Below, piece by piece: positions 1-64,000 of a stretch of DNA of 64,000 bases; within the stretch, counting starts at the first letter, position 1, and each line of letters begins with the position of its first letter. Origin of the DNA: Euonymus europaeus (taxonomy: Eukaryota > Streptophyta > Magnoliopsida > Celastrales > Celastraceae); NCBI GenBank assembly GCA_963580455.1, contig OY756972.1, forward strand, positions 3,735,001 through 3,799,000. The letters are read 5' to 3'. A model generated the notes under the pieces. The model ran no database searches. It was not told where the DNA came from and was given only the letters and a program-made list of their open reading frames with translations. The position numbers and the translations under genes are program-made.

Positions 1-170
1 GGGTCGAGTGAGAGAACGACCTTGGCAAGCGGATTAGAATCAGTGGCGGAATGACTTTTCCATGACTTAGCAACCACAACAGGACACTTCATCAACCACA
101 CCGATCTCTCTGCCTTCCCCGTTTCTACGAAACTACTGCTACCCGCACTACTATCGTGATCTTCCTCCAT
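1..170 (-). CDS. Transcription initiation factor IIF beta subunit, N-terminal part of exon 1 (partial)
   Basis: The reverse strand from the ATG at 170 reads an open 56-codon frame to the window edge. It contains the run RSVWLMKCPVVVAKSW followed by LAKVVLSLDP, which I recognise as the start of the plant TFIIF small (RAP30-like) subunit. In this family the protein pairs with TFIIF alpha and helps RNA polymerase II enter the preinitiation complex in the nucleus. The acidic, serine-rich first 20 residues are typical and variable. The rest of the gene lies left of the window, so integrity cannot be judged. The divergent neighbour is WAT1, 7.5 kb away. In Arabidopsis, from memory, TFIIF-beta and WAT1 are adjacent genes. 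Confidence 0.85.
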   Translation of the reverse strand, partial: MEEDHDSSAGSSSFVETGKAERSVWLMKCPVVVAKSWKSHSATDSNPLAKVVLSLD

Positions 171-857
171 ATCTCTCTAGAGTTTCTGTTTGTTTCTCGA
201 GAACAAATTTTGCGGTTTCGTTCTGTCGGTCAACTTAACCACACTTTCTCTTGTTGACAATGGTGTCTGAAATATTGAGGCCTGGAATGGGCCCAAACAA
301 ACGTGAGTCCAGTATGCAACATTCATATTGTTTTGGGCTGGGCCTAAGTCGCTTATATATTAATATAAGCTATTTTCTATATTTATATTTTGATAAGCAT
401 GAATATGCTTCTAGTGCAAGTGAATATCCAAAATAACTCAGTTGAAGAATTATATCTCATATAATCTCGAATCCCGAATCTCGAATCCCGAGTTTGAACT
501 TCATTCCCTTTTCCTCATAAAAAAATAAAAGACTACAAGCACTGCGGCTTTGGTCAAGCGGAAAGCCTGAAAAGAAATGCACATGATTTGTCCAGTATAG
601 ACATGTATATAGTTTCAATCTCCAAAAGATGGTATTGCAAGAAAAAAAATGCACATGATCTGTCTATTCAGGAGGAACATGAACCATTTGCCTGACCACA
701 TAAGATTCAGCAGTAGTGGAAGGATTCTTTTTCGAAAAACATATAGAACAAAATCAAACCCCTAGTCCATGGAAATTCATCCAAATTGGCGGCCACTAGA
801 CATACAAATACTACAATTTGATCTCTAGCACACATGATTCATTCGTTTCCATCTTTT

Positions 858-1185
858 TTTTCCTCCAATGTTATGATTGCGCGCATTTCTAAGTTAAAAT
901 GTAGACGTTAACGTCAATCATAAGCCTATTGTGTCAACAAAACCTCGTAGATACTTTCAAACGTTTCATCATAGTTTACAACTGATCTGTCCATATTTCA
1001 AAACACATATTCCATTGTATACATTTTTTCTTCAATTTTATGATTGCGCGCATTTCTAATTTAAAATATAAATGTTTACGTTAATCATAAACATGTTGTG
1101 TCAACTATCTCGATAGATCCTTTATAACGTTTCTTCCTAGTTTACAGTTGATCCGTGTCCATATTTCATAATACTTATAACTTAA
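858..1185. repeat. Diverged direct tandem duplication, about 167-bp period
   Basis: Two adjacent segments (about 858-1016 and 1025-1185) share the anchor TTATGATTGCGCGCATTTCT at 871 and 1038, a following TAATCATAA-like block, GTGTCAAC, AACGTTTC, TAGTTTAC and TCCATATTTCA in the same order. Many substitutions separate them, so the duplication is old. Confidence 0.75.
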
Positions 1186-1723
1186 TTCTTTATTAGACTT
1201 GGTTAAATTAAACGTGATTTCAAGCTAGTAACTACACAAAATAAAATTACTATTCATGCTAAAATTGTAGGATTAGATGCCTCACTATAAATTTTAAATC
1301 CGAAGCAATTTAAAACCTATATATATGGATTCAATTTGTAATTGCATAATCAAATTTCAAGCACATGCATGCAACTTAATTTGTTAATGGCAAAAGGACA
1401 AGATCTTGAAAATGACCTACTAGGAATCTTCTTTGTCACCTTTGGCAATGAAGATTAAGATCAAAGATTCCATTAATACTATCTTCTCTCAAAATGGGTC
1501 ATGAAAACAATATATGTACATTTATGGGGGTGCGCACTATAAACTTCAGAATTGGACTTTAGATTGGTATTGGTGGGCTAAAGAAGGGAGAGAGGGACCC
1601 TCTTATATTCCTAAATGGCTGGACCAATTTGAAGGATATTAATTGAAAGGGAGACCTTAATGTCATTCCCATGAACGTGGACTCCAGAAATAGGAAAAGA
1701 AATAAAGAAACAAAAGAAGAATC

Positions 1724-1727
<4 letters not shown>

Positions 1728-1756
<29 letters not shown>
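1728..1756. repeat. (GA)n microsatellite
   Basis: An uninterrupted GA run of about 14 units. Confidence 0.95.
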
Positions 1757-1759
<3 letters not shown>

Positions 1760-1868
1760 AACATGGTTTCGATTAGGGTTTACTACTTTGTAAGAGTTGT
1801 CTTGCCGCAACATATTCCTTTCATGGCCATCAATGTACGTAAGTGATTTTGTTAAATTGTTATTTTGC

Positions 1869-1900
1869 TGGTGTGTGTGTGTGTATATATATATATATAT
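1869..1900. repeat. (TG)n(TA)n compound microsatellite
   Basis: TG units pass directly into TA units. Similar mixed TG/TA runs occur near 2563-2606. Confidence 0.9.
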
Positions 1901-4900
1901 CATGTATACATTTAATAATCATATGCTTTTTGAACAACAAACTAATTGTATATGGTTATAATAAGCTAATTTAATTTATATTCATAAATTAAATTTACTA
2001 CAATTAATTAATTAATCAATTGCCAATTCCATTAGGATCCCCTCTCTTCCCATAAATTGAATTTACTTTATTTATTATTTAGACAAGTAATTTTTTTTAA
2101 TTCATTCATAAATCATAACACATGTCAATTATTATATATATATATATACTGAAAAAGAAATCATTTGATTTTAGACACTTGAGAGAGAAATATCTCCTCT
2201 ACTTTTAGAGAGAAGATAAATTATAAAATTAACCATTATGACTTTACCTATTCCTTTCATATGTCATCTCCGGTGGCATATCGTCATCAAATTTTTTACT
2301 ATTGACGCTCATAAGTAGTCAACTTTTTTTTCTCTCTCTTAAAGTCATTTTTTCTTTTATTATTACTATTCTTAGTATGAGAGTAATTCTTTTGATTCAA
2401 AGTAGTATATTATTATGATGACTAGCCAACTAGGTCGTGAGAATCAACTTTTTCTTTAATTATTGGCTAATTGAACAGAAAAAAAATCTTCGATCAAATT
2501 GATGACTCGTATGCCGGTTGCATTGAAAAATGTAAGAGATATTGGAAGCAAATACGAGCCAAGTGTGTGTATGTATAGAAAGTATATATGTGTGTGTGTA
2601 TGTATAGCCGTAGATCTCTAATAAATAAGATGAGTATATGGTCGCATAAATTACAGATTTTGGATCCTTTTTATAGGGAATGTCTCAACTTGTCAAGAAT
2701 ACCCCATCGCTTAAAAAACCTAAGTGATGTGGTATGTGAGAAAAAGTATAAACTTTCTCGTTTAATAAAGTCTGTTTTCAGAGTTCAAGTATCATTAAAT
2801 GAGATGATTAAAAAAACAAAGTTCTACGTATTTAATATATTCATGAAAATCGAATGATCCAAACCAAGTAATAGGAATAGGCTTGAGATTTATAACATAT
2901 ACAACTAGCAAGCAAGCATGCCTTGCATGCATGTATGTATGGTGGTGGTGTCACTTCATGTGACGAATGTTCCAAATGAAAGCAATAAAGATTGTTTAAG
3001 TATGAGTCATGGGTAGAGGGGCTAGTTGATGGTGGAGGGGACGGGTTGATAGGCCCGGATGGAAGTATTTACTGGGGCATATATAGGGGTGGTGAAACGT
3101 CATCCTTGTATTGATTCTCCAATTTATTTATAGTAAATAATGACTAGAGCTCCTCTCGTGACCGAACCAAATAAATCATGTGTCTTTATTTTGTGCTTTA
3201 TTATCCTTGTTTGTGTTGATCAAATCACAACAAAGATAAGGGGATCTTTCCAAAGGAAGAGAGTGAGGTGGGGTGTGGTTCTAAACTCTGAATCTCAACC
3301 TCAAAGAAAAAAAAACATCTAGAGCAACACATAGTCATATATATAAATGCTTTTTTGTCCATGAAAAGGACGAGATTGTTGAGATGATTACAGACAATTC
3401 AAATTAAAATTGACCAAACACCTACCCTAGCTATTGATGTCCATTTGGTGGTTTGCATCTAGTCGTGTAGTAGTGATCGTTCATTATGTTTTTGGAAGGT
3501 AACAAAGGGATTTATTCTCTATTTCCTATATAAAATTGTTGCAAATATATATTATTTTACATAACATGAATTAAACAAGAACGTAAAATAAAGAGCAAAA
3601 GGAAAACTAATTAGTAGGAGTGTCAACGGTCGATTTTGATCAGTTTTTAAATATATTTTGGCTATACCATTTAGTCACGCAGTTATTTATCGATTATGTT
3701 CATTTTTTGGTCCGATTTTAGTGAAAAATATTGAAAAAAAAAATCAGATCCACCGATTTTGTTTCAATTTTGTCGATTTTGTTACAAGTTTGCAACTTTA
3801 CTAATTAGCGTTAGTCTGCTCATGATGGGTGTGGTCAAGTTGGTCCGACTTGTAGAATATGAACACTTTTGCTTGAGGATTTACATGTCTTGGCAAGGGT
3901 GTTTGAGTATTGAGACGTTAGGGGAGAGTAGGATCGGACAGCATATGCCATTATCAGACATAGGTTATCTATTGAACTCAAGATTTAATTTGTACAATAT
4001 GTTGACTATCTTTTTGATATTCACACCATTATCTAAAAAAGGGTCAGTTTTCTACAGAAAATACACTACTACTTTCAAAGTTGGACCTAGCTAAGAGTAG
4101 GAGTAGATCGATGTGTTGCAATTCTAGTGCATTATTTCACTTCACCTAGTTATAATGTAATTAAGTGGACCTCTCTATGTAATGTTGCATTCATATATCA
4201 ATATTATTGACCCACTCATGACCGGTCAAAACAGCAACGATAGCGATTTCAACTGTTGGTATCTCAGTTATCTCAGATGTTGAGTTGTAAGCATAAATTT
4301 AAATGTGTATCATGTCGGTGAAATTCAGCACTTAAAATAATAGAGATTTCATTCTCATATAGTCATACTGTTGGGATCTCAAACAGTTTTATTGGGATCA
4401 CAAATTACTGAGATCTTTATCATTTTTGCCAGAAAAAAAAAGTGCAGACCTTTTATTTGTGATTTTAACTCCGATAAAATTAAAGGATTCCACTTCGAAG
4501 GTGACAATACATGGTGTACGAGACAAGCATTGCCGATTCAAAATTAATAAGGGAGACATTTATGGAATTGGAAAAACACAATGTTTAGTATGTGTTATTG
4601 TGTTCCCCCTCCCCAACTCCAAGAGTGTCTAAAAATAATGTATGGCGTGAAAGATAATTAATTATTGACCTTTTTTTTCTTAGTCTTAGTTAATCATGGA
4701 TGTTTAAGTTTAAATTCATGCTTAAACAACATTAATGATTATGTTTAATTACGTGCATTAAGGGTGCGTGCTTTGTTTCATAATTAAGTAAACAAAGGTA
4801 GTTGAATTAATCAAGCTAATTAGTCCTGGTTTAGGTGGCCATATATGTTGCACGAATTTACCTGGACAAATATATCCCTCCAAGAGAAGCAATTATCCGT

Positions 4901-7366
4901 GCGTACAAATTTTTTCTACCTATTGACATGATAAGTTGAGTCAAAGTCTAACGCGTTATCACAAGGATATCACTTTCACAAGAAAGTATGTATTTTTACG
5001 ATAAATAATCCTAAAATTAATTTTCAGGACACTACCTCCAAATCCTGGCCAACCATTAACCCTCTCTCATCTAAATTCCTGGCTCTGCTTCTGTGTATAT
5101 ATGCAACATATATAATGCCTTTCTTCATTCATTATCCATGACACTATACTAATATACACTCGCAAGCCTTTTCTCTTTGTCTATATATGTGTGTCTGCGG
5201 CTGTATTGTGGGGAATCATGGACAAAATGGAAGCCATCGACTATGTACATACAATATTTATTGTGATCTCTTTGTTTGCGCTCCAAATACCAAAATAGAA
5301 AATAAATCTCGCGATTATTATTGGAATCTCATTATTTGTCCTATAAACTACGACCAAAATCTCTAGTTCTTCTCCACCCTTGTGTTGATGGAGGTCCGGG
5401 CGTCTATTTTTCTTTCGATTATTTTGTGTAAGGTTCGTTTGTTCTTGATTTTCTCTCCTTTTAACTTGATGTTCTATTGTTTTATTGTCATTTCTCTGTT
5501 GGTATTTGTTGTAATCACAGTATTCATCCACCATAAATGATTAAATGACCATATCAATAAATTCTTAGATACTGTCTTTTTTTTAATAAAAAAAAGACGA
5601 AAATCAGCATGAAATAACATCATGATTTTAAATAATACAATTTTCTTTAAAAAAAAAAGGGTGTGAAACGTGTCGTTTCGAAGGTCGACCAGGTACTGTT
5701 GATAAAGATTCGCTCGTGCCAAACAAAATCTGAACTACATGTAGCTGTCAGCCATGTATGCGTACTTCTGCAATTAACTCCCGACTGGCGCTGGTCAGAG
5801 TAGTCTCCGACCGGTTCGTGCAGGCCGGGTATATATCAAGTCCAAGACCCAGCTTTTTTTTGTCAGATTGTAATACTTTCGAATATGGTGTGTGAAAATT
5901 TTGCCCAATTCGGATAATTCAATTTATCCAACTCGAATTAAATCAAGTAAACTCCAAACTCTAATTTTAATTAAATTTATTTGTTTAAATTTAAATTAAT
6001 TATGATATAATCAATTAAATATGTCTAAAAATCTAAACTAATGCGAATCCAGACATTTAAATATTTATGTTATCCCACTAAAAAAATTATTTTTTTTTAT
6101 CATTCGGACTTTAAGATTAAATGAAGTCAAAATTTAACGGGTGACTACAAATAAAGAGCGGTGTCAGATTGGAATACTTTTGAAGATTAAGAGAAAATTC
6201 TTCTTTTAAAATTTGAGAAATGATGATGGTCTCAATTGAGGGGGGGACAATATGTCTGTTAAAGCAACATTTCATTAGGTTTTCTTACTAAGTGGACTAA
6301 CAACACTTTATAAGAAAAGCACACAGGATAAAGAAATTAAAGACCCTTTAATTGAATTTGATTATTAAGATAACTCACTAACATAGGTAGAAGTAGTACA
6401 CTAAAATTCAAACTTTTATTAGACATAAATCAGTAAAGTAAAGCTGAAAGCCCAGGAAAAATGGGATTCCTCTTGTTGGCTGCCACTTTTGATATATGAT
6501 GCTGCTTTTAGCATGGTGGGTTCATTTTTTTCTCACTCTTTATAGAGCAGCGCCGTTCTGTCCATTGAGAATTAAACCTAGTCCGAGAATTTTAAGGTGT
6601 TGTAATGGTTTCCAGAAGTTCGAGAGAAAAATAAATTTCACGGTCTGAACTTACTCATATTGATGTCTAAAGGAGAAATGTATATGGTATCGTTTTCGGT
6701 AATAAAAAAGGTATCCCCTAATTAATTAATGATAAGATGTATATCTTAGCCTTTTGCTTCAAACTAATACCAAACAAACTTTGAATAATACATTCATGTC
6801 TATTTTGATGATTATATTTCAATAATCGTAAGTATTGTTAACAAAACATTTTTTTCCAGCAACAGTGGTCTTAAATATATTATTGAATATACTATGCAAG
6901 AAATACCAATATCCTTTTTCTTCCAAAAAATTAATAATTGAGTGACTTCTGTCTTATAGATTTAGCAAATCAAAGGAAATTGAGTAGATAATTAGGAGAT
7001 CCAACCAAACCCATTATCCACCGAAATTATTCAGAATTGAATGGTCGAGATTAACATACCTAGAGAATATTATTTATTTAAAGACTACCCTTATAAAATA
7101 TTCCACAGAAAAGTTAATATATTTTTTAAAGATCGAAAGAAATACAAGCTATGGTTAGATAGTGAGTATGAGAAGGTATATCTGTGTTGTGGGGTTTCAG
7201 AGACACTCAAACGCTTGGGAGGTACCCACACCCTCCCCTCGTGCGTGCTATCTATCAATGGCGGCTTCACTCACTCCCTCCACCTCCCTCTCTCTCTCTC
7301 CCCTTCTCAATTATCATCATTAATGGCATGCATCCAAAACAGAACCTGTTAGATGCTCCATCATAA

Positions 7367-7405
<39 letters not shown>
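7367..7405. repeat. (TC)n(TA)n microsatellite upstream of WAT1
   Basis: A pyrimidine CT run followed by a TA run, about 280 bp upstream of the WAT1 start codon. CT-rich tracts are common near plant promoters, and length variation here could affect expression; that last point is inference. Confidence 0.9.
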
Positions 7406-7602
7406 CATAATATCATTCTGTGTGTATTACTTGTGTAGTGCGATTGGGGTTGTCTTGTCCGCTCAAACAGAGAAAGGAGAATGTGGGAGACAACCAAAAG
7501 ACATTTATTTATATTATATATATGAACCCTCTCAGCAACAGTTGACGCTAAAACGTCTTCTGTCGGTCCCGCCACTCTCTCCCCTTCCTTTCCCAACTGA
7601 TT

Positions 7603-7611
7603 TATATAAAT
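7603..7611 (+). promoter_or_regulatory. Probable WAT1 TATA box
   Basis: TATATAAAT lies 76 bp before the WAT1 ATG. Transcription would start about 30 bp downstream, leaving a 5' leader of roughly 45 bases. Position and sequence fit a plant TATA box; no transcript data support it here. Confidence 0.6.
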
Positions 7612-7686
7612 AACACCCCTTCACTCTCCTTTCCTCCACACACAAACAATTCGTCTCTCCCAGTTTGATTAATTAGTTTTCTTCAA

Positions 7687-9823
7687 ATGGCTGATACGTC
7701 TGGTTCTGGTGGCTCCGGAAGGAGAATGTGGTGTTCAATGCCTGAGAGGTTTCAGCTTCATGCCGCCATGCTGACCTTGCAATTTGGTTATGCTGGTTTC
7801 CATGTTGTCTCTCGTGCTGCACTTAACATGGGCATTAGCAAGCTTGTTTTCCCTGTTTACAGGAACGTCATCGCACTTATTCTTCTTCTTCCATTCGCAT
7901 ATTTTCTAGAGAAGTAAATACCCTATTTTTATTTCTATATATTTTCAATACACGATATATATATATATTGAAATTAACACATGCAAATTGTGATGGTTTG
8001 TTTTAGGAAGGAAAGACCAGCGATTACTCTCAACTTTCTCCTTCAGTTCTTCCTCCTTGCACTTGTGGGGTATGATCAAAACTTTGTACATAAAAGAAAA
8101 CAAACAACATTGAAATTAAATGAAACTGAATCTCAAATAACCTTTTTTTAATTGGGGTGACAGAATAACAGCAAATCAAGGTTTCTACTTGCTGGGTTTG
8201 GACAACACCTCACCCACCTTTGCATCAGCAGTCCAAAACTCTGTCCCTGCCCTTACTTTTCTCATGGCAGCCATTTTAAGGTATCTCTCTCTCTCTCTCT
8301 CGTCTCTACTTCGATCTCTTTAATAACCAAAGAATGCCTTAACCTTTTCATCCTTTTTAATTTTCAGGATAGAAAAAGTAAGGCTAGACAGAAAAGATGG
8401 GATAGCCAAAGTGCTAGGAACTTTCAGCTGTGTGTGTGGAGCAACTGTGATCACTTTATATAAAGGTCCAGCGATATACAGTCCAACTCCACCACTACAT
8501 GGAGTACTCGAACCACCAACCATTTTCGCATCTTTAGGAGATGCTAGAGGCAAGAACTGGACTCTTGGGTGTGTGTATCTCATCGGTCATTGCTTGTCCT
8601 GGTCCGGTTGGCTCGTCTTGCAAGCACCGGTTCTCAAGAAGTACCCGGCCCGGCTCTCCGTCACTTCTTACACTTGTTTCTTTGGACTCATACAGTTTCT
8701 GATCATTGCTGCTTTCGCTGAAAGAGACCCCCAATCTTGGATTTTCCACTCTGGCGGCGAAGTCTTCACTATAGTCTATGCGGTCAGTTACACTACTTAA
8801 ATATTGAGTATATTCAGTGCATATTAATCACGTAAATTTTTATTTAAAATACGAAAAATGATAAAGACTATCAGTTTAAGATCTTTAATTATCTCCATAA
8901 ACGGACAAGATTTAAGTGAATGCGTGACTCCACGTGATGTACATGAAATTCTGTGAGTACAATTCAACAACATGACGGAGCCATATGAATACTAGAGGGG
9001 CCGGACGCCCCCGATTTTTTCAAAAAAAAATAATTATAAAGATTGCGTTTTTTAAAGTACAAAGGTAACTTTTAACATTTAATTGGGTTGTTTTATGTTT
9101 ATTTATATTTATATGTTTAAATTGTGATTTCATATGAATGATATTTTTATCCATTAAAGGTGGATAGTTAGATTGGATGGTCTTTCTTAATTTTTTTTTT
9201 CTTATTTAGGTACATAGTTTTTATGCAATTAATGATACTTTTATACTTTAATTAATGAGAAATTAAGTTTTCTTCTTTGTAGTTGTATATATATATAAAG
9301 TGGGTACATATATGCAATAATGTGGGAGAAGTTTCTTTGATATTGATGGTGCAGGGAGTGGTGGCATCAGGGATTGCCTTCGCTGTACAGATATGGTGCA
9401 TTGACAGAGGTGGCCCAGTCTTTGTTGCTGTTTATCAGCCAGTTCAGACTCTTGTTGTCGCTATTATGGCTTCCATTGCTTTAGGCGAAGAGTTCTACTT
9501 GGGAGGGTACGTATGTGGGGGGGTCCTTTATCATCTCTTTATATATGTTTGCGTTCAACTATCCTGATTTGATTTACCTTTTTTTTTCCCAATGGGATGT
9601 ATTTTGTTATCATGCATGGTGTTGGGTGCACAGGATCATTGGTGCGGTGCTGATCATAGTGGGATTGTATCTGGTCTTGTGGGGCAAAAGCGAAGAGAAG
9701 AAGTTCGCACTGGAAAAGGCAGCAATCCAGTCCATCATGGACCACAGTACCAGCAGAACATCAACCACCGCCAAGAGCTCTCTCACTCAGCCACTCCTTC
9801 CTCCGTCAACGGAAAATGTTTGA
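7687..9823 (+). CDS. WAT1: WAT1 (WALLS ARE THIN 1), EamA/nodulin MtN21-type membrane transporter
   Basis: Six exons join in frame: 7687-7913, 8007-8069, 8164-8280, 8368-8782, 9355-9506 and 9634-9823, all with GT-AG introns. They give 387 residues, close to the roughly 389 of Arabidopsis WAT1. The protein has a short soluble N-terminus, then repeated hydrophobic segments forming two EamA (DMT-superfamily) halves, and a hydrophilic Ser/Thr-rich tail. Signature stretches include FGYAGFHVVSRAALNMG, ITANQGFYLLGL with TSPTFASA, and ASGIAFAVQIWCIDRGGPVF. WAT1 is known as a tonoplast auxin exporter needed for fibre secondary-wall formation. The ATG at 7687 has a good context (AAATGGC) and no later Met fits better. 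The long fourth intron (572 bp) holds only AT-rich sequence. Orthology is supported by the neighbouring TFIIF-beta and DREB2D genes. Confidence 0.93.
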
Positions 9824-10863
9824 CTGAAAAAATCCTAACTTTGACTCTTAAGTCAACACTCTGGAGCACTATTTCCTAGTAGCAAAAGGTTTGTGTGCGT
9901 ATGAAGTTTTTTATTTTATTTTATGGTTTAATCTATTTATATTAGTTAGAGAGGGGAAAAAAAGAAAAAAAAAAGAGAGAGAGAGAGTTATGGGGTGTTG
10001 TCGTTTTGTGGGTTGAAACCCCACAAGCTTTGATTATGATTTTAACATATGGTTTGATTTAAGAGACAAGATATGCAAATTATCAAGTTAATGCACGAGA
10101 ATATGATTGTGGTTTGGACCCACGGTTTTAACTGTTGTTTTCACTATTTTATTAGTATTTTGTTAAAAGCTAGAGAGGCATGCCACATCATAATTATAAC
10201 ATTCGTGCACCATAAAATAATTTTGGTCGGAAAATCAACCACTCACTTGTTTGTATGTAATTATGACAGACTGATCTCATACACACGTATATTAATTTAT
10301 TTTAAAAAAAATCAGACAACAATCGAAACAACTGGCTGATATTTACATAAACCAAAACCCTAATAAGTCTGGTCATTTTATGAAGGATAAGTTCATTTGT
10401 TTAGGGAGCTATTATTCGCGCACAATTTTTAGTACGGGCTTAATTGGATAATTGAAACTCAACCATCTTTTCCTTCATGCAGAACCATAGGAGTGTTTTT
10501 GCCGATTCACCCTTGAACTTGAAGTTGAAGGGAGTAAATAATATTTTTTTCCGAGTGATAGTTCTTTAGTCATACCATACAAGCCAGCTAAATATCAAAA
10601 TTGTAGTTTATATTTGATTAAGATGGTGTTCGCAAATAAATTTTATTGAATTCGGTCCAAAAAATACAATCCACGTTAAATGGATTGAACCTATTTAGAT
10701 CGACAATACAACTCAGCTTCCCCTCTCGATCCTCTCACACTAGAGAAAGGTTCTCTCAATGCTCTAACGCCCAACATAATCTTTAGAGCTTCCCAAATCA
10801 AATAGATCAAGGGTTTATGATAACATGTGCCCTAAATTAAGAGTAATTAATGACTAAAAAAAT

Positions 10864-11239
10864 CAATAATCAATGGATTTTAATTTAGATTTTTTGTAAC
10901 CCAAAATTACCCTCACTCAGAAAAATTCCCTCCACAATTTTTTTTTTATATATCAAGTGTTACTATAAATATAAATACAGAAAAGAGAAAAACAACATGA
11001 TTAAAAGGAGATGGTCATGATCGGAAAGTATTCAAAATCCTACAAGAAAGTGAGCTAGATATGATCCATTTATAAAGTCGCTTGTGAATAATGGTGACAA
11101 CATTTACTCAAATATTAAATTGAAATAAATAAATAATATCAAAGAAAACTTCAGGAATCAATTATTAAAGAAAACCCAAATTAAAGAAATCATCTTTTTT
11201 GGGTACAAAAAATCTAAATTAAAATCCATTGATTATTGT
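10864..11239. mobile_element. Foldback MITE-like element with about 42-bp inverted ends
   Basis: The left end at 10864-10905 (core CAATGGATTTTAATTTAGAT) is the near-perfect reverse complement of 11196-11239 (ending ATTTTGGATT-type sequence through CATTGATTATTG). The only differences are an indel in the GTAACCC/GTACCC part and run lengths. The interior is AT-rich with no coding potential. I could not fix the target-site duplication. Confidence 0.65.
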
Positions 11240-11924
11240 TAATTAGGGATGAGTTCATAAGCCATAGATCAAATATATTTCCAATTAAATTGAAACCTAA
11301 CCCCTTTAAAGAGAGATTAAATATATTTCATATCAAAGCCACGTCAAATTTGACTCAAGTCAAACTGATGTTAAATCCAAATCAAGTAAACCCTAATTTA
11401 AATTAAAATACAAATGGTTTCAATCTTGTTTGCAATTATTGCCAACGGATATTTTGTCCGATTATGGTAGGATTAACGGATCCCAATATCACATCATGAG
11501 AGTGAAATGAATGGTTAGGGCCCAGTTTAATTCTCATGATCACTTTCTTTTAAAAGTAATTCTTTGTATCAATTAGATGCTTTTCTTTTCCATAGGGGAT
11601 TAGCAATCCATCTTATCCTTCCTTTTCTAGTTTACTTCTTCTTTAATCTTTATCACTCTTGTTCTTGTTGGAGAATTATTTGATTTTATTAGTACAAGTG
11701 AAACCCTAACTACTGATGTTCTTGGTGTAAATACATTTTTATCTCTCTTCACTACTTGATCAGTACTATAACCAGGTCAATTGTAATCATTAATTGTTAA
11801 GTTAAACAATTACAATTGTAATGTACGAGTTTTCATATTGTGATAATATTGCATGATAACTTCATTAGGAATTAATTTGATCAAACACTTATTTCTCAAT
11901 CTATTTAACTAGACAATCATTGAG

Positions 11925-12113
11925 TCATTCATCTCCCATTCGATTTCGTAATCTTTTATTCACAATCTTCAAAGCTGAAAAAGATTTATCTGCTGATGCA
12001 GTTGCAACAGATAAAGTCAATGACAATGTCGCAAGCCTATGAACAAGTGAGGCTAGCCGACCCCTTGGCCCCTTGTGAATCCATCCCTGATTATAACCGT
12101 AACAAATATCCAA
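11925..12113 (-). pseudogene. hAT transposase C-terminal dimerisation-domain fragment (zinc-finger MYM-type-1-like)
   Basis: The reverse-strand frame contains LSLTLSVATASADKSFSALK followed by IVNKRLRNRMGDE. This is the hallmark end of plant hAT-type transposase-derived proteins, where the motif reads TLPVATATVERAFSA...LRNKMGD. Only about 60 residues survive, with no upstream catalytic region or BED finger nearby, so it is a dead fragment. It lies 346 bp beyond the stop codon of the NPF gene on the same strand. Confidence 0.75.
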
Positions 12114-12458
12114 AATAATTAAGCAAACAAATAACTGAATCGACTAGAAGATTATTTTAAAAAATTACATGTTTTTAGAATCGACCACAACTAGTTTCAT
12201 CAAAACATCACACTTCGAAGCTCTCTACTATCATCATCGCCTCTCTTCACTACTTAATCAGTACTATAACTATACAAAATATTCGAAATAATTAAACAGT
12301 TTGATAATTAAATCGATTGGAAGGCTATTTTTTAAAAAAACTTTGCATATTTCTTATAATCGATGATTGAAATAATCAATAACCTATAACCATCGATAAT
12401 TGACCGTTCGATCGGTTAAATTTTAAAAAAATCAACCTGTAATCGGCTGTCTAGGCTC

Positions 12459-14902
12459 TTAATCAGGACCCGCCTCAAGCATGATGGACTCATCCCCAAC
12501 ACTATTCTCTTCACCAGCCCTGCCTTTGAAACGCCAAGCAATCCACACATACACCAAGAAATTAGCCCCATTAATGGCAGCCAATATCCAATAAAAGTAA
12601 TCAAGCCTACTCTGATTAAGGTCATCCCTCAACCACCCTCTCTCTTCTCCACCAGTAGCTCTTCCAACAATCTTCACCAATGCAGTACTTAACCAACTTC
12701 CAATCCCAATCTCAGACAGGAAAAATGCACTGCTGATACTCCTCGTTCCATCTGTGGTTTGGTCGTAGAAAAATTCCAATTGTCCCACATAAGTAAACAC
12801 TTCTGCTGTACCCAGTAAGAAGAATTGTGGGAACAACCAAAAAACACTCATGGTTGGCGAGTTTGGATCTTCACGTCGCTTCTTTTCTACTAATGCAGCT
12901 GAGGCTAATGAGAAAATCGACACAAATAGGCCAACACCCATTCTTTGTAGCGATGTGAGGCCGCGGTGGTGACCGGTGTATTTGCGAAGGATTGGGACTA
13001 TCCAGAGTTCGTAAACGGGGACAAGGATGACACCATTTATAGCAGCGAAGACAGGGGAAGAGCCTGCAGGGATAGTGAATGATCTGATTCTGCGGTCCAT
13101 TTTGTTTGCTTGGCTGACAAAAAACGTGGACTGTTGTGCGAAGGAGAGAGCCAGAGCAATCGTTGATGCCCAGATTGGAAGTACTCGAATAAAGCATTTG
13201 AATTCCTCAACTTGTGTCACAGTGCATAGTCTCCATCGGTTCTCTGGGTTGGCTTCTGGGTTTGTTGCTACTGCTGCTTTGTCTAAGAAGCTGAGATCGA
13301 AAGTAATAACCAATGTCTCAAACTTCATGAAGAATAACATAAAATATGTGAATCCCAGTACAGAATAATCAGAAGATCTGGAAATTGGAGTCCAGAGTGA
13401 TTTTGTGGGGCAGTGGCTGAAGTTGAGAGGATGCTCTGTTTATGCTAGAAGAGTCTGCCAAGTGTTTGATAATTTGCTCGTGTGAAATTGCTAGTATTAG
13501 CAGTTTAGTTATTGATGCGATTCACAATGAATGCTGGGTAACCTAAACAAATTCGATGACTCTCACCTGTACTGTCTTGTATGAGCAATCTTTCGGGCAC
13601 CAGTGATGGCAGATTCAACAGAATCAACTTCATAAAGACCAGTCTCACGACGCACCACAACCCCTGCAAAATGGTTCTTTGCAGAAGCTACAATGACCTG
13701 AAGAAACCTTGTGAAAGGGCTTCCCATGGGCTTTTGGAATCGATAAAAAGGAACCCCAGAAACTAAAATGATGATAGAACTAAACGTGAGGACAGTAGGC
13801 ACTGCAAACCCCCAAACCCATCCCTTTTTATCTTCTATGTAAACCAACACTGTTATACCAAGCAGTGCACCCATGTTAATGGCGAAGAAGAACCAGTTGA
13901 AGAATGCATATTTCTTTTGAGCTTCTTTTTTGTCAGCCTCGTCGAATTGGTCTGCTCCGAATGAGGAGACGCAGGGCTTGATACCACCAGTTCCAAGGGC
14001 GATAAGGGCTAGTGCACAGAAAAGGAAACCTGATTGACGATCGGTTGCTTTTATGCATGGTCTTCTCATGCATTTAGGTGGTCGCAGGCTATCTATACCA
14101 GCTGATAATGTTAACATGACCATTCCCTGAAAGGTTATGAAGCAAAAGTTCTAGTTAATAGGAAGGTGAATCATTTGTAAAGTACATATAACTCTGCCGA
14201 TGAGCATTACAATTCCTCCAGTTCTGAATCAGTGATTCTGTACAGTGTTGAATTTATTGTTTCTTGGTTCTTACCACTGCATAAACGCAAGAGAAGACAA
14301 CGATGGTTTTGAATCGGCCCCAATAAGCGTCAGCGATGAACGCTCCGAGAATAGTTAAAACGTAGGCAGCTCCAATCCAATCAGTGACATGAGTGGCAGC
14401 AGTTGGGAGTGATTGATTCATTTCAGAGACCAAGTAAGCTACCATATTCACAGCAATGGCAAAAAAAGCTAACCTCTCAGCCACCTCATTTGCTGCAACC
14501 ATCAAATTTGTTAAATCAGTGAAAATTGTACAAGATTGTCAAATGACAGTAGCTAATTAACGAGCCAAAGACTACCAACGAGAAAAGGAGAGCTCTTCCA
14601 TCCTCCAGTTCTTCGCTTGTCCGCAATTCTCCCTCGAAAATCAGTACTTCCAATGCTGACCAAAGTAGAGGGGGACATGCTTGGTTTCTAAAAGGAAGAA
14701 AAAACATATTTCCATGTGAGAACGTAGTGATTTTAGGCAAAACATAAAATAAAGAATAATCATTATAGTCACATATACTTGAAAATAACTGAACCTCAAC
14801 CGTTTTAGTTTCTTGGTTTTCTTCTTCAAAGTGGAATTCATCCATGGAGGGCTGGATTATGGACCTCTCAAATGGGTCATTGCTAGGACTAATTTTATCC
14901 AT
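12459..14902 (-). CDS. NRT1/PTR family (NPF) proton-coupled transporter
   Basis: Five exons on the minus strand join in phase: 14902-14795, 14687-14576, 14492-14275, 14126-13567 and 13290-12459. They give 609 residues, a normal length for this family (major facilitator superfamily, POT). Residues 76-80 form the ExxER motif (EVAER) of TM1, required for proton coupling in studied members. Other family signatures are DFRGRIADKRRTGGWKS, LGAFIADAYWGR, LALIALGTGGIKPCVSSFGA, FFNWFFFAINMGALLG and the C-terminal FFYDQTTDGTRSISSAFFL. Members move nitrate, peptides, hormones or glucosinolates across membranes; the substrate cannot be read from the sequence and I do not assign a subfamily. The 58-residue N-terminal extension before DFRGR is Ser/Glu-rich. 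The exon 4-5 junction places Ser (Y-S-FLDKAA) where relatives often have Arg. Convergent with WAT1, divergent from the phosphatase gene. Confidence 0.9.
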
Positions 14903-15005
14903 CTTGAAGATTCAAGCGATCGAACTAGGTTGCAAGAAGAAAATTTGGTAATACTAAGAAATCTTGTACCAGGGTCCTCATGAGTTTATAAACACCATTG
15001 ACTCC

Positions 15006-15015
15006 CTTTATATGA
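15006..15015 (-). promoter_or_regulatory. Possible TATA box of the NPF gene
   Basis: On the minus strand TCATATAAAG lies about 105 bp upstream of the NPF start codon, a plausible plant TATA position. A second AT-rich candidate (TTTATAAAC) is nearer the gene at about 14985-14993. Confidence 0.4.
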
Positions 15016-16223
15016 CAGGCTTGTGCATGTTTTGACATGTCGTAATAAATCTATTTTCTTTAGCACAAAATACCCAAATGGAGACTCTTTCTCAAGCCTC
15101 TTGGCTAAAAAGCAGCAATTCTTTCTGTTTCTCAAAGCATGGGAGGATTTTATGCCTTCCTAAGCCACATTATGTTTCTCCACATAAACTAGGAATCATT
15201 TCAGAAATGGAAGCAAAAAATCAAATTTTCTGTAGAGACTATATATGATTGACATATAAAACCATAATATCACACACACATATATGTCCCATTACCTGAT
15301 GGTGATCTGGATTGTTTGTGTTTGCGGCTGGAACAGACGATTCCTGCTGGAGTGATTGTGTTTAGCAGTTGCACTATTGATAACCAGAGTTGAAGGCCAT
15401 AACCCACTTTATGGAGTGAGCGAATACTCATAAATGGAGAAGAGACCCTGGCAAACTCATAAATGGTGGCCACTCGCCAACAACTGCAGTTAGTGCAAGT
15501 CTGCAAGATTCGTACATTGTTGCCGTTACCGGTGCTAAATTTTAAATTTCGAGCTTTTGGACCCGATGCCTCGGCCCAATAGATTGTATTCGTAGAGGCC
15601 ATATTTTCACCCAATATTTTTTTAACTACACCTCCATTTTTGGTGAACTTGATTTTGACCTTATATTTGTCAAGATATGAGATTTTCACATCCCATCCTT
15701 TGCATCTCTTAATAGTGTGATGACACGAGTAAGAAACCTACATACTTGAATTGTCGTCGTTTTCGTCACCGGACATGTCAGCCTCCATCACACCCTCCCC
15801 GAACACTCTCCTTGACAAGTTGGGCTATGACAATGGTATTTTTTTTCCGGCATACCGCAATGAGCTTACGATGAATGTTGTGCTGGATTTGTTATGGTCA
15901 TACTCTCCTTTAACTCATTTGACAAATATTTTCTCGTATGTATCCATGCTTGGCTGCACGCAGAAAAGATGGACAAGTATCGTCTTTCATTGCTTGTGAT
16001 ATTGTTGAGATCTTTGTGTTGCGAACTTGCGATGTTTTTTATCGTTCGTAGATCTAAACATTGGGCTGGGCTTGTTGGAAGCCTTGTTTTCTTTGTTCTA
16101 TTGTTTGTTGCCCTGGAATTTACACGTGGCCTGCTACTTCTTTGACTGACAGTTGAAACTTGAAAGCACGCTGGTGAAACAAAGGGCAAATGGTGTGGAC
16201 GGAAGATTCGTATCGGAGCCCAT
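15016..16223. other. Divergent intergenic region between NPF and purple acid phosphatase genes
   Basis: This should hold upstream control sequences of both genes. Open frames of 139 aa (minus, 15270-15689) and 83 aa (plus, 15894-16145) occur but show no family motif that I recognise. No repeat stands out. Confidence 0.5.
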
Positions 16224-16231
16224 GAATATTC
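16224..16231. promoter_or_regulatory. Candidate P1BS (PHR1-binding) site
   Basis: GAATATTC fits the palindromic consensus GNATATNC bound by PHR1-type phosphate-starvation regulators. It lies 68 bp before the ATG of the purple acid phosphatase. The motif is short and occurs by chance, but several secreted phosphatases of this type are induced by phosphate starvation. Confidence 0.4.
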
Positions 16232-16298
16232 CTTATCCGATTCCACATAATTAATTCCTAGGATTGAGTTTCTGAAGGTTGATTGCGGAATAGCAGAG

Positions 16299-18856
16299 AT
16301 GGGAGTGAAGTGGGTGTGCGTATTTCTTATTGTAGGACTGACACTGAGTGTTGCAGAGTTGGGTAATGGCGGAAGAACGAGCAGTTATGTAAGAAACGAT
16401 GACTTGTCTAATGATATGCCGCTAGACAGTGATGTGTTTCGAGTTCCTCCTGGTTATAATGCCCCTCAACAGGTGCGTCTGTGCTGGTCTGTTAAACCTT
16501 CCGTTTCATCTTCTGCGGCTTTAACAATGTCTGGGTGTTCGTCACAGACTAAGATTAATTAGTGGGTTTTGTTCAATTGATTGCCTTTTTTATTTTCTCT
16601 GATTGTTGTGAAGGTTCACATAACACAGGGGGATCATGAGGGTAGGGGTGTGATTGTGTCTTGGGTGACTCTAGATGAGCCTGGTTCAAGCACTGTGCTA
16701 TACTGGGATGATAATGGCTCCCGTAAAAACATTGCTGAAGGGATTGTACTGACCTACAAGTTCTTCAATTATACTTCTGGGTTCATTCATCACTGCACCA
16801 TCGCAGATTTGGAGGTTAGTTGTCACGACTGTTGTTTAGTTAACAATTCTACATTAAGAGTGATTTTTGTTTTTATTATTGTTGATTAGATCATGCTTTT
16901 TTTTAGTAAATTTATTTTAATTGCAGTTCGACACCAAATACCACTACGAGGTTGGAACTGGGAATACACCAAGACAGTTCTGGTTCGTGACTCCGCCGAA
17001 AGTCGGCCCTGACGTGCCTTATGTTTTTGGCCTTATAGGTATTCGTTTATATGTCTAACTGAGCAAACGACCCATAGTTTAGGTTGTACTTTGGGTTTAC
17101 TTTGTATTCTTCTGAAGAACACTAAAATGTCAAAAGTAGTACTCAGCCTCTTGAAACAGAGATGGTGAATCATCCATTTCAAGTAATTTGTTCATATGCA
17201 AGGTCTTTTTCATTAAATTTCATACTTTATCCGTGTCTCACTCCTTCAAATTGTTTGAGCAGGGGACCTTGGCCAAACGCATGATTCAAATAGGACACTA
17301 ACGCATTATGAATTGAACCAGGCGAAAGGCCAGACTGTCTTGTTTGTTGGAGACCTCTCGTACGCTGATGCTTATCCATTTCATGACAACAACAGGTGGG
17401 ATACATGGGGAAGATTCACAGAGAGAAATGCTGCTTATCAACCTTGGATTTGGAGTGCGGGAAATCATGAAATTGATTTTGCTCCACAGATTGTAAGTGC
17501 CCTTCTTCCTTTTTGTGTTTTATCTTATTATGTATGCTTTAGTGAGACTTGCGATTATATTGTTCTGATTATTCCTTCTCAGGGTGAATTTAGACCATTT
17601 AAGCCTTATAGCCATCGTTATCATGTACCATATAGAGCATCTGGTAGTACCTCTCCTTTTTGGTACTCCATCAAGAGAGCTTCTGCATATATCATTGTCA
17701 TGGCTAGTTATTCTGCCTTTGGTAAGGATCTAAAATTTTCACACTCAGTTATATTGTGTTTTACTGGTGTGTTTTGTTTTTAAATGACAAGAACAAATTA
17801 TTCACTTGATTTACGCTCATATTTTATGTGGCTTCTAGGCCTTTATTTATTGAATAAGGTCTTGCAAAAAATGGTTTGTCTCTGGAGTTCTTCAGCCGTT
17901 CTTGGTTGATTTTTGGGACTTTTTTATTATCAAAGGGAGTTATTATGGAAGCTGGAGCGAATGCCATTTTAGAAGTTTGAAAATGACGCAAAACAACAAT
18001 GAAATCACTTGTTAAGGATGATTTGGCGATTGAACTGTGATATACGATGCAGAGACATCTTAATCTATTCGAAAAACTTTGCTTTGTAGGTACATACACT
18101 CCACAATACAAATGGCTTGAAAAGGAGCTTCCAAAAGCGAACAGGACGGAGACGCCATGGCTTATTGTTGTGATGCATTGTCCACTGTATAATAGTTACG
18201 CACATCATTACATGGAAGGGGAAACCATGAGAGTAATTTATGAGAAATGGTTCGTGGAGTTCAAAGTAGATGTTGTCTTTGCTGGTCATGTTCATGCCTA
18301 TGAACGATCTGTATGTTCATTATCTCCAAATACTATTATCAACACTGCTCTCAACTTGATGGGAAATTTTGATTACTGATGCGAGAGGATGGAAAATAGT
18401 GAGGTGTGGTTGTCATTTGTGATCGAACACGTAATCTCATTGTATTATGTTTCAATTGCAGGAACGTGTGTCGAATATTGCTTACAATGTTGTGAACGGC
18501 TTGTGCACTCCCATTAGTGATCAATCTGCCCCAGTTTACATAACCATTGGCGATGGAGGAAATTTAGAAGGATTAGTAACAGAGTACGTGCCTTTTTGCT
18601 AATTAACTCGTAGTTATCAAAATGTGCATAGTGCTAATTGCTATTTTCGACATGCAGAATGACAGAGCCACAGCCAAGCTACTCAGCTTATCGCGAAGCA
18701 AGCTTTGGTCATGGCATTTTAGACATAAAGAACAGGACTCATGCTTATTTTGGCTGGCATCGGAATCAAGATGGTTATGCTGTTGAAGCTGATAGTACGT
18801 GGTTGCTCAATAGGTACTTCAACCCCTTAGAAAATAGTTCCATAGCTGCAATATGA
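16299..18856 (+). CDS. Secreted purple acid phosphatase (PAP10/12-like, metallophosphoesterase)
   Basis: Eight exons join in frame: 16299-16472, 16614-16814, 16927-17038, 17263-17492, 17583-17721, 18090-18310, 18462-18583 and 18658-18856. They give 465 residues, the usual size of the large plant enzymes (about 468). A signal peptide (residues 1-20) is followed by the subgroup sequence [14 protein letters not shown], a fibronectin-like N-terminal domain ([19 protein letters not shown]) and the catalytic domain. All five metal-binding blocks are present: [32 protein letters not shown] and GHVHAYERS. These supply the seven ligands of the dinuclear iron/second-metal centre, so the enzyme should be active in hydrolysing phosphate monoesters in the apoplast or vacuole. 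The ATG at 16299 is preferred because it starts the signal peptide. Closest types known to me are PAP10, PAP12 and kidney-bean PAP; I do not choose among paralogues. Confidence 0.92.
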
Positions 18857-19175
18857 TGAGATAACATTCTATATACAGACAGCTCTTTAGTCTTGCATGC
18901 ATTAATATATTCGAATTTTTTTGTCGTGATAGTTTAGCTGTAATAGTAAGTATATTATACTGAAAAACATGAGTATTATATAATATGAATTTAGCTAGTT
19001 TACATGTCATTAAGGGCATATCCTATATACAGAGAGCGTTCGATCGCAAGCTTTTGCTTAGGTTACTAATGCTGATGATGTTAAATATATATGTAATAAA
19101 TGAATACAAACTGAATTAGTAATAAAAACAGAAGTTTTAAAACCGACATAATAAATTACTCTAATATCTCACAAG
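18857..19175. other. Short intergenic region after the phosphatase gene
   Basis: AT-rich 3' flank of the phosphatase and upstream sequence of the next gene. No further feature seen. Confidence 0.5.
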
Positions 19176-19184
19176 CTATAAAAA
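19176..19184 (+). promoter_or_regulatory. TATA box of the prolamin-like gene
   Basis: CTATAAAAA lies 83 bp upstream of the ATG at 19267, leaving room for a leader of about 50-60 bases. Confidence 0.6.
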
Positions 19185-19266
19185 GAGTTGGTGCAACACT
19201 TTCTAATTCATCTCTGCAATCCTCCCCACCTTAAAAAACCTAAAAAAGAAAAGAAGATAATAGATC

Positions 19267-19659
19267 ATGAGGAGCTTTGCAGAGATGCCAGCCTTGATCA
19301 TGTTCTTGATGTTAACATGTGTCGTAGTGAAGACAATGGCATACGTGCCATATCCACCGGAGCCCCCAATTTTCAAGTCTGAAATTCCACCGGAACCTAG
19401 ACCCGGATATTATAAGTACTTGAGCTATTGCCTATCAAAGTTCAGTGTAGAGTGCAAAAAAGAATTGCTTTGTTATGCGGCTTTGGATGTTTTGGTCACC
19501 GATGCTTGTTGTCACAACCTTGTTCGCATGGGAAAGAAATGTTACATTGACTATGTTGATTATGTCTTGACAATACCCAAGTTTAATAGAGCTGCTCGGA
19601 AGGGACATGAAAGGGCGAATCGATTATGGAACACGTGTTATTTAAGATTGAACCAGTAG
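19267..19659 (+). CDS. Small secreted cysteine-rich protein, prolamin-like (ECA1 gametogenesis-related) family
   Basis: A single-exon 130-residue protein. Residues 1-24 form a hydrophobic signal peptide (core ALIMFLMLTCVVV), followed by a proline-rich linker (PYPPEPP, PPEPRP). The mature domain has cysteines at 55, 63, 69, 81, 82, 92 and 124, including the adjacent CC pair. The C-x7-C-x5-C-x11-CC-x9-C spacing matches the prolamin-like domain of ECA1 gametogenesis-related proteins, relatives of egg-cell EC1 peptides. Family members are small, secreted, fast-evolving and often expressed in reproductive tissue. A specific role is not inferable. A clear TATA box precedes it and no intron is required. 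A downstream Met at residue 7 is possible, but the first ATG gives a better signal peptide. Assignment rests on cysteine pattern only. Confidence 0.72.
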   Translation: MRSFAEMPALIMFLMLTCVVVKTMAYVPYPPEPPIFKSEIPPEPRPGYYKYLSYCLSKFSVECKKELLCYAALDVLVTDACCHNLVRMGKKCYIDYVDYVLTIPKFNRAARKGHERANRLWNTCYLRLNQ

Positions 19660-20332
19660 TGACATAAAAAATGGCCTTCCAGGGATTGTTCAATAATATA
19701 AATATATATATATATATAAAATGCTATATGAAATATTTTACATTTAATAAATACATAAAAACTTCCTTTTGTTACTATATCCACAAATATTAGACTCAAC
19801 CTTTGATGTTGTTTCTGTTCCATTAGATGTTATTCACTTATTCTTCTAGCAAAGTCGTTGATTTCTTTTAACCGGTATAAAACTAATTACATGAAGCCAA
19901 AGCATATATGTATTTGAATAAAGGAAGGAGTTGGGGCTTGAATTCGGGGTTTAATATTACTTACGATCGACATACAAATGATCGTACTTGGATCCACATT
20001 TCGGACAAATTTAGTTTATTCTGGATATGATAAATTCAGTCATGATCGGAGATTATTTTCTCACCCCTAGTTTTTATTATAGAGCACATCTTTTGTACAA
20101 GACAAAATGAGATGACAAGACGAGATAGAGCCAGGGAAAAGCCCCATGTATATATACACCCTTAATTCCTCTGTGTTGCTAGCCAGCCTAGCATGGATAA
20201 TTCCTCTGTGTTGTTTTAGTTTCAAAAAAAAAAAGCATGGATATATTCATTTACATACATCTGTCCTATATATCTATATAAAAGTAATGCAATCTAGCTT
20301 CGAACACGATTACACTAATCAATAAAGTGGCT
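19660..20332. other. Intergenic region between prolamin-like and DREB2D-like genes
   Basis: AT-rich sequence including a TA run near 19701-19718 and a short duplicated AATTCCTCTGTGTTG block near 20164-20214. No gene seen. Confidence 0.5.
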
Positions 20333-21750
20333 TCACATGCACCAGGGAGTGTGCAACGCATCCCAGCTTGGACCATCCGTGAAATTGTCAGGGAAAACGC
20401 CTGAATTGTCCATCACTGGGAAATCTATTGACATTGCCGCTTCTGCCCAAATTGAATCATCAAATGCTGGCAAGTTCCCGTTCAAATTCTCCCAAATGTC
20501 CACCAAATCGTTGTGCTCGGGCTTCGCATGATTGGTTTCTGGTTGTCTGATTGAGTTGATTGAATTGTCAATAGGTATGGCAACTGGGTTTGAATTCGAG
20601 CGACATATAGTGCCACCTGAAGTGCATGGGACTGGAGTTTTGTTCTGGGTTCCCAATTGAGCAACCTGAGTATGCACACAAGGTGTTTGATCTCGGGACT
20701 GAGAGTTGGCCTGCAACTCCGGCAGGTTGAGCTTCGCGCCGGGTCCGTTTAGTTTGCGAGCAGCTGCTTCATAAGCCATGGCGGCTTCATTTGAGGTGTC
20801 AAAAGTACCTAACCAGAGACGCGCACCACGATTGGGTTCACGGATTTCAGCAACCCATTTGCCCCAAGTTCGTTGTCGAACGCCTTTGTAAGTACATAGG
20901 GGTCGTTTGGTTTTTAGAATGGTTTGAGAGGGAATGAGAATGAGAATGAGAATGAGAATGAGAATGAGAATGAGAATGGGAATGAGAATGGGAATGGGAA
21001 TGAGAGTGAGAATGATATTTTGATTCTCACGTTTGGTATGTATAAAAATTGGGAATGAGAATATGAATGAAATTGTCTTTTGTCCATTATGTCCTTCCTT
21101 TATAATTATGCATAATCAAAATATTTCATTTGTGCATTTCTAATTATATATAATTAACAAATTATATAATTATATAATTAACAAATTTAAAAAAATGGAC
21201 TCAAAATTAACAAATTATATAATTATATAATTAAAAAATTAAAATAAAATAGAAATATATTATTAATATTAATTTATCATAATATATTAATTAAAATTAA
21301 CAAATTATATAATTATATAATTAACAAATTTAAAAGATGGAGTCAAAATTAATAAATTATATAATTAACAAATTAAAATAAAGAGCTATATATTATTAAT
21401 ATTAATTTATCAAAATATATTAATTAATATATAATTGAGGTCAAAATTGTCATTTGGATTGCCATTCCATGTGGAATTGACTATTCCCACCTAAAAAGGT
21501 GGGAATCAAAATGGAGGAGAGAGACATGAAGGAATGGAATGGAGCATTCCATTCCCTCAAAATTTAAACAACCCAAATGATGGAATGGAATGGAATGCTC
21601 CATTCCATAAACCACCTCTATTCCTCCTCTATTCCATCAACCAAATAGTGCATTTTCAGGGCCGCCTTTCCCTCTCATGCACCCTTTCCTTGAATTAGCC
21701 TGTCCAGGTCTCTTGACCTTCTTTCCTCCTCCTCCACCACCACCAGCCAT
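20333..21750 (-). pseudogene. DREB2D-type AP2/ERF transcription factor gene interrupted by an insertion
   Basis: Two minus-strand coding pieces, 21750-21646 (35 codons from ATG) and 20896-20333 (187 codons plus stop), would together give a 222-residue single-exon DREB subgroup A-2 protein, close to Arabidopsis DREB2D (about 206). The N-terminal piece ends SRKGCMRGKGGPENAL. The other begins [18 protein letters not shown], runs through WLGTF with the rest of the AP2 domain, and ends in the acidic tail [13 protein letters not shown]...WDALHTPW typical of DREB2D. A 746-bp foreign segment flanked by TAG copies separates them exactly between Leu35 and the expected Cys36. Both halves are otherwise open and conserved, so the insertion is probably recent. 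Splicing it out would need a weak acceptor (ACAAAG|GC) and would lose CTYK. Family members bind the DRE element and act in drought and heat responses. Confidence 0.85.
20900..21645. mobile_element. ~746-bp non-autonomous element inside the DREB2D-like coding sequence
   Basis: On the plus strand it starts GGGTCGTTTGGTTTTTAG and ends CCATCAACCAAA. It is flanked by direct TAG at 20897-20899 and 21646-21648, a 3-bp target-site duplication. Inverted TTTGGTT/AACCAAA lies near both ends, but the outer GGGTCG has no partner on the right, so the termini are imperfect. Inside are GAATGA/GAATGG tandem units (about 20933-21013), an AT-rich core with repeated AATTAACAAATTATATAATT (about 21140-21440), and GGAATGGAATG-type sequence near the right end. 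No open frame of note. A 3-bp duplication and these features suggest a PIF/Harbinger-like MITE, which is inference. Confidence 0.75.
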
Positions 21751-22895
21751 CACTGAATTGGTCATTCAAGAACAGAGTTTGTAACTTTGTGAAAGTAATG
21801 ATTGGGTATTCACGTTTGGGCCTGAACAAGTAATGGATGAGTGGAATTTATACAAGTGAGGGAAATAGAGAGATAGAGTAAGAGACATTGAGACGTTTCT
21901 TTGTGCTGGCTGGTGCTGCTACTTGGCAAGGAGGAGTAAATCAATCGTGTCAATGTATAAAGATGAGAACTTCCTCTATTGACACACATGGCCAAGCTGC
22001 TTGACCAGTCCGTACACAAGCTTAATAGGATTTTCTTGACTTTGATAATGTGGGTGGGTTATTTACTGTTGGAAGCGGCCTGAACTGGGGAAAAAGAACA
22101 GAACGGTTGTAGATAAGACTCTGCATGGGTTCAAAAACAGAGCACATGACAAAGTAGCCAAAACCTGCTTTGATACGTGGTGAGAATGTGGGGGCACTGA
22201 AATTCTTAAGTGTGAACAAAGGCTTAAAAGTGACTCATGTACGTCTACCATTGTGGTCAACTTTAAAACCATTTAATTTTTTTTTAAACGAGAATGGCAC
22301 TAATTAAATTTAATCGTTAATCAATATGATATTACTTTCAATAGGAATGGAATTCACGACTCCCGAGTCCACACAGTTTGGTCAAAAAAAATATGTCAAG
22401 CTTGATTATCACTCAAGTGGTTTCATTTAAAAAATACCACCACACTTGGGAACAAACAAAATCCTGGAACCAGGGGTTTGCATCCCCATATTTGAGGATT
22501 TTCTGTGCTCAGTGAATCCCAATAAGCAAAAACAAGGGTACAAAACCCTGAAATTAGTACACAAGCCATCTGTTCAACAATCATGGATTGAGGTGTGTCC
22601 GCAAAAAGATGCCATGTAGCAATGCATATATTGACACTTCAGGAGTAATTGTGTACATACCACAGGCGAAAAAATTCCTCGTTTCCACATATCAAGGGGC
22701 ACAGGTGTTGCATACATCATATCCAACACGGTCTAGATCTTCAACAGATACATATTCCAATTCTCCTGACTGCTAGAGCAGGAAATTGGCAAATGCAGTC
22801 ACTGATCACCGGCGAAAATCATAGTGAGTATATCACACAAACAGGCTGGTACACGCCGACAAGGCATGTTGAAATTTTTTATGGCTGTGATGATA
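21751..22895. other. Region between the DREB2D-like start and the Obg gene 3' end
   Basis: Upstream sequence of the DREB2D-like gene (minus strand) and the 3' flank of the Obg gene. No coding features recognised. Confidence 0.5.
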
Positions 22896-25800
22896 TCATG
22901 GTCTTCCACTTAGCTCTAATGGTTCACCGGAACCCCTGCATTTCCTCAAAGCCAACCTTATATCACTCAACATCTCAGTAACCTTGATGCCCTTCCTGTC
23001 GAAACAGAAAAGTAATCTTAGTGTTACTTTGGTTGCTTTAGAATCATATCAAGAACAAATAAAGGACACATTCCAGTGAATGAATACCAATAAAGTTTGA
23101 AACGATACAATAGTTTATCGACTCGTAAAAAGACAGAAAAAAGAGAGCATTATCTCCATAATATGTTGAGATTGTCAAAAACAGTACCACTTTTCAATGA
23201 CTTATCCGACAGAGAGACGAAAAATGGTCCTCCGATTTCGATGAACCATACCAAGTCTGCACGACATGATACAAAATATGCAAAGCACAAATGATGATTC
23301 AAGTTCTAGTCAAGTTTTAATGACAAACTGGTTTGGAATAGGCTAGCTGAGTCCATCGTAGCCAAAAGGATATTTATTTCAAATAAAAAAGGATTTATGG
23401 AGAACTTGAGTGTTTTCGTGAATTTGTTAAAAGTTTAAACCCATTCATTGGCAACCCAGTAACAAGCTGTCCATGAACGGGCATCTTAACCCGAATTGCG
23501 GAAATGCCAATTCGGTGGTCTGACCTATGATGCTTAGGTTGCAACTGAGCAACATTTATAAGAAGTATCTACATGATGCCTTAGTCGCAATTGAGCAGCT
23601 ATATGAAAAAAAAAACAAATCAACAAACGTAATCGTGCAGGGTGTATTTCTTGCACAATATCACACAAAGCTGTGTATCAGTGTGAATAGATTTACAATC
23701 TGTGAAAATTTCAGCGCACAAGAAAAAAATGAAAGAACTAGAAGAAAGAGTTGGGAAGGGAATTGGGTGGAAGAACGAGGAAAGTTATATCTCTCATGCT
23801 GTCTAATCTGGCATTTACAGATGGAGAATGCTAACTGAAAAAAGTGCAGTAGTTAACTTACAGAACGCTAACACCCACAACAGAAAGGGGACGTGGATAG
23901 TCTTCAATTTCATAAATTTTTTCGCCATTTGAAGACTTCGCATGAGGATCTTCATGCTCACTGGATGAAGACTGTTCGGAGCCTATTTTTGTCTCAGTAA
24001 TCACCTCATCACTTCCAATTCTGAGTATTTCCTCAGTCAAGTATGGAAGCCTATCTCTAGCCTGAAAATTTGACAAAATTGACAAGATCTGAAACTTGAT
24101 AGAAATACTCTCATTACAGCACAGATATCAATTTTGATGCTTGAGAAGAGAGAAAAATCCGAAAGCCTGAAACCTCGGGAAGGTCAATTTTATTTAGCAC
24201 CACAATATATGGCCGTTCAAGGTATTCAGGGTTGTACATCCGCAATTCCTGCAATAGCACAATTTCTGTAAAAAACTTATAGAACATTGGGACAAAATAA
24301 AACAACAAGTGACAGAATTTCCACATTGACATACTATTCAAGAACAAGCTAAGTAGCTAACTGCTAAGCATAAACAAAAATAACATCTCAATAAATAACG
24401 ATGAGAGCTCATTCATGAAAGAGATTGATATTTTCTCTGTTCTGTGTAAATAATACAAAAAATAAAAAAAACAAAATGCTATCTACAAGGAAAATAGTTC
24501 TTGTTGACCTATCTGATTTATGTTGATTTAACTAACAAGCCTGAAAGGATAAGTAAAAACAGCCGAAAGATGTTTCTAAAAATTATGATATAGCAAGGAA
24601 AGGTAGAATATGCCAGGGAAAAGATATACTTCTTTAACAGTTCTGTAATCATCCACTGGGTTTTTGGTAGCTGCATCAACAACGTGGACCAACATACGAG
24701 TTCTCCTCAAGTGCCTCAAGAAATTGCGACCAAGACCCTGAAGGATGCAAGGTTTCAATTTCGTATTTAGGAGCTTTAGAATAGACATTTGACCCGGATA
24801 CAGAACACACAATACCTTTCCCAGATGAGCACCTTCTATAAGACCAGGCAAATCTGCCAAGGTTGCTTCAGATGAATACATTCCTGCTCCTAATGCAGGA
24901 TCACCTCCAAGGCGCCCAAGGTTTGGCATCAAAGTTGTGAAAGGATAATCAGCAATATCAGGCTTCGCAAGTGTAATAGCCGCCAGAAGGGTTGATTTTC
25001 CAGCATTTGGTAGCCCCTAGAAAAGTAAGTGAATATCTATTAATATATGAATCCACAAAAATCTTTTAAAATAATTATCCAACTAGATCCATAAGAAAAA
25101 ATAATTCACTAAAAGAAGACGAGAAAAACAATCACAGGATAACATATACTTCAAAACTGTCATTTTCTTATAGTCAACCAGGTCAGCTCTCACCACTGAA
25201 CTGATTAACAAATAACATATATAAACTAATACACAAAGGATATCCACCTAAGCTGAACATTCTTGACGTTCTAAATTCAGATAATATAATTTTAGGCATT
25301 AGTTTAATGCTCATAATGAATCAACCCATATTAGTATCAGTGTATGACAAACAAAACAAGGTTCAGGAATCAAAATAGACACAGGTCCATCCAATGCAAT
25401 ACAGTCACGAACTTTAATGTTGATGTTGCACTACTGATACTTAAGGGCTACATATACACACATATGGCCTTTTACGTCTAAGGATGGTGGTTTTGCTTCT
25501 AGAAGCTGAACGATACATGTATATATGATACTTCTGATGTAACACGGAAAAGGAAAATGAGCATTACTTACAACGAGACCAACATCAGCGACAACACGTA
25601 GAATCAATTCCAAACTAACCTCCTCGCCAGGCTGACCACGAAGTAGAACCTGAAAAACACATATGCCTGACAGCCAATTAGAATGAAAAACAAAACAGCA
25701 CTTCTGAATGGCAACATATCACAAAGAGCAGTGCTATGGTCAGTATGGTGAAATATATCTTGTCATTTTAGCTCTCTAAAATAAGGTCTCATGGTAGTGT

Positions 25801-28800
25801 CAAGAAAGTCCATTAAAGATGCTATGTACAGATTCGAAACTCTCCCACTGACGATGTCAAGATTTAGATTCTATAAGATGCATTACACTTCAACTATTAC
25901 AAAGGAAAGGAATTTATTTTTGTCACAAGAAGTTGTAGCATAATATTAGAAGAACAATGCATCAAACAACACCTGCAAGCAGACAATTCCATAAGTCAAA
26001 AAGACACCGACCTATCAACCAAATCTTGAGGCAGGTCAAGCTGATAGAAAAAATTTACACTTGATTAAATAGCTAAGTTTATGGATTGTCGATCCTTTTC
26101 CTTTATATCTATCTCAATAGACAGAAAAAGGGAATCAATACAAGAAAACAGCTTCCATGATCTAGACTTTTTGTTTCTTCTGTATCAAGAACATCAAAAA
26201 AGTGGACACGCCAAGATTTTTTTCTAGTGTTTCCGGTACATAGAAGTAATAATTTGGCCATAGATTGGAAATCCTAGATACTGAACATATCAGAAATAGC
26301 ATTAGAGAGATGCGATATTTTCCCCAGCTATATTGGTGAATAAAAATTTCTGATCAAATCATTCCAAACAAGAAAACAAATAACTTGGATCCTACTGATG
26401 TCTGAAACAGAGATGTTTTCCTCAAATTACAGTAGGACACAGTGACCAGAGTTGTTAAAAGCTCGCTTAAGCGCTAAAGCGAAGCAATCAGAAGCCTTAG
26501 CGCCTTGATCGCTTCTCTTCTGCGTGTTTTTTCGAAGCGAGCTTAATCTCGCTTACCCGCGCTTTTGTGAGGCGCTTAAAGGCGCCTAATACCTGCTGTG
26601 TTGAAGCCATAAAACGATAACAAAAATAGAATCCCTAGCTCTCTAGCCCCGCGACATCTCATGTTTGAGTTGCGACTCCTCTGCGTCTCTTTTCAGCTTC
26701 TCTCTGGCACACGCGCGACATCTGTCTTCCTTGCTGATCTGCTTTCGGTTGCTCTTCAAGTCCTCCTCAAGCTGCCGCTGCTCTTCAACCATTTATGTGT
26801 TATGCTTTTATGAATTATGACTTTATGAGCAGTCTAGATTTGTTCCAGCCTTCCAGGGATGTTGAAATGTCTATTTTATTTATGAATTGAGTGTTAAGTG
26901 CCATGAAAATGCAGGAAATCATCTTTTTTGCTGCATGTCTTCAAAAGCACGCTTAAGCTAGCACCTAGAGCTTCGAAGTGCTAGGAGGCCTCTGGCGCTT
27001 TGCAGCGCTTAGGGCTTTTAACAACTCTGACAGTGACACACTGACAAAGACAATCAGAAACGTGGACTTTACCTTATCATTATCATCTCTCAGCACATTT
27101 GGTGTTGAAGCCATCAAAATTTTCCTTCTATGCTCTGGCGCGTCCAGCAAGCTAATCTGCCAATACCCCCACCCGAGAAAGAAATAGAAGTATCAGTTAA
27201 AAGCTTGCTATTGAACTAGAACAGAACACCAACCATAATCTAACAATGTCCCATTTATAAGTAATAAAGTTCCAAACGGAAATTAAGCCCAACCACCATA
27301 TATAGTTCTAGCTATACATCACTCACGTAACAAATTGATAAAACTACTTGAAATCCATTCATGGTTAAGAAAATTGAGTCTCACCCCTCCTTGTCCACCC
27401 CTTGCAACAAGTATTTCTTGACCTGGATGTGCTAGATCAGCCAATAACTTCCCTCTTTTACGTTTTACGACTGTACCTGTCATATGAATACATAATCAGA
27501 TATATGGATGGAACTGTTTTATAACATGAATTTCCAGATGTCTAAGAAAAGAATAGTAATATTATACACACACCTGCAGGCACAGGAATCCTTAGTGTTG
27601 GGCCAGCAAGTCCATCGTGCAAACGAGGGGTTAAAATGCCCATGGCACTGACATTTCCACCACGTTTTGCATTATATCGATTCTTCTCGTGGAACTCTAA
27701 CAATGTGTCTTTTTCTTCGTCTGCATAAATTACAACATCTGCTCCATGGCCCCCCACAGGGAGAATTATTGATCCATCAAAATCCCTCTTATATGATCCT
27801 TCCTTTCTTGTTTTCTTTTTCTCATGTTTTCCTTGTGATTTGGCAGCTCCTTTGTTAGACATACTAAGTATTGCACCATGGCCTCCATCGCCTGAGCGAA
27901 CTGTTATAATTACCTGATCAAAATACTTATGAGGTTCCTTTATCAGCGAATCATTGCTTGCGGACGTAGTCTCTTTGGCCCTTGCAAGTCTACAAGTAAT
28001 TGTGTATCTCAAGTTCACAGAAGTGACACTGGTGTGATACCTATCAAAAAATTAGCAGCAAATTTTGGTACTTGAATAGTCACAAGGTTGAGAAATTGGA
28101 TTGAATAGTAAATAGAGCAGAAGAGTCAAGATAAACACACAAAAATTTCAAGAGATGAAAAGATAGAATGTAAGAGTCAATTAAAAGTTCTGGAATATAT
28201 ATTTTAGTAGGGCATAAGCTTAGATTTAAATCAAAACATAGCTTCGATAACTCTTCACATAAGCAGATGAACATTAGTTTGGATTAATAACATTGGAAAG
28301 GAGGGTAGCAATGCTACGAACAATCCACAAAAGCAAGTGTAGATAAACATATCACACTTTCATGCAAAAAAATCATCCTCGAATTTACTTAATCAGAAAT
28401 TCAGTTCCACACAAATGGAAACAATCATAGCTTCGTCTAAAATCACTGCCCTTAGCTTAATCAGAAATTCATTTCATACCGAAAAACTACCATAACAAAT
28501 TTTTTACTTTTATCAGCTTTCCAATGGTACATGTGACCCACTATCAGAGTTGTAGTGGTGCAAACTAAAGGACCTTCAATTCATGGAAAGAGCCGGAATG
28601 CTCATATTTTCCAAGAAATTTTCATCAACGAAAGTCTATCTAAATTGAAACAATTAGCACAATTCATGATATTAAAAATATAAACCCTAACATTAAAAAT
28701 TATGCTCAATATTATCTGCGAGTTCATATTTACATAGAAACTGCAATTCAGCGTGTTTGAAGGAGTGGAAGGAAGGAAGTATAAACAGCGAATGCAAAGA

Positions 28801-28909
28801 AGTAATACCTTTTTGGAGGAACAAGGTGATGGAGAAATAGCTTATTGTTACCGAGACCAAAGCTTTGAAGAGAAGACGACGATGGTAGAGTAGCAGCTAG
28901 AGAAGCCAT
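22896..28909 (-). CDS. Obg/CgtA-family GTPase, organelle-targeted
   Basis: Eleven exons on the minus strand join in phase: 28909-28809, 28040-27574, 27476-27385, 27156-27073, 25649-25572, 25016-24816, 24737-24630, 24248-24174, 24061-23862 and 22995-22896 form ten coding blocks, the last two ending the G domain, for 501 residues by my count. The first about 50 residues ([18 protein letters not shown]...) look like a plastid or mitochondrial transit peptide. An Obg glycine-rich domain follows ([19 protein letters not shown] ... [10 protein letters not shown]), with a Lys-rich insert near residue 105-120. The GTPase domain has G1 GLPNAGKST at about 275-283, G3 DLPG, G4 NKID and a G5-like SVL. 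Obg GTPases support ribosome assembly; plant versions act in chloroplasts or mitochondria. Length (about 500) is nearer the short plant OBGL/OBGM type than the longer OBGC. The 1.4-kb intron 25650-27072 carries a hAT MITE. (Count of blocks listed here: ten.). Confidence 0.9.
26447..27029. mobile_element. 583-bp hAT-type MITE in an intron of the Obg gene
   Basis: The element starts CAGAGTTGTTAAAAGC and ends with its exact reverse complement GCTTTTAACAACTCTG, giving 16-bp terminal inverted repeats. It is flanked by perfect 8-bp direct repeats ACAGTGAC at 26439-26446 and 27030-27037. An 8-bp duplication with CAG...CTG ends is the hAT signature. Subterminal GCTTAAGCGC / AGCGCTT-type motifs recur inside both ends. 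There is no transposase frame, so it is non-autonomous. Confidence 0.92.
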
Positions 28910-29866
28910 TAGCGCAAGCACAGGCAAACGGACTCTGCAAATGGACTGCAGCCAGACTGGATAAAGAGGGAGAGTGTTGGGCCAGAGCCCATTTAATTAC
29001 TGGGTAGAGTTACAACCCACTTTTTGTAAGCCCAAGATATTTACCCCAATCAGCTTTTGGACCTCAGCTAGGGATGTTAAGTTAGTGGGCTTCGGCTTAA
29101 TCTTTAAGCCTAGATGTTTGCCTGTTTGGTAGCCGAGAAAAATAAGGAAAATGTAATAGGGCGCATTTTTAACGCTTATAAATTCGATTTAACTAGTGGC
29201 GCCGCAGTTTACGTTTTTGTAAATTTTAATTAAATTCGATTAAATAAAGTAAATATTATTTAGTTACTCCATATGAAGTATACATATGGATTTAGAAGCT
29301 GTCCATAGATGTAGTTTTAATGTTAGCTAACTTCGAGTAATAAGATAAGATCGTAACCAAACAATACATTAATTTTTCAAGAAGAGCTACTGCCCATAAG
29401 TTTAATTTGAATTGAGATCGATTTAATTATATATATATATACAATTTTACAGGGGACAACAAATGTGAATAAACAAAGGACCTATGCCAGTTCAAGCAGC
29501 CACGTCTACAAGTAATTAATATGTCAAGTAAAAGTGGTACTTAGTGAGCAAGCTGCAAAATCTTGATTTCTCAACTTTGCTTTACCACAGTAAAATGACA
29601 CTTTAGATTTAGCCAAATTAATATGATTTCTACCACATTTGTCTAACCAATTAAAAATAACAAACCACACGTAACAACGGCTAAACCAGAACCTGATTAC
29701 GGTTTCTTTTGGGGTCGATCATGAATAAGGCTAACCTTGCCAAATCCAGGGCACCCAGATATATGACAGTCCTTCACAGAAACATTTTCAGATATGGGGG
29801 GATGACTATACTCTCTTAGACCAAAACAATACAGTAACGACCATTTCCTGGCCGGTATGCTTCATC
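28910..29866. other. Region between the Obg start and the GID8-like 3' end
   Basis: Obg upstream sequence and GID8-like 3' flank. AT-rich, with a short TA run near 29431-29442. No gene seen. Confidence 0.5.
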
Positions 29867-32800
29867 TTATCTTTTAAGAAAATCCTTCAGCGAAAATTGG
29901 GGATGCCCATCCTACAAAAACATAAATCAAAAGAATAAAAAATCATCAATGGCAATCAGTATTATTGCCAGTGATGATCCACAGTAAGTGCACATTTTTT
30001 CAAAGATATCAACAACCAACAAGGACGAAGGACCCTTCAAAGGGAATGTGGAGGGGGGAACCCTAGACCCTAAAACTGCATCCTATACGCATAAATACTG
30101 CATAAATATTCTATAAATATAGATATATATATGCAAAGAATATAATACTGAGCCACAGAAATCAATACGAGATATGGTTCTTATTCAAACATTAACAACA
30201 AATCGCCAATGCCCAAAGTTATAATGGCTCTCTTTCCTCTTTCCCCCCTATTCGAGGTGAAGCAAAAAATCAAACAAGAATATACAATGTATCCAGAATG
30301 GCAACGAAAGAAATTCATGTCGCAGGTTACCTTTCCATGCTCTAGACTCAAGCATTGTCTAACTACGGTAGTCTGTTGTATCAGTCTTTCCATAGCTGTA
30401 TAACTTGGCTTGTTCACATGGGCTGAAAATACACGAGGGAAGAAAAACAAAAAGGGGAGAGAGAATTCAATAGTTGAAGATGACAGATTGATGCACTAAT
30501 TGAATGTTTTAAATGGAAGATAAATAAATGTCACTCATGAGCGCAATTATATATAGTTATAGTGGCATCCTAAAAACAGAGAGAGTACACAGTACACAGA
30601 TGATGTAGCTCCGGAAACAAACCAAGAATTGCTCTGTTCAAATTATCTGCAACGCACTGCCGGTACTCCAAGCTAAGCAGATGAAACATTGGGGACTTTT
30701 CTGGATCCTCATAAGCAAGCAAGGCCATGAAATCCTGTAGCAACAGCAGTTCGTTAACATCTAATGATTATGAAAAATATGGTAAAATGGCTTCTGATGC
30801 AAGTAAAAAACATACTTCAAGCTTTTCCATATATTTTTGAACCTTCCCAAAAGGGGTCAACTTGGTCTGAGCAAATTCAAGAGCTTCTGTGCTGTCATAT
30901 AAAAAACTACTTTTACACCATAGAAATATAATAACTCAGGAAATATCAGTTATTATTTGCTCACCACTTTCTAGAGCAGACAAGCTCAACAAATCGAAGA
31001 CTCAGAAGATCAAAATGCAAATCCTGATTTTTCTCCAGTAACTCAGGAGCCAGCTCTTCAGTCAGTTCAATGGCACGTAGTGCATTTCCCTCTGATGCAA
31101 AATGAAAAATTCCTGACATACGATATGATATAGATCAAGATCAGCACAACAAGAAATCTCTGTGCCTGAAGAAATAGAACAAAACCAGCAAAAGGGACGA
31201 TATTTTATGTAAAGGAATAGCATAAGAGGTGTAAAAGTGATCACTTAAACAGCTATCATTCCAATGACTAACAAAGTTAAGAAGATCAATACTAGTAATT
31301 AACCATCATTAACCCCTAGAAAATCGACTCACACCTTACAAAATAAAATTATTTATCAATTGTTCAAAATGTCATTTATAAGCAAACACTTGAAAGTATG
31401 TCTGAAAGAGTATAAGCTAGCGTAGAGAGTAATGTCTGAGAGTATGTATGACAGAGTATAAGATGTACACACGCTTGACCAAACAGACGCTTAGAGAAGA
31501 AAACAGCACATGTAACTTGATTCTATTTAGGCTTCCAATAATTCAATATGCAGGAAATGTAAGTTTATGAACATCTAAATTTTCTTGTTTATCCTTTCCA
31601 TGTAAATGGGGGGTGAGACTGGGACAGTGGTAATATTGCTTCATTACAGCTTAGGCCTCACAAGTTCTAACCATGGAAATAATCTCATCATAATGAGGTA
31701 AGGCAGCCGTGCTCTCTAAGACCCTGGAAGAATCTCGTTCTTTGGGTTTGATGAATTGGTAAAAATTGTTCCAGGTTAATGTAGACTCAAGTTTACTCTC
31801 AGCAAGATAGCAATTCAAAAAACAAGCAGATCGTCTAATTAAATCTTGTAAGGAACTTTCAAATTCTCAAACTTAAATGCAAGCATTAATTATAAATGCA
31901 CAGGCAGATTAAGTAGCCCAGTCAATAAAACCAGCAAACATCAATTCAGGAGTCATCTACCCTACTTTCCCAATAAAAAGAAAAATTCACGTACTTTTTC
32001 TTTTCTCCATGTCATCCAGATGGTCAGCTGTCTGCTTCATTCCAGTACAAGCAATGAATGATTCCACAGTTTCTTTGTAGCAATTATGCACAAGATATGA
32101 CAGAACCACATTATGGATATCATTGTCATTGACTGCCTGCAAAAACCACAGAAAAACCAGAAAATTTAAAGATCTATTATGAGAAGAAAAAACCATAAGA
32201 GTGCATCATGTCTCCGCTAAAGTGGCAATTGAGTGTTCACCAATTACCATCATCAAAGCCTTTTTTAAAAACAATTTGGGGTCAGGCACAAGAATTCAAA
32301 AGAAAATTAGTTGGGATCTCCAAGTTAATTCTCCTCCTCCATCCATTCCTCTCTAAAGTTACACTCTCACACAATCCTATAGCTTCTCCCAGGCTCAAAA
32401 GTCAAATCATAGGGCAAGAAAAAATGGGTCAACTATTTATGCATATGACAAGTTGATAACAACAATTAAGGTGCCAATGGCACTCTCAGTTGACACATGA
32501 AATGGTTCGGAAACATAGCTCACAGCTACAAGGTACATGGTCAGCTAAAATGACAACCAACTCACCATATTCAGTCGAAACTCTCCGTTATAGCTTTATT
32601 ATGTTCCTCCAAGTTTAAACGCCAAATATTTTGCCCTTTTTAAATGTACCGAATCCCAATTATTAACATCATTAAGCAAGTGTAAGCTATCTTATGGGTA
32701 TAATTTCATCCTTAAGAAAACAGCCGCCATCCTTTCATAGCCTAACTCCAAACCATCCTTCAGATAAGCCACCAGCCAATACCAAAAAAAATAAAAATAA

Positions 32801-33173
32801 TACACGTGGTCTCTTTTCACACAAGATAGAAGTGCGATGTCTACAGACTCAAACCCTAACTGAATTCCATATATGCGATCAGATTCACAAAATCAGTGCA
32901 ACACAGTAAGGCCATTCGATCACTGAAATCCCCAACTTAACACCACAAATTCAAAACAAAATAATATATTCCAAGTCAACGGTTTAGGGCAATGTTAAAC
33001 AGATGAGATAAATAGATAATGCTGCCAGATTATAATTTAATTCGAATATTGCCAATCGATGACTACACATAATTACAACAACTAAAGCAGAATAGATTTC
33101 AAAGGAAAAAAAAAACACAAAGAGGAAGGCAAGAGCTCACGACGTGATCATAGTAACGAGGATCGAAGTCCAT
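29867..33173 (-). CDS. GID8-like LisH-CTLH-CRA protein, subunit of the plant CTLH/GID E3 ligase complex
   Basis: Seven minus-strand exons join in phase: 33173-33141, 32136-31995, 31112-30965, 30891-30816, 30734-30623, 30422-30331 and 29911-29867. They give 215 residues. Order: MDFDPRYYDHV, a LisH helix pair (DIHNVVLSYLVHNCYKETVE, about residues 15-45), then CTLH (about 60-115) and the CRA region ending SLKDFLKR. Signature stretches are MFHLLSLEYRQCVADNL and PSYTAMERLIQQTTVVRQCL, shared with glucose-induced degradation protein 8 homologues. In yeast and animals GID8/TWA1 is a core scaffold of the CTLH ubiquitin ligase; the plant complex is conserved but its targets are less clear. Exon 1 encodes only 11 residues and is separated by a 1-kb intron, so the start is inferred from the conserved MDFDPR and splice phase. 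Head-to-head with the cysteine protease gene 1.2 kb away. Confidence 0.9.
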
Positions 33174-34378
33174 GATTGCGCGACTCTCAGTTAACGATAT
33201 ACGACAAAAGGGGGAGTTTTTAGGTTTTGCCCTTGAAAGAAGAAGTTCTTCGTGGTTCCCTTGTTCAGCCCTGCATGAGTACAAGCGCTGATATGGAGTT
33301 TAGATACGATAGTTCGGACACTGATTTTTACCTATCATCATCAGCCACGGAAGTTCTGCAGATTACGAACCGATATTGCCTGCTCTTTCCTCGTGTTTTC
33401 CTCGATTTCATTCTGTCTCATAGTTAGAAGCGGCCCAAAATCTATTGGGCTTTTCATGGACAGAGAACATTAATTCCAGTAACGAGTCCTTCATCGGGCT
33501 TAAAGGAGTGGCCCAGTTGAAAAGTCACGAATTGAATGCACAAAATTCAAGGAAAAATGATAACTTACATATAGTTATTTTATTAATTTATTTATTCTAA
33601 ATAATTATTTTATTGTCTTAATCAATATGCTGATCATTTATTTGATTTTATAATTTATTCTAATTAATTATTAACTTGTTAGGGTTTAACGAATTTGTTC
33701 CAGGTTTAACACCGATTGTTTAAAATACAACATAAAAATTTGATACATGAGCTCATTAGGATTTAACGAATTCATTTTCCTTAAAGTTTAACACTTATTA
33801 TTTAAATTATAAGATGCAAATCCAATATACAAGCCCTTTATGATTTAACGAATTCATTCGATTTAAGATTTAACACTATTGTTTAAATATGAACTATTAT
33901 TGGCTCCAAAAATATGAATTACTCCCTCATTTCTAAATAACTTTTGTTTAAAAAATTTTCACAAGAATTAAGAAAGATATTAAATAGCTCTAATATTAGT
34001 AAAAAAAATAGTGCATTGGACTAAAATACCTTTATTAAAAAGATGAAAGCTAATTAATGTGTGCAGTTATTAAACTTTTAGTGAAAAAAGAAAATTAAGG
34101 TAAAATTGTGAAAAAAATGTTAATTATATTTTGAATTTATAAAATGATCAACATTTTGAAGAAAAAAAAAATTCAAAACTATCATTATTTTGGAGCGGAT
34201 GGATATGGAGTATTTATCAATACCCAAATTTAAGAGAGATAAGGCCAAAATTTTTGACGGGTCATCCGCACATTCAAGAAATTGGGAGAATTTGAGGGAA
34301 AACCCACATACCCAAAGTCCCAAACCACAAGCACCCACCAACCTCAAATCACTCCGAACAGTCTGATGTAAAACAGAA
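33174..34378. other. Divergent intergenic region between GID8-like and XBCP3-like genes
   Basis: Shared upstream region of two divergent genes. It contains a tandem repeat (about 33678-33905) and otherwise AT-rich sequence. Confidence 0.5.
33678..33905. repeat. Tandem repeat, about 80-bp units, three diverged copies
   Basis: The anchor TTTAACGAAT (last copy TTTAACGAAT with flanking change) occurs at 33685, 33762 and 33844, each followed by a GTTTAACAC-like block, TTGTTTAAA and an ATATGAG/ATACAAGC-like segment. The unit resembles the reverse complement of the repeat at 43.80-44.06 kb. Confidence 0.75.
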
Positions 34379-39838
<5,460 letters not shown>

Positions 39839-40684
39839 TCACGAAGAAGGAAACACATCTTTGACAGCAGTGGCAGCGCTCAAGTAATTAAGCGTGTTCC
39901 TTAAAGTCTCCTTCTCCCTTTTCAATCTTGCCGCAGTGTCCTCCAATTCCAGCAGTGCCTGCTGCTCCCTCGGTGCTCCCTCGAATGTACTCCCAACAAA
40001 GAACGAGAAGGGCGTATGGAATAGATTCCTCCGCAAATCCTGTGCCTCCTTCTTCGGCCTTCCGTTTAGCCGATTCGACAACCGAATCACATCCTTCATA
40101 CATGTCTCCACTTCATGCGCCAACCCCTCCAGATCCTCCTCTCCGAATGGCCGGTCTTCCAGCCACTTCACCTCGGCCACTAGATATGGCTTTGTACGGA
40201 CCAAATCCGTCACGCAAAATCGCTCCTGCCCCTTACAGACGATAAAGAACCGGTCGTCTACTAGCCGCTCGTGCTTGACAATCTCCCCAACGCAGCCGAC
40301 ATCGGCAGTGCCCGATACGGAGTCGGAGTATATAACACCAAACCGCAAGTCAGTCTCTAGCAGAGTGTGCATCAAAATTCGATACCTGAACTCAAAGATC
40401 TGCAGAGGAAGAATTGCACCAGGAAATAGAACAAGGGGAAGCGGAAACAATGGGAGCTCAACAACGTCGCCTGATTTTGGAGAGTTCGTGTGGTGCTTCT
40501 CTGAGAAATAAGAGGCGGAGCAACGGAGAGACTCGACTCTTCTACGGTGGCAGAGATTGACCCCTGTTGGAGAAGAATAAAGGAAACATTTACGATTAGG
40601 GTTTGCCGGATAGCATGAGGTGTAAGTGCTGCAGGGCTTTAGTGAGGGTTTGTGAGACGAAATGAGCTGCTGAGGGAGAGCCAT
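39839..40684 (-). CDS. Plastid LON substrate-binding-domain protein (not a full protease)
   Basis: An intronless 281-residue frame. Residues 1-58 are Ser/basic-rich and resemble a chloroplast transit peptide. A LON N-terminal (substrate-binding) domain spans about 75-270, beginning VELPLFPLPLVLFPGAILPL and followed by IFEFRYRILMHTLLE and an ALLELEDTAARLKREKETLR helix near the end. The ATPase and Ser-Lys protease domains of true Lon are absent, as in the plant family to which Arabidopsis At1g75460 and At1g19740 belong (from memory). The function of these proteins is poorly known; a recognition or adaptor role is only a guess. The ATG at 40684 gives the only full transit peptide. A MITE-like element sits about 160 bp upstream. 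Confidence 0.9.
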   Translation of the reverse strand: MALPQQLISSHKPSLKPCSTYTSCYPANPNRKCFLYSSPTGVNLCHRRRVESLRCSASYFSEKHHTNSPKSGDVVELPLFPLPLVLFPGAILPLQIFEFRYRILMHTLLETDLRFGVIYSDSVSGTADVGCVGEIVKHERLVDDRFFIVCKGQERFCVTDLVRTKPYLVAEVKWLEDRPFGEEDLEGLAHEVETCMKDVIRLSNRLNGRPKKEAQDLRRNLFHTPFSFFVGSTFEGAPREQQALLELEDTAARLKREKETLRNTLNYLSAATAVKDVFPSS

Positions 40685-40837
40685 TGAAGGAGAATTGAGA
40701 GAGTTCCAGATTTATCAGCAAGTACAAGGTCCGTCATAGGGTAGGTGGCAAAAATTCGGGTACGGGTCTATTCAGGTTGAATAATACAGGATAAGTTTCA
40801 AAATGACTCCTCTATTTTAATGGATGGATCACTTACG

Positions 40838-41165
40838 TCTTGCTTGGGAGAGGTGTTCGGAGGGGTTGGGAAGGGTTCGTGAACAAGTGAATCACTTCGA
40901 ATTCTTGCTTGGCGCGAACACTTCAAGGTGTTCGGAGGGATTCACGAACCCCTCCCAACACCCCTTTTCCCAACCCCTCAAAATGAGGGGTTGGGAGGTA
41001 TTCACTCACATTTAAGGCTCTCAATCCCTCCCAACCTCTCCCAACCCCTCTCATACCAATCAAGGGTTCACTTTTATGAACCCCTCTCAACCCAACACCT
41101 CCCAACCCTACCCCTCCCAACCCCTCTCAACCCAACACCTCCCAACTCATCTCCCAAGTATAGCC
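40838..41165. mobile_element. MITE-like foldback element upstream of the LON-domain gene
   Basis: The left end reads CTTGCTTGGGAGAGGTGTT and the right end, reverse-complemented, reads ACTTGGGAGATGAGTTGGGA, giving imperfect inverted ends. The interior is unusually C/G-biased with repeated CCTCCCAACC and CAACCCCTCTCAACCCAAC units and self-complementary GGGTTCGTGAA / TTCACGAACCC blocks. Boundaries are approximate and no clean target-site duplication was found. Confidence 0.6.
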
Positions 41166-41779
41166 TTAATCTTTCTATCTTGATTAGTCTAGATATTTCA
41201 GAGTATTTAATTAATTATATTCGAATTTATTTAAATTTATATAAGTAAATCGGATAATAATTCGATTCGGGTTAGCATTTAGACAAGATGTTTGTCATTA
41301 GATCTTAACTTGATTTTTAATCAGATTTTTTATTTATTTATTTAGAATCATATTTCAAACATAAACCTCATGTTTAAAATTGATTTATTATGGGTTTAAC
41401 AAATCAGTCATCTGAATCGAACATAATTTTAGTGTTTGAATCATAACTCAGTTATAAATCAAACAAATTTTTATATTTGGACATTATGAGTCGAATAAAT
41501 CAGTCATCTGAATTTAATATAATTTTATCACCCCTTAATACAAGCTTTCATAACCAAAATTCGATGTCAAAATGATTCTGTTTTTGCCTTTTTGGTGCCC
41601 AAGTCAAATGCAAATTTCAATTATATTTGTGGTGGACGAAAATTGATCACCACCCCACCAGACTTGTTTAGCTAATAGGGTTTGGTTGGCCTATTGCTCC
41701 TTCGTGGTTCGATTGTCCTAATCCTGAAAAATAAAGACGACCGGTGAGTCCAAGACTCTATTCAATATTCATCATATTT

Positions 41780-42730
41780 TTGTCAGGCTTGAGCCGATCA
41801 GCTTTGTTTGGCTTAAAAATATTGAGCTCGGCTCGTTAAAATCCAGTTTATGTCAAAATAATTAATTAAATCAATTGTCTAATATTTGAGTATCTAATAG
41901 CTTATTAGTCGAGCTTGCTTAACCTCGAGCTCAACCCTTTCACTAAGCGAGCATGAAAAGATGCTCAAACTCGGCTCATTTATCTAACAAGTTGCACTCA
42001 AGCTGAGTTCGTAACGGGGCTATCTCTGAGTAACTCGACCTATTCACAATCCATATGCACAAATCATAAGAGTATAAGATAATGGTGCGGGAAAATGATA
42101 TATATCCCATGGGGTTGTATCCCATGGGATCCCATATTTTATTCCATTGTATTATTACAATGAAATATATCATACGTTATTCCATTGTATTATCACAATG
42201 AAATAACAGATTCTAGCACAGTGAAATAACGTATTCCATTGTAATAGTATGTATTCCACTGTAATAAAATCTGTTATTCCATTGTATTATACAATGAAAT
42301 AAATTATGGGATCCCATGAGATATAAAACGGTGCTGTAATGGTGCGAGTAAAGCATTTTGACGCAATTTGCCCTCTTATTACTTGGGTATTCTCAATATC
42401 GCGTACATTATTGTATTAGGTATAAGGATTTCAAATTGGTTTTTTAAGATAAGTCGGGAGATGAGTTTGAATTCATGACCTCTTTTTTGAGTTATGGGCT
42501 TTAAGTGGGAATCTCCAATGTTTACTTCCTCGCATCCACAATGAATGCATTCTCAAGTACTTGAAGTTTACTTCGCAAATCTTAAATTATTGAGTTGTAG
42601 CCTTGAAGTGGGAAGGAGGCTTACCGATGCTTACTATTACTTTCTAATGGGAGGATTATCATATTTGAACAAAGTTAAGTTCGAGCACCTCAAAGTTCGG
42701 CTCGGCTCAAGTCAACTCGTTTACACCCCT
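41780..42730 (-). mobile_element. Degraded transposon fragment with AGGGGTGTAAACGAG end
   Basis: Plus-strand 42716-42730 is ACTCGTTTACACCCCT preceded by GGCTCGGCTCAAGT, a terminal arrangement often seen in dispersed plant repeats. Related GAGCTCGGCTCGTT and CGAGCTCAACC stretches lie at 41821-41935. No coding region is left, and the left boundary is unknown. The nested MITE shows it was present before that insertion. Confidence 0.4.
42090..42336. mobile_element. 247-bp palindromic MITE with 10-bp target-site duplication
   Basis: It is flanked by perfect direct repeats TAATGGTGCG at 42080-42089 and 42337-42346. The interior is an imperfect palindrome: CCCATGGGATCCCATA and TATTCCATTGTATTA on the left are mirrored by TACAATGAAATAAATTATGG and GATCCCATGAG on the right, with several ATTCCATTGTAAT units between. 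No coding capacity. A 9-10 bp duplication points to a Mutator-like origin; the superfamily is inference. Confidence 0.82.
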
Positions 42731-43799
42731 AACAATCATTTTGATATACATAGAGTCATGACCAATGGCTAAGAGAGGGGAGCCCAGTGCAACCTTTTTT
42801 TAAAAAAAAAAATTACACATATTTATTAGGTGCACAATTTATATGTATAAATGAGAAAATCTCTATATACTTGAGGTTAGATTTGTATTAATCATAGTCA
42901 TATGAACGATATATCATTGCATTTTAATTTTATAGATATATTTTTTTAAAATTTCAAATATGTGAATACATTATGTACATTCAGTGAAATGACATTTGAA
43001 TTTTATATATAATTTTTTATAAATCCAAGATAAGTGAGTAATATATTATTACATTTGATTTGATAGTTAAAATTATTATTATTATGTACTGATGTTAATT
43101 CTTAAAAAAAATCGAGGCACTACCCTCAGATCCTCCCAAAATGTTTGAGCGAATCAAAGAAATTTGATTCTAGTTACCTTGGATCATTTTCTGGCTCCGA
43201 CTCTGATCACGACAAAGAGTCAATTTCTTTTGTCACACACAGTTGGGTGGCTGCCCTGCTGACTGCTGGCATGCTAGGATTGCTCTACAGTTCTGCACAG
43301 CTTTCATATTTCTTACTGCCGATAGTTTATTAACGACAGCTAATTTACGTAGGCTATGACGTTTACTTCGTTGATTCTCCACTTTACGATGACAATGATC
43401 CAGATCCTCCGCGTATAATCATATTTTTAAGAGTGACGTTAAATAGTTGAAGTTTTTATAGTCTAATATTAATTTAAAATTATATGATATGTTTTATGTT
43501 TTATAATGAAATGATATGAAAAAATAAAATTTTAAAAGAATAAAATATTTCATTTGAAAAACTCAGAGCACACATTTTTGTTTTTTTAATTAAAAAAATA
43601 CTTTATCTCTTAAAATACATATTAGATTTTGAAAAAAATTACGTATCTATAATCAGTAAGTAAAACTCTATCCAACAAAATCCATCATCAATAGGTTTTA
43701 TTCAATCATTCTTAATTAAATTATTTTTAATTACATTATTCTTTTTTCCTAATATGTGGGTTACGTAGATTTCAGTGTTTATTTATTGGTATCGATATG

Positions 43800-44060
43800 G
43801 CTCGTATATCAGATTTTCATGTTGTAACCTAAACAATAAGTGTTAAATTCTAAGAGGAACAAATTTGCAAAACCCTAGCAGACTCATGTATCGGATTTTC
43901 ATATTGTAATCTAAATAATATAAGTGTTATAAACCCCAAGAGGAACGTATTCGCTAAACCCTAACGAGTTTATGTATCGAATTTTCATAATGTAACCTAA
44001 AAGGCTCAGATTCGCTAAACTCCAACGGAATCGCTACAAAATCATAAATGTCCCAAGTGC
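43800..44060. repeat. Tandem repeat, about 80-86-bp units, three diverged copies
   Basis: ATTTTCAT anchors at 43813, 43895 and 43981 are each preceded by TCGTATATCAG or TGTATCG and followed by GTAACCTAAA-, AAGTGTTA-, AAGAGGAAC- and CGCTAAACCC-like blocks. The family resembles the reverse complement of the tandem repeat at 33678-33905. Confidence 0.75.
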
Positions 44061-44757
44061 TAAACCCTAGGGTCCTAACTCCTATACCTTAACGGGTTCA
44101 GCTGCCCAACATAATTTCAATAAAAATGTAAAAAAACAATGAATATATATTATACTATCATGGTGTAATAAAAATTCAGTTCGAATAGACAGTTTACACA
44201 TCATATATATAAGTTATTTTGTTTTTAAAAACAATGTAATTGGAAAAAACGCAATAAAAACTATAGACAATAGGTCTTATTAGAAATATTTTTACGCTCT
44301 AAGTTCGAATACGTAATTTTTTCAGAAATCTAACATGTATTTTAAGAGAAAACGTTTAAAAGTTTCGTTTACGAAAAAAATTAGTACTATTAACTGATTT
44401 TTGAAAAAATTCAATATGATCCGTCTACATAAAGTGTCATTTAAACTTAAGTTGACTTGAGTTAATTTTTAAAAATTAAGTCTTATAACATTTTTTGTAT
44501 TGAACGGGTCCCGACTGCGGTATCTCACCGGGGACACGCGACCACCGTTCGTTGACAACTCGACATATGAGAATGCGTCACGTACACCGTCTAAATTCCA
44601 AATAGTGGCATTTGCGTAAAACCAATCAACCTGAAGGTGTTAATTGTAAACGCACTCACAAATTTTCCCGTATAATTAGCGTGGCACCCTTTTCGTTTTC
44701 TATACAAATCTCTTCAAAACAAAGAAAACTTGATTCGTGTGCCGAGAAGGAGAAAGA

Positions 44758-45998
44758 ATGGCCGCAGCCGCAGAACTAGTTTATGGCGTCCACACTGTTG
44801 ATTCCTGGAAACAGCAGCTCGATAACGCGAAGGAGTCCAAACAGCTGGTATTTAATCGTACTTTAATGGGTTTTCTCTCCAATTTCAATTGGGTTTCTTG
44901 TAACTTTATTGTTGTGGCGGGGTTTTTGTTCAGTTTGTTTGATCGGGTTTGATTTGCTTCTTGGTATTTGCCAAGTAATTTTTTCGAACGTGTACAGATG
45001 AGATTCTCGAACAAGTCGTTAGGGTTTCTGTGAATTAATTAATTTGTGTTGCCTGCAGGAGCGCGTTCTGATTTACTATTGTTTTCTATTAATATGATGG
45101 ATTACGAGTTTGGTTGTTAATTTTGACTTCCTCGTGTCTTTAATTGCTTGGGATATCTGGAATGTTTTTACTGGGTTGAATTGGTCAGATCTGTGGATGT
45201 TGAATTGGTCAGATCTGTGGATGTTGAAAGACTCGATCTTGCGAAAGTGAATTGAATGCAATTGTGTTGCTCTACTCTGTCACATCACATCTGATATCTG
45301 GCAACTCTTTCATTTTAAGTGTAATTGTGGGAACTTTGGAAAAGGTCCATGCGATTCATCTTTATATCTGTACTCTTGTTATTGCAATAAATGTATTTGG
45401 AAGGGGTAAAACCAATTTGATCATACGAGAGCCCCTAGTTCTTTGATGTTCTTATCCTGCCCTTACAGTTTGTTGGAGTTCTGATAAGATACCATCATGG
45501 TCTATATTGTTTCCCGTGCTTGCTATTACACTTTATTTGCCATATATGCCTGTATTTTTTGAAGTTGTCATCATAAGAAATGTATTTTTTCAGGTTGTCG
45601 TGGACTTTACAGCTACTTGGTGTGGTCCTTGCCGTATCATTGCCCCAATCTTTTCAGATTTAGCCAAGAAATTCACTAATGTTATTTTCTTGAAGGTTGA
45701 TGTGGATGAACTGAAGGTAATGTATTTTTCATCTTGAATCGGTATCTTTATTAATTCACAGCTCAACTAACACAATTTTAATATTTTATGGTTGAAAATG
45801 TTCATCCGTTCTTTTGTCTCTGATATATGGAGTACTTTTGTTTATGCGCAGACTGTTGCTGAGGAGTGGTCCGTAGAGGCTATGCCGACGTTTATTTTCT
45901 TGAAAGAAGGCAAAATAGTGCAAAAGATTGTTGGTGCCAGGAAGGAGGATCTAGTGCACACTGTAGAAAAGCTTGCAACTGACACTGCAGCTGCTTGA
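44758..45998 (+). CDS. Thioredoxin h-type
   Basis: Three exons join in phase: 44758-44847, 45594-45716 and 45852-45998. They give 119 residues, the normal h-type length. The active site WCGPC is at residues 39-43 in [20 protein letters not shown]. The conserved cis-Pro loop [12 protein letters not shown] and the C-terminal helix follow. Both introns sit at positions typical of plant h-type genes. The ATG at 44758 ([10 protein letters not shown]) is the first in frame; an upstream GTG is not used in eukaryotic nuclear genes. There is no transit peptide, so it is expected in the cytosol, reducing target disulfides with electrons from NADPH-thioredoxin reductase. Position near a LON-domain gene matches the Arabidopsis TRX h4 locus (from memory). 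Confidence 0.94.
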
Positions 45999-47062
45999 TG
46001 CATGAGAAGTGCTATGGATTTCTAAGTGTTTCTAATAAAAGAACTAGCCTATGTTTATGTGTCTGTGTATTCCTACATATTATTCTTATGAATTTGGGTG
46101 ATCATGGAATGTAACTAGAATTAATGCCTTTTGAACAGTGGTTCCAGTAACATGTTGGGAACCAATTTATGGTGACAGTGCTCTGTGTGGATATGTTATG
46201 TGACTGTGCCTTGTAAGGCTTTGTTATGTTAAAGGCTTGACCTACTATTATCTTAAGTTGGATTGTTGGATTAATTCCATTACCCTGATTCAGTTTTTCT
46301 TTCTTGCTGACAGCCCCAAAAAAAAAAACTCCTAGCTGTTGTTGGTAAAGGTAAGAGATATCAGTATTACCTGAGGTTAAAATTGCACCATTCATCTAAA
46401 ACTTGTTTGTACTTTTTATTTGTTACGGCTGGCTTTTGGGTAGGAGTGACAAAAAAAATACAAGTTCTGGGCTGGATAACATATCATGAAATATTTGTAT
46501 GCGATGTCCAGATCCTAATTAGTTTGGATATATTTGAATGCTATGTCTGGATCCTAATTAGTTTGGACGTATTGAATTGATTTAAATCTAGGCATGTAAA
46601 TCGGATAATTTTTTTATTTATTATATCTATTTTGCAAATTGGTGAATGCCCTGCTTTTCTAGCATCAGATAGAACAACTTTGATCCAAGTTATAACAGAC
46701 AAAGATGAAACCAAAGGAACCAGCACTGATTTAATGAAGATCAAATGTGTCTTTACATTGATAAATAGTACCCATTCCCACTGCTGCTTTACATTAACAA
46801 CAATTACAGTATTACACTTTCTGAGGAAGAAAAATACATTATTCCACTCGCCCATTTCACTCTGATAAAGGTAAGAGAACTGAACAAAGGCATTTACACG
46901 AAAGAAGTCCAGCAATTTCCTCTAATCATATCTGATATAACCACGTTTAACACATCATTCATAGTTTCATACCATAATATTGGAGAATCACCAATGCAGC
47001 TTTAGCTCTTGTTTTCTTCATTAGTTGCTTCAGAGTCTGCCTTAGCAATAACCGTGGTCATC
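45999..47062. other. Convergent intergenic region between thioredoxin and beta-galactosidase genes
   Basis: 3' flanks of both genes. A short direct duplication (GATCCTAATTAGTTTGGA at 46512 and 46550) lies near 46.5 kb. No gene recognised. Confidence 0.5.
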
Positions 47063-50000
47063 TTAAGCAGTTTTACTCTCTGTAGAGCAAACAGCTTCAA
47101 CTGATAAACGTTTTAAGACGTTCGGACATGGGTCTGCACCAAAGGTACTGCTTATAGTCACCGAGCAACTATCCTGCCCTAAGCACATCTGTGAAGTGTT
47201 TAACATTCAACAGAGAGATATTAGTACTAGCTAGGTTGAAAAAGGAAGGATATGTATAAGAGAAAGATTGTAGTTGGGAACGTGCCTTCTCTACAATGGC
47301 TTGAGAGTTTGGTGCATGGCATGTTCCTTTATGAAAACTTCCACAAGTTCCTGAAGGAGTCCCAAAACTTGCAAATTTGATAGTTGATATGGTCTGTCCA
47401 GGTGCACAGTGCAGGTGAAACTCCGTTTGGGGAAGCATGGTAGATTCCGCGAGGCTCTGACTACTGTGATTATGTGCAGCATGGTGGTGCTCGAATGCAT
47501 TCGCGCAAACATTTGTTACTGATCTCTTTACAAGCGATATCTTTGAAACATCCCCACCGAGTTCTTCAAATATCACCAATAGATTTTGCGTTGGTTTTAT
47601 CCAGGATCTCGGAACATGATACCTGCAAAACAGAAATATTACTTCGAATTAAACTGTCAAAAATTACATTATTGAGTGTTGTGGCAGTACCATTGCTGGG
47701 TTGGTTGGCCACAACCGAATTGACACTCTGAAGAACGGAACGTCCCAGCGTAACTACATCTGCTGCAATCTCCTTTTGCATATGCCATCCAGTATCTTCC
47801 AATGCTTTGCCCGTTAATCCATATTTGACCTTTTCCCATACTCCGCATGTCCAAAGCCAATGGCTCGTCACCTCCAGGTGCGTTGAAAGAGGCCTGCATG
47901 ATCCATCCTGCCATTTTAGCTTCTGAAACTCTAAACTCGCTTTCATTACTACGCCCTATATTTCTTTGCATCAGTTTACCTTGTGCCATGTTAAAGGTCG
48001 TTGCCTACGGATAGCAAGAGACTCTTTCATCCAATCAACAGATGACGCTCCGTTCGGAGAGACCAAATTCATTGCCTCTCCTTTCAAGCCAACCTGTATG
48101 GCAAAAGTCTCCAAAACATCACAGTTTGCCTGGATAAAGAAGATAAAATGCACGACAGCAGCATTGTACACTTTCTTACCTGGTAAGACCATTTTTCCCA
48201 TGTCAAATCTTTCCTTCCCTGGTTAAGGCCCTGCAATAGAACTGGACCAACAATCCCGGTCTTCCATGTCTCGAAATGCATCCCAATGTTCTTTAAGAGA
48301 AACGTGGAGATATTCAGTCAGTAACAGACTATATGATGTAATGATTTAGATCAATAACTCTAGCTTAGCTTCAAGGGCTCATAGTACTTAAAAAGGAAAG
48401 GAAATGTCCCCGACAACAAAATGCCTCACGCTAAAGTTTGGGGGGAGCGTTTGCGGTGGTGGGGGGAGGGAAGGGAGGGTTCCAATAAAAAAAAATGTAA
48501 TGCCAACTACATTTACAAAGTCTGTGGGATCAGAACTAACCTGTAATCCAACAGCTACACTGAGCAGTGCGATTTTATTTGTTCCAGCATGAAGATTGAC
48601 GGGTCCACTAAAGGTAAATCCCCAGTTTTCCCTGGACCCAAATGCTGATCCTGCAATTATAACATAGTATTGCTGAACAAGGAGTATGAAGGAAGCAGCT
48701 AGTTTACTGTGCAAACTGGCCGGGAAAAATGGCTCCAGAGAAGTCACTGTATAAAATAAACTTGAACAACATACCTGAAAATTGACCGTTGATGAAGACA
48801 TGAATAACATGGCCTGCTGAAATTACAGTGAGGGTGGGCTTCTGTCCGCCTCGTAGAAATGATTCTTTTGGACTAATGTCAACACTGAAATTGAATGCAA
48901 ACACGATAAATAGAATTTTACAATGTCAAACATAGAGCTAACAAATAGACTAACATAATATCATCAGTAGGCCAGGAAGGCGAGAAATCAAACTTCAAGA
49001 CGTACATAGTTTCCCAAGGCTCACTAGGTTCATATCATACTCAGAATCCTCACTTTCCCCAACCCATTCCACTTACCTACTTAACAACTAATCTTTTTGC
49101 GACAGCATAAGAATTGAGATTCATGGTAGCCAATAGTAGGAAGAAGCACATTACTCCACTAGAGCAAGGCATGGATATCACATAAACTTTTTAATTTAAA
49201 TATACTTCTCGTCGAGAGAAGATGTAGCCCTCTGAACATTCCCTGTGAATGCCAACGTGAAGAACTTAAATCCACATTGATCGATCAAAACCAGTAAAAG
49301 TCATATTGTCCATTTGTCTCAAAGTAATGCAACCTAAGATTTGCTATTATGTTATCCCCGGATTTCTTCAACATACTAGACATACAATAAGTATCAACTA
49401 CTTTCAGATATATCCAGAGATATTTGAAAACTGAGAAACTCATATTTAAATTTATTGTCTCGGATGAGCCTAACCTGGTAATGTACCATAGATAGTCACT
49501 ATTATCTCTGGTGACATTTATCTGCTCCAAAAGTCCAACGGATGTTATTCTTGAACTGTCCGCCAATGAAGAGAGATCTTCATCATAAGTCATCCATGAG
49601 AATAACTGAGTATTTGCAGGGAACATTTGCATTTGTGAAGTTTGAACTCGCACCTAAAAGTAAAACATGTGCCCATGTATAAGCGTCGTGATAGATCGTA
49701 TGCTCTTGACTGTACGAGTTGATTTTACACTAGAAATGAACTTTGTGAGCAATCTGAAAGGTTTCTAACTTTTGCAGTGTTGTAGACTTCCATTCTGCAA
49801 TCAGGTAGAATGCTAATGGACCAAGGAGGCAAATGGAAGTGCCTGTTATTGTATATGACAGTAGCAGCAGACTTTGGATTATAATTAGATAGAAAAGCTG
49901 CACAAGTTCCGAGCCCTGAAGAAAATACATGAGCCTGCAAGATGAATATAATAAAGATTGCATTGCATATATCAGCCCATGCATAATTTTATGAATTCTC

Positions 50001-52496
50001 ATAGGATCAGAAAATTTTGAATAGAGATATGACCTGCTGATAGGCTCCTAATGAAGTCACAGTTGGATCTGAAGAGACTAAAGCACGTTCACACATTTTA
50101 ATAGCTTTGTGAAGCCCTTTCAGGTGACCATATTTCGGTTGCCTAATCAAACCTAAACAGAATGAAGTATCGATTGTTAAGAGTTCAACATTCTAAGTTA
50201 TATAATCAAACAACAATGTGCAGCGTGTAGTCAGGTAAGAAACCATTGAACTAAGAACAACACAACTTCACAGAAAACTTCGATAAAAAATTTGAAAATT
50301 TTAAAAAGTAAGAGAAACAAATCTCAGGAGGGAGAACTTGAAATTGCTTGCAGTATATTGAAAGACAAACTTGAGTTGGGGGAACCGGATTCAGGTTATG
50401 GAAAATTACTTTAACACTAAATTTAGTTATTATACTTCTGTCACTACTTGCATACTTGAATAATTCCAAAGCCCAAATATAACTGAAAAAACACTAATGG
50501 AGTTCTAATATGTTACATATTCGGGGAGAACTATTGACATTGCCAATAGGAACATGTTTGGCTTTCTCACCATATTCATCAATCAGAGCATCATAGTCAT
50601 AACTAGTTGTAATGAAGGGGCCCCCAGCAGTCCGTCCAAAATTGGTTCCTCCATGGAACTACCATAGGGATAAACCATAATCAACACTAGCAAGATTAGT
50701 CTACTATAAACATAACACACGTCTCTCAACATAACTAACCATATAGTAGTTGAAAAATGAGCCACCCTTTTGTATAAAGCGAGCAACTGCAAATGCCAAA
50801 TCTTGAACTGGTCGCTGGTGAATTGGACCTCCAAACTCCGAAAACCTTTCAATATGTCCAATCAGAAGAAAAAAATCATAACACTAAATTTTTCTTTCAC
50901 TTATCAACTTGAATGGCATTATCTGTAGAAGCACTTACCAACCACTCCAAGCCTCAGTCCACAGAGTAGGCTTGTAAGGTTTGTTGGGAGAGAATCCATC
51001 GCAGTAAAAACCATTACATGTATTTATCTGTTGCCAAAATTTGAAGGAACAAAGTGGAAATTCAATATTCAAACAAACGTTATTTACTTATTTACATAAA
51101 TGAGTTAAAGCAGAAGAGTAGAGATGGACTTGGTTAAATTGAAAAACATGAGGTAGAAGGCAGGAGGTAGCTAGCTCACCACGGGGTCTGGGGCATCATC
51201 TTCCTTGCACATTACCCATGGAACTCCAGTTCCCAATCCAACAGCCATTTTTGCTGCCCAATTTACATATGCATGACCAGCAGCTCCAAGAGCCTGACTC
51301 AGGCCTCCATACTCATTCTCAATCTGCTCAAACAAGAAATGAGAAGAAGTAGATGCTTTGTGTTATTTTCTAGAGTAGAAGCATTGATAGTAGGAGTGCA
51401 CAACTCTTTTATATAGTCAACTCTCGATAAAACCACATGTTAGTAAGAAGATGCTGATGCATTTCACAAGGCTTCATAGTCCATAATCAATACACAGGAC
51501 TGGAACTTATAAAAATACATTTTATCTCACAAATTACCTGAGAGAGGATGATTGGACCACCTTGTGATGCAAACAAGTTCTCATTCTTCATCATTTGAAC
51601 AATCTTCTGGGTAAACCCTTGCATTGCAGCCTGCAAAAATCAAAAAAAAAAGAAGAAGAAGAAGAATTAAAGTTTCAGATCTAAAATAGGAGGATTTCTT
51701 CAGTAGAGATTCAATGAAAAACAGAAAATTGGAAAAGGAATGAACCTTGAAAGGCCCATTGTTTGTTCTGAAGCTGATACCAGGAACATACTTCAACCAG
51801 ACAGGAAAACCTCTGTACCAAGCACCAGTTATCACACAGAAATAATAAAAAAGCTGATTAAAAATAAAAATAAAAAAGGTAATCCTGAAAAACAAAAGAA
51901 AAATAGAAGAAACTGCATTACCCAAAATTCCATTCTGCACAAACATAAGGTCCAATGCGAAGATGAACATACAATCCCATTTTTTGTATAGTCTTGATGA
52001 ACCGTACCAGGTCATATCTTCCCTCAAAGTCGTACTAAAGGTAAAGAAGATGAAGCAACTCAGCCAAATAAAAATAGAAGCTGAAAATTATAGAAAGCTT
52101 GAGAAAATATGCTGGAAAAGAAAAGGTAGAGGATATCCAAGAAATTACATGGCCAGGAGAAGGTTCATGCCCATTCCAGAAAACATAAGTGTCTATAACA
52201 TCTAACCCTCCATCTTTAGCTTTCCGTATAAGATCTTCCCACATCTGCAACCAAAAACCCAGCTCAAGAATTCACAACAAAATCACATATTTAGCATAAA
52301 AAAATAGAAATAAAAAGGAAAATACTTCAGGGGTACTTCTGGGATAGTGAATGGAGCCGGAGATGAGGATTCTCCTTTGGCCATTGATGATAATGGCCTT
52401 CCTATCATAGGTCACGGTGCATTGTATGAGCCTCGAACCCAGTAGCAAGAACATTAAAAGGAAAGTTGCGAGCTTGGAAACCGAGTCAGTTCCCAT
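47063..52496 (-). CDS. Secreted beta-galactosidase (GH35) with C-terminal SUEL lectin domain
   Basis: Nineteen minus-strand exons join in phase: 52496-52326, 52244-52149, 52034-51922, 51812-51746, 51630-51538, 51323-51180, 51027-50939, 50845-50740, 50658-50571, 50152-50034, 49934-49770, 49653-49475, 48884-48775, 48650-48541, 48290-48180, 48093-47980, 47893-47691, 47622-47286 and 47188-47063. They give 846 residues. Order: signal peptide (1-26), GH35 catalytic domain with acid/base Glu184 (IENEYGG) and nucleophile Glu253 (WTEAWSGW), beta-rich domains ([30 protein letters not shown]), then a galactose-binding SUEL lectin domain from about 760 ([11 protein letters not shown] ... [16 protein letters not shown]). 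This is the BGAL3-type long form, which removes galactose from cell-wall galactans in the apoplast. The last intron (47189-47285) is GC-AG; the others are GT-AG. No truncation seen. Confidence 0.92.
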
Positions 52497-52635
52497 AATT
52501 ACTCTGGAGGGAAATTTCAAACTGGATTTATGAACTGCTCTGATCTAGTTCCACATTCACTGGCCGTCTACACCAATCACCATTACACTTGGCTAAATAT
52601 CTCCAGGACTGGCCAAAGGAGTCCTTCACTCTACA

Positions 52636-52645
52636 TATTATATAG
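52636..52645 (-). promoter_or_regulatory. Probable TATA box of the beta-galactosidase gene
   Basis: On the minus strand TCTATATAAT lies about 140 bp upstream of the ATG, giving a leader of about 110 bases if used. Confidence 0.45.
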
Positions 52646-55600
52646 AATGATTGAATTATGCCCATGTGAGCTGGAGCTTTCAGGACCAACGAGGGAAAGG
52701 TGAAGACTTTAACAGTAATTATTAAAATATATTTATGTATTTGATCTTTGTCATTATGTTACAAATGCTAAGACACGTTTGAGTTAAATTCGAGCTGGAA
52801 AAAGAAAATGCCCAAAAACACAGTAGACACTAGACACTGTAGACTACTCTTTCTTCATCAGCCTCAAAAAGTGTAGAGAGGATATGAAAACTGAAAAGAG
52901 ACATTACACCTAAAGCCCAAGCCCCAATAATAGACTTCTTTTTCCTGTGGGCTAGGAATAGTGTACAGCAGTACAGTGCGAGCTTTATCATGATAAAAAT
53001 TACAAAATTTCTTAAAATTATGAGTCTGTTTTCTTTATCCTTTTGAGAATGTTTTGAATTTTCAGTTTGGAGAAAAATTGAAATCATGTGTGCTTGTTTG
53101 TTTTAAAAAATGCATTTATTTAAACGTGTCCTGATTTCTCTTCCTATCGTCTAGGAATGCATTTGTTTTACTGCATTTTTGTATACGGACCCACTACCAT
53201 TTGTTTTTGTTAGAACTACCTGCTTGCTAATCGTTTATTATCTTCTTTTAGATAGATTTCCACATTTTTGTTTGGATTCTTTCTTGGATCTCAAATTTAC
53301 TTTTTTCTTCATATATAGTTACTATATTAGCTGTCCGAGGATTTTGACTTTTGAAGACATTTGTATTGTAGCTCAAAAATTACAAATCAATCGCGTTTTT
53401 TTGTTTTGATTTTGAAGAAAAAAAATAGATTAATCAAATCAAAACATATTTCTAATATTTTTGAAACATATTCTTTAAATAGAAAATTGAAAATGACTTC
53501 AGAAACTCGAAATTAAAACAGAAATCAAACGCTACTTACTAATACCATTAAAAATATTTTCATTTTCTGTATTCTGATTGTGTAATCTAGAAGACTAGAA
53601 GAAGGGTGCTTTGAAATTGTACGAAGTATGCTTTTTTGAAATTTTGATTATTAATGTCTAAAGTTTGGGTTTAACAAATTAATGTCTCTGGCTTCATAAG
53701 CAGCTTTCAATAATGAACATATTGAGACAGTCCATTATATATAATCCATGATGCTTCTAAGCAGCATCTTCATACTCAGATTGTGACAATGTTTATTCTT
53801 TTTCTTTTGTTTGTTAGTGACAAGAAATTATAGTATTTTTCATGCTTACATACTAAGTTGGTGCGGGACCCAATTACTCGTCAATCTATATGCGTTTTCG
53901 TTATACGAGTAAAATATTAGTCACAAATTATGCGATGCAAAGACAAGTGTTGAACTCGAATATTTTGATCAAATGACCCATTCTTTTCAAGCCGGTTATC
54001 ATTGCATCATATATCCTGGGGTGCCTTATCTCCATACTAGCTACTATGCCCAATTAGAGAGAGAGAGAGAGAGTCAGAGAGAGAAGAGAAGGTGAACGAC
54101 AAGAGACATTATTAAAGTCCAAACCACCGTAAATATGGGTTGGTCATGTGAGACCTTGCAAGTGCTAGGCCACCTGCATCACCGACCGTCACTCATGTTC
54201 ATGGATGGTGGGTTTGTTAATTAATTTTCATTATCTTTGGTTTTGTAGATGTCTCCCAAATTGCCTCTAAGACTGATCAAAGAATTCAAAAATAAGCAAG
54301 GAAGGTTAGCTCGGATTCAGCACAAGTACGTTCTATCTCACTTCACTCTGTGTCGAGTGTAAACACATGATCATCAATGCTAAATTTGTGTTACTTTAAT
54401 CATATTTATCTCTAATTTCAAGTAGCAAAGAAGATTAAGAAGAAGATCAAGAACATGATTAATGGACATATGGGTCATTTTCAATTACTCAATCAACCTC
54501 CTTGGAAATTTAGTGTCGGTGAGATTTATATTTCAATTTAACTTCGCTCTGTGTTTACATTACTGATACAATAAAGAACCATCCAAAGTCAGCATCATGT
54601 CTTAAGTGCCAACTAATCATTAAAGATGAAAAGGATTGAAAGTCAGTGGCACCTAATAATCATTTTAAAGTTCTTTTAATTAACAGATGAATATGCGGCC
54701 ATGCATGTCGTTAAGGGGCGGGGCCTGAATAGGGCGAAATTTCGAGTGGGGTCCAGGGATAAGGGTGACAAAAAGTGGATATGGATCATACAATATAAGT
54801 GTTTACGAAATATTTGTATGTTTGAATTCAGATTTGTTTGAATTTTTTAAAGTACTCATGCTCGAATTGTTTTGAATTCGGATTGTATTAGGGTTCGAAC
54901 AAACAAATCATACAATATTTTTTGTTTGGACTGAAAACTGATTTTAAATCAGTTAAAATCTTTGTGTCTAGGCTCGGTTTTCAGACATTTAACTTACGTC
55001 AAAATTTGAATTAATCCGAATCAGACAAATCAATCATGATCGGACAGAGTTATACTACCTGTAAGTTTGGGCGAGTTATAATTAATCGAGCATTTGAGAA
55101 GAAGTATTTAACATTGAAGGGAGACATTTGTCTACACATTTTAGTAATTTACATATAATTTACTAATATTTTTTTACCATTAATTTTTTTTATGGGGGCA
55201 GCCGGCTTGGGGCGGTTCCGACATGCATGTAGTAGAGTTATTGAAATGTAATGTGTTATAACGTACATTTTGTTTGTTCCCGATTTTATTCAATGCGGAA
55301 GTCTTGTGCACAAAAAAATATTCCCCGTACTTTTATTACTTCAAATTGATCGTGTAAAGAAAAATGTTCGATTGCATCACTCCTGAATATATTTGTTGAC
55401 CTAACTTTGTTTTCGCATGCAGAAAACCTATCACTAATCACCAATTAAGTATTAACAACGTCCATATGAGACCAAACATTAAACTACTATTGCAAAGCTA
55501 CATAAAATTTAATATTTTTGACTAATCAGCCAATAAAAAACCATTTATAAATTTTAAATAAATAATGTTTTTAGTTTAAGCTAGAGTTAGCAATTGGACG

Positions 55601-57795
55601 CCGTTTGTTTCTCTAGCGTTTGTTCGAGTTTTTGGTTTCGGGCCGTGAGTCCGCTAGATCTCCGTTCCGTTTACGTCGGTGTGGGCTGATTGAGGACCCC
55701 AAGAGATTCTTTATCCACTTTCACGGTATTTCATGATTACAACCAAAAACACATGCGTACGTGGAAGGTTCTGGGCCCCAGAGTTATAATGGACTTATGG
55801 CCCATGACTTTGGTCATGGGCCCTCTGTCCAACTTTTTATTATCAAGAATGAAGAATCTCTTAATGGATAACTTAGCCCAAGTCATAGGCAGTACCGCGG
55901 TAGTAGGCGAAACGGTTGTGATTTGAGCTCATGCAAATCGAGAAGGCCTGCACTCAAGTGGGCTACACCGGGGTCTCGCTCCCTACAAGTCCAAAACTAG
56001 TTCGTGAGCTTCATTTACATCCCATTATTTTTCAAATGCACTTTTGTATATCTATACTCCATATAAATCGAAAAATATCAAACTCTATGAAAAGTGACTG
56101 AAAACTCACAAATTTATAAAATACAATTCGATGAAAACAAACATAGAAAATAAAGATATTTTTATGTAGCAAAACACAAAAAATTGACGTCATCACAAAA
56201 TAACGAAAGCACTACACAAGTTAAAATCCACTAAAATGATCCACGATAAATTATGATCACTTTAGAGAAAAACAAATAACGTGTTGCATATCCAAAAACT
56301 CACCATTGTACTAGTCTCATTTGTCAGGAAAGGTGTGATTGTTGGGCCGGTGTTGCCCAATGAGAGAAACAACGACGACTTAAGTGTGTAAATTTCTTGC
56401 TTGTATGTCGCGTGATTGAGAGATGAAGTGGTAGGGTGTAAACATCATATACCTTGAAAAATAATATTTTTTTTAATAAACAGATTTTATTCAAATCAAG
56501 AGGGGCAAAGCCCATAAATAGGGGTTAAGAACCCGAACAGTACAAGAAAAACAAGAAAAAGGAAGAAACAACAAGCGCAACACACTCATACGCAAACCAA
56601 GCCAGAGATAGCTCATCTTCCTCAGAATAGGTATTTAGTTGAAAAATAATAGAATTAAACGCAAATAAAGCTCGCCAAATTAAATCAATTTTAGCATCAA
56701 GGCCAGTCAAGGCCCGGCTCATTGTTGTTTTACTCGACAAACTCCTTCATCTCTTCGATCTTTCTGTGGAATTTCACAGATAGAGTGAGGACGTGTCAAT
56801 AAATTTATTTCACACTGTGGTCTGCTAAAATTTTCTCAGGTTTCTTGCAGAGTGATAGATGTAATGGTCAAAATCAGGCTTGACCCACTTTTAATTCAGA
56901 ATCACGATTTGATCAAGTCAACTGCCAAGTTGTATCGGAACCTGCTTAACTCATAACCAAGTTCAAGAGCTCAAGCTCAGGTTAGAGATCTCAGGCCCAA
57001 GTTCTAGATCTTTGGCCTAGGTCTAAGACCTTGAGCCCTGATAAAGAAACTCAACAAAGATAGTGCTCGTCGATAAGACCTGCAGTTTGACAAAATGATC
57101 TACATCTGTCATCTCAGACGGGTATCATAGGTGTCAGAGACTTTTAGCTCAGAGAGGTAACATGTTAACCGACCTCCACTTTACATTGAATGACTTCATA
57201 TTGTTTTATATATTGTCACATCTACTTTATACCCTGTACGACAGTTGTTCATCTTTTACCCGTCATTGTCATTGATATCCTTATAAAGCTTGACATATTT
57301 AGCTTTGGTTTATACTTTTTTGGACTTGCTCTTGTCCTTTCAAATACCAAAAAATTTGCCATCTTTAGTAAGTGAATTTTGTCATGATAACCCTCAACAC
57401 TATAAATACCCTCTCCTTCTAAGAGAGGGGATGTACTCTCTCTCTATCTCTCTCTCTCAAGTAACTGGAAGTCATTCACCTCAACCTCCAAAATACTTAT
57501 CACTACTTTCAATTAGCCATAAACATAATCCCCTATTATTGTTTCAGTTGGCCTCCACCGCTGTCTCAAGAATCTGCTCCAATATTGGATTGACTTTGCC
57601 GTCGTAGCCCCAACGATCGACAACCCCACAGATGGTCCTTGGGTAGCTAACTGTAGTGTTCTGAGTTATTTTGTAGGCTTCATCCAGGTCAGCATTTGGA
57701 GGTTATTAGTAACCCACCCAAACTTCAGCTTATGTCTATCTCAACAATTGTAGATTCAGACATCTATAATAGAAGAACCAATTCGATGTAGACTT
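52646..57795. other. Gene-free region upstream of the beta-galactosidase gene
   Basis: Apart from the LTR-like segment at about 56860-57700 I recognise no gene in this 5.1 kb. A GA-rich run lies at 54056-54086. The minus-strand frame near 56525-56740 lies in sequence that looks repeat-derived and matches no family I know. Confidence 0.5.
56860..57700 (+). mobile_element. Possible solo LTR or LTR fragment of a retrotransposon
   Basis: It begins near TGTAATGGTCAAAATCAGGC, contains a TATA motif CTATAAATACCC at about 57401-57412, then a CT-rich leader with AGAGAGGGGATGTACTCTC, and ends in sequence with GACTTTGCCGTCGTAGC and CAACGATCGACAACC. This order (TATA, CT tract, end) is typical of plant LTRs. 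No gag or pol frame follows, and boundaries are uncertain. Confidence 0.4.
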
Positions 57796-58122
57796 GGTCC
57801 TTGGGGTGGGGATGGAGGGAGGCAATGGGATACTGGTGTCTCTTCCAGGAACAAACAAGTATTTGTGACCAGATCAGCCGAAGCAATTTGTTCAATATAG
57901 ATTGAGTATGATCACAATGGACAATTTGTTTGGCCTGTAAAACATGGAGGCAAGGGATCGAGGAAATACCAAATATAGTGTACTTAAAATCTTAACTAGA
58001 ATCCAAGGATTGATTAATCTCCTTTGCAATTAATATTATCTCTGCTTATAGAAACTTAATTTTTTTTTTGTGAAACTGGACTGGAGTATACCCTAATGAA
58101 GTAGTAACATATGTATCAGGAT
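57796..58122 (+). pseudogene. Jacalin-related lectin pseudogene fragment
   Basis: The frame from 57796 reads GPWGGDGGRQWDTG, then KQVFVTRSAEAICSI, a stop codon, then IEYDHNGQFVWPVKHGGKG before another stop near 57978. This is the first half of a jacalin mannose-binding domain (GPWGG..G..WD; IEYD.NG). About 100 bp further on, 58075-58122 reads GVYPNEVVTYVSG and a stop, matching the DYPHEYLT.VSG block that follows after an intron in intact genes. In-frame stops and missing parts make it non-functional. Intact members bind mannose-type glycans. An h-type thioredoxin gene lies 12 kb to the left, as near the Arabidopsis At1g19715 lectin (from memory). Confidence 0.75.
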
Positions 58123-58330
58123 AAATGGTCCCCCCATCGAAGATGAGAGGCATATCAATAGTGATAGGAATCCCATCAGTTGTCACGATTTCTGAATTAT
58201 ACGCACGGGATTTAATATACATCATACGGAGCCCTCACATTAATTCACTTAGTTTATGTGCATAAAACTCAACAGTTGAAATAACTGAGATCCAAACTGT
58301 TGGGATCTTTATAACATTAGCTTCAACCAC
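58123..58330 (-). repeat. Dispersed repeat fragment
   Basis: Its reverse complement contains ATCTCAGTTATTTCAACTGT, then TGAGTTTTATGCACATAAAC, and GGGCTCCGTATGATGTATAT. A similar order (TCTCAGTTATCTCAGATG, TTGAGTTGTAAGCATAAA) occurs on the plus strand at about 4258-4305, so this is a repeated family present at least twice in the window. Confidence 0.5.
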
Positions 58331-58773
58331 AACGGAGAGCAAGGTGGTCGGTTTTCATGTAAAGATTATCGTGTATTTGGACGCCATTGGAGTCCACATG
58401 CATGCAACATTGGCTAGGAAATAACAGAATCTCAAGATCTTCCTTCTTCTAATTCTTCCGAATTCATGGTGTTTGTATTGCTTTGCATCCGAATAAGAGC
58501 AGATTTCATGAACACAAAACCTTTTGCAGGTTTGTATTTCCTTAACAAGTTGTCGACTGGTATTGATGACTGTTATATTGTTGGTCTTCATAAACTATTT
58601 GGGCCTCTTCTGGAGTTAATTTTAAGCCCAAAAAGACTAAATAAGCCCATGGTTAGGAGGCCCAATGGACTGACTAATGATTCATAAATTACCAGTTACT
58701 AAAACTTAAAAAATTACAATTTTGAATATGATCACATTTATATGATTATATAAGTTGAGAAATACTGTCTACT

Positions 58774-58776
<3 letters not shown>

Positions 58777-58819
<43 letters not shown>
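58777..58819. repeat. (AT)n microsatellite
   Basis: An uninterrupted AT run of about 21 units. Shorter AT runs follow at 58970-59008. Confidence 0.95.
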
Positions 58820-58821
<2 letters not shown>

Positions 58822-59297
58822 CAAGTGTAAGCATATATATAACGAAATGGCATAAAAATTAATTTTAATATTGTAATATTTTTGGATAAGAGTGGTGGTA
58901 CACAACTTCATCTAACTGCAAAGAGACTGCACAAGTTGGCCAAAGGAAAATATGGATATGTACAAACACTATATATATATATATATTGCATATATATATA
59001 TATTGCATATAAGAAACAATGCAATGGACAAGAAAACTTGTCGTATATTACAATAAAATATTAAAAATATGAGAATGATTCGAGTAGGTGCAAGAATATT
59101 CCATGGGCGTATAAAGGATGTTATGCAGACGCATGATTTGGCAGCCTTCAAAATTTTGAGCAATAAACAACGTAACATGATATATGCCATGGTCTCGTGC
59201 TGTCAAGCTCTAAATAATAATTGACCAAGATTTCGGGTTAGATTTTTTTCCCATCAGTCTCTGGCCTACCAATGTTCTTGGACGAACACACCACATT

Positions 59298-59300
<3 letters not shown>

Positions 59301-59342
<42 letters not shown>
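59301..59342. repeat. (AT)n microsatellite
   Basis: An uninterrupted AT run of about 21 units, directly before the 105-bp repeat block. Confidence 0.95.
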
Positions 59343-59346
<4 letters not shown>

Positions 59347-59445
59347 ATGTCGGCATTGTCTAGTGGGCTACAAATACACCAACTTGCATGATTTTGTGCT
59401 AATATCTATACTATAGTATAAGATTGATAGATTTCGGCGATTTCC

Positions 59446-59760
59446 ATGGCGAGTACCAACTGTTCATTGAGAGGCCTGCGATTGGTTTTGTAGCCTTGCC
59501 CTCCGTGTCACCTCTTGCTGGCGAGTGCTCGCCCAGTGCCCCCAGTTGCGATGGCGAGTACCAACTGTTCATTGAGAGGCCTGCGATTGGTTTTGTAGCC
59601 TTGCCCTCCGTGTCACCTCTTGCTGGCGAGTGCTCGCCCAGTGCCCCCAGTTGCGATGGCGAGTACCAACTATTCATTGAGAGGCCTGCGATTGGTTTTG
59701 TAGCCTTGCCCTCCGTGTCACCTCTTGCTGGCAAGTGCTCGCCCAGTGCCCCCAGTTGCG
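59446..59760. repeat. Three tandem copies of a 105-bp unit
   Basis: Copies at 59446-59550, 59551-59655 and 59656-59760 are nearly identical; I see only one or two substitutions in the third (TATTCATT for TGTTCATT, GGCAAGTG for GGCGAGTG) and a change in the first bases of the first. The unit is GC-richer than its surroundings. Because 105 is a multiple of three, it stays open on both strands and produces artificial repeats of 35 residues. The near-identity suggests recent expansion. Confidence 0.95.
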
Positions 59761-59849
59761 CGTCCAAACCTTTTTGGCTTGTACGGTACACCGACTTGCT
59801 TTCGGACGTTGCCCCTTGCTTTTCTCTCACATACCCTTGCTCGGCTCTT

Positions 59850-60103
59850 CACGGGTGAAAGTCGGCGATACTCGATTTCTTGATAACAGCAGCGACGATT
59901 AAATAGCGAGGTCTGAACTTGATTGCGTCGAAGGGTTTCAAGGACTCACGGGTGAAAGTCGGCGATACTCGATTTCTTGATAACAGCAGCGACGATTAAA
60001 TAGCGAGGTCTGAACTTGATTGCGCTGAAGGGTTTCAAGGATGTATGAGGAATAGCGAGGTCTGAACTTGATTGCGTCGAAGGGTTTCAAGGATGTATGA
60101 GGG
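59850..60103. repeat. Nested 97-bp and 52-bp tandem duplications
   Basis: CACGGGTGAAAGTCGGCGAT starts at 59850 and again at 59947, a 97-bp period. The sub-block AATAGCGAGGTCTGAACTTG occurs at 59902, 59999 and 60051, the last two 52 bp apart and each followed by GGGTTTCAAGGATGTATGAG. Copies differ by only a few bases (GCGTCGAAG, GCGCTGAAG). Confidence 0.93.
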
Positions 60104-60436
60104 AAAGTGAGAGAGGATTTGAATTGTGAACTGAATGCTAGGTTTAGGGAAATTCGGGGAGAAGATAAGGAGACAACGCGGACATTAGGGTAGTTTTTTA
60201 TGTTTTTATTTATTATACCCGTTGATTTTTTCTGCTTGGATGTTGGATCGTTTTTGAGTGTAGAAGAGATTGAGGAAGAGGGTGTTCCGGGTGCTCGACG
60301 ACTTTGAATGCTCCACGCTTCAATTTTCTATGCCAAGGACCCGATTCTCATCTTTTTTTTTTTTGTGAAGTGCAATCTGATTCAGATTGACGTTCCAACT
60401 TTTTGTACTGATTAGGTTTTTTTATAAAAAATTTTG
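60104..60436. other. Short gap between tandem repeats and IDD relic
   Basis: AT-rich sequence with a poly-T run at about 60353-60364. No gene recognised. Confidence 0.5.
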
Positions 60437-60945
60437 CAGAAGAAGACCACTGGCGATTACCATAGCAACAATCACAACCACTCAAGATCAAGAAAAAGAG
60501 AAGTCTACCTGGAAACCCTGGTAACTAATTAATTTTATCAATCTCTTTAATTTTAGGTCAAATTCAAAAAATTTTCAGGGGTTTTGGAAAATCATCACAA
60601 GTGCCTCAAACCTTTTCCCGATTTCACGCAGACCCAGATGCGGAAGTGATTGCACTGTCTCCAAAGACCTTATTGGCAACAAACAGGTTTGTGTGTGAGG
60701 CCATAACCTACCGTGGAAGCTCAAGCAAAGAAACAGCAATGACATAAGGAAACTCCACCACCCTTCAAGGGCTCTTGGTGATCTTACAGGTATCAAGAAA
60801 CATTACTGCAGAAAACATGGTGAGAAGAAGTGGAAATGTGAGAAGTGTTCAAAGATCTATGCTGTTCAATCTGATTGGAAAGCTCACGATAAAACTTGTG
60901 GCACTAGAGAGAATACAGATGTGACTGTGGAACCCTCTTCTCCAG
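60437..60945 (+). pseudogene. INDETERMINATE-DOMAIN (IDD) C2H2 zinc-finger gene fragment with retained intron
   Basis: Exon-like sequence ending KIKKKRSLPGNP at 60520 is followed by a GT-AG intron (60521-60631) at the position conserved in IDD genes, then DPDAEVIALSPKTLLATNRF and VCE. The sequence next jumps to GHNLPWKLKQRNSNDIRK, then HHPSRALGDLTGIKKHYCRK, HGEKKWKCEKCSKIYAVQSD and WKAHDKTCGTRE, ending at a GT donor at 60946. Missing are most of the first finger (about 17 residues after FVCE, with a frame change), the start of the second finger, and the fourth-finger region YRCDCGTLFSRRDSF. IDD proteins are nuclear transcription factors. Retention of the intron rules out a processed copy. Missing fingers and the frameshift make it non-functional. 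Confidence 0.85.
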
Positions 60946-61306
60946 GTAATTCTCTCTTAATTTACTTAACTCAATTCAGTCAAATTTGATAATAATCTAT
61001 TTATTGCTTACTCTTTGATGGATAGATACACATGAATTTGGAGATAAATGTTTGTCTTTGTCTTTGTCTATGTTTGTTTGTTTGTTTCAAGTCTTCGGTT
61101 TTTTGTTTTGTGGTTGTTCTTACATGAATATATTAACTGCTACATTGCTTTGCATGGACTATTATTGTATCTAGAGCTTATTAAATGCAGTGACAGGTAT
61201 TCAACAGAGAGAGCTAGAAATACTGATTTTTCTCTCATTGATCCCACAATTTTATTTTTCTTGGAAACTCTGAAATGTGAACTCTACTTTCAGGCAAACG
61301 GACAAC

Positions 61307-61900
61307 ATTCCCAAATGGTATACGAACAATATAAGCACCACTGCTCTCTCTCCCATCTCCTCATTGAAATCTTTTGAATTTCTTAAGGTCAGCATCTCTG
61401 TTGGTTCACCATAGCTCCAATCCACTTCTGGCGATGATACTTGCCTGGTTAGCGAATCAACATATAAACATTACATCTGAACTACTACAAAAATATTACC
61501 TGACCTCCCGTATCAGAATGACGACCAAGCTCCATATTTTCACCCCGAATCAGGCCATGGATGCTGCATGGATACTAAATGTCAAAATAAATAAAGAAAA
61601 TCATGCAAGACAGAGAAGTTTATTCTGTACAGCCTTACACTGAGGGAATACACATCAATAATTATCTGAACCAGTTTTTTTTGTAAATATTTCCATACAA
61701 CACTAACTAATCACCTTAAAGTTCTCTTCATGATCATAGTTAAAAGCTAGAGCACTAAAGTTCAGTTCATGCCTTATTAGTACAATGTACAGTTTGTTCC
61801 CCTTTTGCTGACTAGCCCACATCTCAATCCCTTCAACAGAATTAATACGGGGCAATTTGCCTCTGTTGCTCTCACCATGAGCCGATACATCACTGAGTAG
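61307..61900 (-). pseudogene. Sucrose-phosphate synthase (SPS) gene fragment with retained introns
   Basis: Three minus-strand blocks match consecutive parts of plant SPS. 61900-61773 reads SDVSAHGESNRGKLPRI, then ASQQKGNKLYIVLI. 61567-61500 reads IHGLIRGENMELGRHSDTGG and ends at a CAG|GTAATA donor. 61450-61307 reads SLTRQVSSPEVDWSYGEP, then LRNSKDF and EEMGESSGAYIVRIPFG. Blocks 1 and 2 join in phase as VLIS-IHGLIRG across a sequence starting GCATGA, so an intron is retained, perhaps with its GT donor mutated to GC. Between blocks 2 and 3 about 20 residues (VKYVVELARALG...) are deleted, and sequence after IPFG diverges. SPS makes sucrose-6-phosphate in the cytosol. This piece covers only about 110 of some 1,050 residues and cannot be functional. 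GRHSD differs from the usual GRDSD. Confidence 0.85.
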
Positions 61901-64000
61901 ATCAATTATGACAAAATCGTATTCCGATGATTTCTATCCCTCTGAAAAAGTAAATTGTAAAAAGAGCATGCAAAGTTTTTAAAAGCACGTGACGCGTGTA
62001 CACCTTTACGTGAAAGTTTTGGTTTTTTAGGGGCTTTCCAGCTTTGTATTTTAACCAATGATGCTCTCATTTTTGCCTTTTGCAATTGTATCGGACATTG
62101 TTGTATTTGTGACTTGGATTTACCTCTTTCTTCGCATTGTTGTTGATTTTGATTTAGCTCTTATGATGACTTGGCTCTTAATTTTCTTTGATTCTTCATT
62201 GTCCTTTGTTCAACACTTTTTTTTCCTTAGTTTGTTAGGTTATTTTTCATGGTCCTTTGTTTGCATCTCAGTTTTAAGACCTCTGTTGCGATGGCTCCAC
62301 TACGAGTTCCGTTTTACACGTTTCTTAATTGTTAAGGTACAACCTAAATGGGTTTTAGCACATCAATTAATCATACCTGTGTTACGCACCTTGGTTTTGC
62401 TATGGGATTTCACTATTATGTGTCTCAATTTTTTCCCATCAATTTTTACAATCGATCATGCTTCTGCTGTGGGGCTTCAAGCTTTTGGTTTTTTATTCCC
62501 ACAATTCCATGGATTGGTTGTCGGTAGATCCTCAGGTTTCACAGCCTTTGGCTCTTACCATTGTGTTGAGATACCTTGAAACTCCTTTCAGTTATCTTGC
62601 AAATATTGTTTTTAATTTCTTTGCAAGCATTGCTCTGCGTGTGCATGCTTTCATCTGCTATAATCAACTAATACTCCATCGCATAAGCCTTGATCCATCA
62701 GCCAATTCATGCTTCCCAATGTGTTTGCTTTGTTCATTTTTTTATCGATTACTTTTAGTTTGTTTGTCAAGTATGCTTGGGTGGTCTTTTGTGGACTGTC
62801 TTGATTGACTTTGATAACTTTAGTTTTATGATAATTAGTATATTTGAAATTGAGTTGAATCACGAGATACATTGAGTATCCACAAATTCATGCGTCCAAG
62901 AAAACAAGTTCTTGACTCAACAATGCCCTCTATGATTTTAAAACTTAAGACCATTGATAATGTCTAACGTGCTTCTACATGTTAAATATGCTTGCTATTG
63001 CATTTTCAATTCTTGTGACCATGATTGATACTGCAGGCTACTGTCTGTTCATTTCTTTTGTTGATTAGTATAGATATTGCACATTGTGTATTTAAGAATT
63101 CTGCAACCTGTTTGTTTTTAATTGAAATCACATTCTTCCAATTCTTTGTCTATCATATTTTTAATTTCATAATGATGTTGCTCTTTATATTTCTGGAAGT
63201 GTTTTTTCCACAGCTAATTGGGTTTGCATTAGAGTGTTACAACTGTTAAGCCATCCCATTTCACCAGTTTGAGGTTAGTGCCACGTGAACGCTGAGACTA
63301 CTTAAACTCCTTTCACAACATGAAAAAGTCTTGGTCCTTTTCCACATTGGTTCGGGTGATTAAAAAAATAAAACTAGCTTACATTTTAGCCCGCTGTGAT
63401 TGTTTCTAACCAACTAAATATGGGAACACATACTGTCAACACAATCTGTCACCCACGCCTATATATGAAAAGCTTAGCTGCCAACAGAATCATTTACCAG
63501 ATATATTATGTCCATAAAATGTCATCAATTATCATGAGCATATCAATATGTTTCCTTCATTTTTGGTCTCTTAGTTTTCATTTTTACTCCTCTATATTAC
63601 AGATACAACTGCTTCTCATCTGTTAGGTCCTTTCTATTATGCAGGTCCATTTAGTACACTTCACCACTGATGTTCAACATCTCTATGCTTCCTCTTTTGC
63701 TACAGCCATAAGCTGGAATATTATATCAGGTTAGTACCCGCTATGATAACTTCTTTAAGCAGAAAAGTATTGACATTTACATTGGTTCGGGTCAATAAAA
63801 AATAAAACTAGCTTACATTTCAGCCCGCACAATGAGCATTTAATATTATAAATGTAATTTAGTGGTTACTAACAGCATGAGTATAAATGGTTGGCACACC
63901 TTTCAGCATTCTATTGTTCACGATTAATTAATCTTAATGTTGTTATATATTCTATTGTTACAGACTGGGTTTAAAAAGCGATACTATTACTATTTGATCA
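61901..64000. other. Right-hand end of the window, no gene recognised
   Basis: T-rich plus-strand sequence produces hydrophobic frames (for example 62058-62579) without motifs. A duplicated block of about 50 bp occurs at 63344-63393 and 63780-63827. Nothing else is supported. Confidence 0.5.
63344..63827. repeat. Direct repeat pair of about 50 bp
   Basis: ACATTGGTTCGGGT, then AAAACTAGCTTACATTT and AGCCCGC occur at 63344-63393 and again at 63780-63827 in the same orientation, 435 bp apart with few differences. They could be ends or internal parts of a repeat family. Confidence 0.7.

Follow-up and report, generated by a model that had tools for sequence, protein, structure and literature searches.

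Small DNA transposons in coding exons are already known, for example mJing in rice (PMC6850418), and the interruption described here is of this ordinary kind, of which it is a clean example. mJing is a non-autonomous PIF/Harbinger-type element reported from a coding exon (exon 6) of HTD1 in the mutant htd, where it is flanked by an off-consensus 3-bp target-site duplication (TSD), TAC, and causes a premature stop (PMC6850418). It is 246 bp in length, with 11-bp terminal inverted repeats (TIRs) and known relatives, and its excision has been shown. Among the TSDs of 72 mJing relatives, 32.6% differ from TAA/TTA, with a one-base change in 21.53% and a two-base change in 11.11% (PMC6850418). Tourist-like MITEs, such as kiddo, Tourist-D, Hbr, Monkey King, MtPH-A6 and MtPH-M-3, carry a terminal motif of the GGG..GTTTGGTT type and are flanked by a 3-bp duplication, canonically TAA/TTA. 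The TIR of MtPH-A6 from Medicago is given as GGGTCCGTTTGGTTC, subterminal tandem repeats are described for MtPH-A6-4, and short forms in Medicago measure 776-905 bp (PMC2213677). The TIR of kiddo, Tourist-D and Hbr is given as GGGGNTGTTTGGTT, and Monkey King combines the terminal motif GACTGGTT with an AT-rich core (PMC4471910).

Interruption of DREB2 reading frames is also described. In OsDREB2B, ZmDREB2A and LcDREB2, transcripts from which a frame-shifting sequence has not been spliced out yield a short product without function (PMC5852537, PMC5382683). This splice control is regulated, conserved in the Poaceae and confined, in the same account, to one A-2 subgroup, not occurring in other plants (PMC5852537). 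In Introners, a mode is described in which a transposon supplies one splice site and the host the other (PMC9860276). With regard to DREB2D itself, salt induction of the Arabidopsis gene is reported as slight, and, according to the same account, DREB2G had not been shown to be induced under any condition (PMC3737466). On this description Arabidopsis DREB2D is not a prime stress regulator, and the view, taken in an earlier note on this DNA, that the lineage is a factor acting in stress responses is therefore overstated.

The locus compared with these systems lies in a 64-kb stretch of DNA (hereafter, the window), in which a minus-strand gene is split by a 746-bp insertion just before its AP2 domain. 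The 5' coding half (21649..21750, minus strand) runs from an ATG at 21750-21748 to the base before a TAG copy, and reads open to GGPENAL. A further in-frame ATG lies upstream at 21765, although comparison with Tripterygium wilfordii makes the ATG at 21750, which matches the start of the T. wilfordii protein P0003, the likelier start. The 3' coding half (20333..20896, minus strand) is an open frame of 187 codons plus a stop, ending at 20333, and comprises CTYKGVRQ, the AP2 domain and the C-terminus. Between the two halves lie the insert (20900-21645) and, flanking it, two TAG copies that form the TSD (left, 20897-20899; right, 21646-21648), the right one reading on the minus strand as CTA, a leucine codon. 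Removal in silico of the insert with one TAG (749 bp) leaves one open frame that starts at the ATG at 21765 and runs for 227 codons to a stop, and the rejoined junction, PENALCTYKG, is identical to that of P0003 and of a second T. wilfordii protein, P0004. This same junction results from any of five cut positions, which limits the direct repeat to 4 bp (ATAG); TAG, of 3 bp, is one of the ways in which it can be parsed. CTYKGVRQ is present in 75/84 relatives, a further 8/84 differ from it by substitutions, and in the remaining one (P0117) GVRQ is preceded by unrelated sequence. Exact restoration of both frame and length within such a conserved stretch would hardly be expected by chance. The proposal of the earlier note that two open halves regain the expected reading when joined at one TAG is thus borne out by the restored frame and its junction.

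A short direct repeat and exact frame restoration also bear on the possibility of an assembly or haplotype artefact, in which the insert would derive from another place or haplotype. A 3-4 bp direct repeat with the frame exactly restored is a mark of transposition and would be unexpected for a misjoin, and an artefact is accordingly judged highly improbable.

The interrupted gene is, on the grounds of similarity, a DREB2D-type AP2 gene of the DREB A-2 group. A single AP2 domain (PF00847) is detected, scoring 57.9 bits in the 3' half alone and 57.5 bits in the joined protein. Val14 and Glu19 are a feature of DREB-type AP2 domains, and the window gene matches in its DREB-type residues, with WVAEIREP as against FAAEIRDP in AtERF1. 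DREB2D/2G-type proteins are the best matches of the window gene among those listed (the best 120 of 2019). Within that list, P0003 is the closest, with 89% identity over the whole 3' half, followed by P0004 with 81% over 96% of it; the remaining matches listed are at most 59% identical, save P0119 (76% over 44% of the query). The comparison set consisted of 84 relatives, picked from the best 120 chiefly for having a named organism, and a tree was made of 27 rows picked from the resulting 85. In this tree the window gene groups with P0003 (support 99/90) and then with P0004 (100/98). Its rows were chosen with no other DREB2 subgroup in view, so that the tree does not weigh 2D against the other A-2 types. 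The earlier assignment to the DREB2D type is upheld by the best matches, the tree and the AP2 domain. P0003 and P0004 are called DREB 2G by their source and are uninterrupted proteins in T. wilfordii, whereas here the gene is split by the insert; in common with the window gene they have the same junction residues and a gene for a LON-domain protein, which in each case lies on a contig of equal size. Because of the identity, the tree support of 99/90 and this LON-domain neighbour on a matching contig, P0003 is in all likelihood the orthologous protein of the window gene. Identity and contig size likewise suggest that the window most probably stems from the Celastraceae, to which T. wilfordii belongs.

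In composition and build the insert looks like a Tourist-like element, that is, a non-autonomous element of PIF/Harbinger type. It is coding-poor, with a GC content of 24.7%, and has Tourist/PIF-Harbinger-like ends around an AT-rich core (GC 8-15%) such as that of Monkey King. One end carries GGGGTCGTTTGGTT (20899..20912, plus strand), the first G of which also closes the TAG copy if the repeat is parsed as TAG, and this insert end is the sole exact match to the motif in the window. The motif resembles GGGTCCGTTTGGTTC of MtPH-A6 and GGGGNTGTTTGGTT of kiddo, Tourist-D and Hbr (PMC2213677, PMC4471910). The opposite terminus, TTTGGTTGATGGAATAGAG (21627..21645, minus strand), has TTTGGTT only, and since GGGTCG is missing from its outer side, the two ends form an incomplete inverted repeat. 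When the two ends are inverted and aligned on TTTGGTT, 13/19 bases match, a value reached by 7 of 20000 random end pairs in the window. A subterminal GAATGA tract (20932..21015, plus strand; 14 copies, 92% matches), pyrimidine-rich on the minus strand, recalls the subterminal tandem repeats of MtPH-A6-4. A two-copy tandem repeat of period 133 (21152..21427, plus strand) lies within the AT-rich core, and at 21534..21608 two perfectly matching 22-bp arms in inverted orientation, 31 bases apart, could form a hairpin. Folding of the insert gives a z of -7.81, with 0/20 shuffles as strong, to which AT-rich palindromes contribute. Transposase coding capacity is absent: among ORFs of at least 40 aa, the longest wholly inside the insert is a low-complexity frame of 57 aa.

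A 3-bp duplication is present, as in Tourist-like MITEs, but it is TAG rather than TAA/TTA, one base off canonical TAA. Because of this difference the insert is called Tourist-like and not assigned to a family; the likeness concerns the ends and the build. Against a transposon as the best explanation stand the off-consensus TAG, the incomplete second end and the lack of a second copy within the 64-kb window, where blastn with the low-complexity filter off gave short and weak AT-rich matches only (best E 0.012). Terminal motifs elsewhere in the window occur at chance level. Other classes of element were considered. A CACTA-type element was rejected on inspection by eye: the minus-strand CACTA at the left boundary belongs to Ala-Leu codons, TAGTG is missing from the other end, and the conserved frame would stay broken after an ATG/ATG cut. 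A hAT or Mutator element was also rejected, with a direct repeat of 4 bp at most and no 8-9 bp duplication.

The insert could also be an intron, either old or new. An old conserved intron common to the relatives, misread as an insertion, would escape a protein comparison, which cannot reveal introns in the relatives. Nevertheless, GT...AG ends are found in 0/5 of the equivalent cuts, and the insert has transposon-like ends and a short direct repeat; this reading is scarcely credible, in agreement with the earlier proposal of an insertion and not a conserved intron. Since none of the five cuts shows GT...AG, the insert is not an ordinary spliceosomal intron whose removal would restore ENALCTYK.

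A new intron, by comparison, would have to use other boundaries and would alter the protein. Splice sites were scored with approximate plant matrices, of which only the ranks within the window are used. A possible donor, ATTTG|GTTGAT (21640..21641, minus strand), has its GT 4 bases inside the insert, and a possible acceptor, ACAAAG|GC (20884..20885, minus strand), lies in host coding sequence; both are phase 1 and in frame with one another, and their ranks in the window are the 64th percentile among all GT and the 71st among all AG. Joining 21642 to 20883 on paper gives an in-frame ENAL-F-GVRQ, in which F replaces CTYK. The weak splice path that had been proposed through ACAAAG|GC, with a product lacking CTYK, thus exists on paper, with matching phase and middling sites. 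If it were used, the insert would work as a new intron, the protein would have a changed first AP2 strand and the gene would survive. Consistent with this, the coding halves are open and the altered protein would still score as AP2 (52.9 bits as against 57.5, with 54.2 for P0004). In addition, the AG-to-AG interval closed by the acceptor is 142 bases long and takes in the pyrimidine-rich minus strand of the GAATGA tract, and intervals of at least 142 bases number 5/3623 on the minus strand and 3/3656 on the plus strand. P0117, from Salix koriyanagi and the only such case among the 84 relatives, has an N-terminus that is unrelated and stops exactly where GVRQ begins, as would fit the use, or the prediction, of a homologous acceptor, but it is possibly a prediction error. 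From GVRQ onward it is, by eye, nearly identical to the Salix relative P0088.

Several points weigh against splicing of the insert. Better-ranked donors are present at 21717 (92nd percentile, out of frame) and 21615 (95th, past the stop), and that at 21743 (87th) is in frame but removes most of the N-terminal half; better-ranked acceptors are present at 20808 (82nd), 20763 and 21097 (both 85th). The spliced product would lack the Tyr and Lys of the YKG motif, which align with the Tyr and Arg of the solved AtERF1. Moreover, Introners are reported as not found in land plants (PMC9860276), and they form a repeated intron family, whereas the insert belongs to none such in the window and its putative splice product is not length-neutral. 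That the insert works as a new intron is therefore quite unlikely. The fuller form of this reading, in which the transposon became an intron on arrival through its TTTG|GT donor, an AG-free, pyrimidine-rich (TTCTCA)n tract and the host ACAAAG|GC acceptor, giving a DREB2D variant with F for CTYK, is very unlikely.

With a Tourist-like insertion as the preferred reading, its age can be considered from the state of the coding sequence. The 666 bp of coding sequence that follow the ATG contain 0 stops and 0 frameshifts. If the sequence were unconstrained since the insertion, this would limit neutral change to roughly 0.029-0.055 per site (95% bound), for assumed indel ratios from 0.05 to 0.15. When P0004 serves as outgroup, 14 changes fall to the window DREB gene and 5 to P0003, with 5 ambiguous (p 0.064), and the LON-domain neighbour gives 15 changes as against 6, again with 5 ambiguous (p 0.078). 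The two ratios, 14:5 and 15:6, do not differ (Fisher p 1.0), so a loss of constraint specific to the DREB gene is not claimed. Because the coding halves are open and show no more lineage-specific change than one neighbour gene, the insertion is likely to be recent relative to the split from Tripterygium. Recency had been claimed in the earlier note for this lineage or allele; what the present data support, indirectly, is recency relative to that split, through the absence of stops and frameshifts over 666 bp and the similarity of the two ratios.

Nevertheless, there are hints of an older history. At columns that are at least 95% conserved, the window gene has changed in 3/72 (S24N, D83E, Y90N), as compared with 0/72 in P0003 and 1/71 in P0004 (median 0), and three or more such changes are reached by 10/84 relatives. 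At 90% columns it has changed in 4/85, which 21/84 relatives equal or exceed, and at 98% columns in 2/52 (7/84 relatives). The three changed columns may be taken as a mild sign of relaxed constraint, which would fit an older insertion. They would also fit a gene that was already degenerating, as a relaxed copy or pseudogene, when the transposon landed later and without consequence, as would the end branch of the window gene in the 27-row tree (0.12, as against 0.033 for P0003). Prior degeneration is, however, unlikely: the LON-domain neighbour is equally asymmetric, the coding sequence is intact in frame, and the end branch of P0004 is also 0.12.

The LON-domain gene (39839-40684, minus strand) is a single open frame. 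Its closest full-coverage relatives among those listed are P0124 (91% identity) and P0125 (86%), both from T. wilfordii; a higher score goes to the Fragaria protein P0123, of 452 residues, which is listed with 66% identity over 51% of the query. The contigs of P0124 and P0003 are equal in size, as are those of P0125 and P0004. From the identities and the matching contigs, the segment with the DREB gene and the LON-domain gene appears to have been duplicated in T. wilfordii, each gene being present in two copies there. Because both genes are two-copy in T. wilfordii, a second gene copy may exist that could buffer loss of the insert-bearing one. At 211 columns invariant in six outgroups, the LON-domain gene of the window shows 16 changes, P0124 7 and P0125, gaps counted, also 16. 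This may reflect faster change in the window lineage than in that of P0124, or sequence errors.

Other genes were recognised around the locus. A small Prolamin-like (PF05617) protein gene (19267-19659, plus strand) lies tail to tail with the DREB gene. Pfam matches for one ORF each were obtained for a PTR2-type transporter gene (12459-14123, minus strand), a metallophosphatase gene (17313-18379, plus strand), a beta-galactosidase-like gene with a SUEL lectin domain (47169-49653, minus strand) and an Obg GTPase gene (24576-28018, minus strand). The remaining ORFs, and a papain-like cysteine protease gene (34379-37647, plus strand), were recognised by eye from the ORF list. Further along, a 105-bp tandem repeat of 3.0 copies with 99% matches (59446-59760) reads open both ways, giving apparent ORFs at 59411-59830 on the minus strand and 59424-59858 on the plus strand, and repeats of 97 bp and 52 bp come after it (59849-60102).

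The following sequence of events is proposed for the DREB gene. A non-autonomous DNA transposon of the Tourist/PIF-Harbinger type would have entered a TAG, the CTA leucine codon of the minus strand, which lies immediately before the AP2 domain, and 3 bp of the target (4 at most) would have been duplicated. In the unspliced reading an in-frame TGA follows ENALFG, and an uninterrupted coding sequence for the full protein is absent. A transcript running into the insert would meet this TGA after two insert codons and specify a peptide of 37 or 42 residues lacking the AP2 domain; decay of such an mRNA is possible. Translation begun instead within the 3' half, at its next in-frame Met, would yield a protein of 148 residues in which AP2 is not detectable, and a search of this fragment gave no Pfam match at E 0.01. 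A truncated product, as had been suggested previously, is thus the default outcome predicted from the reading frame. The window gene copy is probably dead, unless the putative splice removes the insert. Taken as a whole, it is highly probable that a Tourist-like insertion just upstream of the AP2 domain has turned this DREB2D-type gene into what is most likely a loss-of-function allele, and that it did so recently relative to the Tripterygium split.

Of the systems described above, mJing is similar to the window insert in being of non-autonomous PIF/Harbinger type, in lying in coding sequence between off-consensus 3-bp TSDs and in introducing a premature stop, whereas the window insert is 746 bp long and incomplete at one end (PMC6850418). 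The AddIn-MITE described in a WD40 gene is intronic (PMC6331000). As judged from titles and the beginnings of abstracts, none of the papers listed on MITEs and DREB genes describes this case. Searches joining the T. wilfordii genome, transposable elements and DREB found nothing, and for Celastraceae genome assembly, whole genome duplication and transposable elements the sole match concerns Populus.

Should the insert turn out to be spliced, a transposon would here have become an intron in a flowering plant, which is rare. The frame-shifting retained sequence of grass DREB2 genes lies upstream of the AP2 domain; it is part of a regulated feature conserved in the Poaceae and confined to one A-2 subgroup, whereas the window gene carries a single insertion. 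Were the insert spliced, and at a rate that changes with stress, the window gene would parallel the splice-controlled grass genes as a young counterpart of independent origin. As a probable loss-of-function allele with readable boundaries, the window gene makes a clean candidate for a natural DREB2D knockout, one that could serve as a marker and for asking whether, after duplication, a plant can do without one DREB2D copy.
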